Below, piece after piece: positions 1 to 64,000 of a DNA stretch of 64,000 bases. Made by a program: the position numbers and the translations under genes. The stretch is from Arthrobacter sp. ISL-85. GTDB taxonomy: Bacteria; Actinomycetota; Actinomycetes; Actinomycetales; Micrococcaceae. The stretch is taken from the NCBI RefSeq assembly GCF_018613675.1, contig NZ_JAGGPQ010000007.1, positions 62,001 through 126,000 on the forward strand, given 5' to 3'. The notes beneath the pieces are model-generated. The model was not told where the DNA came from. It saw only the letters and a list, made by a program, of their open reading frames with translations, and made no database searches. Positions within the stretch are counted from its first letter, which is position 1. Each line of letters starts with the position of its first letter.

Positions 1-121
1 GGCAGTGGCGCTGGAACGCGTGGGTGATTACATCTCCGTGCGCGTATCCGGAATCGAAGGCGCACTGGAGCTGCCGCCTGAGGTCGCCGCGCATGTTTTT
101 GTCGCCATCCGGCAGCCCTGA
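1..121 (+). CDS. C-terminal fragment of an unidentified protein (possible TOBE-like tail)
   Basis: Only the last 39 codons are in the window, reading in frame from base 2 to a TGA at 119-121. The tail (ALERVGDYISVRVSG, then ELPPEVAAHVFVAIRQP) resembles the beta-rich TOBE end of an ABC-importer ATPase of the ModC type. That would fit the molybdenum-cofactor genes further on, but the fragment is too short to decide. A hairpin (121-149) follows directly. Confidence 0.35.
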   Translation, partial: AVALERVGDYISVRVSGIEGALELPPEVAAHVFVAIRQP

Positions 122-152
122 GCCGCCCTTCCTACCCCAGCGGGCGGCTTCC
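121..152 (+). terminator. Hairpin terminator after the first gene
   Basis: AGCCGCCC (121-128) pairs perfectly with GGGCGGCT (142-149). It begins on the last base of the stop codon of the leftmost gene and precedes the promoter of the next unit. There is no long T-run, as is usual in high-GC actinobacteria. Confidence 0.55.
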
Positions 153-169
153 ACGCAAAGATAACGGAA

Positions 170-199
170 TTGTTACCTAGGGTCTTAAGGCCCTATAGT
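170..199 (+). promoter_or_regulatory. Probable sigma-70-type promoter for the first riboswitch unit
   Basis: TTGTTA (170-175) and TATAGT (194-199) are separated by 18 bases. They lie directly upstream of the c-di-AMP riboswitch, so transcription would start close to its first helix. Confidence 0.5.
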
Positions 200-213
200 G
201 GAAGCAATCGTTG

Positions 214-460
214 ATACTTAAGCGTTACCCCGTCCGGAGCCGAGCTCTGCCAGCGGATTGGGTGCAAGAGTCGTTACTGGCAGAGGCGGGGGAACCACAA
301 GCGGCAGCCGGGGGACTGCCTTGGGGTGAAGTCCGTCAGCAGCAAGCGTCTCCAGTGAAGGATTCTTCCGGGAATACCCCTGTGCAGAAGCTTGCCCATG
401 ACGGGCCGGGTCTTTGATCTCTCTGACCCGAATCCGACAGCTAACTCCGCAGGCTTTTCC
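214..460 (+). ncRNA. c-di-AMP riboswitch (ydaO/yuaA leader) upstream of the M23 gene
   Basis: The segment carries the conserved blocks of the ydaO/yuaA class: GCGTTACCCCGTCCGGAGCC near 222, GGCAGAGGCGGGGGAACC near 280, GGGGTGAAGTC near 323, and the signature GACCCGAATCCGACAGCTAA followed by CTCCGCAGGC (425-454). Known members bind cyclic di-AMP and, in actinobacteria, often precede secreted peptidoglycan hydrolases, as here. The edges are approximate. Binding of c-di-AMP is expected to turn expression off; that part is family knowledge. Confidence 0.9.
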
Positions 461-475
461 AGAGAGGAACCTCCC

Positions 476-1303
476 TTGACCATGCAGACCTCCCGGGGCC
501 GCCGCCGCGCGGCCGGCCCCCCTTCGGCACCCCGGGTTGTCGAAGATGCCGCAGCGGAGCGCCCCCGCGATCTGCATCGCGACGCGCGCCGCCGGAGGGG
601 TCCGTTCCGGCAGGTGACGGAGTTCGCCGCCGCCAGCGGGATTGGCCAGAAGGCCGGAATTGCCCTGGCTGCCACCGGCCTGGTGCTGACGGTCACAGTA
701 CCCGCCACCGGTCCGGTCATGGCCATGGATGCGTCGGGCAATGCGCCCCTTGCTGCCTCCTCTGTCAGTCCACAGCCCCAGATCTCCGCCGATGTTGGAG
801 CCCAGATCGACTTCAGCCGCTCGGCCGTGGTGACCCAGGCCGATCCGGACGGGAAGCTGAAGCAACTCCTGAGCGCGCAGTCCGCGGGCTCCGTTACGCG
901 CGCCGCATCGGCCGGGACCTTGGCCGCCCCGCTTGCATCGCTCACCACCGCCTCGCCTTTTGGCTACCGGGTGAGCCCTATCACCGGCGGCTCCGGGGAC
1001 TTCCACCGCGGCCAGGATTTCGTGGCGCAGTGCGGGACTTCGGTCCTGGCCGCCGCGACGGGCACCGTGACCTTCGCGGGCTGGCATCAGTTCGGCGGCG
1101 GTAACCGGGTGGTCATCGACCACGGCAATGGGCTGGAAACCACCTACAACCACCTGTCGTCCTTCAACGTCAAGGTGGGCCAGACTGTCTCCCGCGGGGA
1201 CGTTGTGGCACTGAGCGGTACCACCGGCGCGTCCACCGGCTGCCACCTGCACTTCGAGGTGCAGGTCAATGGCGAAGTGGTCGATCCCATGGGCTGGCTG
1301 TAA
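476..1303 (+). CDS. Secreted M23-family metallopeptidase (peptidoglycan endopeptidase)
   Basis: This 275-residue protein has a basic N-terminus and a hydrophobic segment (about residues 65-85, ending near ATGPVMA) that should export it. A low-complexity linker follows, then a LytM/M23 domain from about residue 150. The zinc motifs are present: HxxxD (H177, D181) and HLHFE (H257, H259). Such enzymes cut peptidoglycan cross-links. I chose the TTG at 476 because GAGAGGAAC lies 5-6 bases before it and it matches the start position of the next riboswitch-controlled gene; an ATG at 482 in the same frame is the alternative. Expression is probably gated by the c-di-AMP riboswitch just upstream. Confidence 0.88.
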   Translation: MTMQTSRGRRRAAGPPSAPRVVEDAAAERPRDLHRDARRRRGPFRQVTEFAAASGIGQKAGIALAATGLVLTVTVPATGPVMAMDASGNAPLAASSVSPQPQISADVGAQIDFSRSAVVTQADPDGKLKQLLSAQSAGSVTRAASAGTLAAPLASLTTASPFGYRVSPITGGSGDFHRGQDFVAQCGTSVLAAATGTVTFAGWHQFGGGNRVVIDHGNGLETTYNHLSSFNVKVGQTVSRGDVVALSGTTGASTGCHLHFEVQVNGEVVDPMGWL

Positions 1304-1358
1304 CCGAATGATTGTCAACTCTCAGATCCCAGCGACGCGCCGTGACCTGAATGTGACA

Positions 1359-1413
1359 TTGAAACAAAACTGCTGTACCGTCTAACTCGCGTCAACTTTT
1401 CCGAAGTTGACGC
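1359..1413 (+). promoter_or_regulatory. Candidate promoter and hairpin before the second riboswitch
   Basis: TTGAAA (1359-1364) and TCTAAC (1381-1386) are spaced like -35 and -10 elements (16 bases). A perfect inverted repeat, GCGTCAACTT (1389-1398) with AAGTTGACGC (1404-1413), follows at once. It could be an operator or the first helix of the leader RNA. Confidence 0.35.
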
Positions 1414-1608
1414 TCTTGAGTGGATTGCCTAACTCTGCCACCGCTCAAGGTCCGTTCGCATTTCATCGTCTGGCAGGGGCGGGGGAACCAATTTTGGCCT
1501 TTCACTTCAGAAGGCCTTGGGGTTAAGTCACGAGCTTCCCAGGAAGCAATGTGGCCGGGTGACTCCCATCCGAATCCGACAGCTCACCTCGCAGGCATTG
1601 GGAGAGGC
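1414..1608 (+). ncRNA. Second c-di-AMP riboswitch, upstream of the NlpC/P60 gene
   Basis: It has the same conserved blocks as the first leader: GGCAGGGGCGGGGGAACC near 1472, GGGGTTAAGTCAC near 1519, and ATCCGAATCCGACAGCTCAC followed by CTCGCAGGC near 1568-1597. It ends about ten bases before the GTG start of the NlpC/P60 gene. Edges are approximate, and the hairpin at 1389-1413 may belong to it. Confidence 0.88.
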
Positions 1609-1615
1609 TACCTTC

Positions 1616-2362
1616 GTGTCTTCACGCCATCATTCTGCGCGCCACCGTGCGCAAACGGTTCGCACCAACCCCCTGGACGCCGTGTCCAAGGCCGTGAGTG
1701 CAAACGCCGGGAACGTAGGCCGCCAGGCCGCCGTCGTGGCAGCTGCATCGGGCCTCATCCTGAGCATGGGCCTGCCGGCCACCGCAGCAGACACCACCGC
1801 TGGCGTCTCGGCCTCCACCGAGTCCGGTTCGGCCCAGACGGCCCTCGCCGTCACCGCGGCCCCCACGGCCACGGTTTCCTTCGAACGTCCTGCCGTCAAG
1901 ACCACCGCCGCTCCCAAGGTGGAAGCGGTGCGTCCCCAGTCCACCGCTACGGCCGAACGCGCAGCGACGGCCAGCGGAAGCCAGGACGCTGCCCCGGCCG
2001 CCAAGGCCGCGGAGACCGTATCCGCCGCGACCTCCGGCATTGCAGCCATCGCCTACACCGGCATCGGCCACTCCTACGTGTGGGGCGGCACCAGCCCGGT
2101 CACCGGCTGGGACTGCTCCGGGTTCGTTCAGTGGGCCTACGCGCAGGCGGGGATCAGCATCCCCCGCACCAACGCGTGGAGCATCATGGCTCCCACCTCC
2201 ACCCCGCAGCCGGGCGACCTCGTTGTCCAGAACGGCGGCGCACACGTGGGCATCTACGTCGGCAACGGCATGATGATCAGCGCACTCAACCCCTCCCAGG
2301 GCACGCTGCTCCACTCGCCTGCAGCCACCGGTACCTCGGCGTACTACCACCTCAACAAGTAG
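1616..2362 (+). CDS. Secreted NlpC/P60-family peptidoglycan hydrolase
   Basis: This 248-residue protein has a basic start (SSRHHSARHRAQ), a hydrophobic export segment ending ATAAD, an Ala/Thr-rich linker, and a C-terminal NlpC/P60 domain from about residue 145. The catalytic Cys is C167 in WDCSGFVQWAY, and the His is H210 in GAHVGIYVGNG. Such enzymes cleave D-iGlu-meso-DAP-type stem-peptide bonds in the wall. The GTG start at 1616 follows GGGAGAGG and directly follows the c-di-AMP riboswitch. The N-terminal third is clearly homologous to that of the next gene (shared KAVS.NAG..GRQAAV.AAASGL), so the two arose by tandem duplication. Confidence 0.9.
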   Translation: MSSRHHSARHRAQTVRTNPLDAVSKAVSANAGNVGRQAAVVAAASGLILSMGLPATAADTTAGVSASTESGSAQTALAVTAAPTATVSFERPAVKTTAAPKVEAVRPQSTATAERAATASGSQDAAPAAKAAETVSAATSGIAAIAYTGIGHSYVWGGTSPVTGWDCSGFVQWAYAQAGISIPRTNAWSIMAPTSTPQPGDLVVQNGGAHVGIYVGNGMMISALNPSQGTLLHSPAATGTSAYYHLNK

Positions 2363-2524
2363 TTCTTGGGCTCCTCGCTCCAAGGGCTATTTCTTTGCCA
2401 AAGCTTCTTCACTAGTAACCACATCCCCGTTCGGGACGTGCCGGCGTACCCCCAAGATGCCGGCGCGTCCACGCCCCTTTGCCTGCCTACCCGCGGTTCG
2501 AAGGAAAAACGAAAGAGAGAACTG

Positions 2525-3301
2525 ATGACGACTCGTGCTACCGCACGGCACCGCGCCGAGGTCACCAAAACCAACTCGATCGCTGTCATTGCCAAAGCTG
2601 TCAGCGACAACGCCGGTGGCATGGGCCGCCAGGCCGCAGTTATCGCTGCCGCTTCGGGCCTGGTCCTGACCAGCGGCATCGCGGCAAACGCTGCAGACGC
2701 CAACATCAAGCGCGATTCCGCTCCGGCATCCCAGCTGGAAGTTGAATCCGCGGTCGACGCTCCGATTTCCGCGGCTTCCACCATCGCCATCAGCTACGAG
2801 AAGCCTGCCGTCACCACCACGCCGGCTCCGGTAGTCGAACCTGAGCCCCAGGTCCAGGTGCAGGAAGCTGCTCCCGCTGCCCCTGCCGCCCAGCCCGTTG
2901 CGGCTCCCAAGGCCACGGCCAAGGTTGTTACCACCGCTGCTCCTGCCGCTCCCGCGGCCCAGGTTTCCGCCAGCGGCAAGGGTGCGGCAATCCTCTCCGC
3001 CGCTTACGCCCAGCTTGGCGTGCACCAGGACTGCACCATGCTGGTAACCAACGCACTGGCCGCCGTCGGGATCCACTTCCACGACTGGCCCGCCGGCTAC
3101 CTGTCACTGGGTGACACCGTGCCCATGTCCCAGGCCCAGCCCGGTGACCTGCTGTACTACGCTGACGGCGGCGGCGGCATGGCCCACATCGCCGTTTACG
3201 CCGGAAACGGCATGGCCGTGCACGGCGGCTTCAACGGCAATGACACCGTGGTCTTCAGCGCGAATGTTGGCTCGGGACCGGTTGCCATCCGCGTAAGGTA
3301 G
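2525..3301 (+). CDS. Secreted NlpC/P60-like protein, paralogue of the preceding gene
   Basis: 258 residues: export segment near residues 30-60, a long Pro/Ala/Val-rich linker (about 85-155), and a C-terminal papain-like domain with candidate catalytic C170 (HQDCTMLVTNAL) and H221 (MAHIAVYAGNG). The Cys context differs from the usual DCSG..., so the domain is a divergent NlpC/P60 type. The ATG at 2525 follows AAAGAGAG. Unlike its two upstream neighbours it has no recognisable c-di-AMP riboswitch in the 162-base gap. A good hairpin terminator closes the group. The exact bond cleaved cannot be read from the sequence. Confidence 0.8.
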   Translation: MTTRATARHRAEVTKTNSIAVIAKAVSDNAGGMGRQAAVIAAASGLVLTSGIAANAADANIKRDSAPASQLEVESAVDAPISAASTIAISYEKPAVTTTPAPVVEPEPQVQVQEAAPAAPAAQPVAAPKATAKVVTTAAPAAPAAQVSASGKGAAILSAAYAQLGVHQDCTMLVTNALAAVGIHFHDWPAGYLSLGDTVPMSQAQPGDLLYYADGGGGMAHIAVYAGNGMAVHGGFNGNDTVVFSANVGSGPVAIRVR

Positions 3302-3345
3302 GCATTCCGGTGCCGGCCTGTACCAGCACTGGCCACGCCTAAGCC

Positions 3346-3390
3346 CAAGGGACCCCCGCCATCGGCGTGAGGGTCCTTTGATCTTTTAAG
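3346..3390 (+). terminator. Rho-independent-type terminator after the wall-hydrolase genes
   Basis: GGACCC (3349-3354) pairs with GGGTCC (3371-3376), with an inner CGCC/GGCG pairing, followed by TTTGATCTTTT. Confidence 0.75.
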
Positions 3391-3570
3391 GGAGTTTCGC
3401 GCCGGCACGGAGTCTTTTCCTTATCTGGGTCCGGAACAGGCCCCTGGGGCGGCGATTACCTGATTCTGCATTTCTTTGTTTACTCTTGTGATGTCGATCC
3501 ATAGCCCGGATATGCCGGGGGCAGCCGGCCCTCGTGCCCCTGACGGGTGCGGCCGTAAAGAGGTAAGTGC

Positions 3571-4071
3571 ATGCGCACTCTCGTTCTGAATGCTGGATAT
3601 GAACCGCTGGCGGTCATTACTTTCCGCCGGGCGCTGGTGCTTGTGCTGACGGGCAAGGCAAGTGTGGTGGCCGAAGGGGATGACCCGGTGGTAGGCCCCA
3701 CCGACGTCCTGGGCCGCCCGTCCGTGATCCTCCTCAACCGCTACATCCGGCCCCGGTACAACCACTCAACGGCAGTCAGCCGCAGGGGCGTACTCCGTCG
3801 CGACGGGCACAAGTGCGCCTACTGCGGCAAAGCGGCGCACACCATTGACCACGTACACCCGAAGTCACGGGGCGGCGCCGATTCGTGGGAGAACCTGGTG
3901 GCCGCCTGCCTGCGGTGCAACAACGTCAAGGGCGACCATACTCCCGCTGAGATGGGGTGGACCCTGCGGTTCGTTCCCGCGCCGCCGCACGGGACTATCT
4001 GGCAGATCAAGGAACTGGAGAAGCCGACGCCTGCCTGGGATCCGTTCCTGCTTCCGGAGCGGGCTGCCTGA
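3571..4071 (+). CDS. HNH endonuclease
   Basis: A 166-residue stand-alone HNH protein of a type common in actinobacteria. A zinc-knuckle pair (C82-x2-C85 and C113-x2-C116) frames the active-site region with D93-H94 (TIDHVHPKSRGG) and N117 (CLRCNNVKG). The N-terminal half (VLNAGYEPLAV...) is typical of this subgroup. GAGGTAAG precedes the ATG. Its biological target is not known; no methyltransferase or phage gene is nearby, so there is no reason to call it a restriction enzyme. Confidence 0.85.
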   Translation: MRTLVLNAGYEPLAVITFRRALVLVLTGKASVVAEGDDPVVGPTDVLGRPSVILLNRYIRPRYNHSTAVSRRGVLRRDGHKCAYCGKAAHTIDHVHPKSRGGADSWENLVAACLRCNNVKGDHTPAEMGWTLRFVPAPPHGTIWQIKELEKPTPAWDPFLLPERAA

Positions 4072-4107
4072 CTGCTCAGTGATGGTGCTGATCGCTAGGC
4101 TGGGGGA

Positions 4108-4824
4108 ATGCAGGAAAACAGGTTGGCCTTCGATGCCGTGATCCTGGCCGGGGGACGGTCATCCCGCTTGGGCGGGATACCAAAGCAGTCGTTGGTCTTC
4201 CGCGGCCAGACCCTCCTTGACCGCGCCATAGCCGCGGCGGCAGGTGCCCGGCAGACCGTGGTCGTCGGCGATGCTGGATCCCCGCCCGGTGAGGCCCGGG
4301 CCGCACAGCTGCCCCCGGCAACCCGGCCTCCCGCCTTGCTGACCTGCCGGGAGGAGCCGCCGTTCGCTGGGCCCGCGGCTGCAATCGCCGCGGGCCTGGA
4401 CACCCTGGCCAGGAATGGGGGAGGTGCCCCGTACTCCCTGGTGCTGGCGTGCGACATGCCGCTGGCTTCGCAAGCCCTGACAGTCCTGCAGGATGCACTC
4501 GGGCAGTCCGCTGCCGCCGCAGGTGGGGCAGGCGGTGTGATGGCCTGTGCCGAGGACGGGAGGGCCCAGCCACTGGCGGGTTTTTACAGCACGGCTGAGT
4601 TAACAAAGGCCTGCCGTGACCTGGCGGCCCGCAACGCCCTGGTCAACGGTTCAGTCAGGGCGCTCCTTGCTAGTCTGGACGTGCAGCTTGTCACAGTCCC
4701 CGCCGGGTCCACGTCCGATGTGGACACCTGGGACGATGCTGCCGCGCTGGGGATTGCTGCCGGGAACCAGTGTGCAGGGCAGGACCGGCGCACGGGCGAA
4801 GCTAACGTGGGAGGCAATTCGTGA
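4108..4824 (+). CDS. mobA: Molybdenum cofactor guanylyltransferase-like nucleotidyltransferase
   Basis: 238 residues with the GT-A nucleotidyltransferase start LAGGRSSRLGG (about 13-23) and a downstream ACDMPL metal-binding motif. MobA transfers GMP from GTP to molybdopterin to make MGD. It overlaps the next gene by 4 bases (GTGA), and moeA follows, so the molybdenum-cofactor role is well supported by context. The C-terminal region (about 190-238) is less conserved. Confidence 0.85.
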   Translation: MQENRLAFDAVILAGGRSSRLGGIPKQSLVFRGQTLLDRAIAAAAGARQTVVVGDAGSPPGEARAAQLPPATRPPALLTCREEPPFAGPAAAIAAGLDTLARNGGGAPYSLVLACDMPLASQALTVLQDALGQSAAAAGGAGGVMACAEDGRAQPLAGFYSTAELTKACRDLAARNALVNGSVRALLASLDVQLVTVPAGSTSDVDTWDDAAALGIAAGNQCAGQDRRTGEANVGGNS

Positions 4825-5114
4825 AAAGCCAGGATGAAACGCTGGAAGAGTGGTGCAGGGCGCTTCTCCAGGCGTACAAACTTGAGGACGTCCAGGTGGA
4901 TGTCAATGCTGTGCTGGCGCTTGCAGGCGTCGCCGCCCACGCGGTTGTCCGGCCGGCCGCGCCGCTCACCACCTTCATTGCCGGCTTCGCCGCCGGCCTT
5001 GCTGCCGCTCCCGGCCGGGAGCTGGATGCGGCTTCAATGGACGCGGCGCTGGCCGTTGCCCGTTCCCTGGCGGCAGACTACGACGCTGAAGCTGCCGGGA
5101 CTCCCGGCGAATGA
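4821..5114 (+). CDS. DUF6457 small protein linked to molybdenum cofactor genes
   Basis: 97 residues, rich in Ala, with predicted helices throughout and no catalytic motif I can name. It matches the DUF6457-type small proteins found between mobA and moeA in actinobacteria. The GTG start at 4821 overlaps the mobA stop, and its own TGA overlaps the moeA ATG, so the three are translationally coupled. The function is unknown; a partner role in MGD synthesis or delivery is an inference from position only. Confidence 0.75.
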   Translation: MKSQDETLEEWCRALLQAYKLEDVQVDVNAVLALAGVAAHAVVRPAAPLTTFIAGFAAGLAAAPGRELDAASMDAALAVARSLAADYDAEAAGTPGE

Positions 5115-6529
5115 CGGCAGAACCCCACAGCGATCCGGAGGCGCCGCAAAGCACTGAAGCCGAGGCAAAAGCGGAAACAACTGAACAGGCGCATGCTGCC
5201 CACCACCATGCGGCCCACACCTGGGAAGAGGCCCGGCAGGCTGCGTTCGATGCAGCAACCCCCATTCCCCCCGGCCCCGTGGCGCTTGGGATGGCGCTGG
5301 GCCGCAAACTTGACCAGGACATCGTGGCCCTCCAGGACATGCCCCACTACGCATCGTCGGCCATGGACGGCTGGGCCGTCAATGGAAGCGGCCCGTGGAT
5401 CCCGGTGGAGCCCGGAATCCGGCTGGCACCGCACCAGGCGAGCCCCATTGCCACCGGCGGCCTTATCCCACCTGGCGGCAAGGCAGTTCTCCGCACCGAG
5501 AATGCCGTCCTTGGCAAGGATGATGAGGGGCTCCCCGTCCTGATGGCCGGCGGCAAGGCGCGTCCCGGCGAGCCCCGCGCGGGGGAACACATCCGGAAGG
5601 CCGGGGAGGAAGCGCTGGAAGGGGATCCCCTGGTCAAGGCTGGAGTGGAACTCAACCCCGCCCACCTGGCCCTGGCAGCCCTGGCCGGCTACGACGAAGT
5701 GCAGGTCCAGGGGAAGCCGGTGGTCCGCCTGGTGCTGACGGGGTCAGAGGTGGTGGAACAGGGCATGCCGGTCCCCGGCCAGGTGCGCGACACTTTCGGT
5801 CCGCAGCTGCCGGAGGTCGTGGCCATGCTGGGCGGCATCGCTGGCGGCCGTCAGCGGATCGGCGATTCCTACGCCGAATGGCTGGCGGCGCTTGAAGACG
5901 TGCTGCCGGAGGTGCCCGGGGCGCCGGACCTGCCTGCCGACGTCGTAATCACCACCGGAGGAACCGGACGCTCAGGAACGGACCATCTCCGGCGGGCAGT
6001 GGGGGAACTCGGGGGCCGGCTGATCATCGACGGGGTGGCCATGCGGCCGGGACACCCGGCGGTTCTCGCCGAACTGCCGGACGGCCGCTTTGTCCTGGGA
6101 CTTCCCGGCAACCCGCTGGCGGCAATGATGGCGCTCTCCACCGTTGGGGCTCCGCTGCTGGCCGCATTGGGGCACCGCGGCATGCCGGCGGTACAGGAAG
6201 TGCCGTGCGGGACACTGATCGAGCCGGAGCTTGGCCGTACCCGGCTTATGCCGTTCCGGCTGCTGTACGGCATGGCTTCCCCGGCGCAGCATACGGGACC
6301 TGGAATGATGCGCGGCCTGGCAGCCGCTGACGGGGTGCTGGTGGTGCCGCCGCACGGTGTGCAGCTGGGTGAGATGGTGCCCGCTTTCGCCCTGCCATGG
6401 GGACCGCCCATTCCGCGCCCCGGTGACGGGCAGGCCAAAGCCAAACCGCGAAGCAACGCCCGCACCGGACAGCCCAAGCCCAAGCAGCAACCCAGCGGCC
6501 CCGTGGACTGGAGCGCACTCCTGGGCTGA
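5111..6529 (+). CDS. moeA: Molybdopterin molybdenumtransferase
   Basis: 472 residues. MoeA inserts molybdate into adenylated molybdopterin. Visible landmarks are SSAMDGWAV (about 80-88), the VLTGSEVV region (about 208-215), TTGGTGRSGTDHLRRAV (about 280-296), and GLPGNPLAA (about 334-342). The first 35 residues are a charged His/Ala/Glu-rich extension, and the last 40 are Lys/Pro-rich; neither is part of the core fold. The ATG overlaps the stop of the DUF6457 gene. Confidence 0.93.
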   Translation: MTAEPHSDPEAPQSTEAEAKAETTEQAHAAHHHAAHTWEEARQAAFDAATPIPPGPVALGMALGRKLDQDIVALQDMPHYASSAMDGWAVNGSGPWIPVEPGIRLAPHQASPIATGGLIPPGGKAVLRTENAVLGKDDEGLPVLMAGGKARPGEPRAGEHIRKAGEEALEGDPLVKAGVELNPAHLALAALAGYDEVQVQGKPVVRLVLTGSEVVEQGMPVPGQVRDTFGPQLPEVVAMLGGIAGGRQRIGDSYAEWLAALEDVLPEVPGAPDLPADVVITTGGTGRSGTDHLRRAVGELGGRLIIDGVAMRPGHPAVLAELPDGRFVLGLPGNPLAAMMALSTVGAPLLAALGHRGMPAVQEVPCGTLIEPELGRTRLMPFRLLYGMASPAQHTGPGMMRGLAAADGVLVVPPHGVQLGEMVPAFALPWGPPIPRPGDGQAKAKPRSNARTGQPKPKQQPSGPVDWSALLG

Positions 6530-6621
6530 GGACGTTGGGGCTCGGCCTTTCGGCCGGGGTTCCTGGGCTAAGGCAGGCTCTGTTGGTGCCATGATGGAGT
6601 AATGAACAGGCAGGGTGGAAC

Positions 6622-7500
6622 ATGGGACGCGTGACCCAGCGCCGCAGGGTGCACAAGTATGTCCTGGACGGTTCTCCGGGGGCCCTGGAGTACCCCGTCC
6701 GCCACCGGGAAGACATTCTCGCAGTGGAGGAGCCGCTGGAAATCCGGCTGGGCGGGCTTTCCTACTCGGTCACCATGCGGACGCCGGGTGACGACTTTGA
6801 TCTGGTGGCCGGTTTTTTGGTGTCAGAGGGGGTCATCTGGGCGCCCGAACAACTGGTGTCGCTGCGATTCTGCGCCGGTGAGGACGAGAACGGCGTCCAG
6901 ACGTTCAACGTGGTGGAGGCGCAGTTGCGGCCTGACGTTCCACTCCCCGACACCGGCCGCAGGGTCTACACGTCCAGTTCCTGCGGCATTTGCGGGACGG
7001 ATTCCATCCAAGCGGTCCAGAAGTCCTCCCACCACAGCCCGCAGGCGGACCCGCTGACGGTCGATGCCAAGGTTCTGGCCTCCCTGCCAGGGCTGCTGCG
7101 AAAGTCCCAGCGCGTCTTTGACGATACGGGCGGCGTGCACGCGGCGGGCCTGTTCAGGATCGACGACGACGGCGAACCACGACTCCTGTGCCTGCGCGAG
7201 GACGTGGGCCGGCACAATGCCGTGGACAAAGTAGTGGGCTGGGCGCTGCGCGAAGGCCTCCTGCCGTTGACCGGGACAGTCCTCCAAGTGTCCGGCAGGG
7301 CGTCCTTCGAACTGGTGCAGAAAGCCTCCCTTGCCGGGATCCCGGTCCTGGCTGCCGTCAGCGCCCCTTCCAGCCTTGCCGTGGAACTGGCAGAGGCAAA
7401 CGGGCTGACCGTGGCTGGATTCAGCAGGGGCACCAGTTTCAATATCTATGCCGGGGACTCCCGGATCCTGCGGCCCGAACCCGCGGTGCCAAGAACCTAG
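6622..7500 (+). CDS. fdhD: Formate dehydrogenase accessory sulfurtransferase
   Basis: 292 residues with the FdhD hallmarks: the cysteine motif SSSCGICG (about 116-123), which relays sulfur, and DVGRHNAVDKVVG (about 194-206). FdhD passes sulfur from a cysteine desulfurase to the Mo-bis-MGD cofactor of formate dehydrogenase. It closes the molybdenum-cofactor group. No formate dehydrogenase gene is in the window, so its client must be encoded elsewhere. Confidence 0.93.
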   Translation: MGRVTQRRRVHKYVLDGSPGALEYPVRHREDILAVEEPLEIRLGGLSYSVTMRTPGDDFDLVAGFLVSEGVIWAPEQLVSLRFCAGEDENGVQTFNVVEAQLRPDVPLPDTGRRVYTSSSCGICGTDSIQAVQKSSHHSPQADPLTVDAKVLASLPGLLRKSQRVFDDTGGVHAAGLFRIDDDGEPRLLCLREDVGRHNAVDKVVGWALREGLLPLTGTVLQVSGRASFELVQKASLAGIPVLAAVSAPSSLAVELAEANGLTVAGFSRGTSFNIYAGDSRILRPEPAVPRT

Positions 7501-7520
7501 TGCCGCCGACGCCTGGGCTG

Positions 7521-7589
7521 ACCCGCTGGATAAGCTCAGGGGGGTTGGTTGCCGTGCCGTCAGCGGGTAGATTTGTCCATCGAATGGAC
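7521..7589 (+). promoter_or_regulatory. Inverted repeats upstream of the alpha-mannosidase gene
   Basis: ACCCGCTG (7521-7528) with CAGCGGGT (7561-7568), and GTCCAT-cga-ATGGAC (7575-7589), lie between fdhD and the mannosidase. The second is operator-like; the first could be the fdhD terminator. No regulator can be assigned. Confidence 0.35.
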
Positions 7590-7625
7590 CCGATGATCCA
7601 GTCTCCAGCCTAAAGAGGACCTATA

Positions 7626-10600
7626 TTGCATGACGACCGCAGGATCACGGAAGTCCGCCTGGCGCGGTTTGTGCGCGAGCGCATTGCCCCTGCCGTTTAC
7701 ACCAGGACAGTCCCGCTGACCCTGAGCAGTTGGGAAGTACCCGGGGAACCGGTCCCCGCCCTCGAGGCGATGAGGCAGGAGTTCCGGCCGCAAGAGCACG
7801 GTGCTCCCTGGGGACGGCCGTGGGGCACCACGTGGCTGCGGCTGCAGGGGGAGGTGCCCGAATCCTGGGGCGGCGGCCCGGACACCACTGTGGAGGTGGT
7901 GGTGGACCTGGGGTTTACCACCGAGGCTCCCGGGTTCCAGTGCGAGGGCATCGCCTGGCGACCCGATGGCAGCATCGTCAAGGCAATCTCGCCCCGCAAC
8001 CAGTACGTCCCGCTCAAGCTGTTGGGAAGCGGCATGGCGGTGGACTTCTACGTGGAGGCGGCCGCGAATCCGGACATGGCGCAGGGCTGGACCTTCGCTG
8101 CCACGCCGCTGGGTGACAAGGCGACCGCCGGGGGAGCCCCGCAGTACCGGCTGGGCACCATTGCCATCGCTGAACTAAACCAGTGCGTGTGGGAACTCCA
8201 GCAGGATGTCTGGACCCTTGCCGGCCTCATGGAGCAGCTTCCGCTGGAGCTCCCGCGCCGCCATGAGATCCTCCGTGCCCTCGAACGCATGATGGACGTG
8301 ATGGACCCCGACGACGTCCCCGGGACTGCGGCGGCCGGGCGGCGGGCGCTCGCCGACGTCCTGGCAAGGCCCGCATATGCTTCCGCGCACCAGCTGGTTG
8401 CCACCGGGCATGCGCACATAGACTCCGCCTGGCTCTGGCCGGTCAGGGAAACCATCCGCAAATGCGCCAGGACGTTCTCCAATGTGGTGGCCCTGATGGA
8501 CGAAGACCCCGGCTTTGTCTTCTCCTGTTCGTCCGCACAGCAGCTGGCCTGGATCAAGGAGCTGTACCCGGACTTGTTCAGCCGGATCCGGGAAAAGGTA
8601 CGCGCAGGTCAGTTCGTCCCGGTTGGCGGCATGTGGGTGGAATCGGATACCAACATGCCCGGCGGCGAAGCCATGGCCAGGCAGTTCGTCGAGGGCAAGG
8701 GATTCTTCCTCGCGGAGTTTGGCATTGAGTGCAGGGAGGCATGGCTCCCGGATTCGTTCGGCTACAGTGCGGCCCTGCCACAGATCGTGAAGGCCGCGGG
8801 CAGCCGCTGGTTCCTCACGCAGAAAATCTCGTGGAACCAGACCAACCGGATGCCCCACCACACCTTCAACTGGGAGGGAATCGACGGCACCCGGCTGTTC
8901 ACCCACTTCCCGCCGGTGGACACCTACAACTCGGACCTCAGCGGCAGGGACCTGGCCCACGCCGAGCGCAACTACCGGGACCACGGCCGCGGCACGGTGT
9001 CGCTGGTGCCCTTCGGCTATGGCGACGGCGGCGGCGGCCCCACGCGCGAAATGCTCGCCGCCGCCGCCCGTACGGCGGACCTGGAAGGATCACCCAAGGT
9101 CCGCATCGGTTCCGCGGAAAGCTTCTTCCGGCAGGCCGAAGAAGACTACCCTGTCCTGCCGGTCTGGGTGGGTGAGATGTACCTGGAGCTGCACCGCGGC
9201 ACGTACACCAGCCAGGCGCGCACCAAGAAAGGAAACCGGCGCAGCGAGCACCTGCTGCGCGAGGCGGAATTGTGGTGTGCCACGGCTGCTGTCCGCGCGG
9301 GCGGTGACTACGACTACCCTGGTGCCGAGCTTAAGCGCCTATGGCAGCTGGTGCTGCTGCAGCAGTTCCATGACATCCTTCCCGGCAGCTCCATAGCCTG
9401 GGTCCATCAGGACGCCGAACGGAACTACCAGGCCATTGAAGCCGCCCTGGAGTCGCTGATCAGCCGCGCCGCCGCGGCCATGCTGGGCTCCGGAGACCGC
9501 CGGTTCCTGCTCAACGCCGCACCGCATGCCAGGGACGGGGTACCCGCACTGGCGGCGGGAGAACCGGCGTTGTACGCGGAACCGGTCCATGCCACCCCGC
9601 ATGATGGCGGCTACATCCTGGACAATGGCATCATCCGGGCCGTGGTGGATGCCGATGGACTTCTCTGCTCCCTGCGGGACTACGCAAGCGGCCGGGAAGC
9701 GATCGCCCCCGGCCAGCACGGAAACCTGCTGGAACTGCACCGGGATACCCCCAACGAGTGGGATGCCTGGGACATCGATGAGTTCTACCGGCGAAACGTC
9801 ACACAGCTGGTCCACGCGGAATCGGTCCGGCTTGCCAACGAAGGCGGCAGCGCCGTCGTGGTGGTGGAACGGCTGGCAGGGGCCTCGCCGCTGACCCAGC
9901 GCCTCACGCTCGCCCCCGGCAGCCCGTCACTGGAAATCACCACCTCCGTGGACTGGCAGGAGCGCGAAAAACTGCTGAAGCTTGGCTTTGCCCTCGACGT
10001 GCGGGCCGATCGGTCCGCTGCCGAAACGCAGTTCGGCCACGTTTTCCGGCCCACGCACACCAACACGTCGTGGGAGGCTGCGAAGTTCGAAATCTGCGCC
10101 CACCGCTGGATCCACGTGGGTGAACCCGGTTATGGGGTGGCCGTGTCCAACTCAGCCACCTACGGCCACGACGTTGGCAGGAGCATCAGGGCGGCCGACG
10201 GCGGGACCACCACCACGGTGCGCCTGTCCCTGCTGCGGGCCCCCAAGTTCCCGGACCCGGACGCAGACCGGGGACGCCACGAGTTGACAGTGGCCATTCG
10301 CCCGGGTGCTGATATTGCCGATGCCGTCCAGGAAGGGTACCGGACCAACCTTGCACCCCGGCTGGTCAGTGGGGCTGCCCCGGTGGAGCCGCTCTTCTCC
10401 CTCAACAACCCTGCCCTGGTCATTGAAGCGGTCAAGCTGGCGCAGGACGGCTCGGGCGACGTGGTGGTCCGGCTCTATGAGTCTCTGGGGCAGCGTTCCA
10501 CGGGGAGCATCACGGCGAACTTCGGCGTCCGGGACATTGCGCCCACGGACCTCCTGGAGCGAACTATCGAGACCCCCGGAGTTGAGCCCACCGGCGCCGG

Positions 10601-10658
10601 TGCCGTGCTCACGCTCCGGCCGTTCCAGCTGGTGACGTTGAGGTTTGCCCGGAAGTAG
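7626..10658 (+). CDS. GH38 alpha-mannosidase
   Basis: 1010 residues, the full size for bacterial GH38 enzymes. An N-terminal beta domain (about 1-255) precedes the catalytic domain, which opens with the zinc motif HAHIDSAWLWP (H264, D266). The presumed nucleophile is D376 in WLPDSFGYS, and a further active-site stretch is ESDTNMPGGE. The C-terminal half is the usual beta-sandwich. The enzyme hydrolyses terminal alpha-mannose from oligosaccharides or glycoproteins; no signal peptide is visible, so it is probably cytoplasmic. The TTG at 7626 is chosen because AGAGGA lies 8 bases before it; an ATG at 7630 is out of frame. Confidence 0.92.
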   Translation: MHDDRRITEVRLARFVRERIAPAVYTRTVPLTLSSWEVPGEPVPALEAMRQEFRPQEHGAPWGRPWGTTWLRLQGEVPESWGGGPDTTVEVVVDLGFTTEAPGFQCEGIAWRPDGSIVKAISPRNQYVPLKLLGSGMAVDFYVEAAANPDMAQGWTFAATPLGDKATAGGAPQYRLGTIAIAELNQCVWELQQDVWTLAGLMEQLPLELPRRHEILRALERMMDVMDPDDVPGTAAAGRRALADVLARPAYASAHQLVATGHAHIDSAWLWPVRETIRKCARTFSNVVALMDEDPGFVFSCSSAQQLAWIKELYPDLFSRIREKVRAGQFVPVGGMWVESDTNMPGGEAMARQFVEGKGFFLAEFGIECREAWLPDSFGYSAALPQIVKAAGSRWFLTQKISWNQTNRMPHHTFNWEGIDGTRLFTHFPPVDTYNSDLSGRDLAHAERNYRDHGRGTVSLVPFGYGDGGGGPTREMLAAAARTADLEGSPKVRIGSAESFFRQAEEDYPVLPVWVGEMYLELHRGTYTSQARTKKGNRRSEHLLREAELWCATAAVRAGGDYDYPGAELKRLWQLVLLQQFHDILPGSSIAWVHQDAERNYQAIEAALESLISRAAAAMLGSGDRRFLLNAAPHARDGVPALAAGEPALYAEPVHATPHDGGYILDNGIIRAVVDADGLLCSLRDYASGREAIAPGQHGNLLELHRDTPNEWDAWDIDEFYRRNVTQLVHAESVRLANEGGSAVVVVERLAGASPLTQRLTLAPGSPSLEITTSVDWQEREKLLKLGFALDVRADRSAAETQFGHVFRPTHTNTSWEAAKFEICAHRWIHVGEPGYGVAVSNSATYGHDVGRSIRAADGGTTTTVRLSLLRAPKFPDPDADRGRHELTVAIRPGADIADAVQEGYRTNLAPRLVSGAAPVEPLFSLNNPALVIEAVKLAQDGSGDVVVRLYESLGQRSTGSITANFGVRDIAPTDLLERTIETPGVEPTGAGAVLTLRPFQLVTLRFARK

Positions 10659-10711
10659 GTGTGCGGGCTGTGGGGCGGCTCCGTCCCGCTGAAAGGGGCC
10701 CTTAAACAGGC

Positions 10712-10755
10712 TGAGTGGGGGCGGTCCCCAACGATCCGCCACCACTCATCCCCCC
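10712..10755 (+). terminator. Hairpin after the mannosidase gene
   Basis: TGAGTGG + GGCGG (10712-10724) pairs with CCGCC + CCACTCA (10736-10748) with one mismatch. It lies between two convergent genes and could stop transcription from either side. No other feature is seen in the 226-base gap. Confidence 0.5.
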
Positions 10756-10884
10756 AATGTGTGCAAAGGCCCCCGGGGCAGCGGCGTTTCAGAATTTATC
10801 CCCGTTCAAAAACGCATACCGGCCCCGCCTTCACACATTCATGATTGTGTCACAGTCTAATGATTTTGTGAAAGCCCGTGAAGG

Positions 10885-11622
10885 TTACGTTTCGGTAGAT
10901 GTCTTCCGGCTGCGCGCAGGACGTCCACTGAGCACCTTGGCTGCCCAGATCAGGGCCAGTCCGAGGACGTAGCAGAGCACTGCCGTGTAGTTGATAATGA
11001 ACTGGAGTGCCTTGAGGCCGGGTGGCAGGACAGGGAAGAACATTGTGAGCGCCACCGCCACGCCGCCCAGTGCGAGGAGCGCGGCGGCGATGCGCACCAG
11101 GACCGGCAGCCGGTCGCGTATGGCCCGAACCATGGCGGGCAGGAGGGCCAGCGCGACGAAGGCGGGATAGGCGCGGCCGGCGGCGCCGTAGTATTCCACC
11201 AGCGCGAAATGCCGCGGGTCCTTGGCTGAGATGTCCAGGAGTCCAGCAGAGGAGCCGGCGGTGTCCATAAGGAGGAATATGGTGACCAGCACGGCGGAGA
11301 TGGCCAGCAACACTGTGATGCCGGCCTTCCCGGTGATCAGCCGGTAAGCCTTGTCCGCGCCGAAGCCGCGCGACACCCGGACCCCGAGGAAATAGATGGC
11401 CCCGAAGATCACGAACCGCAGCAGCAGGTTGGCGATATTTGTTCCGCCCAAGGCGCTGTCAATGATGAGGTAAGGCTCCTGAATGCTCAACAGGATCGCC
11501 AGGGTCATCATGGCGAAGATGCCAAACAGGGAGCGGTTCTCGCCGCGGAGGGTGCTGGGAATCCGGGCCGCTGCAATGACTGCGCAAATCGCCAGCGTGG
11601 TCCATTGAAGGGTTTCGATCAT
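10885..11622 (-). CDS. Integral membrane protein paired with an HTH protein
   Basis: 245 residues with about seven hydrophobic segments (for example TTLAICAVIAAA at the start and NYTAVLCYVLGLALIWAAKVL near the end) and short charged loops. It resembles the MAB_1171c-type membrane proteins that occur next to HTH genes in actinobacteria, but I cannot assign a function. The ATG at 11622 overlaps the stop of the upstream HTH gene (ATGA), so the two are translationally coupled; an in-frame ATG at 11637 is less likely. It may sense or transport something, with the HTH partner as its regulator; this is inference. Confidence 0.7.
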   Translation of the reverse strand: MIETLQWTTLAICAVIAAARIPSTLRGENRSLFGIFAMMTLAILLSIQEPYLIIDSALGGTNIANLLLRFVIFGAIYFLGVRVSRGFGADKAYRLITGKAGITVLLAISAVLVTIFLLMDTAGSSAGLLDISAKDPRHFALVEYYGAAGRAYPAFVALALLPAMVRAIRDRLPVLVRIAAALLALGGVAVALTMFFPVLPPGLKALQFIINYTAVLCYVLGLALIWAAKVLSGRPARSRKTSTET

Positions 11623-12350
11623 CCCAGGTTCTCCCAAATCTTTTCTGTCTGCGCCTGGTCCTGCTCCTGCCTGCGCAATACTTTGCCCAGTGCTTGAAGC
11701 CTGTCTCCTGCAAGCGCTGTGAGTTCTCCATCGGAGAGGCTGTCAAGTGCCTCCTGCCGGGCTCCGGGCGGCCAGCCGGCCTCTTCCTCCGTGATGATAC
11801 CGGTCGCCACCAGCCCTCCGGCGGGTCCCACCCCGGCGGCCAACGCCGTGGCCATGGCAAGTTCGGGGGACAACCGGTTGGCGGTCAACTGGGCGGAATA
11901 GTTCTGCGGGGCCACGCCGGTGGAGGCCGATACGCGGTGCCGGACCTCGCCGTCGTCGATCGCGTCAACCCAGTTCTTCACAGAGGTGGCGTGCGGGGCA
12001 GGGCTGAGGGCGGGTGCGGCCGCGCCGCGGGAGGCGTCCATGGCTGGCCGGGCCAGGAGCGCCCGGAGGAGGTCTGCGCTCGAAATCTGGCTTACCAGCT
12101 CGTTCCTGCTGGGCGGGCGGGGCGGACCTGCCAGTGCGGTGTAGGCGTCGAACCCGGCAAGTGCTGCCACCGGGTTGATGCTGTAGGCGCGGCTGATGCT
12201 GACCACCGTGCTCACGGAGACCTTTCCCCGAACCAGCTGCTGGGCCAGGGTGGTCCGCTTGATCCCCGAAACCCTGCAGACGTCTGCGGTGCTGGCATCC
12301 GGTGCGATGCTTTGCAGCCAGCGCTGGAACGCCTTGGCGGAAAGGGTCAT
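11619..12350 (-). CDS. HTH-type DNA-binding protein coupled to the membrane protein
   Basis: 243 residues. The first 65 look like a lambda-repressor-like/XRE helix-turn-helix (DVCRVSGIKRTTLAQQLVRG then VSTVVSISRAYSINPVAALAG). The middle is a Pro/Ala-rich linker (about 75-115). The C-terminal part is helical and ends with a charged Gln/Glu-rich stretch. It is the first gene of a two-gene minus-strand unit and faces away from the ABC-F gene. No ligand domain is recognisable. A regulator that controls itself and the membrane protein is plausible but unproved. Confidence 0.65.
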   Translation of the reverse strand: MTLSAKAFQRWLQSIAPDASTADVCRVSGIKRTTLAQQLVRGKVSVSTVVSISRAYSINPVAALAGFDAYTALAGPPRPPSRNELVSQISSADLLRALLARPAMDASRGAAAPALSPAPHATSVKNWVDAIDDGEVRHRVSASTGVAPQNYSAQLTANRLSPELAMATALAAGVGPAGGLVATGIITEEEAGWPPGARQEALDSLSDGELTALAGDRLQALGKVLRRQEQDQAQTEKIWENLG

Positions 12351-12438
12351 GGGGGGGCTCTCTGCGGAAACGGGTGGGTGATGACGATTTTACCGTGCCC
12401 GCCTGCCGGGCCTGCCCGGGGACTCGGCGCCACGGATT

Positions 12439-12466
12439 TTGCCCATGGCCCACATTCGTCTATAGT
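12439..12466 (+). promoter_or_regulatory. Promoter of the ABC-F gene
   Basis: TTGCCC (12439-12444), a 16-base spacer, and TATAGT (12461-12466). Transcription would begin near 12472, immediately before a long hairpin. Confidence 0.6.
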
Positions 12467-12474
12467 TGATGGTC

Positions 12475-12606
12475 GAGCCCGCTGGTCCGTACACCCCCCA
12501 AGTCCGGACCAGCGGGCTCTTCTATGTCCTGCAGCCCCAGCGGCGCCGCGGCCGCTTTTCGCCGCCTCTGCCGGCCGTCAACGGCTGTCCGGGCAGCGGC
12601 GAAAGG
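12475..12606 (+). promoter_or_regulatory. Structured 5' leader of the ABC-F gene (attenuator-like)
   Basis: Two stems fill the leader. Stem 1 is a perfect 15-bp pairing (12475-12489 with 12505-12519, GAGCCCGCTGGTCCG and its complement) around a 15-base C-rich loop, followed by TTCTAT. Stem 2 pairs TTTCGCCGC (12557-12565) with GCGGCGAAA (12596-12604), with inner helices, and takes in part of the AAAGGA ribosome-binding site. An open frame runs through the whole leader from ATG 12469 to a TGA (12616-12618) overlapping the ABC-F start, but it has no ribosome-binding site. Attenuation of ABC-F genes by ribosome-targeting antibiotics is known elsewhere (for example vmlR, lmrC). Confidence 0.55.
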
Positions 12607-12614
12607 ACGAATCG

Positions 12615-14276
12615 ATGACTGCAACCCTTGTTGCCAAGGACGTCTCCGGCGGCCATGGGCACCGCATGCTTTTTTCCGGGCTCTCGCTGACTGTGGCCCC
12701 CGGCGACGTGGTCGGAGTCGTGGGCGCAAACGGCGCCGGAAAATCCACCCTGCTGCGTCTCCTTGCCGGTGTCGACCAGCCACAGGGAGGCTCCGTCAGC
12801 CTTGCCCCGGCCGACGCCTTCGTTGGCTGGCTGCCGCAGGAACATGAGCGCGTCCAGGGTGAAACAGTGGCAAGCTACATTGCCCGCCGCACCGGCTGCG
12901 CGGCCGCCACCCTTGAGATGGAATCCACCGCGGAGGGGTTGGGCTCAGGTGCCCCCGGGGCTGATGATGCCTACGCCCGCGCCTTTGACCGGTGGATGGC
13001 CTCCGGTGCCGCCGATCTGGATGACAGGATCCCCGCTGTGCTTGCCGGGCTGGGGCTGGACGCCGGCCCCGAATCGCTGATGACCGGGCTGTCCGGCGGC
13101 CAGGCGGCCCGGGTGGCGCTGGCTGCCCTGCTGCTGAGCCGCTTCGATGTGGTGCTGCTGGACGAGCCCACCAATGACCTCGATCTCGCCGGCCTGGCCA
13201 CCCTTGAAAACTTTGTGACGGGGCTGCGCGGCGGAGTGGTCCTGGTCAGCCACGACCGTGAATTCCTGGCCCGCTGCGTGACCAGAGTGGTTGAGCTGGA
13301 CCTGGCCCAGAACAGCGTGGACGTGTACGACGGCGGCTACGACGCCTTCCTGGAGGAACGCGCGGTGGCGCGGCGGCACGCCCGTGAGAAGTATGACGAG
13401 TTCGCTGCCACCAAGGCGGACCTGGTGTCACGGGCCCGGACCCAGCGGGAGTGGAGTTCGCAGGGTGTCCGGAACGCCATGAAGAAGAGCCCTGACAACG
13501 ACAAGATCCGTCGCGCCGCGAGCACGGAGTCCTCAGAGAAGCAGGCGCAGAAGGTCCGCCAGATGGAATCGCGCATCGCCAGGCTGGACGCCGTGGAGGA
13601 GCCCCGGAAGGAATGGCAGCTCCAGTTCAGCATCGGCCAGGCGCCGCGCTCCAGTGCAGTGGTGGCCACCCTGCGCAACGCCGTGGCACGCCAGGGCACC
13701 TTTACGCTGGGACCGGTGAACCTCCAGCTCAACGGAGGTGAGCGCATTGGTATCACGGGACCGAACGGTGCCGGAAAGTCCACCCTGCTGCGCCTTCTGC
13801 TGGGAACCCAGGCACCGGAGGACGGCGACGCTTCGATGGGTGCCACCGTCGCCGTCGGCGAAATCGACCAGGCCCGCGGGCTGCTCGACGGCGCCCTGCC
13901 TCTGGGTGACGCCGTCGAAGCCTTGCTGGCCGACTGGAACAGTGCCGATGTGCGCACCCTTTTGGCAAAGTTCGGCCTCAAGGCGGACCACACGTCGCGG
14001 GCCGTGGATTCGCTGTCGCCGGGGGAGCGGACGCGGGCAGCCCTGGCGCTGCTCCAGGCGCGCGGGGTGAACCTGCTGGTGCTGGACGAACCCACCAACC
14101 ACCTCGACCTGCCGGCCATTGAGCAGCTGGAAGAGGCCCTTGAAAGCTACGACGGAGCGCTGCTGCTGGTCACCCACGACCGCCGGCTGCTGGAAAACGT
14201 CCGACTCGACTACCGGTGGCACCTGGAAGACGGCAAAGTCCAGGAGCTCCACCACACTGCAAGCCAGGAGAAATAA
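12615..14276 (+). CDS. ABC-F family ATPase (ribosome-associated)
   Basis: 553 residues with two ABC domains and no membrane segment. Domain 1 has Walker A GANGAGKST (about 41-49), LSGGQAAR, and LDEPTNDLD. Domain 2 has GPNGAGKST, the variant signature LSPGERTR, and LDEPTNHLD. The linker between them (about 245-330) is charged and contains a basic helical stretch, as in ABC-F proteins that enter the ribosomal E site. Members protect ribosomes from antibiotics or tune translation. The frame is open far upstream, but the ATG at 12615 is chosen because AAAGGA lies just before it and homology starts there. The exporter gene follows 2 bases after its stop. Confidence 0.9.
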   Translation: MTATLVAKDVSGGHGHRMLFSGLSLTVAPGDVVGVVGANGAGKSTLLRLLAGVDQPQGGSVSLAPADAFVGWLPQEHERVQGETVASYIARRTGCAAATLEMESTAEGLGSGAPGADDAYARAFDRWMASGAADLDDRIPAVLAGLGLDAGPESLMTGLSGGQAARVALAALLLSRFDVVLLDEPTNDLDLAGLATLENFVTGLRGGVVLVSHDREFLARCVTRVVELDLAQNSVDVYDGGYDAFLEERAVARRHAREKYDEFAATKADLVSRARTQREWSSQGVRNAMKKSPDNDKIRRAASTESSEKQAQKVRQMESRIARLDAVEEPRKEWQLQFSIGQAPRSSAVVATLRNAVARQGTFTLGPVNLQLNGGERIGITGPNGAGKSTLLRLLLGTQAPEDGDASMGATVAVGEIDQARGLLDGALPLGDAVEALLADWNSADVRTLLAKFGLKADHTSRAVDSLSPGERTRAALALLQARGVNLLVLDEPTNHLDLPAIEQLEEALESYDGALLLVTHDRRLLENVRLDYRWHLEDGKVQELHHTASQEK

Positions 14277-14278
14277 AG

Positions 14279-16192
14279 ATGAGCATGGACCGCGTGGCCT
14301 GGAGCTCGCTGTACAACATCAGCACCGCAAAGAGCGGCTCCAAGCCGTTCTCCAAGGAAACCCTGAAGCGGGTTCTCGCCTTCGCTGCGCCGCACAAGGG
14401 CAAGCTCATCGCTTTCGTGATCTCCTCCATCGCAGCAGCCTTCCTGGCCGTCGCCACCCCGGTGCTCGCCGGCCAGGTGGTTGACGCCATCATCGACAAG
14501 GCCGCCGCCAGCACGGTGATCTGGCTGGCCGTGCTGATCGCCATCGTGGCCGTGGGCGAAGCGGGAGTGGGGCTGCTGACCCGCTGGCTGTCCTCGACCA
14601 TCGGCGAAGGCGTCATCGTTGACCTGCGCACCAGGGTGTTCGACCACGTGCAGCGCATGCCCATCGCCTTCTTCACCCGCACCCGGACGGGAGCGCTGGT
14701 CAGCCGCCTCAACAACGACGTCATCGGGGCGCAGTCCGCTTTTGCCGGTACCCTGTCCGGCGTCGTGAGCAACTCCGTGGCGTTGATTCTGACCCTGGCC
14801 GTGATGCTCAACAAGTCCTGGCTGGTGACGGTGCTGGCTATGGTGCTGCTGCCCATCTTCCTGATCCCGGCCCGGCGCATGGGCTCCAAGCTGGCGGACC
14901 TGCGCCGCGAAGCCGCTGCGCACAACGCCGCCATGGGGACTCAGATGACGGAGCGGTTCTCCGCGCCGGGGGCCACGCTGGTCAAGCTGTTCGGCCGCCC
15001 CGATGAGGAATCCCGCGAGTTCGCTGCCCGCGCAGGACGGGTCCGTGACATTGGCGTCCGCATGGCGATGCTCCAGTTCACGTTCGTTACCGCCCTGACA
15101 CTGGTATCCGCGCTCGCACTGGCGCTGGTGTACGGACTTGGCGGCTGGCTCGCCCTGGGCGGCCAGCTCGCGCCAGGCGACGTGGTGGTCCTGGCGCTGC
15201 TCCTGACCCGGCTCTACGCCCCGCTCACGGCGCTGTCCAACGCCCGGGTGGAGGTCATGAGCGCGCTGGTCAGCTTTGAACGGGTGTTTGAAATCCTGGA
15301 CTTGGAGCCGCTGATCCAGCAGAAGCCGGACGCTGTGGCGGTCCCCGCCGGCCCGGTGTCCGTTGAGTTCGACGACGTTCGCTTCGCCTACCCCTCGGCC
15401 GATAAGGTCTCGCTGGCCTCGCTCGAGGAGGTATCCACCCTGGACACCCGGGGTGGCGAGGAAGTGCTGCACGGCGTCAGCTTCCGGGTGGAGCCGGGCC
15501 AGACGGTGGCGCTGGTGGGTTCCTCCGGCGCCGGCAAGTCAACCATCGCCCAGCTGCTGTCGCGGCTGTACGACGTTGACGCGGGTGCCGTCCGGCTCGG
15601 CGGCACCAGGCCCGGGACCGGACTCGACGTTCGGGACGCCACCTTCGATTCCCTGCGGGACACCCTGGGAATGGTGACCCAGGACGGCCACCTGTTCCAC
15701 GAAACCATCGCATCCAACCTTCGGCTGGCCCGGCCCGACGCCACGGATGAGGACATGTGGGACGTCCTGCGCCAGGCGCGCCTGGAGACGATGATCAGGT
15801 CGCTCCCGGACGGACTGGAAACCGTGGTGGGGGAGCGGGGCTACCGGCTCTCCGGCGGTGAACGCCAGCGGTTGACCATCGCCCGCCTCCTCATCGCCCA
15901 GCCCCGGGTGGTCATCCTCGATGAAGCCACCGCCGCGCTCGACTCCACGAACGAAGCCGCCGTGCAGGCTGCCCTCGGCGCCGCACTCGAGGGACGCACC
16001 GCCGTCGTGATTGCCCACCGCCTGTCCACCGTCCGCGCCGCGGACGCCATCGTGGTGGTGGAGGGCGGCCAAATCGTGGAACGCGGAACCCACACCGAGC
16101 TCCTGGCAGCCGACGGCCGCTACGCCGAGCTGTACCGGACGCAGTTCGCCGAAGCCACCGCTGTGGCGCAGGAGGCCGTTCCGGAGCTCTAG
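14279..16192 (+). CDS. ABC transporter, fused permease/ATPase (exporter type)
   Basis: 637 residues. Six membrane segments occupy about 40-330 (for example LIAFVISSIAAAFLAVATPVLAGQVV), followed by an ATPase domain with Walker A GSSGAGKST, signature LSGGERQRLTIARLL and Walker B VVILDEATAALD. This is a half-transporter of the MsbA/MdlB exporter group and should work as a homodimer. Its ATG lies 2 bases after the ABC-F stop behind AGGAG, so both are one transcript. Coupling of ribosome protection with export of the same drug is a reasonable inference. The substrate is unknown. The stop overlaps the convergent NUDIX gene by 4 bases. Confidence 0.9.
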   Translation: MSMDRVAWSSLYNISTAKSGSKPFSKETLKRVLAFAAPHKGKLIAFVISSIAAAFLAVATPVLAGQVVDAIIDKAAASTVIWLAVLIAIVAVGEAGVGLLTRWLSSTIGEGVIVDLRTRVFDHVQRMPIAFFTRTRTGALVSRLNNDVIGAQSAFAGTLSGVVSNSVALILTLAVMLNKSWLVTVLAMVLLPIFLIPARRMGSKLADLRREAAAHNAAMGTQMTERFSAPGATLVKLFGRPDEESREFAARAGRVRDIGVRMAMLQFTFVTALTLVSALALALVYGLGGWLALGGQLAPGDVVVLALLLTRLYAPLTALSNARVEVMSALVSFERVFEILDLEPLIQQKPDAVAVPAGPVSVEFDDVRFAYPSADKVSLASLEEVSTLDTRGGEEVLHGVSFRVEPGQTVALVGSSGAGKSTIAQLLSRLYDVDAGAVRLGGTRPGTGLDVRDATFDSLRDTLGMVTQDGHLFHETIASNLRLARPDATDEDMWDVLRQARLETMIRSLPDGLETVVGERGYRLSGGERQRLTIARLLIAQPRVVILDEATAALDSTNEAAVQAALGAALEGRTAVVIAHRLSTVRAADAIVVVEGGQIVERGTHTELLAADGRYAELYRTQFAEATAVAQEAVPEL

Positions 16193-16638
16193 GGGGCAGG
16201 CCTGGACGCTTGGGCGGCTTCCCGGCCTGCCCGTGCCGCCAGCAGGGGCAGAATGTGGTCCGTCAGCAGCGGTGCAAGATCCTGCGGGAGGGCCGCGCCC
16301 CCGGATCCGCTGATGTCCAGCCACCGTATCTCGGCGATTTCGGCTGCGGGAGTGGCTTGCCAGGTGCCCGGGGCGAGGAAGACGGTGGCTTCGATATCGG
16401 TGGCGGCCTCATTTGCAGCGTCGGCGATCCACACCCCCATCAGTTCGAGCTCCTGGGGGCGGACCTCGATCCCTACCTCTTCCGCGAGCTCCCTCGCCGC
16501 GGCCTGCACCGCCGATTCGCCAGGTTCCGGTTTGCCTCCGGGATGCATGAACATGGTGGTTCCGCGCTTCCGCACGGTCAGGAGCCGACCGGCACCATCG
16601 AAGACGCAGACGGCGGAGACCACAATCAGGTCCTTCAT
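16189..16638 (-). CDS. NUDIX hydrolase
   Basis: 149 residues with a perfect Nudix box at residues 35-57 (G-x5-E-x7-REL-x-EE-x-GI; E53 and E54 bind the metal). Such enzymes hydrolyse nucleoside diphosphates linked to another group. The frame is open for 170 codons upstream, but ATG 16638 is the start because it gives the standard family length and overlaps the stop of the DUF6314 gene (ATGA). The substrate cannot be deduced; the pairing with DUF6314 is probably conserved. Confidence 0.88.
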   Translation of the reverse strand: MKDLIVVSAVCVFDGAGRLLTVRKRGTTMFMHPGGKPEPGESAVQAAARELAEEVGIEVRPQELELMGVWIADAANEAATDIEATVFLAPGTWQATPAAEIAEIRWLDISGSGGAALPQDLAPLLTDHILPLLAARAGREAAQASRPAP

Positions 16639-17114
16639 GCCGCCACCCTGGCAAGGCGCGAGACCAGCAGGAGGTCCTTGCGGGGACCGGTCACGTCCCA
16701 GCTGTAGCGGAACGCATCCGGGCCCTGGCGGGTGTAGGACACGCTGTAGGTATCCGGGTCGCACCAGTGGGTGTCCTGGCTGGTGTCCGGTGTGAAGCTC
16801 ATCCTGTGGAACGGCCTGCCATCGGGAAAGAACACGTCCAGCGCGTCGGGCCGCGGCGCGGGTTTCAGGACGTAATCCCGGGAGGCGGGCCCGGTAAAAG
16901 CAGGCCAGTGCATAGTGCCTTCCTCGCGAAGGGCCAGGCCGCCGTCGTCCGTTGGAGTGAAAACCACGACGCCGGAAAAGGTGCCGCGGGTGCCGTCCGA
17001 CCTGTCCAGCATGTCCCGTTCCACCTGCCAATGGCCCGGCGGCCCAGCGTAGCCGGTTGGACGGCTGCCCAGGAGGTAATCGCGGAGGCTGGGCTCCGGG
17101 GAGCTGGAGTTCAA
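16635..17114 (-). CDS. DUF6314 family protein
   Basis: 159 residues, soluble, matching DUF6314 (LRDYLLG...WQVERDM at the start, DYVLKPAPRPDALDVFFPDGRPFH in the middle, and SVSYTRQGPDAFRYSWDVTGPRKD at the end). The fold is probably a calycin-like beta barrel, with no known activity. Homology begins within ten residues of the start, so the TTG at 17114 is the only sensible start. That places the start codon one base after the mature 3' end of the tRNA gene upstream, with GAGGG inside the tRNA as the only ribosome-binding-like sequence. Confidence 0.72.
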   Translation of the reverse strand: MNSSSPEPSLRDYLLGSRPTGYAGPPGHWQVERDMLDRSDGTRGTFSGVVVFTPTDDGGLALREEGTMHWPAFTGPASRDYVLKPAPRPDALDVFFPDGRPFHRMSFTPDTSQDTHWCDPDTYSVSYTRQGPDAFRYSWDVTGPRKDLLLVSRLARVAA

Positions 17115-17115
17115 G

Positions 17116-17188
17116 TGCCCTCGATTGGAATCGAACCAACGACACCGGCTTTAGGAGAGCCGTGCTCTATCCACTGAGCTACGAGGGC
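17116..17188 (-). tRNA. tRNA-Arg (anticodon CCT)
   Basis: The minus strand folds into a full cloverleaf of 73 bases. The acceptor stem is GCCCTCG/CGAGGGC, the D arm GCTC AGTGGATA GAGC, the anticodon arm CGGCT CTCCTAA AGCCG (anticodon CCT, reading AGG), and the T arm GTTGG TTCGATT CCAAT, with discriminator A. CCA is not encoded. Confidence 0.96.
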
Positions 17189-17270
17189 GGGCGTCCGGGG
17201 GTTCGGCGGGGCCGTCCGTCCGGACACGGTTACAAGCATACAAGGTGCCGGGCCGTACTACGCTCAAGGC

Positions 17271-18044
17271 ATGAGTCCAGCCCCAACTGCCGCTCCTGCC
17301 ACTGCCTTCACCCCGAACGCAGCGTCCACCCGGCAATACATCGGGGCATGGGCCGTCCTCAGCGTGCTGCAGTACTTTGCCGCTGAGGCAGCCGTGGCCA
17401 TGGCGTGGGCGGGACCACGTCCCTATGACCTGCGGACCGGGTACATCAGTGACCTGGGTGCGCTGCACTGTGGAATCTATTCCGGGCGGGATGTCTGCTC
17501 ACCGTTGAACTGGCTGATGAATGCGTCGTTCGTGGTCCAGGGCCTGGGGCTGCTGGTAGGGGCGGTACTGCTGACCTCGGGGCTGCTGCGCGTGGCGGCC
17601 CGGCCCGGTACGCGGGTGGACTGGGCCAGAAGGGAACCCTGGTTCGCGGCCTCCGCCTTCCGGCTCCTCACCGGAGCCGCCGGGGCGGGAACCGTGGTTG
17701 TGGGGCTGGTCCCGGAGGACGCGGGTTCACCCTGGCACTACTTCGGGGCCATCACGTACTTCGCCTCGGGCGGGACGGCCCTGCTGGTGCTGGGCGTCCT
17801 CTGGCTCCGGAAGACGGGAATGGCCTGGTTCCTCCTGGTATGCGGCGGCGTCTCGCTCGCGGCCACAGCCACAGGTGGGCTTACCCGCATGATGGTTCCC
17901 GAGCCCGGCACGCTGGAGCGGCTCATGGGTTACCCGGTGACCGTGGGGATGGCTGCTGCAGGGCTGGTGATAGCGCAGCGCGTGCACCGGCACCGGAAGG
18001 AACGGCGGGCAGCAGCAGCGGCTGCAAGGGCAACTGCGGTTTAG
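17271..18044 (+). CDS. DUF998 family membrane protein
   Basis: 257 residues with about six to seven hydrophobic segments. The YISDLGALHC..Y.GRDVCSPLNWLMNASFVVQG region is typical of DUF998 proteins, which are widespread in actinobacteria and have no established function. The C-terminal tail is Arg/Ala-rich and cytoplasmic. It converges with the next gene, overlapping it by 4 bases. Confidence 0.8.
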   Translation: MSPAPTAAPATAFTPNAASTRQYIGAWAVLSVLQYFAAEAAVAMAWAGPRPYDLRTGYISDLGALHCGIYSGRDVCSPLNWLMNASFVVQGLGLLVGAVLLTSGLLRVAARPGTRVDWARREPWFAASAFRLLTGAAGAGTVVVGLVPEDAGSPWHYFGAITYFASGGTALLVLGVLWLRKTGMAWFLLVCGGVSLAATATGGLTRMMVPEPGTLERLMGYPVTVGMAAAGLVIAQRVHRHRKERRAAAAAARATAV

Positions 18045-18667
18045 CGCTCTTTCCGTTTCCGGCTGTTCAGGAACACTGCCGCCGCGCCGGCGAGGAGGCT
18101 CAGCACCAGAAGAACCCAGCCTGCAATGGTGAGGCCGGACGCCAGGGCGACCTGGCCGGCGTTGGGACCTGGCGTGCCCATCATTGCGTCAACGGCTACG
18201 TTGCCCCACAGCCGAACCACTACGAACAGGATGGGCAAAGCCCAAAGACCCCAGCGCACCGCCTTTCGGGCCACGCTGGTCCCAATGAGCAGCAGCCACG
18301 TGAACCCGAAAATCAATGGAAAGAGTGTGCCGGCGGTCTTGTGGACGTAGTTCAGCTGGCCCAGGGCCTCACTGTTCATGACCCCCTGCAGCCTGCCGAT
18401 GTAGCCGGCATCGAAACCGCCCACCAGCGAATCCGGCATGGCCATGCCCTGCGAAAGCTGAGTCAGCTGGGTCAGGGTCAGCAGGTGCAGGTACCAAAAC
18501 AGGAACAGGCTGGCCACCACGCCGGCAATCACAATCAGGTTGCTGTTGCCCTGTGCCTTCTCCGGTGTGCGCGCCGTGGTGGGGTTGACCACCGGTGGCA
18601 AGTGATGCTGCGGCACAACCGCGTTGGCGCCGTGCTTCTTGATCCGCTGGGCAGGAGTTTTGGCCAT
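18041..18667 (-). CDS. Hypothetical four-helix membrane protein
   Basis: 208 residues: a basic N-terminus (AKTPAQRIKKHG), then four hydrophobic segments (IVIAGVVASLFLFWYLHLL near 57, TLFPLIFGFTWLLLIGTSV near 124, WGLWALPILFVVVRLWG near 148, WVLLVLSLLAGAAAVFL near 183), and a short basic C-terminus. No family is recognised. ATG 18667 is preferred over upstream frame extensions, which are Pro/Arg-rich and overlap the divergent promoter. It faces away from the inositol-monophosphatase gene. Confidence 0.65.
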   Translation of the reverse strand: MAKTPAQRIKKHGANAVVPQHHLPPVVNPTTARTPEKAQGNSNLIVIAGVVASLFLFWYLHLLTLTQLTQLSQGMAMPDSLVGGFDAGYIGRLQGVMNSEALGQLNYVHKTAGTLFPLIFGFTWLLLIGTSVARKAVRWGLWALPILFVVVRLWGNVAVDAMMGTPGPNAGQVALASGLTIAGWVLLVLSLLAGAAAVFLNSRKRKER

Positions 18668-18699
18668 GGCCCCATTATCCCGCCCCATAGACTGAACCC

Positions 18700-19530
18700 A
18701 TGACCACCGGCAGACACAGCGCAGCTGTTCTTGACCCCTCGTTGGACGACTACGAACTGGCGGCGGCACTGGTCCGCGAAGCCGGGCAGCTGGCGCTCCT
18801 CATGCGCATGGCCGGCCTGGAGTCGGAACAAAAGACCTCCGTCTCCGACGTGGTGACCGCGGCGGACCACGCCGCTGAGGCCTACGTGCTGGAGCAACTG
18901 CGGCGCTGCCGCCCGGACGACGGCATCGCGGGCGAGGAAGGTGCCTCCGTCCAGGGAAACAGCGGCCGCACCTGGGTGATCGACCCAGTGGACGGGACCT
19001 ACAATTTCCTGCACGGCTCCACCTACTGGTGCTCGGCCATCGCGTTGAAGGACCGCAACGATGTACTCCTGGGGGCCGTCTTCCAGCCCGAAGAGGACAA
19101 ACTGTGGCTCGGCGGGCATGACCAGCCGGCCACGCTCAACGGCGATACGCTGACGTCTTTTACCGGCGGCGACGGCAAGCGCAACGCCACCGATGTTGCC
19201 GAACTTGGTGCGGCCACCTACATTCACCCCAGCTGGCTGATGGACCCCATGTGCGCCATGCCGTGGCACGCGGCCGCCACCTCCGCGGCCTCCCTCCGCA
19301 TGCTGGGCTCCGGCTCCTGCGACCTGAGCCGCGTAGCGGACGGACAGCTGGGGTGCTGGTTCCAGCACAGCTGCCCGGAATGGGACTGGCTGCCGGGCAA
19401 GGCGATTGTCCGCGCGGCCGGCGGTGCCGTGGACACAGTCCGGGTCAACGGGCTGGAGTGGTTTATCGCAGGAGGAACGACGGCGGTGCGGCAGTTGCGT
19501 GAAGCCCTTCAGTCAGGCTCGGTGGCCTAA
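18700..19530 (+). CDS. Inositol-monophosphatase family phosphatase
   Basis: 276 residues with the family metal sites: GEEG (about 76-79), D95-P-V-D98-G-T (in WVIDPVDGTYNFLHG), and WDWLPGK near residue 228. The family dephosphorylates inositol 1-phosphate, histidinol phosphate, 3'-phosphoadenosine phosphates or fructose bisphosphate; the sequence does not settle which. It is monocistronic. It is 20 kb away from the iol genes, so a role in inositol use should not be assumed. Confidence 0.87.
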   Translation: MTTGRHSAAVLDPSLDDYELAAALVREAGQLALLMRMAGLESEQKTSVSDVVTAADHAAEAYVLEQLRRCRPDDGIAGEEGASVQGNSGRTWVIDPVDGTYNFLHGSTYWCSAIALKDRNDVLLGAVFQPEEDKLWLGGHDQPATLNGDTLTSFTGGDGKRNATDVAELGAATYIHPSWLMDPMCAMPWHAAATSAASLRMLGSGSCDLSRVADGQLGCWFQHSCPEWDWLPGKAIVRAAGGAVDTVRVNGLEWFIAGGTTAVRQLREALQSGSVA

Positions 19531-19642
19531 GCGACACGGTGCTGTGACATGCGCCCTTACCCGCCTGCCCTATGTGGATAAAGGCCGGTGATCCACAGGC
19601 TGGAAGGCGTTGTCGGTCCCAACGCCTAGACTTGTAGGCACC

Positions 19643-22195
19643 ATGGATATGTTGTTTGACCCGTACTCTGACGGACCGTTCAAGGCCGCTCCTGCCGCCA
19701 CCGCCCGCACCAGGACGGGGCCGGAAGGCGTTGCCGCCACGGCAGGGCCGGGCGGAATGCCGGACCCGCACGTCAGCGGGCAGCACCAGTCCGGGGGCTG
19801 GCAGCACGGCAACCAGGACGGCGGGAACCGGAATGACAACGGCAGCCACCATGGGAGCCGACGCCCCAATGCTGCCCAGTTGCTGGAGGGACTGAACCCG
19901 CAGCAAGAGGAAGCGGTCAAGCACGGCGGATCGGCTCTGCTGATCGTCGCCGGCGCCGGATCGGGCAAGACGCGCGTGCTCAGCAACAGGATCGCGTACC
20001 TCATCGCCACCGGCCGCGCCCACCACGGCGAAATCCTGGCCATCACCTTCACCAACAAGGCAGCGGCCGAAATGCGGGAGCGCATTGAGGCCCTGGTGGG
20101 CGGCCGCGCCAAGATCATGTGGATCTCCACGTTCCACTCGTCCTGCGTCCGGATCCTGCGGCAGGAAGCGGCGAACGTCGGGTTGAAGTCCAACTTCTCC
20201 ATTTACGACTCTGCGGACTCCCTCCGGCTGGTCACCCAGGTTTCCAAAACACTTGACCTGGACCCCAAGAAATTTGCGCCCAAGGCCATCCAGCACAAGA
20301 TTTCCGCCTTGAAGAACGAGTTGATCGACGCCGACTCCTTTGCTTCGGCAGCCAACTACAACGACCCCTTCGAACATGCGGTAGCGGACGTCTACAAGGG
20401 CTACACGCAGCGCCTTCGCCAGGCCAACGCCATGGACTTCGACGACCTCATCGCCGAGACCGTCTACATGTTCCGAGCCTTTCCCGCCCTGGCTGAGTCC
20501 TACCGCCGCCGGTTCCGCCACGTATTGGTGGACGAGTACCAGGACACCAACCACGCCCAGTACGCCCTGGTCCGTGAGATCGTGGGCGAGGGCCCGGGCG
20601 CGTCTGAGCTGACCGTGGTGGGTGACTCGGACCAGTCCATCTACGCCTTCCGTGGCGCGGACATCCGGAACATAGTGGAGTTCGAAAAGGACTACCCGGA
20701 AGCCCGCACCATCAAGCTGGAGCAGAACTACCGGTCCACCCAGAACATCCTGAGCGCCGCCAACTCCGTCATCTCCCGCAACCCCAACCGCCCGGAAAAG
20801 CGGCTGTGGACCGCCGAGGGCGAAGGCCACAAGATCATCGGCTACGTTGGCGAAAACGAACATGACGAAGCCCAGTTCATCGCCAAGGAGATCGACCGGC
20901 TCCAGGACGAGGAGAACCTTCGGCCGGGCGACGTCGCGATCTTCTACCGGACCAATGCCCAGTCCCGCTCCATCGAGGACGTGCTGGTGCGCGTGGGCCT
21001 GCCGTACAAGGTGGTGGGCGGCACCCGCTTCTACGAGCGCAAGGAAATCAAGGACGCCTTGGCCTACCTGCGCGTCCTGGTGAACCCGGACGACGACGTC
21101 AACCTCCGCCGGGTGCTCAACGAACCAAAGCGCGGTATCGGTGACCGCGCGGAGGGCGCCGTGGCTGCCCTCGCCAGCCGCGAACGGACTTCCTTCATGG
21201 CAGCCGCACGCCGCGCGGACCAGGCACCCGGCATGGCCACCCGCTCGGTGAACGCTGTCCTGGGCTTCGTGAAAATGCTCGACGACCTGGCAGAGGTGGC
21301 CGCCGGATCCGGCGCTGCCGCAGCACTCGAAGCCGTCCTGGAACAGACCGGCTACCTTGCCGCCCTGCGCTCCAGCACCGATCCGCAGGATGAGTCCCGC
21401 GTGGAGAACCTGGCCGAACTGGTGGCCGTGGTGCGCGAATACGAGCAGGAGAATCCGGAGGGCAGCCTCGGCGCGTTCCTGGAACAGGTGTCCCTGGTGG
21501 CAGACGCCGACCAGATCCCGGATGCCCCCGGCGCGGACATTGATGCCGCAGTGGCCGAGGCCAAACGGCTGGGCGTGGTGACCCTGATGACCCTGCACAC
21601 GGCCAAGGGCCTGGAATTCCCGGTGGTCTTCCTCACCGGCATGGAGCACGGGCTCTTCCCGCACCAGCGTTCGGCCACCGACCCCAAGGAACTGGCGGAG
21701 GAACGCCGCCTGGCCTATGTGGGCCTCACCCGCGCGCGTAAACGGCTGTACGTGACCCGGTCCGAGGTGCGCAGCATGTGGGGCCAGAGCCAGTACAACC
21801 CCGCCAGCCAGTTCCTGGAGGAAATTCCCGCAGAGCTCCTGGAATGGAAACGGGAAGGAACCAGCCGCCAGTCCTGGGGAGGCGGCGGCTCGATCGGCTC
21901 AGGACGCTACAGCGGATCGTTCTGGGGTGCCGGAACCGCGCGCGGCGCTGGGGCAGACTCCTCTGCCGGCTTCAATGCCGACGTCCCGGCGTTCATCGCC
22001 AAGAACCGGGTGCAGCCGCAGAAGGAAATTATCGCCGTCAGCGTGGGGGACAAGGTCAACCACACCAGTTTTGGCAACGGAACAGTCCTGGCCCTGGAAG
22101 GGGCCGGAGACAAGACCGTGGCCAAGGTGAAGTTCGACATCGGCGAAAAGCGCCTGCTGCTGCGGTACGCCCCGCTCACCAAGCTCGACGCGTAG
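19643..22195 (+). CDS. pcrA: ATP-dependent DNA helicase of the UvrD/PcrA family
   Basis: 850 residues. A Gly/His-rich N-terminal extension of about 80 residues precedes the superfamily 1A core: GLNPQQEEAV, Walker A GAGSGKTR, TFTNKAA, the VDEYQDTN box, GDSDQSIYAFRGAD, QNYRST, and TLHTAKGLEFPVVFLTG. The C-terminus carries the PcrA-type domain that contacts RNA polymerase (VSVGDKVNHTSFGNG...). PcrA unwinds DNA in nucleotide-excision and mismatch repair and removes recombination intermediates. The ATG at 19643 is preferred to an upstream frame extension. Confidence 0.95.
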   Translation: MDMLFDPYSDGPFKAAPAATARTRTGPEGVAATAGPGGMPDPHVSGQHQSGGWQHGNQDGGNRNDNGSHHGSRRPNAAQLLEGLNPQQEEAVKHGGSALLIVAGAGSGKTRVLSNRIAYLIATGRAHHGEILAITFTNKAAAEMRERIEALVGGRAKIMWISTFHSSCVRILRQEAANVGLKSNFSIYDSADSLRLVTQVSKTLDLDPKKFAPKAIQHKISALKNELIDADSFASAANYNDPFEHAVADVYKGYTQRLRQANAMDFDDLIAETVYMFRAFPALAESYRRRFRHVLVDEYQDTNHAQYALVREIVGEGPGASELTVVGDSDQSIYAFRGADIRNIVEFEKDYPEARTIKLEQNYRSTQNILSAANSVISRNPNRPEKRLWTAEGEGHKIIGYVGENEHDEAQFIAKEIDRLQDEENLRPGDVAIFYRTNAQSRSIEDVLVRVGLPYKVVGGTRFYERKEIKDALAYLRVLVNPDDDVNLRRVLNEPKRGIGDRAEGAVAALASRERTSFMAAARRADQAPGMATRSVNAVLGFVKMLDDLAEVAAGSGAAAALEAVLEQTGYLAALRSSTDPQDESRVENLAELVAVVREYEQENPEGSLGAFLEQVSLVADADQIPDAPGADIDAAVAEAKRLGVVTLMTLHTAKGLEFPVVFLTGMEHGLFPHQRSATDPKELAEERRLAYVGLTRARKRLYVTRSEVRSMWGQSQYNPASQFLEEIPAELLEWKREGTSRQSWGGGGSIGSGRYSGSFWGAGTARGAGADSSAGFNADVPAFIAKNRVQPQKEIIAVSVGDKVNHTSFGNGTVLALEGAGDKTVAKVKFDIGEKRLLLRYAPLTKLDA

Positions 22196-22254
22196 GGCAC
22201 GTCCGCTCCCGGCGCCGCACCGAAGCCGGTGAGGGCCGCAGGGGCTACGTGCCC
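22195..22254. terminator. Possible bidirectional terminator between pcrA and the TetR gene
   Basis: GGGCACGT (22195-22202) pairs with ACGTGCCC (22247-22254) around a 44-base loop with some further pairing. The two flanking genes converge here. Confidence 0.35.
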
Positions 22255-22820
22255 GGGCAGGCTTCGGCGATGAGCCGACGGGCCATATCGACGGCGCGTT
22301 TTCCATACGTCCCGCCGTCGAGGACGGCTGCCGTGGCGTAGGCCCCGTTCAGGACGATGAGGAGTTCTTCGGCGATCCGGCCGGGATCCTCGGCGCCGGC
22401 ATCAACCGCCAGGGAGCAGAACCAGTCGCGGACCTGTTGTTTGTGGGTGACGGCTGCCAAATGCGCCGGGTGCTGCCCTTCGGGAAACTCCGTGTTCGTA
22501 TTCAGCATGGGGCATCCCCGGTAGCCGCTTCCGGCACAGTCCATGGCCAGCACTTCGAAGACGGCGATGAGCATGTCCCGCGGATCCACGTGTTCGCCGG
22601 CAGCCTCACGCATGCGCTCGAACCAGGCGTCTGCACGTCCCTCCACATAGGCGGTGGCGAGGGCGTCCTTGGTGGGGAACTGGCGGTAGACCGTGGCGTT
22701 GCCAACCGCGCACTCCTTGATGACGGTATCCATTCCCACGGCCCTGATTCCCCGCGTGTAGAACAGGCGCGTTGCCACCTCAAGAACATTTCGCCGGTTT
22801 TCCTCGGCCGTCCTGCGCAC
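22245..22820 (-). CDS. TetR family repressor
   Basis: 191 residues. The N-terminal helix-turn-helix (about 1-55; GIRAVGMDTVIKECAVGNATVYRQFPTK) is classic TetR. The C-terminal ligand domain includes Cys residues (DCAGSGYRGCPM). I start at GTG 22820, which has GAGGAG seven bases upstream; the adjacent GTG 22823 is equally in frame. It is divergent from the two redox genes and most likely represses them through the two direct repeats in the gap. Confidence 0.85.
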   Translation of the reverse strand: MRRTAEENRRNVLEVATRLFYTRGIRAVGMDTVIKECAVGNATVYRQFPTKDALATAYVEGRADAWFERMREAAGEHVDPRDMLIAVFEVLAMDCAGSGYRGCPMLNTNTEFPEGQHPAHLAAVTHKQQVRDWFCSLAVDAGAEDPGRIAEELLIVLNGAYATAAVLDGGTYGKRAVDMARRLIAEACPGT

Positions 22821-22871
22821 CACGACACTCCTCAAGTTTGCTCCGATAGCGGCTAACCCAGTTTGACAGAC

Positions 22872-22909
22872 GGAACGATCCGTCACAAACTTGGGAACGA
22901 TCCGTCACA
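22872..22909. promoter_or_regulatory. Direct-repeat operator of the TetR regulator
   Basis: GGAACGATCCGTCACA occurs exactly at 22872-22887 and again at 22894-22909, a 22-base (two-turn) period. The first copy is extended to GACGGAACGATCCGTC, an imperfect palindrome. The site lies between the TetR gene and its divergent targets. Confidence 0.7.
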
Positions 22910-22945
22910 TTAGGGTTGCAGACCCGTCACCGCAGGGAGAACAGC

Positions 22946-23623
22946 ATGAAGACAGCAGTACTTGGAACCGGCATGGTTGGCCGCACCATCGCAGCACGCC
23001 TCGCGGAGCTCGGCCATTCGGTCGACATTGGCACCCGCGACCCCCAGGCCGCCATGTCCCGAACCACGGCCGACGCCATGGGCACCCCAGCCTTGGCCGC
23101 TTGGGCTGCCGAACACCCCGCCATCAAGGTGGCACGGTTCTCCGACGCCGCGGCAGGCGCCGAGCTCATCGTTAACGCGACCAACGGTGGGGCGTCGCTT
23201 GAGGTGCTGGAACAGGTCGGAGCAGGAAATCTGGATGGCAGGGTGGTCCTTGACATTGCCAACCCGCTCGACTTCAGCAAGGGCATGCCCCCAACCCTGT
23301 TCGTGAAGGACACGGACTCGCTGGGTGAGCAGATCCAGCGCGCCTTCCCCGGTGCCCGCGTGGTGAAGTCGCTCAACACCATGAACGCCGACCTCATGGC
23401 GCGCCCGGGACAGCTGTCCGATCCGGGTACGGTCTTCGTTTCCGGCAACGATGCCGAGGCGAAAGCCGTGGTGGCAGGGCTGCTGAAGGACTTTGGCCAC
23501 CAGGATGTTGTCGACCTCGGCGACATCACCACAGCCCGTGGAACCGAAATGCTCCTGCCGGTCTGGCTCCGCCTCTGGGGCGCACTCGGAACTCCCGCAT
23601 TCAACTTCAAGATCGTCCGCTGA
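22946..23623 (+). CDS. NADPH-dependent F420-reductase-like oxidoreductase
   Basis: 225 residues with an N-terminal Rossmann motif TAVLGTGMVGRTIA (about 3-16) and a GTRDP motif typical of NADP-binding proteins of the NPD/F420-reductase-like group (coenzyme_F420 reductase/NADP oxidoreductase). The later NPL...GMPP and KSLNTMNADLM stretches also fit. True F420 use cannot be told from sequence. It is the first gene of a two-gene unit controlled by the divergent TetR, probably for detoxification of a quinone or reactive carbonyl. Confidence 0.82.
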   Translation: MKTAVLGTGMVGRTIAARLAELGHSVDIGTRDPQAAMSRTTADAMGTPALAAWAAEHPAIKVARFSDAAAGAELIVNATNGGASLEVLEQVGAGNLDGRVVLDIANPLDFSKGMPPTLFVKDTDSLGEQIQRAFPGARVVKSLNTMNADLMARPGQLSDPGTVFVSGNDAEAKAVVAGLLKDFGHQDVVDLGDITTARGTEMLLPVWLRLWGALGTPAFNFKIVR

Positions 23624-23652
23624 CTACATACTGAGAGAAGCGCTGCCCTCCC

Positions 23653-24201
23653 ATGACCGCACACCGCACCCTCGTCGTCGTCGCGCACCCCGACCTGGCG
23701 GCATCCCGCGTCACCGCGTACCTCGCCAACGCCATCGGGGACCTCGACGGAGTCACTGTCCATGACCCTGCGTCCGCATATCCGGACCGTCGCGTGGACG
23801 CCGCCCGGGAGCAGGAACTCCTCCGCAGGCACGACACCCTGGTGCTGCAGTTCCCCTGGCACTGGTACTCCGTTCCCGGAGTGCTGAAGGAATGGATGGA
23901 CCAGGTGCTCACGCATGGGTTCGCCTACGGTGCAGGCGGGGACGCGCTCCAGGGCAAACGCCTGCAGCTGGTCATCTCCACCTGGGGTCCGGCATCCTCC
24001 TACACGCCTGCCGGGTACAACCGCTTCACCATGGCTGAGCTGCTGCGCCCCCTGGAAGCCACCGCACGCCTGTGCGGTCTGGACCTGGCAGAGCCCCTGG
24101 TCCTGCATGGTGCGTCCCGCGCCACGCCGTCGGAGCTGGCGGCACATGCCCGCCGATACCGGGACCTGCTTTCGGCGGTGCCCGCCGCCGTCGGAAGCTA
24201 A
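23653..24201 (+). CDS. Flavodoxin-like NAD(P)H:quinone oxidoreductase (KefF/MdaB type)
   Basis: 182 residues with the flavodoxin_2 start [16 protein letters not shown] and the FMN/FAD-contact motif [21 protein letters not shown] (about 62-82), as in KefF and MdaB. It reduces quinones by two electrons. It lies 29 bases after the F420-reductase-like gene, so both are induced together when the TetR repressor is released. Confidence 0.85.
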
Positions 24202-24230
24202 AGCGCCCCCAGCTCTGCCCGCCGGGCATA

Positions 24231-24938
24231 ATGGAGGCCATGCGACGGACTGTATGGGGGATGCTCGCCGCCCTTTTCCTTGTAACCGCTACGGGCTGCA
24301 CGGTGACCACCAAGGACCCGTCGTACGTTCCGCCGGCTCCGCTCCCACCCATGGAGCAACTGGAAAAAGCACCGCTGGCCGACGCGAAGGCGTTCTCCAG
24401 CGGCGCGGATGTCCTCTCTTTCATCACTGCTGACCGAACCATTGCCTGCTCGCTCACGTCCGCCCGCGGGGAACACCTGAACCTCCCCTATGAGCAGAAC
24501 CGCTACAGCGACGCCGCCAACAACAAGCTGCCCATCGTCCCGGTAGCCCACTGCGAACTCGCCACGTACCCGGGGCCCCAGCCCGCCGATATCAAGGACG
24601 ACTGCGCGGGAACCCATCTTGGCTACCTGGGCGGCGTGGCACTCCTGGCGCCGGACGCGTCCCGCTACGGGGAGTGCCGCTCCGGCGTCACGTCCGTTGA
24701 GGGCGCGTACGGGCCCAAGGGAAACAAGGCGGGGCCCCTGACTCAACTGCCTGTGCTTGCGGACGGGCAGAACCTCGAACGCAACGGGCTGCGCTGTTCC
24801 GCCTATAACGGTGGAGTGGCGTGCGGAAACGTCTCGGCCGGCGTCGGGTTCTTCGTTTCCCCGGAACGTTACGAGCTGATTCCGGGGCCGGCCAAAAGCA
24901 ACCAGCCACAGCCGCCAGAGGTCCAAAAAAGCCCGTAA
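24231..24938 (+). CDS. Putative lipoprotein
   Basis: 235 residues with a type II signal peptide: MRRTVWGMLAALFLVTATGC, cysteine in the lipobox. The mature part has six further cysteines that could form disulfides (for example CSLT, HCELATYPG, DDCAGTHLG, ECRSG, RCSAYNGGVACG). No family is recognised. Both ATG 24231 and ATG 24240 fit; the GGAGG between them is too close to the second, so the start is uncertain. A surface-exposed protein is the safe statement. Confidence 0.7.
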   Translation: MEAMRRTVWGMLAALFLVTATGCTVTTKDPSYVPPAPLPPMEQLEKAPLADAKAFSSGADVLSFITADRTIACSLTSARGEHLNLPYEQNRYSDAANNKLPIVPVAHCELATYPGPQPADIKDDCAGTHLGYLGGVALLAPDASRYGECRSGVTSVEGAYGPKGNKAGPLTQLPVLADGQNLERNGLRCSAYNGGVACGNVSAGVGFFVSPERYELIPGPAKSNQPQPPEVQKSP

Positions 24939-25163
24939 TTCCGCGGTTTTTCTACGCTACATAGAATAGTGTGCTTACTCACATAAGAGGTAGTCTGGGA
25001 CGGCCCGGTCCCTCCAAAGGACTAGAGTTCCCCATGGAGCATTACGCCGCGTGGCTCGTTTCCAGACAGGCCGCCGGTGCGTGCATTCCGCAGCCCGGTC
25101 ATCGTCTTTGCCGATGGTGTCCGACTGTACAGAAACTACTTCGACGTAGAAGGACACTAAACC
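24939..25163 (+). promoter_or_regulatory. Upstream region of sucCD
   Basis: The gap has no convincing gene. TAGAAT near 24962 is the only good -10-like element and would give a leader of nearly 200 bases. CGACGTAGAAGGACAC just before the GTG supplies the ribosome-binding site of sucC. Confidence 0.35.
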
Positions 25164-26333
25164 GTGGACCTGTTTGAATACCAGGCGCGCGATATGTTCG
25201 AGGCGCACGGTGTACCCGTGCTTGCCGGCATCGTGGCGTACACCCCAGAAGAAGCAAAGGCAGCTGCCGAGAAGATCGGCGGCGTAACCGTTGTCAAGGC
25301 ACAGGTCAAGGTAGGCGGCCGCGGCAAGGCCGGCGGCGTCAAGGTCGCAAAGTCCGCTGATGAGGCGTTTGAGCACGCCACCAACATCCTGGGCATGGAC
25401 ATCAAGGGCCACACCGTCAAAAAGGTGATGATTGCCCAGGGTGCCGACATCGCCGAGGAGTTCTACTTCTCCGTCCTGCTGGACCGTGCCAACCGCAACT
25501 ACCTGGCCATGTGCTCGGTTGAAGGCGGCATGGAAATCGAGCAGCTCGCCGTCGAACGTCCCGATGCCCTGGCCAAGGTCTCCATCGATCCCGCTGTAGG
25601 CATCGACCAGGCCAAGGCTGACGAGATCGTCGCTGAAGCAGGCTTCGCTGAGGAACTGCGCGGCAAGGTGGCCGCCGTGATCCTCAAGCTCTGGGACGTC
25701 TTCAAGAAGGAAGACGCCACCCTGGTGGAGGTCAACCCGCTGGTCCGGACCGGCGCAGGCGACATCGTGGCGCTGGACGGCAAGGTCTCCCTGGACGAGA
25801 ACGCCGAGTTCCGTCACGCCAAGCACGCGCAGCTTGAGGACAAGGACGCTGCAGATCCGCTCGAGGCCAAGGCCAAGGCGCAGGACCTGAACTACGTCAA
25901 GCTGGACGGCGAAGTGGGCATCATCGGCAACGGTGCCGGCCTGGTCATGTCCACCCTGGACGTGGTTGCCTACGCCGGTGAGAACCACGGCAACGTCAAG
26001 CCCGCCAACTTCCTGGACATCGGCGGTGGAGCTTCCGCTGAGGTCATGGCTGCCGGCCTCGACGTCATCCTGGGTGACGAGCAGGTCAAGTCCGTGTTCG
26101 TGAACGTCTTCGGTGGCATCACCGCGTGTGACGCCGTCGCCAAGGGCATCGTTGGTGCGCTGGCCGAGCTGGGCCACAACGCGAACAAGCCGCTGGTAGT
26201 CCGCCTCGACGGCAACAACGTTGAGGAAGGCCGCCGCATCCTGGCCGAGGCCAACCACCCGCTGGTTACCCTGGCCGCCACCATGGACGAGGGCGCCGAC
26301 AAGGCCGCCGAGCTCGCCAACGCAGCGAAGTAA
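25164..26333 (+). CDS. sucC: Succinyl-CoA synthetase, beta subunit (ADP-forming type)
   Basis: 389 residues, standard length. It has the ATP-grasp N-terminal half ([34 protein letters not shown]) and the C-terminal CoA-ligase half ([15 protein letters not shown]). With SucD it makes ATP from succinyl-CoA in the citric-acid cycle. The GTG start at 25164 follows AGAAGGACAC. sucD follows after 11 bases. Confidence 0.97.
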
Positions 26334-26344
26334 AGGGACGCACC

Positions 26345-27247
26345 ATGTCTATCTATCTGAACAAGGACTCCAAGGTCATCGTCCAGGGCATCACCGGCGG
26401 CGAAGGCACCAAGCACACCGCCCTGATGCTCAAGGCCGGCACCAACATTGTTGGCGGCGTCAACGCCCGCAAGGCCGGTACCACCGTCCTGCACGGCGAC
26501 TCCGAAATCAACGTTTATGGCACCGTCAAGGAAGCCATGGCTGAAACCGGCGCCGACGTCTCCATCGTCTTCGTGCCGCCGGCATTCACCAAGAACGCCG
26601 TTGTTGAAGCCATCGAAGCCGGCATCGGCCTGGTCGTCGTCATCACCGAAGGTGTGCCGGTCCAGGATTCCGCCGAGTTCTGGGCCCTTGCCCAGGCCAC
26701 GGTTGACGCCGACGGCAACCAGATCACCCGCATCATCGGCCCGAACTGCCCCGGCATCATCACCCCCGGTGAGGCGCTGGTTGGCATTACGCCGAACAAC
26801 ATTACGGGCAAGGGCCCCATCGGCCTGGTTTCCAAGTCCGGTACCCTGACCTACCAGATGATGTACGAACTGCGCGACCTGGGCTTCTCCACCGCGATCG
26901 GCATCGGCGGCGACCCCGTCATCGGCACCACGCACATCGACGCCCTGGCCGCGTTCGAGGCTGACCCCGAAACCAAGGCGATCGTGATGATCGGTGAAAT
27001 CGGTGGCGACGCTGAAGAGCGTGCCGCCGAGTTCATCAAGGCCAACGTCACCAAGCCGGTTGTCGGCTACGTTGCCGGCTTCACCGCTCCCGAAGGCAAG
27101 ACCATGGGCCACGCCGGTGCCATCGTCTCCGGTTCCGCAGGGACCGCCCAGGCCAAGAAGGAAGCCCTCGAAGCCGCAGGCGTGAAGGTCGGCAAGACGC
27201 CGTCCGAGACCGCCAAGCTCCTGCGCGAGGTCTACGCAGCCCTCTAG
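26345..27247 (+). CDS. sucD: Succinyl-CoA synthetase, alpha subunit
   Basis: 300 residues. CoA-binding N-terminus ([19 protein letters not shown]), [10 protein letters not shown] motif, and the phosphorylated histidine H256 in [12 protein letters not shown]. It is translated from the same message as sucC and ends at a strong hairpin terminator. Confidence 0.97.
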
Positions 27248-27259
27248 GCAGTCCTTCAG

Positions 27260-27328
27260 AACGCGGGGCCACTCCCGGCCCGTCCCATGCACGCGGGACG
27301 GCAGGAGTGGTCCCGCGTTTGGTGTTTA
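27260..27328 (+). terminator. Strong terminator after sucCD
   Basis: A 16-base arm at 27260-27275 (AACGCGGGGCCACTCC) pairs with 27304-27319 (GGAGTGGTCCCGCGTT), with an inner GTCCC/GGGAC helix, followed by TGGTGTTT. Confidence 0.85.
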
Positions 27329-27444
27329 ACGATCGACGGCGGTCCGGCGGCAGGTGCACAGACGCGTCCAGTAACGCAGGTGCATCCAGTAATGTTGAGG
27401 GAAGGAAATCGCGGCGCGCGAGCGCGCAGGCAGGGGAAAAGACG

Positions 27445-28176
27445 ATGGCAGAGAAGCGGCCCACCCTGGTCGACGCCGTCGTGGACAAGGTCCTCGAATA
27501 CATCCTGAGCGGCCAGATCAAGGCCGACGACGCCCTGCCGCCGGAAGCGGATATTGCCAAGGAATCAGGGGTCAGCCGCCTCACTGCACGGGAAGCGATG
27601 AAGGCACTCAAGGCCCAGGACGTGGTCTATGTGAAACGTGGCCTGGGCACGTTCGTCAATCCACCCGAGCGCTGGACGGGGCTGGATGCCATTATGCGGG
27701 CAGCGTCCAGGGGAGTGGCCTCGGACCAGGTGGCGCTGAGGCTGCTGGAGGTCCGCCGGATGGTGGAGACCGGGGCGGCGGAACTCGCAGCCTCCCGCCA
27801 CAGGCCGGCCGATCTCGCCGCCCTGCAGGACAGTGTGGACAAGATGGAAGCGGCGCATCACGCCGGTGACGTGGACGCGCTGACCGTGGCAGACATCGCC
27901 TTCCATGACACGGTCCTGCGCGCTTCCGGCAATCCGTTTGTACCGGCACTGCTGGGCCAGCTGTCCACCTTGCTGTACGCCATGCGGCGGGAGACCTCGG
28001 CGTTCCCCGACGTACAGCGCCACGCGATCCACCACCACAAGATGGTCCTGGCAGCGATCGCCTCCGGTGATCCGGCCACCGCGCGTTCCACCATGGATGC
28101 CCACATCACCCAGACCTTCGAGGACTACGAGCAGTTCTTGGCCTTGGCCAGCCGTTCTGCAACCGCAGCCAACTAG
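27445..28176 (+). CDS. GntR/FadR-family regulator (FCD domain)
   Basis: 243 residues. Winged helix at about 8-75 (LVDAVVDKVLEYILSG...LPPEADIAKESGVSRLTAREAM). An FCD ligand domain follows, with the metal/ligand residues of the family (RRMVETGAAELAA, DIAFHDTVL, HHKMVLAAI, AHI). FadR-type regulators with FCD domains answer to sugar acids or organic acids. It stands just before the transporter/SDR/kinase island, and the palindrome TCAGA-ca-TCTGA upstream of the first permease is its likely operator. Confidence 0.85.
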   Translation: MAEKRPTLVDAVVDKVLEYILSGQIKADDALPPEADIAKESGVSRLTAREAMKALKAQDVVYVKRGLGTFVNPPERWTGLDAIMRAASRGVASDQVALRLLEVRRMVETGAAELAASRHRPADLAALQDSVDKMEAAHHAGDVDALTVADIAFHDTVLRASGNPFVPALLGQLSTLLYAMRRETSAFPDVQRHAIHHHKMVLAAIASGDPATARSTMDAHITQTFEDYEQFLALASRSATAAN

Positions 28177-28278
28177 GGCCTGCCTGGCGTTGCCCGGAAT
28201 GGGCTGCCGCCTTCTTCCGGATCTCCCAGGCTGTGTTTGACGGCCTCTCGGGACTGTGACTAGAATCTCCTACAGACG

Positions 28279-28290
28279 TCAGACATCTGA
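28279..28290. promoter_or_regulatory. Candidate FadR-type operator
   Basis: TCAGA-CA-TCTGA lies about 95 bases before the first permease of the tetritol island and 100 bases after the GntR/FadR gene. Confidence 0.45.
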
Positions 28291-28385
28291 TATCAGCATC
28301 CCCAAGAAATGCCGCCAGCCAAAGGAGTCTTCATGCGCGCGCATTCCCTCTTCAAGGGTCCCCACCCTGAAACCGGAGGCCTGCA

Positions 28386-29735
28386 ATGACCTCCCGCTCT
28401 GCTGCCCCCGCCCTTGGTGCGCTGGGCGAGGCCACCCTCCGCAAAGTACGCCGGAGGCTCATGCCCCTGATCGTCGTTCTCTACTTCGTTGCCTACCTGG
28501 ACCGGAACAATGTCGGTTTCGCCAAGCTCGGCATGCAGGGGGACATCGGGCTCACCGAGGCCGCCTACGGCCTGGGCGCCGGCATCTTCTTCCTGGGCTA
28601 TGCGCTGCTGGAGATCCCGAGCAACGGCGGCATGTACCGCTTTGGTGCCCGGAAGTGGATCGCGCGCATCCTGATCAGCTGGGGCATCTTCGCCACCGCC
28701 ATGTTCCTGGTGAACGGTGAAGCCACCTTCTACGTGGTCCGCTTCCTGCTGGGTGCGGCAGAAGCCGGCTTTTTCCCCGCCGTCCTCTTCTACCTGACTC
28801 TCTGGTTCCCGGCTGCGCAGCGCGTCACCGTGTTGGGCATCTTCATCCTCGCCCAGCCCATCTCCAACGCCCTCGGTGCGCCTGTGTCCGGCATGCTCCT
28901 GAACCTGGAAGGCGTGGCCGGCCTGCACGGCTGGCAGTGGCTCTACATCCTTGAGGGCATCCCGGCAATCATTCTGGGCATCATCACGCCGTTCGTCATG
29001 ACGGACCGGCCCGAACACGCCAAGTGGCTCAAGCCGGAAGAGCGGGAATGGCTCTCCACCACCATGAGCGCTGAACTGGCAGACAAGCAGAAAACGGGTA
29101 ACCACAACTTCCTTGCAGGTCTAAAGGATCCCCGCACCATTGCCTACTCGGCACTGTACTTCGGACTGGTCTGCGGCATTTACGGCCTGGGGCTCTGGCT
29201 GCCCACCATCGTCAAGGCGCTCGGCAACTTCGACTCAACGCAGGTGGGATTCATCGTCTTCATCCCATACGCCATCGCTGCAGTGTTCGTATACTTCTGG
29301 AGCAAGCGCTCGGACCGTACAGGCAACCGCGTCTGGCACGCCAGCGTCAGTATGGTCATCGCCGCTGTCGGCCTGCTGGGCGCGGGATTCCTGCTCCCCG
29401 TCAACGCGGTGCTCGCCATGGTCTTCCTGACCCTTGCGGCCATGGGCATCTACTCTGCGATTGCACCCTTCCTGGCCATGCCCTCCGCAGCCCTCACCGG
29501 CGCTGCGGCCGCAGCAGGGCTGGCCATGGTCAACTCGCTGGGCAACCTGGGCGGCTTTGTAGCCCCCTACATCGTGGGGATTCTCAAGGACGCCACCGGA
29601 AACAGCCAGACCGGCCTGGTCTTCCTGGCCGCCTGCCTCGCCGTAACCGCCGTCGCCACCTACCTTTACGCACGCAACCGACCTGAAGGTGTCTCCGCCC
29701 CCGGAGCCACCCTTCCTGCCGCCAAAACCCACTAG
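28386..29735 (+). CDS. MFS permease, anion:cation symporter (ACS) family
   Basis: 449 residues, 12 predicted membrane helices. The start (RLMPLIVVLYFVAYLDRNNVGFAKL) and GYALLEIPSNGGMYRFGARKWIARI are typical of the ACS family, which takes up sugar acids and related compounds. GGAGG precedes the ATG at 28386. It is followed 9 bases later by an SDR gene. Its paralogue lies at 36630-37976 in the same island, so two related substrates or two enantiomers may be imported. Confidence 0.87.
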   Translation: MTSRSAAPALGALGEATLRKVRRRLMPLIVVLYFVAYLDRNNVGFAKLGMQGDIGLTEAAYGLGAGIFFLGYALLEIPSNGGMYRFGARKWIARILISWGIFATAMFLVNGEATFYVVRFLLGAAEAGFFPAVLFYLTLWFPAAQRVTVLGIFILAQPISNALGAPVSGMLLNLEGVAGLHGWQWLYILEGIPAIILGIITPFVMTDRPEHAKWLKPEEREWLSTTMSAELADKQKTGNHNFLAGLKDPRTIAYSALYFGLVCGIYGLGLWLPTIVKALGNFDSTQVGFIVFIPYAIAAVFVYFWSKRSDRTGNRVWHASVSMVIAAVGLLGAGFLLPVNAVLAMVFLTLAAMGIYSAIAPFLAMPSAALTGAAAAAGLAMVNSLGNLGGFVAPYIVGILKDATGNSQTGLVFLAACLAVTAVATYLYARNRPEGVSAPGATLPAAKTH

Positions 29736-29744
29736 GAAGCAGCA

Positions 29745-30521
29745 ATGACTACAGAACAAGCATTCCCCGCAGAACGCACCGCAGTCCTGACCGGGGCGGC
29801 GTCGGCCCGCGGCATCGGCCGCGCAACCGCCGACCGGCTGGCCAGCCAGGGCTGGTCCATCGCCATCCTCGACATCAACGCCGAAGACGCCAAGGCAGCA
29901 GCGGCTGACATCGGCTCCAGCCGTGGCGTCAAGGCCATCGGAGTGGGCGCCGACGTCTCCGACGAGGCATCCGTGGACCGCGCCATCACCGAGATCGAGC
30001 AGGCACTTCCGCCGATCGTTGGCCTGGTCAACCTCGCGGGAATCAGTTCGCCCACCCCCTTCATGGAGACCACCGTGGCGGAGTGGGACAAAGTCTTCGC
30101 CATCAATATGCGCGGTACCTTCGTTGTTTCCCAGCGCGTCCTGAAGGGGATGATCCAGCGGGAACTGGGACGGATCGTCAGCATCTCCTCCATCTCCGCC
30201 CAGCGCGGCGGCGGCACCTACTCCAAGGTGGCCTACAGCGCCTCCAAGGCCGGCATCCTCGGGTTTACCCGTGCGCTGGCCCGGGAGGTAGGCGAACACA
30301 ACATCACGGTCAACGCCATCGCGCCCGGCCCGATCGACACCGACATCATGGGTGGGACGCTAAGCGATGAGCGCAAGGCGCAGATGTCCGAGGGGATCAT
30401 GATGGGACGCGTGGGAACCCGCGAGGAAGTCGGCGCCCTGATCGCGTTCCTGCTGAGCGAGGACGCCGGCTACATTACGGCCGCCACTTATGACATCAAC
30501 GGCGGCCTGCAGGTCTCCTGA
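29745..30521 (+). CDS. SDR oxidoreductase, probable polyol (tetritol) dehydrogenase
   Basis: 258 residues, classical SDR: cofactor motif TGAASARGIG (about 12-21), NLAGISS, catalytic S-Y-K set (SISSISAQRGGG, then YSASK), and GPIDTDIMGGTLSDERK. It shares the last motif and the AQRGGGT block with the SDR at 35777-36544, so they are duplicates. In mycobacterial threitol use, an SDR (DthD) oxidises D-threitol to D-erythrulose; kinase and isomerase genes for that product are downstream here. Which tetritol each SDR takes cannot be told. Confidence 0.8.
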   Translation: MTTEQAFPAERTAVLTGAASARGIGRATADRLASQGWSIAILDINAEDAKAAAADIGSSRGVKAIGVGADVSDEASVDRAITEIEQALPPIVGLVNLAGISSPTPFMETTVAEWDKVFAINMRGTFVVSQRVLKGMIQRELGRIVSISSISAQRGGGTYSKVAYSASKAGILGFTRALAREVGEHNITVNAIAPGPIDTDIMGGTLSDERKAQMSEGIMMGRVGTREEVGALIAFLLSEDAGYITAATYDINGGLQVS

Positions 30522-30628
30522 CCAGCGCCGCCCAACAAGCAGTGGCCAAAGGTGCCGTGCGGCTGGCCGGCCGCACGGCACCGGGGACGGCCGTGCCCTT
30601 TACGCCTGCGCTTTGGCACCTTTTCCGG

Positions 30629-30637
30629 CTATAGGAT
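30629..30637. promoter_or_regulatory. Candidate GntR autoregulatory half-site
   Basis: CTATAGGAT, seven bases before the ATG of the GntR gene at 30644, matches the complement of ATCCTATAG in the palindrome at 31442-31452. Confidence 0.4.
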
Positions 30638-30643
30638 TTCTAC

Positions 30644-31333
30644 ATGGCAACAAAGAACCAGGCCTCCGGCGGAGTGAGCAGGCAGGTGCTCGCCGACCAC
30701 GTCTACGAAGCGCTTCTTGTTGCCCTCATGGACGGCAGGCTCGAAGCGGGCACCCCGGTCAGTATCGACGGGATGGCAAGGGAACTGGACGTCTCCCCAA
30801 CGCCCGTGCGCGAGGCCCTTGCCCGGCTGGAAGCCACCGGGATGGTCCGGAGGATGGCCCTGCGGGGGTACCGCGTGGCCCCGCTGTTCTCTCCGGAGGA
30901 GCTGGCAGACCTGATGGATGCGCGCCTGGTGATCGAACCGGCCAATGCCTTCATGGCCTGCAAGCACGCGGACCCGCAACTGACCGCGCAGCTGGAGCAG
31001 GCCATCGAGGACTTGAAGGCAGCGCCGCGGGGCCCGTCCTTTGCGGAGTTCCGGGCCTATTGGGAAGCGGACGAACGGTTCCACCGCCTCATTGCCGAGT
31101 CAGCGCACAATCAGTTTTTGTTGTCCGCCTACAACGCGCTGGGCGGCCAGGTGCAGCGCTTCCGCTTTTTCGGCGGTTTGGGCGTGACTGATGCCGATTA
31201 CGCCATTGCCGAGCACACGGAGATCCTCAAGGCCTTTGAGTCGGGGGACCCCGAACTGGCGCGGGAGAAAATGGTTGAACACATTGAGGGCGTTAAGCAG
31301 CGCTCGCAGCACGACAGCGAAGTGCGCAGCTAG
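30644..31333 (+). CDS. GntR-family regulator (FCD domain)
   Basis: 229 residues: winged helix at about 10-75 (DHVYEALLVALMDGRL...VSPTPVREALARLEATG) and a C-terminal FCD domain (DLMDARLVIEPANAF, DERFHRLIAESAHN, HTEILKAFESGD, MVEHIEGV). CTATAGGAT is found just before its start and again, within the palindrome TCCTATAGGA, before the next operon, so it probably controls itself and the kinase operon. It is the second regulator of the island. Confidence 0.85.
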   Translation: MATKNQASGGVSRQVLADHVYEALLVALMDGRLEAGTPVSIDGMARELDVSPTPVREALARLEATGMVRRMALRGYRVAPLFSPEELADLMDARLVIEPANAFMACKHADPQLTAQLEQAIEDLKAAPRGPSFAEFRAYWEADERFHRLIAESAHNQFLLSAYNALGGQVQRFRFFGGLGVTDADYAIAEHTEILKAFESGDPELAREKMVEHIEGVKQRSQHDSEVRS

Positions 31334-31441
31334 CGGTTCCAGCGTCGGGCGTTGACTGCCGCATGCCGGCTTACCCGTGTCTGTCTGCCCTTTGAGCAGG
31401 CGAGATATCCAAGCCCTTGACAGGGAGCACAAGCAGCGTAG

Positions 31442-31452
31442 ATCCTATAGGA
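31442..31452. promoter_or_regulatory. Candidate GntR operator before the kinase operon
   Basis: TCCTATAGGA is a perfect 10-base palindrome 26 bases before the isomerase/epimerase start, sharing ATCCTATAG with the site in front of the GntR gene. Confidence 0.45.
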
Positions 31453-31478
31453 AATGCGATTTTAGACTTGGAGTGACA

Positions 31479-32477
31479 ATGCCGTACACCGCTGAAAACT
31501 GGCCCATCGCCGCCGCCCTGCTGCAGTTCCCGGGAACCAAGCCGGACGGGACAGCCATCCAGGACGCCCCCGCCAGCGACTGGCAGAGGGTTTTCGAGGA
31601 AGTTGCCGACGCCGGTTTCACCAATGCCGACCTCACCGACAGCTGGGTTCGTCCCGGTGACCTTTCCAGCGCCCGCCTGGACGAATTGAAGGCCGCCGCC
31701 ACCGCCGCCGGTCTTGGCCTTCCCTCCATTTCAGCCATCCGCCGCAGCGTGATCGAAGAGGGCAACTGGGAAGCCAACCTGGCCTACACCCACCGCACCC
31801 TTGAGGCCGCAGCCCAGCTCGGTTGCGAGGTCGTCTCGATTGGCCTGCACCAAGCCATCACTCCCGAGCAGCAGAAGCAGCTGTGGTTCTGGACCGTGGA
31901 AGGTCACAAGGACCCGGTGGGGGACAAGGAAACCTGGAACAATGCAGTCAGCCGGATTCGTGAAGTAGGCAAGCATGCAGCCGAACTCGGGCTGCTGGTC
32001 TCGCTGGAGATGTACGAGGACACCTACCTGGGCAGCGCGGATTCTTCCGTCCAGCTTGTCCAGGACATCGACCTGCCCAACGTCGGCCTGAACCCGGACC
32101 TCGGCAACCTGATCCGGCTGCACAGGCCCATCGAGGACTGGCGTGAAGTGATCCACAAGACCCTGCCGTACTCCAACTACTGGCACGTCAAGAACTACAT
32201 CCGTGACGAGGACCAGGCCCGGGACCACTACGTCGCCATGCCCGCCCCCATGGAATCCGGCCTCATCAGCTACCGCGAGGCTTTCCAGTTCGCCATCTCG
32301 GTTGGCTTCCAGGGCATCATCTGCACCGAACACTACGGTGGCGACGGCCTGAGCGTCACCGCCGCGAACCAGGACTACCTGCGCCGCCAGGTCCTGCCCA
32401 AGCGCGACAGCTACGCCCTGGGCACCAGCCTGGTGGCCCAGGGCCGGCAGACCCCGGCAGCAGTCCCTGCCCGCTAA
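31479..32477 (+). CDS. Sugar phosphate isomerase/epimerase (TIM barrel)
   Basis: 332 residues of the AP-endonuclease-2-like TIM-barrel family. Metal-ligand stretches visible are LEMYEDTYLG (Glu), GLNPDLGN (Asp), WHVKNY (His) and ICTEHYGGDG (Glu). The family covers hydroxypyruvate isomerases, inosose dehydratases and sugar epimerases. It opens the operon containing the DhaK-like kinase. The described threitol/erythritol pathways do not need such an enzyme, so it may interconvert tetruloses or act on a different sugar. ATG 31479 is preceded by TTGGAG. Confidence 0.78.
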   Translation: MPYTAENWPIAAALLQFPGTKPDGTAIQDAPASDWQRVFEEVADAGFTNADLTDSWVRPGDLSSARLDELKAAATAAGLGLPSISAIRRSVIEEGNWEANLAYTHRTLEAAAQLGCEVVSIGLHQAITPEQQKQLWFWTVEGHKDPVGDKETWNNAVSRIREVGKHAAELGLLVSLEMYEDTYLGSADSSVQLVQDIDLPNVGLNPDLGNLIRLHRPIEDWREVIHKTLPYSNYWHVKNYIRDEDQARDHYVAMPAPMESGLISYREAFQFAISVGFQGIICTEHYGGDGLSVTAANQDYLRRQVLPKRDSYALGTSLVAQGRQTPAAVPAR

Positions 32478-32521
32478 GCCGGCAGGCATCCCAACCGACC
32501 CAACCGGTTCAACGAGGAATC

Positions 32522-34243
32522 ATGACAAAGATATTTGACGATCCAGCGCAGTTCGCAGACGACGCCCTCGACGGTTTCGTCGCTGCCAACCGCCAGTACG
32601 TGGCCCGCGTGGACGGTGGCGTTGTCCGCTCCACCGAATCGCCGGCGGGCCAGGTTGCACTGGTCATCGGCGGCGGATCCGGCCACTACCCGGCCTTTGC
32701 CGGCTTGGTGGGCGCAGGGCTGGCGGCCGGCAGCGCCTGCGGCAACATGTTCGCATCCCCCTCCGCGGGGCAGGTATACCGCGTAGCCAAAGCGTCCCAG
32801 GCGGGCGGCGGAGTCCTCCTCAGCTACGGCAACTACGCCGGCGACGTCCTTCACTTCGGCCAGGCGCAGGACAAGCTGAATGCCGAGGGTATCGACACCC
32901 GAACCGTCCTGGTCACCGATGACATCGCCAGCGCGCCGCTCGAAGAAATCGGTAAGCGCCGCGGCATCGCCGGAGACCTCACGGTGTTCAAGGTGGCCGG
33001 GGCAGCAGCAGAAGCCGGGCTGGACCTGGACGAAGTTGAGCGGCTTGCGATCAAGGCCAACCACCACACCCGCTCCCTCGGCGTGGCCTTCGCCGGCTGC
33101 ACCCTGCCCGGAGCAGACAAACCGTTGTTCACGGTGCCTGAAGGCATGATGTCAGTGGGGCTTGGCATCCACGGCGAACCGGGCATCTCCGAGCAGCCCC
33201 TTCCCACTGCCAGCGAGCTCGCACAGTTGCTGGTGGACGGATTGCTGAAGGACAAGCCCGAAGCCGCAGGCAGCCGGGTGGTCCCCATCCTCAACGGCCT
33301 GGGAACGGTAAAGTACGACGAACTCTTCCTGCTGTTCGGGAAGGTCGAGGCCCTGCTGGCCGATGCCGGACTTGAAATCGTCGAGCCTGAGTGCGGTGAA
33401 CTGGTCACCAGCCTGGACATGTCCGGGCTGTCACTGACGCTATTCTGGCTGGACGAGGAGCTGGAGAAGTTCTGGGCCGCGCCGGCTGACACTCCCGCCT
33501 TCCGCAAAGGCAACCTCGCGGCCCGCCGCGCGCGGTCCGTCACGTCCCTCGCCGAGGCAGCAACCACCCCGGCCCTGGCCGCCACTCCAGCCTCGACGGC
33601 CTTGGCCGCCACGGCGCTGGGCGTGCTGAAGGAAGCCCGTGCCGTCGTCGTCGAACATGAGGACGCGCTCGGAAAACTGGACGCCATCGCCGGAGACGGC
33701 GACCACGGCATCGGCATGCGCCGCGGCGTTGACGCTGCCGTGGCAGCCGCGGAAAAGTCCCACGACGCCGGCGCCGGCCTCGAGGAACTGCTCGCCGCAG
33801 CGGGCGAGCAGTGGGCGGAGCGCGCCGGCGGTACCTCCGGGGCCCTTTGGGGCGCTGCGGTCACAGCTGTCGGCAGGACCCTGGGCAGTAAGGACACCTA
33901 CACCGCCAAAGATGCAGCGGCCGCCGTCAACGCCCTTCGCGACGCAATCGTCACCCTGGGCAAGGCGGAAGCAGGGGACAAGACCATGGTGGATGCGCTG
34001 CTTCCGTTCGCTGATACCTTCAGCCGTGCAATTGACGACGGCGGCAGCCTCGCCGACAGCCTCCGGACAGCAGCCGAGGCTGCAGCCAAGGCAGCTGACG
34101 CGACTGCCGAACTGAGCCCGAAGAAGGGCCGGGCCCGGCCGTTGGCCGAAAAGAGCCTGGGCCACCCGGATCCCGGCGCCGTGTCCTTCGGCCTCATCGC
34201 CCGCAGGGTGGCCGAGTACGCCGCCTCCATCGAAAGCTCCTAA
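32522..34243 (+). CDS. Dihydroxyacetone-kinase-family kinase (DhaK-DhaL fusion), probable tetrulose kinase
   Basis: 573 residues. The DhaK part (about 1-330) has [12 protein letters not shown] and [10 protein letters not shown], whose histidine is thought to hold the ketose carbonyl covalently. An Ala-rich linker (about 340-365) leads to the DhaL part with the Mg-ATP motif [13 protein letters not shown] and the GGTSGALWG loop. ATP-dependent single-chain kinases of this type include DerK and LerK, which phosphorylate D- or L-erythrulose in mycobacteria. The RpiB-like and TIM-like isomerases nearby support tetrulose over dihydroxyacetone as substrate. The start lies behind GAGGAA. Confidence 0.85.
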
Positions 34244-34253
34244 GGAGAACCGC

Positions 34254-34748
34254 ATGACTGAGAACACCCAGCCAGGCTGGCGCATCGTCGTCGGCAATGA
34301 CGAAGCCGGCGTTGAATACAAGAACGCCCTGCGCGAACTGCTGGAGGCCGACCCCCGCGTTGCCTCTGTGGAGGACGTGGGAGTAGGCGCTGACGACACC
34401 ACCGCCTACCCGCACCTGGCCGTCGCCGCCGCCCGCAAGGTGGCAGCCGGCGAAGCGGACCGCGCCCTGCTCATCTGCGGAACCGGCCTTGGCGTCGCCA
34501 TTTCAGCCAACAAGGTCCCCGGCATCCGTGCCGTCACCGCCCACGACAGCTACTCTGTGGAACGCTCCGTGCTGTCCAACAACGCCCAGGTGCTCACCAT
34601 GGGCCAGCGCGTCATCGGCCTGGAACTGGCCAAGAAACTCGTGGGCGAGTGGCTGAACTACCGCTTCGATGAAAACTCCGCATCCGCGGCAAAAGTAGAC
34701 GCCATCTCCTCCTACGAGGACGCGTCGGAAGGACTTGAGGACAAATGA
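34254..34748 (+). CDS. RpiB/LacAB-family isomerase, probable tetrulose 4-phosphate isomerase
   Basis: 164 residues. RpiB fold with [19 protein letters not shown] (C75 as candidate catalytic base) and [25 protein letters not shown]. Homologues named EryI or DerI convert D-erythrulose 4-phosphate to D-erythrose 4-phosphate; others act on ribose 5-phosphate. Position between the kinase and a dehydrogenase favours the tetrulose role. It overlaps the next gene by 4 bases (ATGA). Confidence 0.82.
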
Positions 34749-35698
34749 CCACTCGCAACATCGCCGTCGTCGGCTCAGGCTACATGGGCGGCGGAATCGC
34801 CCAGGTCCTGGCACTTGCCGGAGCCCGCGTGGCACTGGCCGACGTCTCCGCCGAAATCGCCCGCAGCAACTACGAGCGGCTCTTGAAGGAATCCGATGAG
34901 TTCGTGGCAGCCGGGCTCTTCCCGGCCAACGCCACAGACCTGCTCAAGGAAAACCTGTGGGCAGCCAAGGACATCGAAGAAGCGGTGGCCGACGCCGAGT
35001 ACATCGAGGAGGCCGTGCCGGAAATCCTCGAGATCAAGCACGCCACCCTGGGCCGGATCAGCGCCGCTGCCCGCCCCGACGCCATCATCGGTTCGAACAC
35101 GTCCACCATCTCCATCGCGAAGCTGGCCGAAGTGGTGGACAACCCGGAGCGGTTCCTGGGAGTCCACTTCTCCAACCCGGCCCCCTTCATCCCCGGCGTG
35201 GAGGTCATCCCGCACGAGGGTACCTCCGAGGCCACCGTCCAGGCGGCCCGCACCATTGTGGGGGAGACCGGCAAGGAAACGGCCACCGTCAAGGACGTCA
35301 CCGGCTTCGTGCTGAACCGGCTCCAGTACGCCCTCTTCCATGAAGCCGCCCAGGTGGTGGAGGAAGGCATCGCCACCGCAGAGGACGTGGACACCCTGGT
35401 GCGGACCACCTTCGGTTTCCGGCTGCCGTTCTTCGGCCCCTTCGCCATCGCGGACATGGCCGGGCTGGACGTTTACGCATTCTGCTACAAGTCGCTGCAG
35501 AACGGCTTCCCGGAACGGTTCGCCACGCCCAAAATCCTGCAGGAAAAGGTCGACGCCGGCCAGCTCGGTACCAAGACCGGCTCCGGATTCCTCGACGTCC
35601 CCGCCGACCGCACTGCAGCCCTGGTTGCCTACCGGAACAAGGCCTACGTCGCCATGCAGAAGCTCATCGAGGACCTGGGCCCGGCACCCCTGTCCTAG
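34745..35698 (+). CDS. 3-hydroxyacyl-CoA-dehydrogenase-like NAD-dependent dehydrogenase
   Basis: 317 residues: Rossmann motif [13 protein letters not shown] (about 8-20), GSNTSTIS (Ser near 118), [18 protein letters not shown] (His near 139), and a helical C-terminal domain with [15 protein letters not shown] and [20 protein letters not shown]. The active-site His/Asn context belongs to the group that also includes L-gulonate 3-dehydrogenase, so a sugar-acid or polyol substrate is more likely here than an acyl-CoA. It is embedded in the tetritol operon, but no published tetritol route uses it. Confidence 0.75.
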
Positions 35699-35776
35699 CC
35701 GCGCCACTCCCGCAACGGCGCCGCCCAGCGGCGCCGTTGCCGTGACCGAAACCTACCTCACCGGAAGGAACATTCC

Positions 35777-36544
35777 ATGACACCATTTCCCGCAGACCGC
35801 ACCGTGATCGTGACCGGCGCCGTCTCTGAACGCGGCATCGGCCGGGCCACCGCGGACTACCTCGCCGAGCGCGGCTGGAACATCGGCGTAATCGACCTTG
35901 ACGACGCGGCCAGCAAGAACCTGGCCAAGGAACTGGCCGAAAAGCACGGCGTCAGGGCCCACGGCGCCGGGGCCAACATTGGTGACGAAGCCTCGGTCCG
36001 GGCCGCCATCGACGAGATCGAGGCCGAACTTCCCCAGCTGGTGGCCCTGGCGAACATCGCCGGCGTCAGCTCACCCGTTCCCTACCTCGAGCTCGACGGC
36101 GCCGAGTGGGACCGCGTGCTGAACATCAACATGAACGGTGTCCACTACGCCACCCGCCGGGCGGCCGAATCGATGGTGAAGAACCGGCTGGGACGGATCG
36201 TCAACATTTCCTCGGTCTCCGCACAGCGCGGCGGCGGCACGTTCAGCAAGACACCGTATTCGGTGGCCAAGGCCGGCGTCATCGGCCTGACCCGGGCCAC
36301 CGCCCGCGAACTGGGCGAGTATGACATCACCGTCAACGCCATCTCGCCGGGTCCGATCGACACGGACATTATGGGCGGTACCCTCAGCGAGGAACGCAAG
36401 GATGAGCTGGTGAAGGACCTGGTGGTGAACCGGGTGGGCACCACACGCGACATCGCGGCAGCCATTTCCTTCCTGATTGGCGAGGATGCCGGCTACATCT
36501 CAGGCCAGACGCTGAACGTCGACGGCGGCCTGTACATGCACTGA
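35777..36544 (+). CDS. SDR oxidoreductase, probable polyol (tetritol) dehydrogenase
   Basis: 255 residues; cofactor motif TGAVSERGIG, NIAGVSS, catalytic S-Y-K set (NISSVSAQRGGG, YSVAK) and GPIDTDIMGGTLSEERK. It is a duplicate of the SDR at 29745-30521 with about half the residues shared. It is followed by a permease that is itself a duplicate of the first permease. Oxidation of threitol or erythritol at C2 is the likely reaction; D- versus L-specificity is not readable. Confidence 0.8.
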   Translation: MTPFPADRTVIVTGAVSERGIGRATADYLAERGWNIGVIDLDDAASKNLAKELAEKHGVRAHGAGANIGDEASVRAAIDEIEAELPQLVALANIAGVSSPVPYLELDGAEWDRVLNINMNGVHYATRRAAESMVKNRLGRIVNISSVSAQRGGGTFSKTPYSVAKAGVIGLTRATARELGEYDITVNAISPGPIDTDIMGGTLSEERKDELVKDLVVNRVGTTRDIAAAISFLIGEDAGYISGQTLNVDGGLYMH

Positions 36545-36629
36545 CGGCTCCAGTTCCGGGCGCCGCCACAAGCCCCGCAGGCCGCCGGCCCGCGGGAACC
36601 ACCAACGTCACCACTCGAAGGAGAGTGCT

Positions 36630-37976
36630 GTGTCAGAAACAACCGCAACATCCAAGGAACTTCTGGCCCGTCCGGTCCTGAAGTCCGCGATTTCCAAGGC
36701 GGCCCGCCGGCTCATGCCGATGCTGGTCATCCTCTACGTCGTATCATTCCTGGACCGCACCAACGTCGGCTTCGCCGAGGCGGCCCTGGGGGCCGACAAG
36801 GGGGTGTCCGCCGGGGCCTTTGCCCTCGGTGCCGGCATCTTCTTCATCGGCTACGCGATCTTCGAGATCCCCAGCAACCTGCTGCTCAAGAAGGTCGGAG
36901 CCAAGATCTGGCTGGCACGCATCGCCATCACTTGGGGCATCGTCTCCGCGTGCTTCGCGTTCGTGCAGGGCGAGACGTCGTTCGTGATCCTGCGTTTCCT
37001 CCTCGGCGTGACCGAAGCCGGCCTGTTCCCCGGCGTGATCATGTACCTCGCCGAATGGTTCCCCAACAAGGTGCGCGTGCAGATGTTCGCAATCTTCTAC
37101 CTGGCCCAGCCGTTCTCCCAGATGATCGGTAACCCGCTTTCCGGCTGGCTGATCAACATCGGTGACCAGGTTCCCGGCCTGCACGGCTGGCAGGTCATGT
37201 TCTTCGTCGAAGGCCTCCTGGCCACCTTGGCGGGCATCGCGGCATTCTTCTTCCTGATCAACGGCCCGGAGAAGGCCAAGTTCCTCAACAACGAGGAAAA
37301 GTACGCGCTCAAGGAAGTCATGGCGCTGGAGGACACCATCAAGGACGAGACCGGCCCGCGCGGCATCCTTGCCGCCCTGCGCAACGGCCGCGTCTGGTAC
37401 TTCACCCTGATCTACTTCTGCCTGCAGATCGCTGTTTACGGTGTGACGTTCTTCCTGCCGCAGCAGGTGTCCTCCCTGACCGGGCAGAAGGTGGGACTCG
37501 CCGTCGGCCTGCTGATCGCCGTCCCCTGGTTCTTCGGCATCTTCTCCTGCTACTTCATCGGCAAGGCCGCAAATACCGTGAACAAGCGCCGCAAGTTCGG
37601 CACCATCCTGTTCATCTCCACCGGCCTGTGCATCTTTGGTTCCGCCTGGGCCGGAACCAACCACCAGCCGTTCCTGGGCATGATCTTCATAACCCTGGCA
37701 GTCTGCAGCTTCCTGGCCGTCGGCCCCGTGGTGTGGGCTTATCCCACCGCGTTCCTGGCCGGTTCAGCTGCCGCCGCCGGCATCGGACTGATCAACTCCT
37801 TGGGCAACCTGGGCGGCTTCGTCGCGCCCATCCTCCGGACCGCGGTCAATGAGGCCACGCAGTCGCCAACCGGTTCCATGGGCGTTTACGCCCTGGGTGT
37901 CCTGCCATTCGTGGCTGCGGCGATGATGTTCGCCACCAAGCGGTTCAAGAACAAGGCCGACGACCTGCTCGACTGA
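36630..37976 (+). CDS. MFS permease, ACS family (second of the island)
   Basis: 448 residues, 12 helices. ACS-type start (RLMPMLVILYVVSFLDRTNVGFAEA) and GYAIFEIPSNLLLKKVGAKIWLARI, closely paralleling the permease at 28386. The GTG start at 36630 follows GAAGGAGAG. The TIM-like isomerase follows 28 bases later. It probably imports a polyol or sugar acid for this pathway. Confidence 0.87.
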   Translation: MSETTATSKELLARPVLKSAISKAARRLMPMLVILYVVSFLDRTNVGFAEAALGADKGVSAGAFALGAGIFFIGYAIFEIPSNLLLKKVGAKIWLARIAITWGIVSACFAFVQGETSFVILRFLLGVTEAGLFPGVIMYLAEWFPNKVRVQMFAIFYLAQPFSQMIGNPLSGWLINIGDQVPGLHGWQVMFFVEGLLATLAGIAAFFFLINGPEKAKFLNNEEKYALKEVMALEDTIKDETGPRGILAALRNGRVWYFTLIYFCLQIAVYGVTFFLPQQVSSLTGQKVGLAVGLLIAVPWFFGIFSCYFIGKAANTVNKRRKFGTILFISTGLCIFGSAWAGTNHQPFLGMIFITLAVCSFLAVGPVVWAYPTAFLAGSAAAAGIGLINSLGNLGGFVAPILRTAVNEATQSPTGSMGVYALGVLPFVAAAMMFATKRFKNKADDLLD

Positions 37977-38004
37977 GCACGTCACCATCCACGCAAGGAA
38001 ACCC

Positions 38005-38823
38005 ATGAGCACCTCCGGCAGCAGCGCAGGAAACGGCGTCCTCTACATCGGTGTCAGCACCAAAATGTACCTGGGCTACCAGGCAAGCCTGCGCTGGCTG
38101 TCGGAGGTGCGCTCCATTGTGGACGACAGGCCCGGACTGGGTACGGGTTCCGTCAAGGACGCCCCGGTCCGGGTCTTCGTCATCCCATCCTTCCCCGTCC
38201 TGGAACCCGCCGCGCGGATCCTGGCCGGCTCACCCGTACTGCTCGGAGCGCAGAACTGCGCCTGGGGGGACGGGGCATTAACCGGGGAAGTCAGCCCCGG
38301 CATGCTGGCCGAGCTTGGCGTCTCACTCGTCGAGATCGGACACGCCGAACGACGCAAACTCTTTGGCGAGGACGACTCCGTGGTGGCACGCAAGGTGCGT
38401 GCCGCCGTCGGCCATTCCCTCACCCCGCTACTCTGCATCGGCGAGCCTGACAGGCTCGACGCCGTGGCTGCCGCCGCCTTCTGCGTGGCGCAGGTCCAGG
38501 CCGCCACGGACGGCGACCCCGCCCTGCTCAGCCGCCTGGTTCTTGCCTACGAGCCGGTGTGGGCCATCGGCGCGCAGGAACCCGCCCCGCCTGAGCACAT
38601 CAACGCCGTGCTGGCGCAAATCCTGGCCGAGCTGGGTCCCGGCTGCCCCCTCATCTACGGTGGCAGCGCGGGGCCCGGACTGCTTCCCCGGCTGCCCGCC
38701 GCGGACGGACTCTTCCTTGGCCGCTTCGCCCACGACGCAGCGAACCTGGGCCGTGTATTGGACGAAGCCCTCCTCCTGCGTCAGACCGACGCGCCCGCCA
38801 GCAGCTCATCCAGCCGCTCGTAG
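38005..38823 (+). CDS. Triosephosphate-isomerase-like tetrulose phosphate isomerase
   Basis: 272 residues with the TIM catalytic set kept: K20 (STKMYLG), H113 (EIGHAERRKLFGED), E183 (LAYEPVWAIG), and the phosphate loop YGGSAGP. The Lys context (TKMY rather than NWKMN) marks it as the EryH/LerI branch, which converts L-erythrulose 1-phosphate to D-erythrulose 4-phosphate, feeding the RpiB-like isomerase. It is not the glycolytic enzyme. Its last 43 bases overlap the convergent SRPBCC gene, which is unusual and suggests one annotated end could be a late addition. Confidence 0.82.
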   Translation: MSTSGSSAGNGVLYIGVSTKMYLGYQASLRWLSEVRSIVDDRPGLGTGSVKDAPVRVFVIPSFPVLEPAARILAGSPVLLGAQNCAWGDGALTGEVSPGMLAELGVSLVEIGHAERRKLFGEDDSVVARKVRAAVGHSLTPLLCIGEPDRLDAVAAAAFCVAQVQAATDGDPALLSRLVLAYEPVWAIGAQEPAPPEHINAVLAQILAELGPGCPLIYGGSAGPGLLPRLPAADGLFLGRFAHDAANLGRVLDEALLLRQTDAPASSSSSRS

Positions 38824-39263
38824 CCCTCGGACATGCCGCCCTCCATTCCTGAGTGCAGCATGCCGTCCCGCGCCTCCATGCTCTGGTACATGGCGTGGCC
38901 CCGCAGCCGGCAGCGGCCGCCGTCGAGCTCTTCAAAGGTCATGGACTCCAGGCTGACCGAGTCCGGATAGCCGCCGAACTCGAAGGTCTGCAGGGCTAGC
39001 TCGTTCTCGCGCACCGTGTGGAAGATCCCGCGGAACTCATACGGCACCCCCTCAGGGCCCGTGTGAATGTACCGGTAGCTTCCGCCGGTGCGGAAATCGT
39101 AGTGGTCCATTTCCATCTTCATGCCCCGCGGGCCCAGCCATTGGGCCACCAGCTGAGGGTCTTTGTGCGCCCGGAACACCTCTGCCACCGGAAAGTCGAA
39201 CTCCCGCTCGAAGTCGATATAGGGGAGTCCTTCGGGGGCCGTGATCTTCAGTGAATTGGTCAT
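38781..39263 (-). CDS. SRPBCC/AHSA1-type protein
   Basis: 160 residues with the Activator-of-Hsp90 homology-1 pattern (FDFPVAEVFRAHKDPQLVAQWLGP, DFRTGGSYRYIH, FRGIFHTV, ESMTFEELDGGRCRL). Members form a hydrophobic ligand-binding cup. It is translated with the upstream ArsR gene (4-base overlap), a very common pair. Function is unknown beyond being the presumed target of that regulator. The C-terminus overlaps the TIM-like gene on the other strand by 43 bases. Confidence 0.82.
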   Translation of the reverse strand: MTNSLKITAPEGLPYIDFEREFDFPVAEVFRAHKDPQLVAQWLGPRGMKMEMDHYDFRTGGSYRYIHTGPEGVPYEFRGIFHTVRENELALQTFEFGGYPDSVSLESMTFEELDGGRCRLRGHAMYQSMEARDGMLHSGMEGGMSEGYERLDELLAGASV

Positions 39264-39652
39264 CTCTTGTCCTTTGCCTTTGGCGCCGCTTGCCCGGCGC
39301 TGGATTCAAGCACGGCATCAAGGCTGCGGAACTGCCCTTCGCGGACCAACCGGTACTGGTCGATCCACGCAGTCAGCGACTCAAGCCGCGCGGGGTTCAG
39401 GTGCACGGGACGGCGCTGGGCATCCCTGCTGCGGGTCACCAGCTGCGCCTGCTCGAGTACCTGGATGTGCTTCGAGACTGCCTGCTTGGAAATCTCGAAG
39501 GGTTCCGCCAATTCATTGACCGTGGCGGGACCCCTGCTCAGGCGGGCGATGATGTTGCGGCGGACGGGGTCGGCCAGGGCCAGGAAAGCTACGTCCAGGG
39601 CCGCGTCATCATCAGACACCCTTCGCGTCTCTCTTGTAATCAACGTTTTCAT
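39260..39652 (-). CDS. ArsR-family regulator
   Basis: 130 residues: winged helix (LADPVRRNIIARLSRGPATV, then FEISKQAVSKHIQVLEQAQLV) with no cysteine metal-binding motif, so it is not a metal sensor of the classic kind. It is the first gene of a two-gene unit with the SRPBCC protein. ATCAA-N8-TTGAT (39655-39672) just upstream of its start is a probable autoregulatory operator. The C-terminal tail is charged. Confidence 0.83.
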   Translation of the reverse strand: MKTLITRETRRVSDDDAALDVAFLALADPVRRNIIARLSRGPATVNELAEPFEISKQAVSKHIQVLEQAQLVTRSRDAQRRPVHLNPARLESLTAWIDQYRLVREGQFRSLDAVLESSAGQAAPKAKDKR

Positions 39653-39654
39653 TT

Positions 39655-39672
39655 ATCAACCTTGCGATTGAT
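39655..39672. promoter_or_regulatory. Candidate ArsR operator
   Basis: ATCAA (39655-39659) and TTGAT (39668-39672), spaced by 8 bases, lie three bases upstream of the ArsR start codon. Confidence 0.4.
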
Positions 39673-39710
39673 TAATGATAGCCCTGCTGCTGCGCGTCGC
39701 GCAAGAGGTC

Positions 39711-39752
39711 TTGTATTCCTGAAATGCAATTTGTTAGTATGTCAGTACAAAC
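39711..39752 (+). promoter_or_regulatory. Tautomerase promoter with iol-type operator
   Basis: TTGTAT (39711-39716), 18-base spacer, TAGTAT (39735-39740). ATGTCAGTACAAAC (39739-39752) overlaps the end of the -10 and recurs exactly at 40229-40242 before iolC. Confidence 0.6.
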
Positions 39753-39771
39753 TATTTGAGGGAGAAGATTC

Positions 39772-40176
39772 ATGCCGCTTGTTCGCATTGACGTCAATGA
39801 AGGACGCACCGCCGAGGATCTGCAGCAGTTGAGCCGCGGCATCCACGACGCCATCCTCGCGGAGTATGGCATCCCGGAGCGGGACTACTTCCACATCCTT
39901 ACCGAGCACCCGCAGGGCCAGATCTTCGCCCAAGATGCCGGGCTGGGCTTTGAACGCACCGGGGGAGTGGTGATGATCCAGATCTTTACCCAGGGCGGTC
40001 GGTCCCAGGAGGCCAAACAACGGCTCTTTGCCGCCGTGGCCGAAAAGCTCGCCGCGGTGGGGGTGGCCGGCCAGGACGTCTTCATTGGCTATGTCGAAAA
40101 TACTGCCGGCGACTGGTCCTTCGGGTTCGGCAGGGCGCAGTACGTCACAGGCGAGTTGGCGGTCCCAAAGAAGTAG
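39772..40176 (+). CDS. Tautomerase-family protein
   Basis: 134 residues that begin Met-Pro-Leu-Val, so removal of Met exposes the catalytic N-terminal proline (P1 of the mature enzyme). Longer than 4-oxalocrotonate tautomerase (about 62) and similar to the double-length tautomerases (VVMIQIFTQGGRS, DVFIGYVENTAGDWSFG). Such enzymes catalyse keto-enol shifts or dehalogenations. Its promoter carries the same operator as iolC, so I infer a role in inositol use, perhaps on a diketo intermediate. Confidence 0.83.
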   Translation: MPLVRIDVNEGRTAEDLQQLSRGIHDAILAEYGIPERDYFHILTEHPQGQIFAQDAGLGFERTGGVVMIQIFTQGGRSQEAKQRLFAAVAEKLAAVGVAGQDVFIGYVENTAGDWSFGFGRAQYVTGELAVPKK

Positions 40177-40181
40177 CGCAA

Positions 40182-40212
40182 ACGCACCCGTTGATTGGGG
40201 ACGGGTGCCGCC
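40182..40212 (+). terminator. Hairpin after the tautomerase gene
   Basis: GCACCCGT (40184-40191) pairs perfectly with ACGGGTGC (40201-40208), loop of 9. Confidence 0.55.
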
Positions 40213-40228
40213 AACTTCGGTTGTAAGC

Positions 40229-40250
40229 ATGTCAGTACAAACCTTTGACA
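40229..40250 (+). promoter_or_regulatory. iol operator and -35 element upstream of iolC
   Basis: ATGTCAGTACAAAC (40229-40242) is an exact copy of the tautomerase site; its complement contains TGTACTGACAT. TTGACA (40245-40250) follows as a -35 element, with no strong -10. Confidence 0.55.
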
Positions 40251-40364
40251 GGACATTCGATCTAGGGCAAAGTAGTGCATGTGGCCCACGCCACGGCCTG
40301 CCAGTCCCGGAACTCCTGCTCCTCAAAGGACCCGAGTTCGACACCAGAAAGGTCCACGATCACC

Positions 40365-41384
40365 GTGACCCACGAGCTTCTTACGATCGGGCGCATCAGC
40401 GTTGATATCTACCCGAACGACATCGGGGTTGGCCTGGAGGACGTTAATTCCTTCGGCAAATACCTTGGCGGTTCACCGTCGAATGTCGCTGTTGCCGCTG
40501 CCCGCCATGGCCGCAGGACGGGTGTCATCACCCGCACCGGGGACGACGCATTCGGCACTTACCTGCACCGCGAGCTGCGCAAGTTCAACGTCGACGACAC
40601 GTTCGTCACGCCGGTGAAGGACTGGCCCACGGCGGTGACCTTCTGCGCGATCAAGCCGGCCACGGACGAGTTCCCGCTGTACTTCTACGGCCGTTTCCCC
40701 ACGGCGCCGGACCTGCAGATCAAGGCGGAAGAGCTGGACCTGGACGCCATCCGTGAGGCCGGGATCTTCTGGTCTACGGTGACCGGCCTGTGCCAGGAAC
40801 CCTCCCGCTCCGCGCACATCGCCGCCCATGAAGCCCGTCCCCGTACCGACCTGGCCGAGGGACAGTTCACCGTCCTGGACCTGGACTACCGGCCCATGTT
40901 CTGGGCGTCCGAGGACGAGGCCCGAGCAGAAGTGGCCAAGATCCTCCCGCACGTCACCGTGGCGATCGGCAATGACAAGGAATGCGCCGTCGCCGTGGGT
41001 GAAGGAACGCCTGATGAGCAGGCGGACCGGCTGCTGGACGCCGGCGTCGAGATCGCCGTCGTCAAGCTCGGCGCCGAAGGCGTGATGGCCAAGACCCGCA
41101 CCGAACGCGTGGTTTCCGCCCCCGTCCCGGTGGAAACCCTGAACGGATTGGGCGCCGGCGATTCGTTCGGTGGCGCCTTCTGCCATGGACTGCTGTCCGG
41201 CTGGCCGCTGGCCGAGGTCCTGGATTACGCCAACGCCGCCGGCGCCATTGTCGCCTCCCGCCTGTCCTGCGCGGATGCGATGCCGACGCCGGATGAGGTC
41301 ACCTCACTCCTGGCCGAACGCGGCCGTCCGGTTCCCGGCACCGCTGCCGCCGCACAGCTCGCCACCGAAGGAGCAGCACTGTGA
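40365..41384 (+). CDS. iolC: 5-dehydro-2-deoxygluconokinase
   Basis: 339 residues, PfkB-family kinase (LTIGRISVDIYP, GGSPSNVAVAAARHG, and the anion-hole/catalytic motif GLGAGDSFGGAF with D266). IolC phosphorylates 2-deoxy-5-keto-gluconate in myo-inositol breakdown. The GTG at 40365 is the start matching the family; a longer open frame upstream has no homology and covers the operator. AGAAAGG lies 12 bases before it. The stop overlaps the next gene. Confidence 0.92.
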   Translation: MTHELLTIGRISVDIYPNDIGVGLEDVNSFGKYLGGSPSNVAVAAARHGRRTGVITRTGDDAFGTYLHRELRKFNVDDTFVTPVKDWPTAVTFCAIKPATDEFPLYFYGRFPTAPDLQIKAEELDLDAIREAGIFWSTVTGLCQEPSRSAHIAAHEARPRTDLAEGQFTVLDLDYRPMFWASEDEARAEVAKILPHVTVAIGNDKECAVAVGEGTPDEQADRLLDAGVEIAVVKLGAEGVMAKTRTERVVSAPVPVETLNGLGAGDSFGGAFCHGLLSGWPLAEVLDYANAAGAIVASRLSCADAMPTPDEVTSLLAERGRPVPGTAAAAQLATEGAAL

Positions 41385-42319
41385 CCCTCACTCCTGTGAC
41401 CCCTGACACTGCCGTGGACGACGATCCGCGCCGCTATGAGCACCTGAGCACCATCCGCCTCGAAGACCCGGAAGCCGTGGCCCGCGCGGCGAAGTCCCGA
41501 CGCCGCCACCCTGGCGTGAAGGCCGGGCGGCAGAACTTCATCGTCGCCGCCGACCACCCCGCCCGCGGCGCCCTGGCTGTCGGCAGCGATCCGGTGGCCA
41601 TGGCGGACCGGCGCCAGTTGCTGGACCGGCTGCAGATCGCCCTGGCCAACCCGGCCGTTGACGGTGTCCTGGCCTCCCCGGACATCATGGACGACCTGCT
41701 CCTGCTCGGCGCACTGGAGGGCAAACTGCTGTTCGGCTCCATGAACCGTGGCGGCCTGGCAGGGCTGGTCAACGAACTCGACGACCGGTTCACCGGCCAC
41801 ACCGCAGCTGCCCTGGAGGCACTGGGAGCGGACGGCGGGAAGATGCTGACCCGGATCTGCCTGGGCGACCCCGATACCGTGGTGACCCTCGAAGCCACCG
41901 CACGGGCCATCGATTCCCTGGCGGAGCGGAAGCTGATCGCCATGGTGGAGCCGTTCCTGTCCGTCCGCGAAAACGGTAGGGTCCGCAACGACTTGTCCAC
42001 CAACGCCGTGATCAAGTCCGTGGCGATCGCGGAGGGCCTGGGGTCCACCAGCGCCTACACGTGGATGAAGCTTCCCGTGGTGGCGGAGATGGAACGCGTT
42101 ATGGCAGCCACCACCATGCCCACCGTCCTGCTGGGCGGTGACCCGTCGGGGTCCCAGGACGAGGTCTTCGCCACCTGGCAGGCTGCGCTGGCCCTTCCCG
42201 GCGTCCGGGGCCTTACAGTTGGCCGCACCCTGCTCTACCCTGCCGACGGGGACGTCGCGGGCGCGGTCGCCACGGCTGCCTCGCTCCTCCACCACACCAC
42301 TGACATTCCGGAGAACTAG
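41381..42319 (+). CDS. Cgl0159-type (beta/alpha)8 aldolase of inositol catabolism
   Basis: 312 residues of the Cgl0159 family, a class I aldolase-like barrel (NFIVAADHPARGALAVG, GSMNRGGLAG, GADGGKMLTRI with the candidate Schiff-base Lys, TVGRTLLYP). In actinobacterial iol clusters it stands in the place of IolJ and should cleave 2-deoxy-5-keto-gluconate 6-phosphate into dihydroxyacetone phosphate and malonate semialdehyde. The GTG start overlaps the iolC stop (GTGA). Confidence 0.82.
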   Translation: MTLTPVTPDTAVDDDPRRYEHLSTIRLEDPEAVARAAKSRRRHPGVKAGRQNFIVAADHPARGALAVGSDPVAMADRRQLLDRLQIALANPAVDGVLASPDIMDDLLLLGALEGKLLFGSMNRGGLAGLVNELDDRFTGHTAAALEALGADGGKMLTRICLGDPDTVVTLEATARAIDSLAERKLIAMVEPFLSVRENGRVRNDLSTNAVIKSVAIAEGLGSTSAYTWMKLPVVAEMERVMAATTMPTVLLGGDPSGSQDEVFATWQAALALPGVRGLTVGRTLLYPADGDVAGAVATAASLLHHTTDIPEN

Positions 42320-42321
42320 CA

Positions 42322-44298
42322 ATGGGCACAACAACAGGAACGTGCAGAATGACGGTGGCGCAGGCCGTCGTCGAATACCTTTCCAAGCAGTACACCGTGG
42401 ACTTGGTGGGCGGCGTGGATTACCGTGAGCGGCTCATTCCGGGCACGTTCGGTATCTTCGGGCACGGCAACGTGGCCGGTGTGGGCCAGGCGTTGAAGCA
42501 GTACCAGCAGCAGGACCCCACGCTGATGCCGTATTACCAGGGCCGGAACGAACAGGCCCAGGTCCACCAGGCCGTGGGGTTCGCCCGGCACACGCGCCGC
42601 CGCCAGACCTTCGCGGTCAGCACGTCGATCGGCCCGGGCTCCTCCAACCTGTTGACCGGTGCCGCGCTGGCCACCACCAACCGGCTTCCGGTGCTGCTGC
42701 TCCCGTCGGACACGTTTGCCACCCGCGCGGCGGACCCGGTGCTGCAGCAGCTCGAGCAGCCGTACGCCTACGACATCACCGTCAACGACGCGTTCCGGCC
42801 GCTGTCCAAATTCTTTGACCGGGTGAACCGTCCCGAGCAGCTGTTCTCCGCGTTCCACCACGGCCTGCGCGTCCTGACTGACCCCGCGGAGACCGGCGCG
42901 GTGACGATCTCGCTGCCGCAGGACGTCCAGGCTGAGGCCTTCGACGTCCCCGACGAGTTCCTGGCCGAGCGGGAATGGCGGATCCGCCGCCCCGAGGCCG
43001 ACGACGACGACATTGCCCGCGCCGCCGCAGCCATCCGCGCCGCGAAGCGTCCGCTGATCATCGCCGGCGGGGGAGTGCTCTACGCCTACGCGAACGATGA
43101 ACTGGCGAAGTTCGCCGAGCTGACCGGCATCCCGGTGGGCAACACGCAGGCGGGCGTCGGCGTCCTGCCCTGGGACCACAAGTTCTCGCTGGGTGCCATC
43201 GGCTCCACCGGCACGACGGCGGCCAACGCCATCGCCGCCGAGGCGGACCTGGTCATCGGCATCGGCACCCGCTACGAGGACTTCACCACCGCGTCCCGGA
43301 CCGCGTTCCAGAACCCCGACGTAAAGTTCGTGAACATCAACGTCGCCCCCATCGACGCGTACAAGCACGGCACCTCGCTGCCGATCGTCGCCGACGCCCG
43401 CAAGGCCCTGGTCAAGCTCAACGCAGCCCTGGGCGGCTACCGGGCCGGCGCGGACCTGGAGCAGAAGGTCGAGGCGGAGAAGAAGCGCTGGGACGCCACC
43501 GTGGACGAGGCCTTCGATACCCGCTACACCCCGCTGCCGGCCCAGAACGAGATCATCGGCGCCACCAACCGGGCCATGGACGCCCGCGACGTGGTCATCT
43601 GCGCCGCCGGCTCACTGCCCGGTGACCTGCACAAGATGTGGCGGGTCCGCGACCCGTTCGGCTACCACGTCGAATACGCCTACTCCTGCATGGGTTACGA
43701 GATCCCCGGCGGCCTGGGCGTCAAGCGTGCAGCGATCGCCGAGGCGGCAAGTACGACGGCGGCAGGCGCCTCGGGCGATCAGGTGCGGGACGTCGTCGTG
43801 ATGGTGGGGGACGGCTCCTACCTGATGATGCACACCGAACTGGTCACCGCCGTGGCCGAACGAATCAAGCTGATCGTGGTCCTGGTCCAGAACCACGGCT
43901 ACGCCTCCATCGGCTCCCTGTCCGAATCCCTGGGCTCGCAGCGGTTCGGCACGAAGTACCGGGCGCTGGACGAGGAAGCGCACAGCTTCGATGAGGGCGA
44001 GACGCTGCCCGTGGACCTGGCCCTGAACGCCGAGTCCCTGGGCGTGAAGGTCATCCGGATCGAACCGGGGGAGAAGGTCATCGCCGAACTCGAACAGGCC
44101 ATCCGCGACGCGAAGGCCGCCCCGGAAAACAGTGGACCGATCCTGATCCACGTCGAGTCAGATCCACTCCTGGACGCGCCGTCCTCCGAGTCCTGGTGGG
44201 ACGTTCCCGTCTCGCAGGTCTCCGAACTGGACTCCACGAAGCAGGCCTTCCAGACCTACGTCGACCACAAGTCACGCCAGCGCAAACTGCTCGGCTGA
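42322..44298 (+). CDS. iolD: 3D-(3,5/4)-trihydroxycyclohexane-1,2-dione hydrolase
   Basis: 658 residues, thiamine-diphosphate enzyme. N-terminal domain with GGVDYRERLIPGTFGIFGHGNVAG, central domain with IIAGGGVLYA, and the C-terminal cofactor motif GDGSYLMM...VQNHGYASIG. IolD opens the inositol ring at the dione stage to give 5-deoxy-glucuronate. It starts 2 bases after the aldolase stop, within the same operon. Confidence 0.95.
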   Translation: MGTTTGTCRMTVAQAVVEYLSKQYTVDLVGGVDYRERLIPGTFGIFGHGNVAGVGQALKQYQQQDPTLMPYYQGRNEQAQVHQAVGFARHTRRRQTFAVSTSIGPGSSNLLTGAALATTNRLPVLLLPSDTFATRAADPVLQQLEQPYAYDITVNDAFRPLSKFFDRVNRPEQLFSAFHHGLRVLTDPAETGAVTISLPQDVQAEAFDVPDEFLAEREWRIRRPEADDDDIARAAAAIRAAKRPLIIAGGGVLYAYANDELAKFAELTGIPVGNTQAGVGVLPWDHKFSLGAIGSTGTTAANAIAAEADLVIGIGTRYEDFTTASRTAFQNPDVKFVNINVAPIDAYKHGTSLPIVADARKALVKLNAALGGYRAGADLEQKVEAEKKRWDATVDEAFDTRYTPLPAQNEIIGATNRAMDARDVVICAAGSLPGDLHKMWRVRDPFGYHVEYAYSCMGYEIPGGLGVKRAAIAEAASTTAAGASGDQVRDVVVMVGDGSYLMMHTELVTAVAERIKLIVVLVQNHGYASIGSLSESLGSQRFGTKYRALDEEAHSFDEGETLPVDLALNAESLGVKVIRIEPGEKVIAELEQAIRDAKAAPENSGPILIHVESDPLLDAPSSESWWDVPVSQVSELDSTKQAFQTYVDHKSRQRKLLG

Positions 44299-44341
44299 GC
44301 CCGTACTTCCATCCCCTTCAAACTACTCAAGGAAGAGTCCC

Positions 44342-45856
44342 ATGACTGCCACCACCACTGAGACCGTCACCATCAACCACTTCATCGACGGCGCCGAGAC
44401 CGCCGGTGAGGGCGACCGCACCACGAACGTGTACAACCCGGCTACGGGCGCTGTGACCGGCGAACTGCGCCTGGCCAACCGCGCCGACCTGGACACCGCC
44501 GTCGCCGCCGCCCGCAGGGCTGCCGACACCTGGGGTGATATCTCCCTGGCCAAGCGCACCGCCGTGCTGTTCAAGTTCCGCGAACTCGTCGCTTCCCACA
44601 TCGAGGAACTCGCGCAGCTGGTAACCGCTGAGCACGGCAAGGTCATTTCCGACGCCAAGGGAGAGATCGGCCGCGGCCTGGAAGTCATCGAATACGCCTG
44701 CGGTATCCCCACCCTGCTCAAGGGCGACTACTCGGACCAGGTGTCCACCGGCATCGACGTGTTCAACTTCCGCGAACCCCTCGGCGTGGTGGCCGGCATC
44801 ACGCCGTTCAACTTCCCCGTCATGGTGCCGCTGTGGATGGCGCCCATGGCCATCGCCACCGGCAACGCCTTCATCCTCAAGCCCTCCGAGCGCGACCCCT
44901 CCGCCTCCCTGCTGCTCGCCAAGCTGTGGAAGGAAGCCGGCCTGCCGGACGGTGTGTTCCAGGTCCTGCACGGCGACAAGGAAACCGTCGACGGGCTGCT
45001 GACCCACCCGGACGTGGACGGGATCTCCTTTGTCGGTTCCACCCCGATCGCCCAGTATGTCCACGAGACCGCCACCAAGCACGGCAAGCGCGTCCAGGCC
45101 CTGGGCGGGGCGAAGAACCACGCCATCATCCTGCCCGACGCCGACCTGGACAACGCCGCCGACCACCTCGCCGCCGCCGCGTTCGGCTCCGCCGGTGAAC
45201 GCTGCATGGCCATCTCCGTTGCCGTCGCCGTCGGCGACGCCGCGGACCTGCTGGTCAAGAAGGTCGAAGAACGCGCCCTGGCCGTGAAGGTCAACAACGG
45301 CACCGAACCCGACGCCGAAATGGGCCCGGTCATCACCCCCGCCTCCAAGGAACGCATCGTACGGATCGTCACCGAAGCCGAAGCTGCCGGCGCAGCGATG
45401 GTGGTGGACGGCCGCGACCTCGTCGTCCCCGGCCACGAAGACGGCTTCTGGGTAGGCCCCACCGTCCTGGACCACGTCAAAACCGAAATGACCGCCTACA
45501 CCGAGGAAATCTTCGGACCCGTCCTCGTGGTGGTCCGCGTCGACACCCTCGAAGACGGCATCAAGCTCATCAACGCCAACCCCTACGGCAACGGCACCGC
45601 CATCTTCACCTCCTCCGGCGCCGCCGCCCGCAAGTTCCAGCGCTCCGTCACCGTGGGCATGATCGGCATCAACGTGCCCCTGCCCGTCCCGGTGGCCTAC
45701 CACTCCTTCGGCGGCTGGAAAGCCTCCCTCTTCGGCGACAAGCACATCTACGGACCCGAAGGCGTAAGCTTCTACACCCGCGGCAAGGTAGTCACCTCCC
45801 GCTGGCCCGAGACCCACCACGCCTCCGGCGCCTCCTACAACTTCCCCTCCAACTAG
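44342..45856 (+). CDS. iolA: Methylmalonate-semialdehyde dehydrogenase (CoA-acylating)
   Basis: 504 residues, aldehyde-dehydrogenase superfamily. Catalytic C288 in GSAGERCMAISVA; GGAKNHAIILPD and GFWVGPTVLDHV are MmsA/IolA-specific. It oxidises malonate semialdehyde from the aldolase step to acetyl-CoA and CO2, completing inositol breakdown; valine-pathway methylmalonate semialdehyde is an alternative substrate. AAGGAAGAG precedes the ATG. Confidence 0.94.
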   Translation: MTATTTETVTINHFIDGAETAGEGDRTTNVYNPATGAVTGELRLANRADLDTAVAAARRAADTWGDISLAKRTAVLFKFRELVASHIEELAQLVTAEHGKVISDAKGEIGRGLEVIEYACGIPTLLKGDYSDQVSTGIDVFNFREPLGVVAGITPFNFPVMVPLWMAPMAIATGNAFILKPSERDPSASLLLAKLWKEAGLPDGVFQVLHGDKETVDGLLTHPDVDGISFVGSTPIAQYVHETATKHGKRVQALGGAKNHAIILPDADLDNAADHLAAAAFGSAGERCMAISVAVAVGDAADLLVKKVEERALAVKVNNGTEPDAEMGPVITPASKERIVRIVTEAEAAGAAMVVDGRDLVVPGHEDGFWVGPTVLDHVKTEMTAYTEEIFGPVLVVVRVDTLEDGIKLINANPYGNGTAIFTSSGAAARKFQRSVTVGMIGINVPLPVPVAYHSFGGWKASLFGDKHIYGPEGVSFYTRGKVVTSRWPETHHASGASYNFPSN

Positions 45857-45867
45857 CGGCCAACCAC

Positions 45868-45929
45868 CATCGATTGCTCCGTAAACGCCGTTTTGAGCGT
45901 CCAAAACGACACCTACGGAGCAATCGATG
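45868..45929. repeat. Nested palindromic element inside the iol operon
   Basis: A perfect 16-base outer inverted repeat, CATCGATTGCTCCGTA (45868-45883) and its complement (45914-45929), encloses an inner one, CGTTTTG (45889-45895) with CAAAACG (45902-45908), loop AGCGTC. It fills the gap between iolA and iolE and ends 15 bases before the iolE start. It may be a dispersed repeat, a terminator or an mRNA processing/stability site. Confidence 0.8.
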
Positions 45930-45944
45930 CAAAGGAAAAGACAA

Positions 45945-46856
45945 ATGACTGAGAACAAGCTGATCATCGGCACGGCGCCGGACTCTTGGGGCGTCTGGTT
46001 CGCGGATGACCCCAAGCAGACTCCGTGGGAACGCTTCCTCGACGAGGTAGCTGAATCCGGCTACAAGTGGATCGAGCTGGGACCATATGGCTACCTGCCC
46101 AACGACCCGGTCCGCCTGGCGGAAGAACTGAAGCAGCGCGATCTGCAGATCTCCGCCGGCACCGTGTTCACCGCGTTCCACCGCGGCCTGGACCAGTGGG
46201 AAACCGCCTGGGAGCCGGCCCGCAAGGTCGCGGAACTGACCGCGGCCATGGGCGGCGAGCACATCGTGGTCATCCCGGCCATGTGGCGCGATGACGTCAC
46301 GGGCGAGGCAGTGGAGAGCGGCACCCTGAGCGGGAAGGCCTGGGACGATCTGTTCGCCGGCCACAACCGGCTGGGCAAGACCCTGCTGGAGGACTTCGGC
46401 CTGAAGCAGCAGTTCCACTCCCACGCCGATTCCCACGTCGGCGCGCAGGCGGACATCGAGACGCTGCTGGGCGCCACGGACCCCCAGTACCTGAACCTCT
46501 GCCTGGACACCGGACACGCCGAGTACTGCGGCGCCTCCAGCCTGGAGCTGATCAAGAACTACCCGGACCGGATCGGCTACCTGCACCTGAAGCAGATCAA
46601 CCCGGAGATCCTCAAGAAGGTCAACGAGGAAAACATGACGTGGGCAGCCGCCAACCTGGCTGGCGTCATGACCGAACCGCCCAACGGCCTGCCGGACCTG
46701 CGCGCGGTCATCGAAGCTGTGGAAGGCCTCAACCGTCCCATCTTCGGCATCGTGGAACAGGACATGTACCCCGTGGCCTTCGACGTTCCCATGCCCATTG
46801 CCAAGCGCACCCGCAACTACCTGCTGTCCTGCGGCTCCCGCACCGCCGTCAGCTAA
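45945..46856 (+). CDS. iolE: Inosose dehydratase
   Basis: 303 residues, TIM-barrel sugar-isomerase-like fold. IolE-specific start IGTAPDSWGVWFADDPKQTP; metal-ligand stretches FHSHADSHVG, CLDTGHAEYCG and GIVEQDMYPV. It dehydrates scyllo-inosose (2-keto-myo-inositol) to the dione used by IolD. ATG 45945 follows AAAGGA; an upstream in-frame ATG at 45927 lies in the palindromic element. Confidence 0.92.
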   Translation: MTENKLIIGTAPDSWGVWFADDPKQTPWERFLDEVAESGYKWIELGPYGYLPNDPVRLAEELKQRDLQISAGTVFTAFHRGLDQWETAWEPARKVAELTAAMGGEHIVVIPAMWRDDVTGEAVESGTLSGKAWDDLFAGHNRLGKTLLEDFGLKQQFHSHADSHVGAQADIETLLGATDPQYLNLCLDTGHAEYCGASSLELIKNYPDRIGYLHLKQINPEILKKVNEENMTWAAANLAGVMTEPPNGLPDLRAVIEAVEGLNRPIFGIVEQDMYPVAFDVPMPIAKRTRNYLLSCGSRTAVS

Positions 46857-46885
46857 CCCCGCACACAGACCAAAAGGACAGAACA

Positions 46886-47899
46886 ATGACTGAAAACCTC
46901 CGCGTCGCCGTCATCGGCGCCGGCCGCATGGGTGCCGACCACATCCAGCGCCTCAGCAAGCGCATCCACGGAGCCGAAGTGGCCGCCGTCGTGGACGTCG
47001 ACCTCGCCCGCGCCCAGGCTGCCATTGAAGGCATCCCCGGCGCCGTGGCCTTGGCCGACGCAGAGGAGGCCCTCAACAACGGCGACGTCAACGCCGTCCT
47101 GATTGCCACCCCCGGCTTTCTGCACGAGGACATCCTGCTCAAGGCGCTGGCCAAGGACATCCCGATCCTCTGCGAAAAGCCCCTCACGCCGGACGCTGCA
47201 TCCTCCTGGAAAATCGTCGAAGCTGAGGTGGCGCTGGGCCACAAGCGCATCCAGGTGGGCTTCATGCGCCGCTTCGATGCCGAATACGCCACGCTGGGCT
47301 CGATTATCCGCAACCACGAACTGGGCGAACTGCTGATGCTGCACCACCAGCACCGCAACCCGAGCACCCCCGAGGGCTTCACCAACGAGATGCTCATCAA
47401 CGACTCCGTGGTCCACGAGTTCGATGCCATCCGATACTTCACCGGCGAGGAAATCACCAGCGTCCAGGTCCGCCTGGGCAAGGCCACCCGTAACGCGCCC
47501 TCCGGCCAGCACGACCCCCAGCACGTCCTGCTCGAGACCGAGTCCGGCGTCCTGGCCGACGTCGAAATCTACGTCAACGCCAAGTTCGGCTATGAGGTGG
47601 CCACCCAGGCCTCCTTCGAGGACGGCATCGTCAGCATCGGCGGCGACAAGGGACCCTACACCCGCAGTTCCGGCCGCTGGGGCGGCAACGTCACCCCCGG
47701 CTTCGAGGAGCGTTTTGGTGCGGCGTACGACGTCGAAATCCAGTCATGGGTGGACGCGGCACTTAAGGGCGGCATCGGCGGCCCCTCCGCCTGGGATGGG
47801 TATGCCACCGCTGCGTGCTGCGAGGCAGGCGTCGAGGCGCAGAAGAACGGCGAAAAGGTCGCCGTGAAGCTGGCTCCGAAGCCCGACCTCTTCAAGTAG
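46886..47899 (+). CDS. iolG: myo-Inositol 2-dehydrogenase
   Basis: 337 residues, Gfo/Idh/MocA family: GAGRMGADH (about 10-18), CEKPL near 97-101, and the active-site NDSVVHEFDAIRYF with the His/Asp pair. NAD-dependent oxidation of myo-inositol to scyllo-inosose is the first step of the pathway. The true start is ATG 46886; the frame is open upstream but overlaps iolE. Confidence 0.92.
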   Translation: MTENLRVAVIGAGRMGADHIQRLSKRIHGAEVAAVVDVDLARAQAAIEGIPGAVALADAEEALNNGDVNAVLIATPGFLHEDILLKALAKDIPILCEKPLTPDAASSWKIVEAEVALGHKRIQVGFMRRFDAEYATLGSIIRNHELGELLMLHHQHRNPSTPEGFTNEMLINDSVVHEFDAIRYFTGEEITSVQVRLGKATRNAPSGQHDPQHVLLETESGVLADVEIYVNAKFGYEVATQASFEDGIVSIGGDKGPYTRSSGRWGGNVTPGFEERFGAAYDVEIQSWVDAALKGGIGGPSAWDGYATAACCEAGVEAQKNGEKVAVKLAPKPDLFK

Positions 47900-47944
47900 C
47901 CACCAGCCTCCCCATCCAGGACTGATCCACAATGGAGTGTTTAC

Positions 47945-48820
47945 GTGAAAATCGCACTTGACCCCACCCCGTTCCACCACTCGCGCAGCCTGCTGGAGTT
48001 CCCCCGGGTGGTGGCGGACCTTGGCTACAAGTACATGCAGATGACCCCGCACGCGGACTTCATCCCGTTCTTCAACCACCCCAAAGCGGATGATGAACTG
48101 GTGGGCCTGCTCAAGAAGTCCTGCCGTGACGCCGGGATTGAGATCGCCTCCATCCTCCCCGTGCTCCGTTGGTCCGGTCCGGACGAGGACGCCCGCGAGG
48201 CAGCCGTACGCTACTGGAAGCGCGCCATCCAAATCGCCGTGGACCTGGGCGTCAGCACCATGAACACCGAGTTCAGCGGCAGGCCGGAGAAGGCGGAGGA
48301 GTCCGAGCGGGCGTTCTACCGTTCCATGGAGGAACTGCTGCCGATCATTGAGCGGGAAGGCATCGACCTGCTCATTGACCCCCACCCCGACGATTTCGTG
48401 GAGGAGGGCCTGGCCGCCATCCGCGTTATCCGCGGCGTGAACTCGAAGAACGTGGGCATGGTCTACGTGGCCTCGCACAGCTTCCATATGAAGAACTCGC
48501 CGCTGGACATCATGCGCGCGGCAGGGGACAAGCTGCGCCTGGTCCACGTGGCCGATACGATGGACCACCACGCCTCGCACGGGCTGCGCTACATCACCAA
48601 CCCGCCGGGCAACCCGGTCCGCGTGCACCAGCACTTGAAGATCGGCGACGGCGACGTCAACTGGGACGAATTCTTCGGCGGCCTGAAGGAGATCGGCTTT
48701 CTGGACCGCGACGACACTGTCATGGTGTCCAGCGTCTTCGCCGAGGACGAGAATGCTGAGGACGTCTCCCGCTACCAGCTGGAGACCATGAAGCAGTACG
48801 TCCAAAAGGTCAGCGTATGA
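47945..48820 (+). CDS. iolH: Sugar phosphate isomerase/epimerase, IolH-like
   Basis: 291 residues of the TIM-barrel isomerase family. It begins KIALDPTPFHHSRSLLEFPRVVADLGY, as in IolH proteins; metal-ligand stretches are NTEFSGRP, LIDPHPDDFVEEG, HVADTMDHHASHG and HQHLKIGDGDVNW. IolH's exact step is unsettled; it may interconvert inosose isomers. The GTG start at 47945 follows GGAGTG. It overlaps iolT by 4 bases. Confidence 0.83.
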   Translation: MKIALDPTPFHHSRSLLEFPRVVADLGYKYMQMTPHADFIPFFNHPKADDELVGLLKKSCRDAGIEIASILPVLRWSGPDEDAREAAVRYWKRAIQIAVDLGVSTMNTEFSGRPEKAEESERAFYRSMEELLPIIEREGIDLLIDPHPDDFVEEGLAAIRVIRGVNSKNVGMVYVASHSFHMKNSPLDIMRAAGDKLRLVHVADTMDHHASHGLRYITNPPGNPVRVHQHLKIGDGDVNWDEFFGGLKEIGFLDRDDTVMVSSVFAEDENAEDVSRYQLETMKQYVQKVSV

Positions 48821-50256
48821 GTTCACAGGATTCCGGGAACGCAACTGCCAAGCAGCCCCGCAACCACAAGCGGGCCCTGCGGACCGTCACCATCATCTCC
48901 ACGTTCGGTGGCCTCCTGTTCGGCTATGACACCGGCGTGATCAACGGCGCCCTGCCCTACATGCAGGAGGATCTGGGCCTTACCCCGCTGACAGAAGGCC
49001 TGGTCACATCGTCCCTGCTGTTCGGCGCGGCCTTCGGCGCCCTGTTCGGCGGTCGCCTGGCAGACCGCAACGGCCGGCGCAAGATGATCATGGTGCTGGC
49101 CGTCATCTTCCTGGTCGGCACCCTCGGCTGCACATTCTCGCCCACCACCGGCGTGATGATTGCCGCGCGGTTCATCCTGGGACTCGCCGTGGGCGGGGCA
49201 TCAGTGACTGTACCGGTGTACCTGGCCGAGGTGTCACCCAGCAACCGGCGCGGCCGGATCGTCACGCAGAACGAGCTCATGATCGTCACCGGGCAGCTGC
49301 TGGCCTTCATCTTCAACGCCTACCTGGGCAACTCCTTCGGGGAATCCCACGGCATCTGGCGCTGGATGCTGGTCATCGCCACCCTACCGGCCATTGCACT
49401 ATGGATCGGGATGAACTTCATGCCCGAGAGCCCCCGCTGGCTGGCCTCCATCGGCAGCTTCGGCGAGACGCTCAGCGTGCTGCAGCGGATCCGGTCGCAG
49501 GAGGAGGCCCGCAGGGAGTTTGAAGAAGTCAAGGCCATGGCCGTGGAGGACTACAAATCCAAGATGGGTTCATGGAAGGACCTGGGCATTCCGTGGCTCC
49601 GCCGGATCTTCGTGGTGGGCCTGGGCCTGGCGGTGATCCAGCAGATCACCGGCGTGAACTCGATCATGTACTACGGCACCCAAATCCTGTCGCAGTCCGG
49701 TTTTGGCCGGGAAGCGGCACTGACAGCCAACATCGCCAACGGCGTGATCTCAGTCCTGGCCACGTTCGTGGGCATCTGGCTGCTGGGCAAGGTGGGCCGG
49801 CGCCGAATGCTGATCACCGGCCAGGCAGGCACGACGACGGCGCTGCTGCTGATTGGCCTCTTCTCGCTGATCCTGCCGGAGGGCACAGCCCGGGGCTTCG
49901 TCATCCTGGCGCTCACCGTGACGTTCCTGGCGTTCCAGCAGGGTGCCATCTCGCCGGTAACCTGGCTGATGCTCTCGGAAATCTTCCCGTTGAAGATCCG
50001 CGGCCTGGGCATGGGCGCTTCGGCGTTCCTGCTGTGGATCGTGAACTTCCTGATCGGGTTCGGATTTCCGCAACTGCTGGCGGCCATCGGCATCTCCAAC
50101 ACGTTTTTTGTGTTCGCCGTCCTTGGCGTGGGTGCCATCGCCTTCGCCGCGAAGTATGTGCCCGAGACCAAGGACAAGAGCCTTGAGGACCTGGAGCATT
50201 ACTTCAAGAACGTGGCCGGCGGCAAAGCCGAGGTGGCCGCGGCCAAGGTTTCCTGA
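48817..50256 (+). CDS. iolT: Inositol-type sugar:H+ symporter (MFS sugar porter)
   Basis: 479 residues, 12 helices, sugar-porter family: GGLLFGYDTGVINGALPYM, GGRLADRNGRRK, VPVYLAEVSPSNRRG, PESPRWL, QQITGVNSIMYYG, and PETKDKSLEDLE at the C-terminus. Linkage to the iol genes with an ATGA overlap makes myo-inositol the likely substrate. A second, related permease is at 55141-56559. Confidence 0.9.
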   Translation: MSSQDSGNATAKQPRNHKRALRTVTIISTFGGLLFGYDTGVINGALPYMQEDLGLTPLTEGLVTSSLLFGAAFGALFGGRLADRNGRRKMIMVLAVIFLVGTLGCTFSPTTGVMIAARFILGLAVGGASVTVPVYLAEVSPSNRRGRIVTQNELMIVTGQLLAFIFNAYLGNSFGESHGIWRWMLVIATLPAIALWIGMNFMPESPRWLASIGSFGETLSVLQRIRSQEEARREFEEVKAMAVEDYKSKMGSWKDLGIPWLRRIFVVGLGLAVIQQITGVNSIMYYGTQILSQSGFGREAALTANIANGVISVLATFVGIWLLGKVGRRRMLITGQAGTTTALLLIGLFSLILPEGTARGFVILALTVTFLAFQQGAISPVTWLMLSEIFPLKIRGLGMGASAFLLWIVNFLIGFGFPQLLAAIGISNTFFVFAVLGVGAIAFAAKYVPETKDKSLEDLEHYFKNVAGGKAEVAAAKVS

Positions 50257-50279
50257 CGTACCAGAACCACCCCTTCAAC

Positions 50280-50325
50280 GCAGCAACGCCCCCATGAGTA
50301 TTCCTCCTGGCGGCGTTGCTGCTTG
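50280..50325 (+). terminator. Terminator of the forward iol operon
   Basis: GCAGCAACGCC (50280-50290) pairs perfectly with GGCGTTGCTGC (50312-50322), followed by TTG. Confidence 0.75.
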
Positions 50326-50341
50326 TGCGTGCGGTGTTCTG

Positions 50342-50791
50342 CTACGCGGTCGCTTGCAGCCGCGGCAGGGCATCCACCAGCGGTGCCAGCTCCGGGATGA
50401 CCATGGCCTCATTGAGGGCACGTTCCAAGGTGGCGTCGTGGACTGGCCGAGCTTCCGCGAGCAAACTGCTCCCGCTGGCCGTCAACTCGGTGTAAATGCC
50501 CCGGCGGTCGTCGTCGCACAAGATCCTGGTCAGCAGGCCGCGGTCCTCCAGCCGGTTTACCAGGCGGGTAGTGGCGCTCGGGCTCAGCGCCGTGGCGCGC
50601 GCCAGTTGCTGCATCCGCATGTGCCACCCGTCCTGCCGGCTCAGGGCATCCAGCACCGTGTACTCCACTACGGACAGCTGTGATTCTGCCTGGAGGCTGC
50701 GTTCCAGTTCGTTTTCGATCAACCCGTGCAGGGCCGCCAAGGTGCGCCAGCCCTGCGCGCGGACCTCGACGGCGTCGTCCTTGATGCCCAT
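50342..50791 (-). CDS. MarR-family regulator
   Basis: 149 residues; winged helix LSVVEYTVLDALSRQDGWHM..QQLARATALSPSATTRLVNRLEDRGLL and DDRRGIYTELTASG are typical of MarR. The start ATG 50791 follows AGAAGGAG. It is divergent from an MFS efflux gene; nested inverted repeats between them are the likely operators. Such pairs respond to toxic aromatic or phenolic compounds. Confidence 0.87.
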   Translation of the reverse strand: MGIKDDAVEVRAQGWRTLAALHGLIENELERSLQAESQLSVVEYTVLDALSRQDGWHMRMQQLARATALSPSATTRLVNRLEDRGLLTRILCDDDRRGIYTELTASGSSLLAEARPVHDATLERALNEAMVIPELAPLVDALPRLQATA

Positions 50792-50810
50792 GGCTGCTCC
50801 TTCTAAAAGT

Positions 50811-50864
50811 AGTTGCTTGCGCGGCATATTTGCATGTGCAACAATAAATACCGCGTCTGCAACT
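50811..50864. promoter_or_regulatory. Nested MarR operator region
   Basis: AGTTGCTTGCGCGG (50811-50824) and CCGCGTCTGCAACT (50851-50864) form a 14-base inverted repeat with 3 mismatches, enclosing TTGCA-TG-TGCAA (50830-50841). Confidence 0.55.
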
Positions 50865-50921
50865 ATCTTAGGCGCCTTCCCCTTCCGGGGACAACTACGT
50901 ACAGCTCAAAGGAGCATTGGC

Positions 50922-52127
50922 ATGCCTGTAGGCCTGATAGCACTCGCCCTCGGCGGGTTTGGCATCGGACTCACCGAATTCGTGATCGCCGGCCTCCTCC
51001 CGCAGGTGGCGGCGGACTTTGCGGTGAGTGAAGCATCGGCGGGGTGGTTCATCTCCGGCTACGCACTCTCCGTGGTGGTGGGAGCGCTGGGACTGACGGC
51101 GGCCGTCACCCGCTTTCAGCGCAAACCGGTGCTGGCCGCCTTGCTGGTCCTGTTCATTGCCGGGAACCTGCTCTCCGCCACGGCGGACGGGTACTGGGCG
51201 ATGATGTTGGGCCGCGTCATTGCAGCCCTCTCGCATGGCGCCTTCTTCGGGATCGGGGCCGTGGTGGCCGCCGGCATGGTCCCGGCCAGCAAGAAGGCGG
51301 GAGCCATCGCGCTCATGTTCACCGGGCTGACGGCAGCCAACGTCCTTGGCGTACCGTTCGGAACCCTCCTGGGCCAGGCCGCCGGTTGGCGCGCCACGTT
51401 CTGGGCCATCACCGTGATTGGCGTGGCCGCGCTCGTTGGTATCCTGGCGCTCGTCCCCAAATCGGCTGGGGCAACTGAAGAATCGGCCAGCCTCCGCTCC
51501 GAGCTCCGCGCCTTCCGCTCCGGGCAGGTGTGGCTGTCCATCGTGGTGACCATCCTTGGGTTCGGCGGCATGTTCGGAGCGTTCACCTACATCGCCTACA
51601 CCCTCACGGAGGTGTCCGGCTTCGCGGCCTCCACCGTGCCGTGGCTGCTCATCGTCTTCGGCGTGGGCCTTTTCGCGGGTAATGCCCTGGGCGGAAAGGC
51701 CGCTGACCGCAACGTGGATCGGACGCTCCTGGTGGTGCTCGCCGCGCTGACGGTGGTCCTGGTGGCGTTCGCAATGACGGCCGCCAATCCTGTGCTGACG
51801 GTCATCTCCCTGGTCCTGATGGGAGGCTTCGGTTTTGCCACCGTACCGGGCCTTCAGATGCGCGTCATGAAGTACGCCTTCGGCGCTCCCACCCTCGCAT
51901 CCGGTGCCAATATCGGTGCCTTCAACGTAGGCAACGCGCTGGGTGCATGGCTGGGCGGCGTCACCATCACCGCCGGGTTCGGCTATACCTCGCCCATCTG
52001 GGCCGGGGCCGCCATCACCCTTGCCGGCCTTGCCGTCATGGCATTCGCCGCGGCAGGCGCCAGGCGGAGCAAACAGCACGAAAAGGCCCAGATGCAGGGA
52101 ACGGCGGAGGAGTTGGTTAGCCGCTAA
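50922..52127 (+). CDS. MFS efflux transporter (DHA1/AraJ-Cmr type)
   Basis: 401 residues, 12 helices. The opening LIALALGGFGIGLTEFVIAGLLPQVAADF and the FTGLTAANVLGVPFGT motif C-like region mark the AraJ/Cmr-type drug-proton antiporters. AAAGGAG precedes the ATG at 50922. Regulation by the divergent MarR is expected. It sits inside the inositol region but has no evident role there. Its stop overlaps the convergent LacI gene by 4 bases. Confidence 0.87.
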   Translation: MPVGLIALALGGFGIGLTEFVIAGLLPQVAADFAVSEASAGWFISGYALSVVVGALGLTAAVTRFQRKPVLAALLVLFIAGNLLSATADGYWAMMLGRVIAALSHGAFFGIGAVVAAGMVPASKKAGAIALMFTGLTAANVLGVPFGTLLGQAAGWRATFWAITVIGVAALVGILALVPKSAGATEESASLRSELRAFRSGQVWLSIVVTILGFGGMFGAFTYIAYTLTEVSGFAASTVPWLLIVFGVGLFAGNALGGKAADRNVDRTLLVVLAALTVVLVAFAMTAANPVLTVISLVLMGGFGFATVPGLQMRVMKYAFGAPTLASGANIGAFNVGNALGAWLGGVTITAGFGYTSPIWAGAAITLAGLAVMAFAAAGARRSKQHEKAQMQGTAEELVSR

Positions 52128-53140
52128 GCGGCGGGGTCGGAGGAGCGGCGCACCATCAGGGCCGGCTCGAGCTTGCGGACGGCCGTTGGCCCTGCAGCAC
52201 CGGCAATCCGGTCCAGCATGGTTTGGGCCGCCACCCGGCCCAGCTCCCCGGCGTGCTGGTCAATGGACGTCAGGCCAACCAGCGGCGAGGCTCCCGCCTC
52301 GATGTTGTCGCAGCCCACCACAGCCATGTCGCCGGGGACGGACAGCCCCCGGGATACCAGCGCTTCCATGATGCCGATGGCGGTCAGGTCGTTGTGCGCA
52401 AAGACTGCCGTGGGAAGGGTGGCGCCAGATTCCAGGAACTGCTCCATAACAGCCCTGCCACCGCGTTCGGTCATGTCACTGTGGACCAGTTGCGGTTCCA
52501 GGCCGAACTCCTGCATGGCCTGCAGGTACCCGTTGCGGCGGTCCGCGTAGGGGAGCCAGTCGGAGATGTCGAAGTGCGCGATCCGGCGGTGCCCCAGGTT
52601 GTACAGGTGCTCCACGGCGAGTGCGCCGGAACGGAAGTCGTCGGTCAAAACGGAATCAACGCCGTCGACCTCCATCTCACGGGTGATTACGACGGCGGGA
52701 GTCCCGCGGAGTGCCGCGGCCAGTTCCGCCGAGGTGCCGGTGTAGCCGGCCAGCAGCACGCCGTCGACGCGCAGGTCCACGAAGGACCGCACGGCCTCCA
52801 GCTCGGTTCCGGGATCGGCGGAGCCGACGGCGACCATCACCTGGTTGCCGCTGCCCGCCAGGCCTTCGGTGATGCCGTCATAGATGTCAGCGAAGACGGA
52901 ATTGTGCAGGTCGAGGAACAGGACGCCCAGGGTCTTGGTCCGGTGGCTTGCCAGACGGCTGGCCAACCTGTTGGGGGAGTAGCCCAGGGCAGCAGCGCTT
53001 TCCAGCACTGCCCTCCGCTTGGCGGGCGAAACCTTGGGGGACTCGCGCATCACCAGGGACACCAGGGCGCGGCTCACGCCGGCGTCGCGTGCCACGTCCT
53101 CCATGGTCACCGACCGCGGGGAAGGGGAAGTGTGTTTCAC
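52124..53140 (-). CDS. LacI-family regulator in the iol region
   Basis: 338 residues: N-terminal HTH (VTMEDVARDAGVSRALVSLVM) and a periplasmic-binding-like ligand domain (TLGVLFLDLHNSVFADIYDGI, DGVLLAGYTGT, VFAHNDLTAIGIMEAL). It is the last gene of the minus-strand set GntR-iolB-LacI. A perfect LacI-type palindrome, TTAGAGCGCTCTAA, lies inside the promoter of the second inositol permease, a probable target. The GTG start is at 53140. Confidence 0.87.
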   Translation of the reverse strand: MKHTSPSPRSVTMEDVARDAGVSRALVSLVMRESPKVSPAKRRAVLESAAALGYSPNRLASRLASHRTKTLGVLFLDLHNSVFADIYDGITEGLAGSGNQVMVAVGSADPGTELEAVRSFVDLRVDGVLLAGYTGTSAELAAALRGTPAVVITREMEVDGVDSVLTDDFRSGALAVEHLYNLGHRRIAHFDISDWLPYADRRNGYLQAMQEFGLEPQLVHSDMTERGGRAVMEQFLESGATLPTAVFAHNDLTAIGIMEALVSRGLSVPGDMAVVGCDNIEAGASPLVGLTSIDQHAGELGRVAAQTMLDRIAGAAGPTAVRKLEPALMVRRSSDPAA

Positions 53141-53190
53141 AAAACCCCACTATGCCAGCCCGCTGCCGCGTGTCGGCCCAAACCGGTGCC

Positions 53191-54084
53191 TCAGGCGCGG
53201 AAGGGCAGCCGGGGGTCGATGTTCTGGCTTTCCCAGGTCTGGCGTACCCAGCCGTGGTGCGGGTCGTCGCTGATCAGCCACTCGCGTACCGGGCCGGGGC
53301 CGGCCATGACGTTCAGGTAGTAGAGGTCGTAACCCGGCGCCGCCATCGCCGGGCCGTGCCAGCCATAGGGGACCAGGACGACGTCACCAGTGCGCACCTC
53401 AGCCGCAACGTCGATGGGGCGTTCGTCGGAGGCGTAGACCCGCTGGTAGCCGATGGCATCGGCCTCGGCGGGCGCGCCGGAGCCGGAAGCCACCTGGGTC
53501 TCGAAGTAGTAGATCTCCTCAAGGGAGGTCTCGCCGTCCTTCTCCTCGTCGTGCTTGTGCGGAGGATAGGAGGACCAGTTCCCGGCGGGGGTGAGGACCT
53601 CGCAAACGATAAAGCGGTCTGCTTCCAGGGCGGCCGGGGTGCCAAAGTTGTGGACCTGGCGTGAGCAGTTGCCCGCGCCGCGCAGTTCCACCGGCGTTTC
53701 GGCAGCGGACACCAGGCGGGTGGGGTAGGACGCGTTCGCCGGCGCGGTTGCCACGGCCACCCGGCCGCCGCCGGATGAGCTGATCGTCACGGCGCGCCCG
53801 GTGCCTGAGTAGAGGACGTCGGTAGTGCCGGAGAACACCGAAGCGCGGCCCGCGAGCTGGTAATCCGTGCCGTCCACGGTCACGGTAAATGACCCGTTGA
53901 GGGGAACCACAATGCGTTCCTCGCCTGCGGCAGGAAGTTCGACTGCGGCGCCCGCGGCCAGGGTGGCCACCTTCAGTCCGGTGTGGGCCCAGCCGTCCAC
54001 GGTGAGGGAGGAATCGGAGGTTCCGATCGAGACGTCCCATGTGCCGTCGGCGGCTGTGCCCAGGGGGTAGACCCAATTGGTCAT
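53191..54084 (-). CDS. iolB: 5-Deoxy-glucuronate isomerase
   Basis: 297 residues, bicupin fold. The metal-binding cupin motif is in SYPPHKHDEEKDGETSLEEIYYFE (two His, Glu) and YGWHGPAMAAPGYDLYYLNVMAGP near the C-terminus. It converts 5-deoxy-glucuronate from IolD into 2-deoxy-5-keto-gluconate, the IolC substrate. It is encoded on the opposite strand, 17 bases after the GntR gene, so it is transcribed with the regulators rather than with the rest of the pathway. Confidence 0.93.
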   Translation of the reverse strand: MTNWVYPLGTAADGTWDVSIGTSDSSLTVDGWAHTGLKVATLAAGAAVELPAAGEERIVVPLNGSFTVTVDGTDYQLAGRASVFSGTTDVLYSGTGRAVTISSSGGGRVAVATAPANASYPTRLVSAAETPVELRGAGNCSRQVHNFGTPAALEADRFIVCEVLTPAGNWSSYPPHKHDEEKDGETSLEEIYYFETQVASGSGAPAEADAIGYQRVYASDERPIDVAAEVRTGDVVLVPYGWHGPAMAAPGYDLYYLNVMAGPGPVREWLISDDPHHGWVRQTWESQNIDPRLPFRA

Positions 54085-54101
54085 GGAGTTGGCTCCTTGG
54101 A

Positions 54102-54842
54102 TTATCGCTGTACGAGTGTCATTTCAAAGCTGTAGGAATCGGCGCGGTACACGTGGTGGCCGGTTTCAACCCGGCGGCCGGTGTCATCCACGGCGGTCCT
54201 TTCCATCGTGACCAGGGCCGATCCTGCCGGGGTATCCAGCATGGAAGCCTGGTAGTCATCGGCGGTCCTGGCGCCGATTCGCTGCGTAGCCAGCCGGAAG
54301 TTCACGCCCCCGCGGCGGAGGATCGAATACAGGCCTTCAGCGCGCAGCATTGCCTCATCCATCTCGGCAATGTCGTCGCGCACCCAGTTCTCCATGAGCG
54401 CCAGGGGTTTTCCGCCTACCTTCCGGAGCCGGGTGAAGTGGTACACCTTCGAGCCAGCGGGAAGCTGCAGCGTGGTGATCGTGGCGTCGTCTGCCTCCAG
54501 GTGCGAGAAGCTCAGGACCTCGGTGGTGGGCTTCTTGCCGTTATTGGTGAGGTCGTCGTAGAGGCTGGAAAGCTCCAGCGGGCGGCGCACCTGGCTTGAG
54601 ACCACCTGGGTTCCCACGCCCCGCTTGCGGACCAGCAGGCCGGAGCGGACCAGTTCATCCATGGCCTTGCGCATGGTGGGCCGGGAGAGGTTGAGCTGGG
54701 CCGCGAGGTCGATCTCGTTGTCCAGCCGGCTGCCTGGCTCCAGTACCCCGCTGTAGATCGCCGCCTCGATGCCCTGGACCACCTGGTGGTACAGGGGCAC
54801 GGGGGAGGAACGGTCGATATTGAGTCCCAGGTTGTTCGCCAC
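54102..54842 (-). CDS. GntR/HutC-family regulator, probable iol repressor
   Basis: 246 residues: winged helix (PLYHQVVQGIEAAIYSGVLEP, LNLSRPTMRKAMDELVRSGLL) and a UTRA ligand domain (VYHFTRLRKVGGKPLALMENW). In Corynebacterium the iol regulator IolR is also a GntR protein. TGTWCTGACAT sites upstream of the tautomerase, iolC and the second permease are its likely operators, and a related sequence precedes this gene too. GTG start at 54842 after AAGGGAA. Confidence 0.83.
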   Translation of the reverse strand: MANNLGLNIDRSSPVPLYHQVVQGIEAAIYSGVLEPGSRLDNEIDLAAQLNLSRPTMRKAMDELVRSGLLVRKRGVGTQVVSSQVRRPLELSSLYDDLTNNGKKPTTEVLSFSHLEADDATITTLQLPAGSKVYHFTRLRKVGGKPLALMENWVRDDIAEMDEAMLRAEGLYSILRRGGVNFRLATQRIGARTADDYQASMLDTPAGSALVTMERTAVDDTGRRVETGHHVYRADSYSFEMTLVQR

Positions 54843-54917
54843 GATGCGTTCCCTTGTCTTCGGTATGTGTGCGCGGTCCTCGAATCCGAAAGGGGGCGCC
54901 CAGTGGACGCTTTGCCG

Positions 54918-55078
54918 CTATATGTTCGCTTGATAGGACATACTTTCTTCCTCGATCGTAGCAGGCGGACTTGTGGGGTCAAGGGTAGGCGCCGCCGGGG
55001 AACGCCGGGATGTGCCGAATTAATATGTTCTGACATTAGGACTTTGTATTGACATGGACCATTAGAGCGCTCTAACGT
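54918..55078. promoter_or_regulatory. Divergent control region: iol-type sites, LacI operator and permease promoter
   Basis: Within the 298-base gap: TATGTTCGC...GGACATA (54919-54945) close to the GntR gene; TATGTTCTGACATTAGG (55024-55040); a promoter with TTGACA (55049-55054), 17-base spacer and CTAACG (55072-55077); and the perfect palindrome TTAGAGCGCTCTAA (55062-55075) covering the spacer and -10. The last is a typical LacI-family operator. Confidence 0.65.
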
Positions 55079-55140
55079 AAGTGGCACGCATCACATTCTG
55101 ACCGGATCTTCCGGTCCCTAAGAGAATCTGAGAGGCAACA

Positions 55141-56559
55141 ATGCTGTTGCAAAAACAAACCATGGGCGCCACCGGCCGCAAGCGCCGCGGATACCTCGCC
55201 CGGCTCACCGTCATCTCCACCCTGGGCGGCCTGCTGTTTGGGTACGACACCGGCGTGATCTCCGGCGCACTGCTGTACATGAACGACTCCCTCAACATGA
55301 CGGCGGTGGAGGAAGCGACCGTAGTGAGCGCACTGCTGTTCCCGGGTGCCGCCGTCGGCGCCCTAACCGGCGGGCGGATGTCTGACAAGCTGGGCCGCCG
55401 TGGCTCGCTGCTGGTCTGTGCGCTGCTCTTCCTGCTGGGCGCCATCGGCTGCGCGCTCGCACCGAACGTGACCTTCATGATCGCTGCGCGCATCGTGCTG
55501 GGCCTGGGTGTGGGCGCCGCCGCCGTAACCTGCCCGCTGTACCTCGCGGAGATGGCCCCCGCCCACCTCCGCGGCCGGATGGTCACCATCAACGAGCTCA
55601 TGATCGTGACCGGCCAGATGCTGGCCTTCGCCATCAACGCCCTCCTGGACGCCCTGATCCGCGACAACGAGGTTTGGCGTACCATGCTGGGCATCGCTTC
55701 CATCCCTGCCCTCGCACTGCTCGTCGGCATGCTGATGCTCCCCGAATCCCCGCGCTGGTACGCCATCCGCGGCCGCCTGGAAGATAGCCGCCGCGTCCTC
55801 AACCTGAGCCGCAGCCCGGAAGAGGCCGCTGCCGAATTCGAGGAGATTGCCCTGGCGGCACGCACGGCCAAGGAGGAGCGCGGCCACGCCCTCCGCGACC
55901 TCCGCAACAACCCCTGGATGCGCCGGCTGCTCTGGATCGGCATCGGCCTGGCAGCGGTCCAGCAGGCAACAGGCATCAACACCGTGAACTACTACGCCCC
56001 CACCATCCTGGAAAAGAGCGGACTCGGCGTCAGTGCGTCGCTCGTGGCAACCATCGGCGTGGGTGTCACCTCCGTGCTGATGACTATCCTGGGCATCTGG
56101 CTGCTTGGCTTTGTTGGCCGCCGGCGCATGCTGGTGATCGGCTTCTCAGGAGTGGTGGCTTCCCAGGCCCTGTTGGCCATCGTCTTCCTCCTGCCGCAGT
56201 CCGACCTTGCCAGCTACACCATCCTGGCCGCCATGATGCTGTTCGTGGCCTTCGTCCAGTGCTTCATCGGCACCTGCGTGTGGCTCCTGCTCTCGGAAAT
56301 GTTCCCGCTGGCCATCCGCGGCTTCGCGATGGGAATTGCGGTCTTCGCACTGTGGACCGTGAACGCGGCCATCTCCTTCCTGTTTCCCATCGTGGTCAAC
56401 GCCCTTGGCTCCAGGGGCACCTTCGGCCTGTTCGTGGTGGTCAACCTCGCATCCCTGGCCTTCGTCATCAAGTTCGTTCCGGAGACCAAGGGCCATTCAC
56501 TCGAGGACCTCGAAGCGCACTTCCGCGACGGTGAGGTGCCGGCAAAGCTCTCTGCCTAG
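55141..56559 (+). CDS. Second inositol-type sugar:H+ symporter (MFS sugar porter)
   Basis: 472 residues, 12 helices: GGLLFGYDTGVISGALLYM, GGRMSDKLGRRG, CPLYLAEMAPAHLRG, PESPRWY, QQATGINTVNYYAP, PETKGHSLEDLE. It is clearly related to the iolT product at 48817. GAGAGGCA precedes the ATG. The promoter carries both an iol-type site and a LacI-type operator, so it probably answers to both local regulators. The presence of two inositol permeases is common in actinobacteria. Confidence 0.88.
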   Translation: MLLQKQTMGATGRKRRGYLARLTVISTLGGLLFGYDTGVISGALLYMNDSLNMTAVEEATVVSALLFPGAAVGALTGGRMSDKLGRRGSLLVCALLFLLGAIGCALAPNVTFMIAARIVLGLGVGAAAVTCPLYLAEMAPAHLRGRMVTINELMIVTGQMLAFAINALLDALIRDNEVWRTMLGIASIPALALLVGMLMLPESPRWYAIRGRLEDSRRVLNLSRSPEEAAAEFEEIALAARTAKEERGHALRDLRNNPWMRRLLWIGIGLAAVQQATGINTVNYYAPTILEKSGLGVSASLVATIGVGVTSVLMTILGIWLLGFVGRRRMLVIGFSGVVASQALLAIVFLLPQSDLASYTILAAMMLFVAFVQCFIGTCVWLLLSEMFPLAIRGFAMGIAVFALWTVNAAISFLFPIVVNALGSRGTFGLFVVVNLASLAFVIKFVPETKGHSLEDLEAHFRDGEVPAKLSA

Positions 56560-56588
56560 CCACCCCCTCCGCGTCGCCCCATGAAGTA

Positions 56589-56649
56589 ATGCGGGGTCGG
56601 CCCCAGCCCCTGCGGTAGTCACTGGACAGGCCGGGACCGGGCCCCGCAT
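56589..56649 (+). terminator. Hairpin after the second permease
   Basis: ATGCGGGG (56589-56596) pairs with CCCCGCAT (56642-56649) around a long, partly paired loop. Confidence 0.45.
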
Positions 56650-56714
56650 CCGCGTTGGGTGGCCTAGGCTGGCTCCATGACCCGGACTGCGCTGACCTCC
56701 ACCGCAAGGCAGCC

Positions 56715-57848
56715 GTGAATTTCGCCGGAAGCCTTGGCCCCCGTCCCCGCAACCTCGAAGTCCAGGACCTGGCCAGCTTCGACCGCCTGGTGGCCGGGGG
56801 CGCCGTCAACCTGCACGGCTGGCATGCGCAGTCGCTTGACCTGCGGGGGCGGTCGGCGGCGCTCAAGAGCGTCAGCGTGGAGGGCGCCATGTTCCTGGGC
56901 TGCCTCTTCGACGACGGCATGGAGGCCAATCTCCGCGGCCGCGGTGCCCTCATTTTTCCGCGGCTTGAAGGCGTCCCATTCGACCCCTACCGGGCCGCAC
57001 TGTATTCCCCGGCCGAACTGTACGCCGGACTGGCAACGTCCCCCTACGAGGAGCTGCCGGATGCCCGGATCTACCACTGGAGCATCCAGCCTGGCCAGCG
57101 GCACCGCGTGGACGCGACCCTGGCCTCCGCCCTGCACGACCACGCGATCGGGGACGCGCTGGATGAGCTGACGCGGTCCAAGGCCTGGGCTCGCCGGTCG
57201 ATTGTCGGCGTCATGGGCGGCCACGCAGCGCCCCGCGGCAGTCTGGAGTTCGCCGAGGCGGCACGGCTGGGCAGGCTGCTGGCCCTCGAGGGGCATTCGG
57301 TGGCCACGGGCGGCGGGCCGGGCGCCATGGAGGCAGCGAATCTCGGGGCCTACCTGAGCCAGGCGTCCGACGGCGACGTGCAGGCAGAGCTTGCCGCGCT
57401 CGCCGCTGTTCCCGGGTTCCGTCCCTCGGTGTCGGCGTGGGCACGTGCGGCCGCCGCCGTCGTCGAACGCCATCCAGGCGGGACACCTTCGCTGGGCATC
57501 CCCACCTGGTTCTACGGGCACGAACCGCCCAACTATTTCGCCACGCACGTCGCAAAATACTTCGCCAACGCCATCCGCGAGGCCATCCTGCTGGAACTGT
57601 GCCACGGTGGAATCGTCTTCCTGCCGGGAGCGGCGGGCACCGTCCAGGAGATCTTCCAGGACGCCTGCGAGAACTATTACGGCGCCCGCGAAAAGGTGGC
57701 ACCGATGGTGCTGGTGGGGCGGCGCCACTGGGAGCAGGAGTACCCGGCCTGGCCCATGCTCCGCAGCCTTGCCGCCGGCCGGGCCATGGCGGACTACATC
57801 CACCTGGTGGACACCGTGGATGAAGCCGTGGAGGTCCTCCGCGGCTGA
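56715..57848 (+). CDS. LOG-family (lysine-decarboxylase-like) nucleotide-binding protein
   Basis: 377 residues. The C-terminal two-thirds has the Rossmann fold of the LOG/YgdH group: VGVMGGHAAPRGS, GGGPGAMEAANLGAYLS and LPGAAGTVQEIFQDAC (the PGGxGTxxE-like motif, with Glu). Small LOG proteins release cytokinin bases from nucleotides; long ones such as YgdH/PpnN cleave purine nucleotides. The N-terminal 150 residues match the longer bacterial form. The GTG start at 56715 follows AAGG. Confidence 0.78.
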   Translation: MNFAGSLGPRPRNLEVQDLASFDRLVAGGAVNLHGWHAQSLDLRGRSAALKSVSVEGAMFLGCLFDDGMEANLRGRGALIFPRLEGVPFDPYRAALYSPAELYAGLATSPYEELPDARIYHWSIQPGQRHRVDATLASALHDHAIGDALDELTRSKAWARRSIVGVMGGHAAPRGSLEFAEAARLGRLLALEGHSVATGGGPGAMEAANLGAYLSQASDGDVQAELAALAAVPGFRPSVSAWARAAAAVVERHPGGTPSLGIPTWFYGHEPPNYFATHVAKYFANAIREAILLELCHGGIVFLPGAAGTVQEIFQDACENYYGAREKVAPMVLVGRRHWEQEYPAWPMLRSLAAGRAMADYIHLVDTVDEAVEVLRG

Positions 57849-57861
57849 CCCGGTCCCGCGG

Positions 57862-59001
57862 CTAGCCCATCACTGTGCCGAAGAGCAGGCCCAGCAGGTA
57901 GGTGATGGCAGCCGCGCCCAGGCCGATGGCAAGCTGGCGCAGGCCACGGGTCAGCGGGGAAGTGCCGGACAGCAGCCCCACCGCGGCACCGGTGGCCAGG
58001 AGGGCGAGGCCCACCAGGGCCCCGGCCACCATCAGCGCGGTGACGCCGGTCAGGCCGAACAGGAACGGCAGGATGGGGACGATGGCGCCGGACGCGAAGA
58101 AACAGAAGCTGGACAGCGCCGCTCCCCAGGCCGTGCCCACTGCCTCATGCTGGTCCTCTTCGTCCGCGAGTTCCGGCTGCAGGGACAGGCTGGGATCGCA
58201 GTCGCAGGACAGCTGGCCCGTGCGCTCGGCCACCCGGTGTTCGGCCGCCTCCCGGGACATCCCACGGGCCAGGTACACCAGGAGCAGTTCGTTGTTTTCG
58301 AGGTCCAGCTGCGGTGCCGCCGCCAGGGTGATCTGCGTGGGGCGGGTAGCGGCGAGCAATTCGCGCTGGGAGCGGACGGAAATGAATTCGCCGGCGCCCA
58401 TGGACATGGCGCCGGCCAGGAGCCCGGCGATGCCGCTGAGCAGAACCACGCTGCTGGCCACGCCGGACGCGGCCATGCCCATGACCAGGGAGAGGTTGCT
58501 GACCAGGCCGTCATTAGCGCCGAACACTGCGGCGCGGAAGGTGCCGGCAAGGCGGTTGCGGCCGCGGGTTGCCAGGCCGCGGACCACTTCCTCGTGGATC
58601 TGCTCATCGGCGGCCATTGCGGGGGTGGCGTTGGGATCCTTGGCGTAGGGGGAGCGGCCCTCGGCACGCTGGGCCAGGGCCAGCACGAACACGGAGCCGA
58701 AGTGCCGGGCCAGGAACCCGAGGAATTGGCTTCGCGCGGACGCCCTTTTCGGCTTGTCCGCGTGGTCCCCAAGCAGGGCCAGCCAGTGGGCCTCGTGCCG
58801 GCCTTCGGCCTCCGCCAGGGCAAGGAGGATGGCCCGTTCCTCGCCGTCGCGGTTCTGGGCCAGGTCCCGGTAGACGGCGGCTTCCGCGCGCTCGTCGGCC
58901 AGGTACTGGCGCCACCGCTTGATGTTCGACGCCGAGGGCTGGGTGGGGCTGGCGGCCCCCTGGGGCGTGGCGTGGGATTCGGACCGGGCGTGCTGCGACA
59001 C
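57862..59001 (-). CDS. Ferritin-like domain fused to a VIT1/CCC1 transporter
   Basis: 379 residues. The first 150 are a ferritin-like/rubrerythrin-type helical domain (RWRQYLADERAEAAVYRDLA, EGRHEAHWLALL, ADEQIHEEVVRGL) with Glu/His residues suited to a di-metal site. The rest is a VIT1/CCC1 membrane domain with five helices (FRAAVFGANDGLVSNLSLVMG, GAMSMGAGEFISVRSQREL, GTAWGAALSSFCFFASGAIVPILPFL). Members move Fe2+ or Mn2+ across membranes. The GTG start follows AGGAG. Confidence 0.88.
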   Translation of the reverse strand: MSQHARSESHATPQGAASPTQPSASNIKRWRQYLADERAEAAVYRDLAQNRDGEERAILLALAEAEGRHEAHWLALLGDHADKPKRASARSQFLGFLARHFGSVFVLALAQRAEGRSPYAKDPNATPAMAADEQIHEEVVRGLATRGRNRLAGTFRAAVFGANDGLVSNLSLVMGMAASGVASSVVLLSGIAGLLAGAMSMGAGEFISVRSQRELLAATRPTQITLAAAPQLDLENNELLLVYLARGMSREAAEHRVAERTGQLSCDCDPSLSLQPELADEEDQHEAVGTAWGAALSSFCFFASGAIVPILPFLFGLTGVTALMVAGALVGLALLATGAAVGLLSGTSPLTRGLRQLAIGLGAAAITYLLGLLFGTVMG

Positions 59002-59267
59002 TGTAACTCCTGGGCTGGAAAGGGCATGTACTCGCGCCTTTGCCCTGCCAGCCTACTGCGGATTTAAGGGGTTTTTTGGCTGGCAAACCTCTTTGGAAAG
59101 TTTCGGTGAGCCTTAAATTAGGGGTATCCCGGGCCTGCGTTTCAGGCGTTATCGGAGGGCAGCGGGGGCTATTGACCGGTCTGCCCGGCCGGTGTTGTGA
59201 TGAAGGTGTGGCGCAGGCTGCGCCCTACCTGAAAGAGCACGTCAGGCGAACATACGGAGGTTGGATT

Positions 59268-59492
59268 ATGAGCACCACCGGACAGCACCCGGACATGCCG
59301 CACCTGGACGCCGTCGAAGCGGACCCCGCCTACGATTACGCCGAGGATGCACCGGTAGACGATGCGGACTGGGACGCCGAGGACGCGTTGATCGACGAGG
59401 AAGAACCGGTGGTCCAGCCGGCGCCGGTGGTCATCGACGCCGAGGACCGCGAAGTTCCGCTGGATGACGACGAGCGCGACACGGGGGAGTAG
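59268..59492 (+). CDS. Small acidic protein of unknown function
   Basis: 74 residues, of which about a third are Asp or Glu and almost none basic (AEDAPVDDADWDAEDALIDE, then DAEDREVPLDDDERDTGE). It is likely intrinsically disordered. ACGGAGGT lies 6 bases before the ATG, a strong site suggesting real and efficient translation. No family is recognised. A perfect hairpin follows. Confidence 0.65.
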   Translation: MSTTGQHPDMPHLDAVEADPAYDYAEDAPVDDADWDAEDALIDEEEPVVQPAPVVIDAEDREVPLDDDERDTGE

Positions 59493-59497
59493 GACGA

Positions 59498-59549
59498 ACG
59501 ACGGCGGCACCTCCTTTCGCTGGAATGCGAAAGGAGGTGCCGCCGTCGT
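59498..59549. terminator. Perfect 23-bp hairpin between convergent genes
   Basis: Arms 59498-59520 and 59527-59549 are exactly complementary, loop TGGAAT. It lies between the acidic-protein gene and the symporter gene and should terminate both. The stem contains AAAGGAGGTG, a perfect anti-16S complement, which the pairing hides. Confidence 0.85.
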
Positions 59550-59579
59550 GCTTCAAACCTTTGCCGCGCCGTTGCAGGG

Positions 59580-61100
59580 TCAGCGGCCGGCGAGGATTTC
59601 CTCAGGAGTGCCTTCCGGCTCCTGCCCGGCAACGCGAAGCCGCCAGGCGCGCATGACCGCGGGGTCCGTGGGGCGGGTGAGCAGTGAGGCGGCAACGTAG
59701 ACCGCAGCCGAGCTGAGCAGGCCGTTGTAGATGGGTTCATTGGCGTAGATGCCGTCCAGCGGGACCGCGGCATTGATTTCCAGGATGATCATGGTCCCCA
59801 GGGTCACCACGGAGCCAACCGCCATGGATGTTGCCGCCGCCGGACCGGTGCCCCGCTTCCACAGCAGACCGCCAAGGATGGCCACCAGGAGGCCGCCCAC
59901 CAGGATGTCGTACGCGATGGTCAGCGCCGCAACAACGTCCTTGGTAACGATGGCGATGACAATGGCCACGATGCCCAGCGCCAGGACCCAGATCCGGTTG
60001 GCCTTGACATCATGCTCCGGGTTTTCGGTGTCTCCGGTGTCCACCCGCTTGCCGAACCAGCCGGCCACGAACGGCAGGACGTCGGCGCGGGCAACGGTGG
60101 CGGCGGCGATCAGTGCGCCGGACGCGGTGGACATCATGGCCGCGACGGCGGCCGCCAGCACCAGGCCACCGATGCCTACGGGCAGGATGTTCTGGGCGAC
60201 CTCGGCATAGACGTCGTCTTTCGCGGCGATCTTGATGTTGGACAGTGCAACGTTCGCGGCCATGCCGATCAGGGAGCCGGTGACACCGTAAAGGATGCAG
60301 TAGATGCCGGCGGTGGCGCCGCCCCAGCGTGCAACCTTGGGCGTCTTGGCGGTAAACACGCGCTGCCAGATGTCCTGGCCGATCAGCAGGCCCAGGGTGT
60401 AAACCACGAAGTAGGTGATGATGGTCTGCACACCGATGCCGTCGATCTGGAAGAAGCTGGCGTCCACCCTGCTGCGGATCCCGTCCAGGCCGCCGGCGGC
60501 GTTCAGGGTGAACGGGAGCATGAGGAAGAAGATGCCCACGGTTTTGATGACGAACTGGACCTGGTCCGCCAGCGTGATGGACCACATGCCGCCGATGGTG
60601 GAGTACACCAGCACGATGGCGCCGCCAATGGCGATGGCCAGCGCACGGTCAAGGCCGAAAAGAACGACGAAGATCGTGGCGTAGGCGCCGGTGGAGGTGG
60701 CGCACAGCATCAGCGTGTACGCGAGCATGACGATGCCGGACGCTTCGGTGGCCCTGCTGCCGTAGCGGAGCGTGAGCATCTGGGACACCGTGTAGATCTT
60801 CAGCTTCTGGATGGTCCCGGCAAAGAGCAGGCTCAGGAGCAGGACGCCGGAGCCGATGGCCACCACGAGCCACATTCCCGAAATGCCGAACTTGTATCCA
60901 AGCCCCACGCCACCCACGGTTGAGGCCCCGCCCAGGACCACGGCGGCCATGGTTCCGGTGTAAAGGAACGGGCCCAGGCGGCGGCCGGCCACCAGGAAGT
61001 CGCTGTTGTTCCTGGTGCGGGACTTGCCCCACCAGCCGAAGGCCAGCATTGTGAGAAGGTACACCACCACAATGGCGATGTTGATGGCACGTGCATCCAT
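59580..61100 (-). CDS. Sodium:solute symporter family permease
   Basis: 506 residues, about 13 helices; SSS-family landmarks DFLVAGRRLGPFLYTGTMAA, GVGLGYKFGISGMWL, YSTIGGMWSITLADQVQF and MMSTASGALIAAATVARAD. The ATG at 61100 follows AAGGAG; the frame is open further upstream without homology. It is divergent from an XRE-cupin regulator and close to an agmatinase gene, so a polyamine or guanidino compound is the likeliest substrate; this is inference. Confidence 0.85.
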   Translation of the reverse strand: MDARAINIAIVVVYLLTMLAFGWWGKSRTRNNSDFLVAGRRLGPFLYTGTMAAVVLGGASTVGGVGLGYKFGISGMWLVVAIGSGVLLLSLLFAGTIQKLKIYTVSQMLTLRYGSRATEASGIVMLAYTLMLCATSTGAYATIFVVLFGLDRALAIAIGGAIVLVYSTIGGMWSITLADQVQFVIKTVGIFFLMLPFTLNAAGGLDGIRSRVDASFFQIDGIGVQTIITYFVVYTLGLLIGQDIWQRVFTAKTPKVARWGGATAGIYCILYGVTGSLIGMAANVALSNIKIAAKDDVYAEVAQNILPVGIGGLVLAAAVAAMMSTASGALIAAATVARADVLPFVAGWFGKRVDTGDTENPEHDVKANRIWVLALGIVAIVIAIVTKDVVAALTIAYDILVGGLLVAILGGLLWKRGTGPAAATSMAVGSVVTLGTMIILEINAAVPLDGIYANEPIYNGLLSSAAVYVAASLLTRPTDPAVMRAWRLRVAGQEPEGTPEEILAGR

Positions 61101-61195
61101 AGATGGCTCCTTGGAGCTGTTGGGCGCCGGGTGTGGAACCGGGGCCGACGGCGCCCGGAACCGCCGCGGACGAACGGGGACGGCTCCTGGTATTG

Positions 61196-61250
61196 CCCCA
61201 GAGGCAACAGGAGTTTCCAAAGACTAGGGTGTGACGTGGGCGACGGTCAA
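61196..61250 (-). promoter_or_regulatory. Promoter of the symporter gene
   Basis: On the minus strand, TTGACC (61250-61245), a 17-base spacer, and CTAGTC (61227-61222). The inverted repeat TTGCC/GGCAA at 61196-61209 follows in the leader and could be an operator. Confidence 0.5.
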
Positions 61251-61360
61251 GGACTTGTCGTGCTGCTTCGGTCCCGTGTGGCATGCGCGCGTCACAAATG
61301 CCGTGCCCATTAGGATGGCTCGAGAGTGGAGCCGGACTGCCGGCCATGAAAGGTTCGTAG

Positions 61361-61936
61361 ATGAAGGCACTGCCAGTTGAGCCGAGCAATGTCCCTGTTG
61401 CCATCGGGTCCAGGATCCGGGCCGCCCGGCAGTCCCAGCGGCTCACCATCGAGCAGGTGGCGGACGCCACCGGGCTGACCAAAGGGTTCCTGAGCCGGGT
61501 GGAGCGGGATCTGACCTCGCCGTCGGTCGCGTCCCTGGTGACACTCTGCCAGGTGCTCTCCATCTCCATCGGCGACCTTTTCGTGGCGCCGGAAACCCAC
61601 CTGACGAAAAGGAACGACGGTCCGCGGATTTCACTCGGCGGCGAGGGCATCGTGGAGCGGCTTTTGACAGCCCGCTCGGAACGCCGGGTCCAGATCATCC
61701 AGGCAGTGATCGAGCCGCACGGCCGGGGTGAATCCGAGCTCTATGCGGTGGACTGCGACGTGGACGTCCTGCACGTGGTCAAGGGGTCCATCAAACTGAT
61801 CCTCACCAACGAGGAATACCACCTCGATACGGGCGACACGGTGACTTTCCCGGGCCGGGAACCCCACACCTGGGTCAATCCCACGGACAAGCCGGTTGAG
61901 GTGCTCTGGGTTCTGGTGCCCGCCGCGAGCCGCTGA
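61361..61936 (+). CDS. XRE-family regulator with cupin domain
   Basis: 191 residues: HTH at about 12-66 (IGSRIRAARQSQRLTIEQVADATGLTKGFLSRVERD) and a cupin_2 domain at about 115-188 (HVVKGSIKLILTNEEYHLDTGDTVTFPGREPHTWVNP). The architecture matches PuuR-like regulators of putrescine and amino-acid catabolism. It is divergent from the symporter and lies upstream of the agmatinase, its probable targets. Confidence 0.87.
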   Translation: MKALPVEPSNVPVAIGSRIRAARQSQRLTIEQVADATGLTKGFLSRVERDLTSPSVASLVTLCQVLSISIGDLFVAPETHLTKRNDGPRISLGGEGIVERLLTARSERRVQIIQAVIEPHGRGESELYAVDCDVDVLHVVKGSIKLILTNEEYHLDTGDTVTFPGREPHTWVNPTDKPVEVLWVLVPAASR

Positions 61937-61947
61937 CCCCTCTCTGC

Positions 61948-62056
61948 TGCGCATCCCTGCCCAGTTACCTCTGGTGGTCCTTATGGGAGCCGCCGGTTTG
62001 CGCGGGATGCACGTCCGCGGAGCGCTCTGGTATGGGTGTAACTGGGCTGGAGTGCA
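61948..62056. repeat. Hairpin element A (related to element B)
   Basis: Left arm 61948-61968 (TGCGCATCCC + TGCCCAGTTAC) and right arm 62038-62056, whose complement reads TGCACTCC + AGCCCAGTTAC. The element ends 3 bases before the DUF559 stop codon. Its arms match those of element B on the other side of the gene. Confidence 0.75.
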
Positions 62057-62059
62057 CGC

Positions 62060-62893
62060 TTACCGGCCCAGGTTCCGCCGGTCGCCCGCCAGTACGGTCC
62101 TGATCTCCCTTACGACCGAACTGGGGTCAAACCAGATGTGCTCCGGCATGTAGCGAAGGACGGCGTATCCGCCGGTTGCCGCGGCGTTGTTGCGCTCCCG
62201 GTCGCGGAGCATGTCGGCGCGCTTGGAGTGGAATGCAAAACCGTCAATCTCCACGATCAAAAAGCCACTCAGCAGGAAGTCCACGCGGCCGATTCCCGGC
62301 AGGAAGACTTGGGTGTCGTAGGCGATTCCGTTGGCGCGGAACAGGTGCTGCGCATCAACCTCCACGATGGATTCTGCACGCACGTCAAGTTCCCGCAGGA
62401 CGCGGAGTGCGGAGCCGGAGCGGTCTGCCTGAAGCTGGGAGGCCAGCAGTTCGCGTGGCACACCGTGAAGCCTGATCGCCGAGGTTGCCAAAGCGGTGGA
62501 TGCCGGCGGTGGCAGGCAGCCCAGGGCATGAAGTGCCACGTCTTCCACGGCGGCCACGGGCAGGGACGGATGACCGGGGAACCTCACGGTGCGGTGCCGG
62601 ATAAAGCCGCTGCCGTGGCCGTGGCCGCAGGCCAGGTGCGGCTGCGGGGGAGGTTTGCGAAGCCAGAGCCCGTAGTGGCCGGCGGCGCTGGCGCAGGTCA
62701 GTCGGCCGTTGCTCAGGACTGCGGCGAGGAGCCCCTTGTCGCATTCCGGCAGGACGAAGATGCCGCGTCGGGGTTGGCTGGTCCCCAGCCCGGTGAGCCG
62801 TAAGAGTTCCCGTCGCGGGAACCCTGCGTCCAGGAGTTGGGCGGAGCGGGCCACGCCGCCGCACTTGTGCAGGTAATCGAGGATGTCCACCAC
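62060..62893 (-). CDS. AbiEi-like/DUF559 endonuclease-domain protein
   Basis: 277 residues. The N-terminal part (about 1-80; DILDYLHKCGGVARSAQLLDAG, then RGIFVLPECD) resembles the winged-helix AbiEi-type antitoxin domain. The C-terminal part is DUF559, a Vsr-like PD-(D/E)xK nuclease fold: RVDFLLSGFLIVEIDGFAFH with Asp and E-x-D, then RDRERNN and VLRYMPEHIW. Both domains together form a common actinobacterial family of unknown role. The start is uncertain: GTG 62893 (or 62890) gives the family length but has no clear ribosome-binding site. The gene lies between two related hairpin elements. Confidence 0.72.
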   Translation of the reverse strand: MVDILDYLHKCGGVARSAQLLDAGFPRRELLRLTGLGTSQPRRGIFVLPECDKGLLAAVLSNGRLTCASAAGHYGLWLRKPPPQPHLACGHGHGSGFIRHRTVRFPGHPSLPVAAVEDVALHALGCLPPPASTALATSAIRLHGVPRELLASQLQADRSGSALRVLRELDVRAESIVEVDAQHLFRANGIAYDTQVFLPGIGRVDFLLSGFLIVEIDGFAFHSKRADMLRDRERNNAAATGGYAVLRYMPEHIWFDPSSVVREIRTVLAGDRRNLGR

Positions 62894-62967
62894 GTCATTG
62901 GAGGCCGCGTAGGGCAACGTCTGGAACAGGATGCCGGCCCTATGTGCATAACCCGGCGGCCGCTCTT

Positions 62968-63085
62968 GTGCGTTCCTGCCCAGTTGCTCCAAGGCGCTCA
63001 CCGAGGGCTGAGGCGAAATGCTGGAACCCCCGCGAGGTAGTCGGCACACCTCCGGGCCGGGGCGAGTAAGTGGGCGGGAACGCAC
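62968..63085. repeat. Hairpin element B (related to element A)
   Basis: Left arm 62968-62989 (GTGCGTTCC + TGCCCAGTTGCTC) and right arm 63064-63085, whose complement is GTGCGTTCC + CGCCCACTTACTC: 19 of 22 positions pair. It lies 75 bases upstream of the DUF559 start and before the agmatinase promoter. Confidence 0.78.
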
Positions 63086-63132
63086 GGGCAGCGCATCGGT
63101 AAACAACTGATGCTCAGCAGGAAACAGCGGTG

Positions 63133-63138
63133 TATGAT
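63133..63138 (+). promoter_or_regulatory. -10 element of the agmatinase gene
   Basis: TATGAT at 63133-63138, 45 bases before the start codon. No strong -35 is seen, which suggests an activator or weak basal expression. Confidence 0.4.
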
Positions 63139-63182
63139 GGCAGTCACACCAGTCCCTCAACTCCTCGAAGGAGAGGCCTCCA

Positions 63183-64000
63183 TTGGAAGAGCTGCGCATT
63201 GAAGCCAACGGCAACCTTGGCCCCATCGATTCATCCCGGATTCCCCGCTACGCCGGAGCCGCCACGTATGCACGCCTTCCGCGGCTGGACCAAGTCGATA
63301 AAGCTGATGTCACAGTGGTGGGCGTACCTTTCGATTCGGGTGTTTCCTACCGCCCGGGTGCCCGCTTCGGCGCCAACCACGTCCGCGAGGCCAGCCGGCT
63401 GCTGCGCCCCTACAACCCCGCTTGGGATGTCAGCCCGTTCGAGAACATCCAGGTGGCCGACGCCGGAGACATGGCGGTCAACCCGTTCAACATCAACGAT
63501 GCCATCGAGACCATCCAGCAGAACGCGCTGGACCTCACGGCTGCCGGGAGCAAGTTGCTGACGCTCGGCGGCGACCACACCATCGCCCTGCCGCTGCTTC
63601 GCGCCGCCGCCGAGCGCGCGGGCGGGCCCATCGCCATGCTGCACTTCGATGCCCACCTGGACACCTGGGATACCTACTTCGGTGCCGAATACACCCACGG
63701 CACGCCCTTCCGCCGCGCAGTGGAGGAGGGCATCCTGGACACCGACGCCATCAGCCACATCGGCACCCGCGGCCCCTTGTATGGCAAGAAGGACCTCGAC
63801 GACGACCACCGCTTTGGGTTCGGCATCGTCACCTCCGCGGACGTCTACTACCAGGGCGTCCTGGAAACCGTGGCCAAGGTCCGCGACCGCATCGGCAACC
63901 GTCCGCTGTACATCTCGGTGGACATCGACGTCCTGGATCCGGCCCACGCGCCCGGCACGGGAACCCCCGAAGCCGGCGGCATCACCAGCCGCGAACTCCT
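63183..64000 (+). CDS. speB: Agmatinase/ureohydrolase (incomplete at the window edge)
   Basis: The first 272 residues are in the window. Ureohydrolase manganese motifs are present: [22 protein letters not shown] and [20 protein letters not shown]. Agmatinase makes putrescine and urea from agmatine; guanidinobutyrase and related enzymes share this pattern, so the substrate is not certain. The TTG start at 63183 has AAGGAGAGG ten bases upstream. Context (XRE-cupin regulator, symporter) suggests use of agmatine or a guanidino acid as nitrogen source. Confidence 0.88.

Follow-up and report, generated by a model that had tools for sequence, protein, structure and literature searches.

Why does a nuclease-type gene of Arthrobacter sp. 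ISL-85 lie between two elements with inverted, related arms, and do gene and elements belong together? The window, the 64,000-nucleotide stretch of DNA that was analysed (contig NZ_JAGGPQ010000007.1, positions 62,001 to 126,000), carries near its end an AbiEi-like/DUF559 endonuclease gene. Element A lies 4 bp from the stop codon of this gene, and element B lies 5' of its start (Table 1). The preliminary description of this DNA had placed B in the gap before a divergently read gene, and had noted that both elements have inverted arms of one pattern and bracket the DUF559 gene alone. All of this is borne out: the arms are 83% complementary in A and 86% in B, the left arms of the two are 84% alike, the right arm of A is 78% complementary to the left arm of B, the DUF559 gene and no other lies between the elements, and B occupies the gap between the DUF559 start and the agmatinase-family gene. 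The TCC-to-GGA length is 97 for A and 106 for B, in the length bins 96-99 and 106-110.

The arm pattern was run against the whole genome (38 contigs, about 90% complete) with two mismatches allowed, and recovered three of the four A and B arms and one isolated match elsewhere. A looser 14-base pattern, at the same tolerance, gave 20 matches in the window against 9.2 expected and a maximum of 17 in shuffles.

Table 1. Features at the DUF559 locus, in window coordinates
Feature	Position	Strand	Remarks
HTH-cupin regulator, conserved neighbour	61361..61936	+	context, outside the system
Element A	61951..62055	.	class I arms 61951-61968 / 62038-62055, inverted
Central core of A, CCGCCGGTTTGCGCGG	61990..62005	.	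43 and 54 bp from the arms
AbiEi-like/DUF559 endonuclease gene	62060..62890	-	ORF, ~276 aa; GTG start at ~62890 inferred from orthologues, frame open further upstream
Element B	62968..63085	.	class I arms 62968-62989 / 63064-63085, inverted
Weak core of B, TGCTGGAACCCCCGCG	63019..63034	.	53/53 bp from the arms
Agmatinase/arginase-family gene, conserved neighbour	63183..64000	+	PF00491, E 5e-78; context; extends past the window end

Arm classes at DUF559 loci

Close orthologues of the gene were found at 26 loci among the 119 relatives searched, with identities of 54-85% and one gene broken. The HTH-cupin gene adjoins the DUF559 gene at all 26; within the fetched flanks a symporter is present at 25 and the agmatinase, on the other side of the DUF559 gene, at 20 of the 26. 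Conservation of the arms in orthologous loci, on which the earlier proposal turned, is complete: counterparts of both A and B occur at 26/26, so that with the window itself class I elements flank the gene on both sides at 27/27 class I loci (two mismatches per arm allowed), and a control scan shifted outward by 620 bp found them at 0/85. Taken together, this makes the DUF559 block a conserved locus, not a recent insertion.

Class I arms were found at none of the 58 paralogous DUF559 loci. These loci carry one other class on both sides in 33 cases and on one side in 14, and 11 are unassigned; over all classes, elements of one class stand on both sides at 60 of 85 DUF559 loci, compared with 0/85 in the shifted control. 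The first three paralogues examined are bracketed by another arm pair, ATTCTGCTGGATCA, one side of which, at locus L035, fell below the first threshold and was detected by later scans. About eleven arm classes can be distinguished in the genus, and arm class follows the protein tree: 14 label changes are required among 83 proteins, the minimum being 10, whereas shuffled labels required a mean of 52.8 and were as low as observed in 0/200. The classes were named by eye from the flanks before the tree was built, with unassigned loci treated as one group and the broken L034 and short L114 genes excluded.

The window genome itself holds two further DUF559 genes, a class V relative with an internal stop and no element found (L113, G000:C8:113867-114616) and, at the edge of a contig, a class IV relative that has one element (L114, G000:C36:134-736). 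At L026 (genome G314, 959-1427 and 2364-2583) class I elements stand in tandem, with three on one side at a spacing of about 178 bp and some two on the other. Several class III and V genes share, on their 5' side, a short hairpin of another kind, about GGGATAGCCCCGGTTCCC and 52 bp in total (examples are L113, 1614-1665, and L118, 2654-2705); it is perhaps a terminator of the neighbouring gene.

The bracketing was also sought blind, as a 12-base word followed by its reverse complement 35-130 bp on, 5' of the gene, with the same pair 3' of it. In the genus this four-arm test scored 6 or below at 61/84 DUF559 loci and 4 or below at 40/84, compared with 1/84 and 0/84 in the outer flanks of the same loci; at other window positions a score of 6 or below was obtained at 2/86. 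A named set (Arthrobacter, Pseudarthrobacter, Paenarthrobacter and Sinomonas), which overlaps the genus set, gave 49/79 and 31/79, with controls of 2/79 and 0/79. Swapped flanks inside the genus still scored 6 or below in 26/200 (genus set) and 34/200 (named set), high values that arise because same-class pairs remained in the swaps.

Outside the genus 47 loci were scored, one of them from the same family and 46 from families elsewhere in the order, class or phylum. Here 24/47 reached a score of 6 or below and 14/47 a score of 4 or below, compared with 3/45 and 0/45 in outer flanks and 27/200 and 1/200 in swapped flanks; the strict cut-off was thus missed by 33 of the 47. With equal element lengths required on both sides, the test was passed at 14/47 loci, compared with 0/45 in controls and 2/200 swapped pairs. 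Some elements of distant families are short, nearly perfect hairpins and could be terminators. Loci dropped for short flanks numbered 4/51 outside the genus, 1/85 in the genus set and 1/80 in the named set.

Anatomy of the element and architecture of the protein

The element has more structure than its arms. In 85 class I elements with dissimilar interiors (6-mer sharing of at most 0.25, a rule we set ourselves), the TCC-to-GGA lengths fall at 85-87 (8 elements), 96-99 (46), 106-110 (28) and 119-121 (3), with none between; class II elements measure 85-88 bp (42 interiors). When class II elements are centred, a palindromic core, CCCCGGAATTCCGGGG, emerges, and a core matrix trained on class II scores at least 6 in 58/85 class I interiors, compared with 19.5% of shuffled ones. 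In the window, the top match of this matrix scores 8.1 in element A and a low 2.4 in element B. The distances from arm to core in class I step by 10-11 bp: 114/116 are 32-33, 43-45, 52-55, 64-66 or 76 bp, the two distances within one element not being independent. The core lies at the exact centre of most class V elements (score of at least 6 in 15/18) and of members of classes III, VIII and IX. Classes IV (2/10 at that score), VI (2/13), VII (4/11) and XI (1/4), like most distant families, show no clear core. A strong terminator-like stem stands at the centre of some solo class I elements, for example G408:C1:4422381-4422488 and G410:C60:5707-5815.

The interiors are not self-complementary (0.31, compared with 0.32 between elements), which fits DNA half-sites. 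The elements look like double-stranded DNA sites, in which class-specific arms are placed around a shared palindrome in phase with the helix, at about 44, 54 and 65 bp. Asymmetric arms on one helix face around a shared core suit a DNA-looping complex, not an RNA stem.

What kind of protein might use such a site? Pfam matches in the window protein are DUF559 (PF04480, E 6e-7) and MTES_1575 alone, and NCBIfam gave no match for it. Its AlphaFold2 model (pLDDT 91) has two parts. Residues 6-177 match the AbiEi structure 6y8q (Foldseek E 2.7e-5), although the structural match to 6y8q_D is middling, with a Z score of 7.5, below the trust mark of 8, and 4.3 Å over 166 residues. Residues 179-280 match Vsr-type nucleases: 3hrl (Z 12.8), I-Bth0305I (3r3p, Z 12.7) and Vsr (1cw0, Z 10.9). 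In PADLOC the AbiEi (E 4e-4) and homing-endonuclease profiles match weakly, an AbiEi sequence profile reaches E 0.8 only, and an EDxHD homing-endonuclease sequence profile gives E 0.005. Among 22 diverse members no variation is seen at E185, D212, E222, H229 and D238, and we read these five residues as the EDxHD letters; class II proteins have N for D in the E-x-D-G motif (EVNG). As modelled, the window protein would combine a DNA binder of AbiEi type with a nuclease of Vsr/I-Bth0305I type. Its relatives are widespread in Actinomycetota: profile matches extend to 48/59 genomes sampled from the order and 26/60 from the phylum, the genus of the window included.

AbiEi is described as binding two 23-bp inverted repeats and bending DNA (PMC7319586), and I-Bth0305I as dimerising on a target of nearly 60 bp (PMC3943268). 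By analogy, the length of the arms, their inverted arrangement and the two-fold core would fit binding by an AbiEi/I-Bth0305I-like protein. Arm-core distances of at least 43 bp are long for one monomer, and bending or multimers are needed. Within class I, arm divergence tracks the C-terminal part (partial r 0.38, the broken L034 gene excluded) as well as the N-terminal winged helix (0.22); since the C-terminal part tracks the arms at least as well, arm reading by the N-terminal domain is not singled out.

We think it probable that the DUF559 protein and the elements that bracket it form one cognate system, in which the arms are bound, the core is cut and repair spreads the element. The proposal builds on what was computed, namely bracketing, class-specific arms, a core shared by several classes, phasing, co-occurrence and the modelled domain architecture; arm binding, core cutting and spreading through repair are what we infer from these. 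The N-terminal AbiEi-type part would bind the arms of about 22 bp, whose sequence is specific to each DUF559 subfamily, and two bound inverted arms, each a whole number of DNA turns from the CCCCGGAATTCCGGGG palindrome, would meet by bending or looping. The C-terminal Vsr/EDxHD-type nuclease domains would then converge at the core, where they would nick or cut the DNA. When such breaks are repaired from another copy of the element, the copies would be homogenised, spread and kept, and the gene would be held between two of them, just as RAYT genes maintain the REPINs that flank them. Element B, just 5' of the gene, may in addition provide AbiEi-like autoregulation.

Dispersed copies, fixed loci and competing explanations

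Copies of the elements are dispersed beyond the DUF559 loci. Class I elements number 1-18 per genome in 111/206 genomes of the genus (a strict pattern, and so a lower bound), with 0 for the reversed control pattern among the genomes listed; class II elements are present in 34/206. Many of the solo elements derive from a scan restricted to 80-122 bp. With phylogeny ignored and the bracketing copies themselves counted, class I elements occur in 66/68 genomes with the gene and 45/138 without it (Fisher p 6e-21), and class II elements in 22/24 with and 12/182 without (p 6e-19). Three or more class I copies are found in 42/68 genomes with the gene and 10/138 without, again ignoring phylogeny. Counted among the class I carriers are G329, G414 and G433, which have high-identity fragments, and among the 24 class II carriers G440, G450 and G312, whose gene is nearer to the class IX locus L165. 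In G411, one of the 12 class II-positive genomes without the gene, two elements enclose a partial class II gene. Where the class II gene sits at its locus, the 11 genomes hold 6, 8, 4, 6, 3, 1, 6, 0, 6, 6 and 4 elements; in the seven genomes where that locus is empty, six hold none and one holds one. A separate site in G422 (C1:2132009-2132533, L369) has three class II elements that follow one another in tandem about every 220 bp and share their flanks.

The preliminary description had proposed that the hairpins go with the nuclease gene, and had set against this the case that they are common repeats unconnected with DUF559 genes. The second is not what was found, since solo copies track the gene and paralogue classes have arms of their own. 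The cognate link between gene and element is well supported, and is stronger than first proposed.

The main alternative sees in the protein a regulator or nucleoid protein that has been domesticated, and in the elements its operators, which two monomers bound to the arms would loop. Autoregulation would then fall to the bracketing pair, the solo copies would be a regulon or chromosome-organising sites, and nuclease activity would be incidental or otherwise used. AbiEi antitoxins autoregulate via inverted repeats, according to the account in PMC7319586, and element B lies directly 5' of the gene; the helical phasing, too, suits looping. At one locus, moreover, where a solo element is kept in seven genomes, the arms and core are nearly invariant: the left arm does not vary, the right arm varies at one C/T position and the core TCCGGG is constant, with more variation in the left interior. 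The elements are also mostly intergenic. In a set of 124, which includes 16 from nine DUF559-bearing loci and was sorted with a crude gene finder, the gap is tandem for 50, convergent for 29 and divergent for 18, while 18 more run into a called gene and 9 are at an edge. A promoter position is, however, not the rule by this count, autoregulation requires no element past the stop codon, where a counterpart of A stands at 27/27 class I loci, and the nuclease residues D212, E222, H229 and D238 are invariant in the 22 members compared. We hold this alternative to be unlikely.

A cognate cutting system might also be a selfish homing element: by cutting the solo elements of other cells, the nuclease would have the whole element-gene-element block copied into them during repair. 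The catalytic domain does match that of the homing endonuclease I-Bth0305I. The interiors of A and B are near-identical direct copies at three class II loci (L123, L124 and L166), implying recent duplication or homogenisation; among the 58 loci compared they are weakly alike in some others and unrelated in most. Solo-element empty sites exist as well, and they count in favour of the cognate system too. Across 29 genomes with an empty class I site at the HTH-cupin locus (chosen by us; 30 were given and 29 matched), one whole solo element is present in two, L309 and L334, and both elements with a 29-residue gene remnant in one, L311. Up to its right arm, the L309 element matches the A side of L025 at 89% identity; from the right arm onward it matches the B side at 97.7%, a state that may reflect deletion between like arms, cutting and rejoining, or an ancestral solo site. 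The L334 case is less clear, as that element can be aligned end to end with the B side in some relatives and with the A side in another.

Against homing stands, above all, the fixity of the loci. The class I gene occupies one syntenic locus in the 26 orthologues examined, and the class II gene one neighbour region in 13/13 gene-bearing genomes examined, identified by the left-hand neighbour in 11 and by the right-hand neighbour in two (G137 and G420). The class II home (L407-L422, L427 and L428) adjoins a gene that we take to resemble murA, and each DUF559 subfamily perhaps has its own fixed genomic home. Because both classes examined sit at fixed loci, present-day movement is unsupported. Empty sites, moreover, mostly lack an element. 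At the class I locus 22/29 have nothing and four have a single arm-like match, which at the one mismatch allowed may be chance, so that the comparison with empty sites suggested earlier yields solo elements and a remnant at a few sites and no trace at most; at the empty class II locus, no class II element was found in 7/7 gene-less Paenarthrobacter-type genomes. A homing gene usually interrupts its own site, whereas here the sites are intact beside the gene. Eleven class II copies have related interiors, and in some a shared flank as well, and in these no clean boundary or target-site duplication was seen. The reading of A, gene and B as a moving unit accordingly finds no support. Nor was any match to the query protein found in phage, and seven plasmid records gave weak matches, none covering 80% of it; relatives on plasmids are annotated solely as AbiEi-family antitoxin, endonuclease-domain, DUF559 or hypothetical protein. 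Taken with these observations, homing is improbable.

A role as bidirectional terminators, or as RNA hairpins of another sort, is very improbable. The elements do fold well as RNA: on the plus strand A has a z score of -2.7 (1/200 shuffles as good) and B of -3.9 (0/200), and on the minus strand A has -3.2 (0/200) and B, the weakest case, -2.1 (7/200). Many copies lie in convergent or tandem gaps, and variable arm positions agree between the two sides beyond permutations (class I, 303 compared with 273, p 0.002; class II, 126 compared with 96), although as a sign of compensatory change this evidence is mixed and may come from drift of the consensus between lineages. Element B, however, lies in a divergent gap, the interiors do not pair with themselves, and the 10-11 bp phasing, with a phased core, has no evident role in an RNA stem. 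A simple scan found no terminator-like site, and Rfam gave no match up to E 1. Least probable of all is that the DUF559 gene is a passenger and that an ordinary transposase encoded elsewhere owns the elements as its REPIN- or MITE-type repeats: arrangement and dispersal do resemble those of REPIN/RAYT (PMC8049555), but Y1_Tnp (PF01797) has matches in just 2/206 genus genomes, one of them below the curated cut-off, and none in the genome of the window, and arm class follows DUF559 subfamily, which is unexpected of a passenger.

Relation to known systems and implications

The nearest known system in behaviour is REPIN/RAYT. RAYTs are described as single, vertically inherited genes flanked by palindromic repeats of which further copies are scattered through the genome, REPINs as two inverted arms around a diverse spacer, and genomes with a RAYT as carrying more repeat copies (PMC8049555, PMC3733652). 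The DUF559 genes resemble them in being single genes passed on vertically, in their flanking palindromic repeats, in the dispersal of the copies and in their greater number where the gene is present. The REP/RAYT-type arrangement seen in the preliminary description is thus real as a likeness, but the window protein has no Y1 domain and RAYT/REPIN proper is rejected. The modelled enzyme here is an AbiEi-type part joined to a Vsr/DUF559 nuclease, whereas a RAYT is a Y1 HUH transposase; the arms here are half-sites of about 22 bp around a central core, helically phased; and copies are fewer, 1-18 by the strict pattern that gives a lower bound, compared with 69-235 REPINs given for E. coli (PMC8049555).

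Other systems share single features. TIRtrons and their TIRYTs also have long inverted repeats that flank the gene and differ between paralogues of one genome, as outlined in PMC3733652, but TIRYTs are tyrosine transposases. The type IV antitoxin AbiEi and Rv2827c have an N-terminal winged helix with a second domain, to which the modelled N-terminal part here may correspond. The protein described here differs from AbiEi in its predicted fusion to a nuclease domain and in having sites on both sides of the gene and dispersed besides; at the window locus, where its neighbours are the HTH-cupin and arginase-family genes, no AbiEii toxin gene lies beside it. With I-Bth0305I and Vsr it shares the fold of the catalytic domain, but its gene lies outside introns, its flanking sites are intact and its DNA-binding part is another one. 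In the open-licence literature we found no DUF559 gene linked to repeats and no report of this dispersed repeat family. To our knowledge, neither this enzyme nor a phased arm-core-arm element belongs to any known gene-plus-repeat system.

How far might the cognate cutting system extend? The chances seem to us evenly balanced that there is an Actinomycetota-wide class of nucleases with cognate repeats, in which each subfamily owns phased elements that are kept and spread through core cutting and repair, as an independent invention resembling REPIN/RAYT. What the association suggests is a system for keeping repeats or organising DNA, with an unexpected enzyme at its base, and it offers a possible owner for a family of dispersed repeats. 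For DUF559-type genes, the flanks of each gene now supply a predicted DNA target, which makes their biochemistry testable. If the proposal is true, long-site nucleases could be found by reading flanks, and the RAYTs would be joined by a second enzyme family that has made its home in bacterial genomes alongside a population of palindromic repeats.
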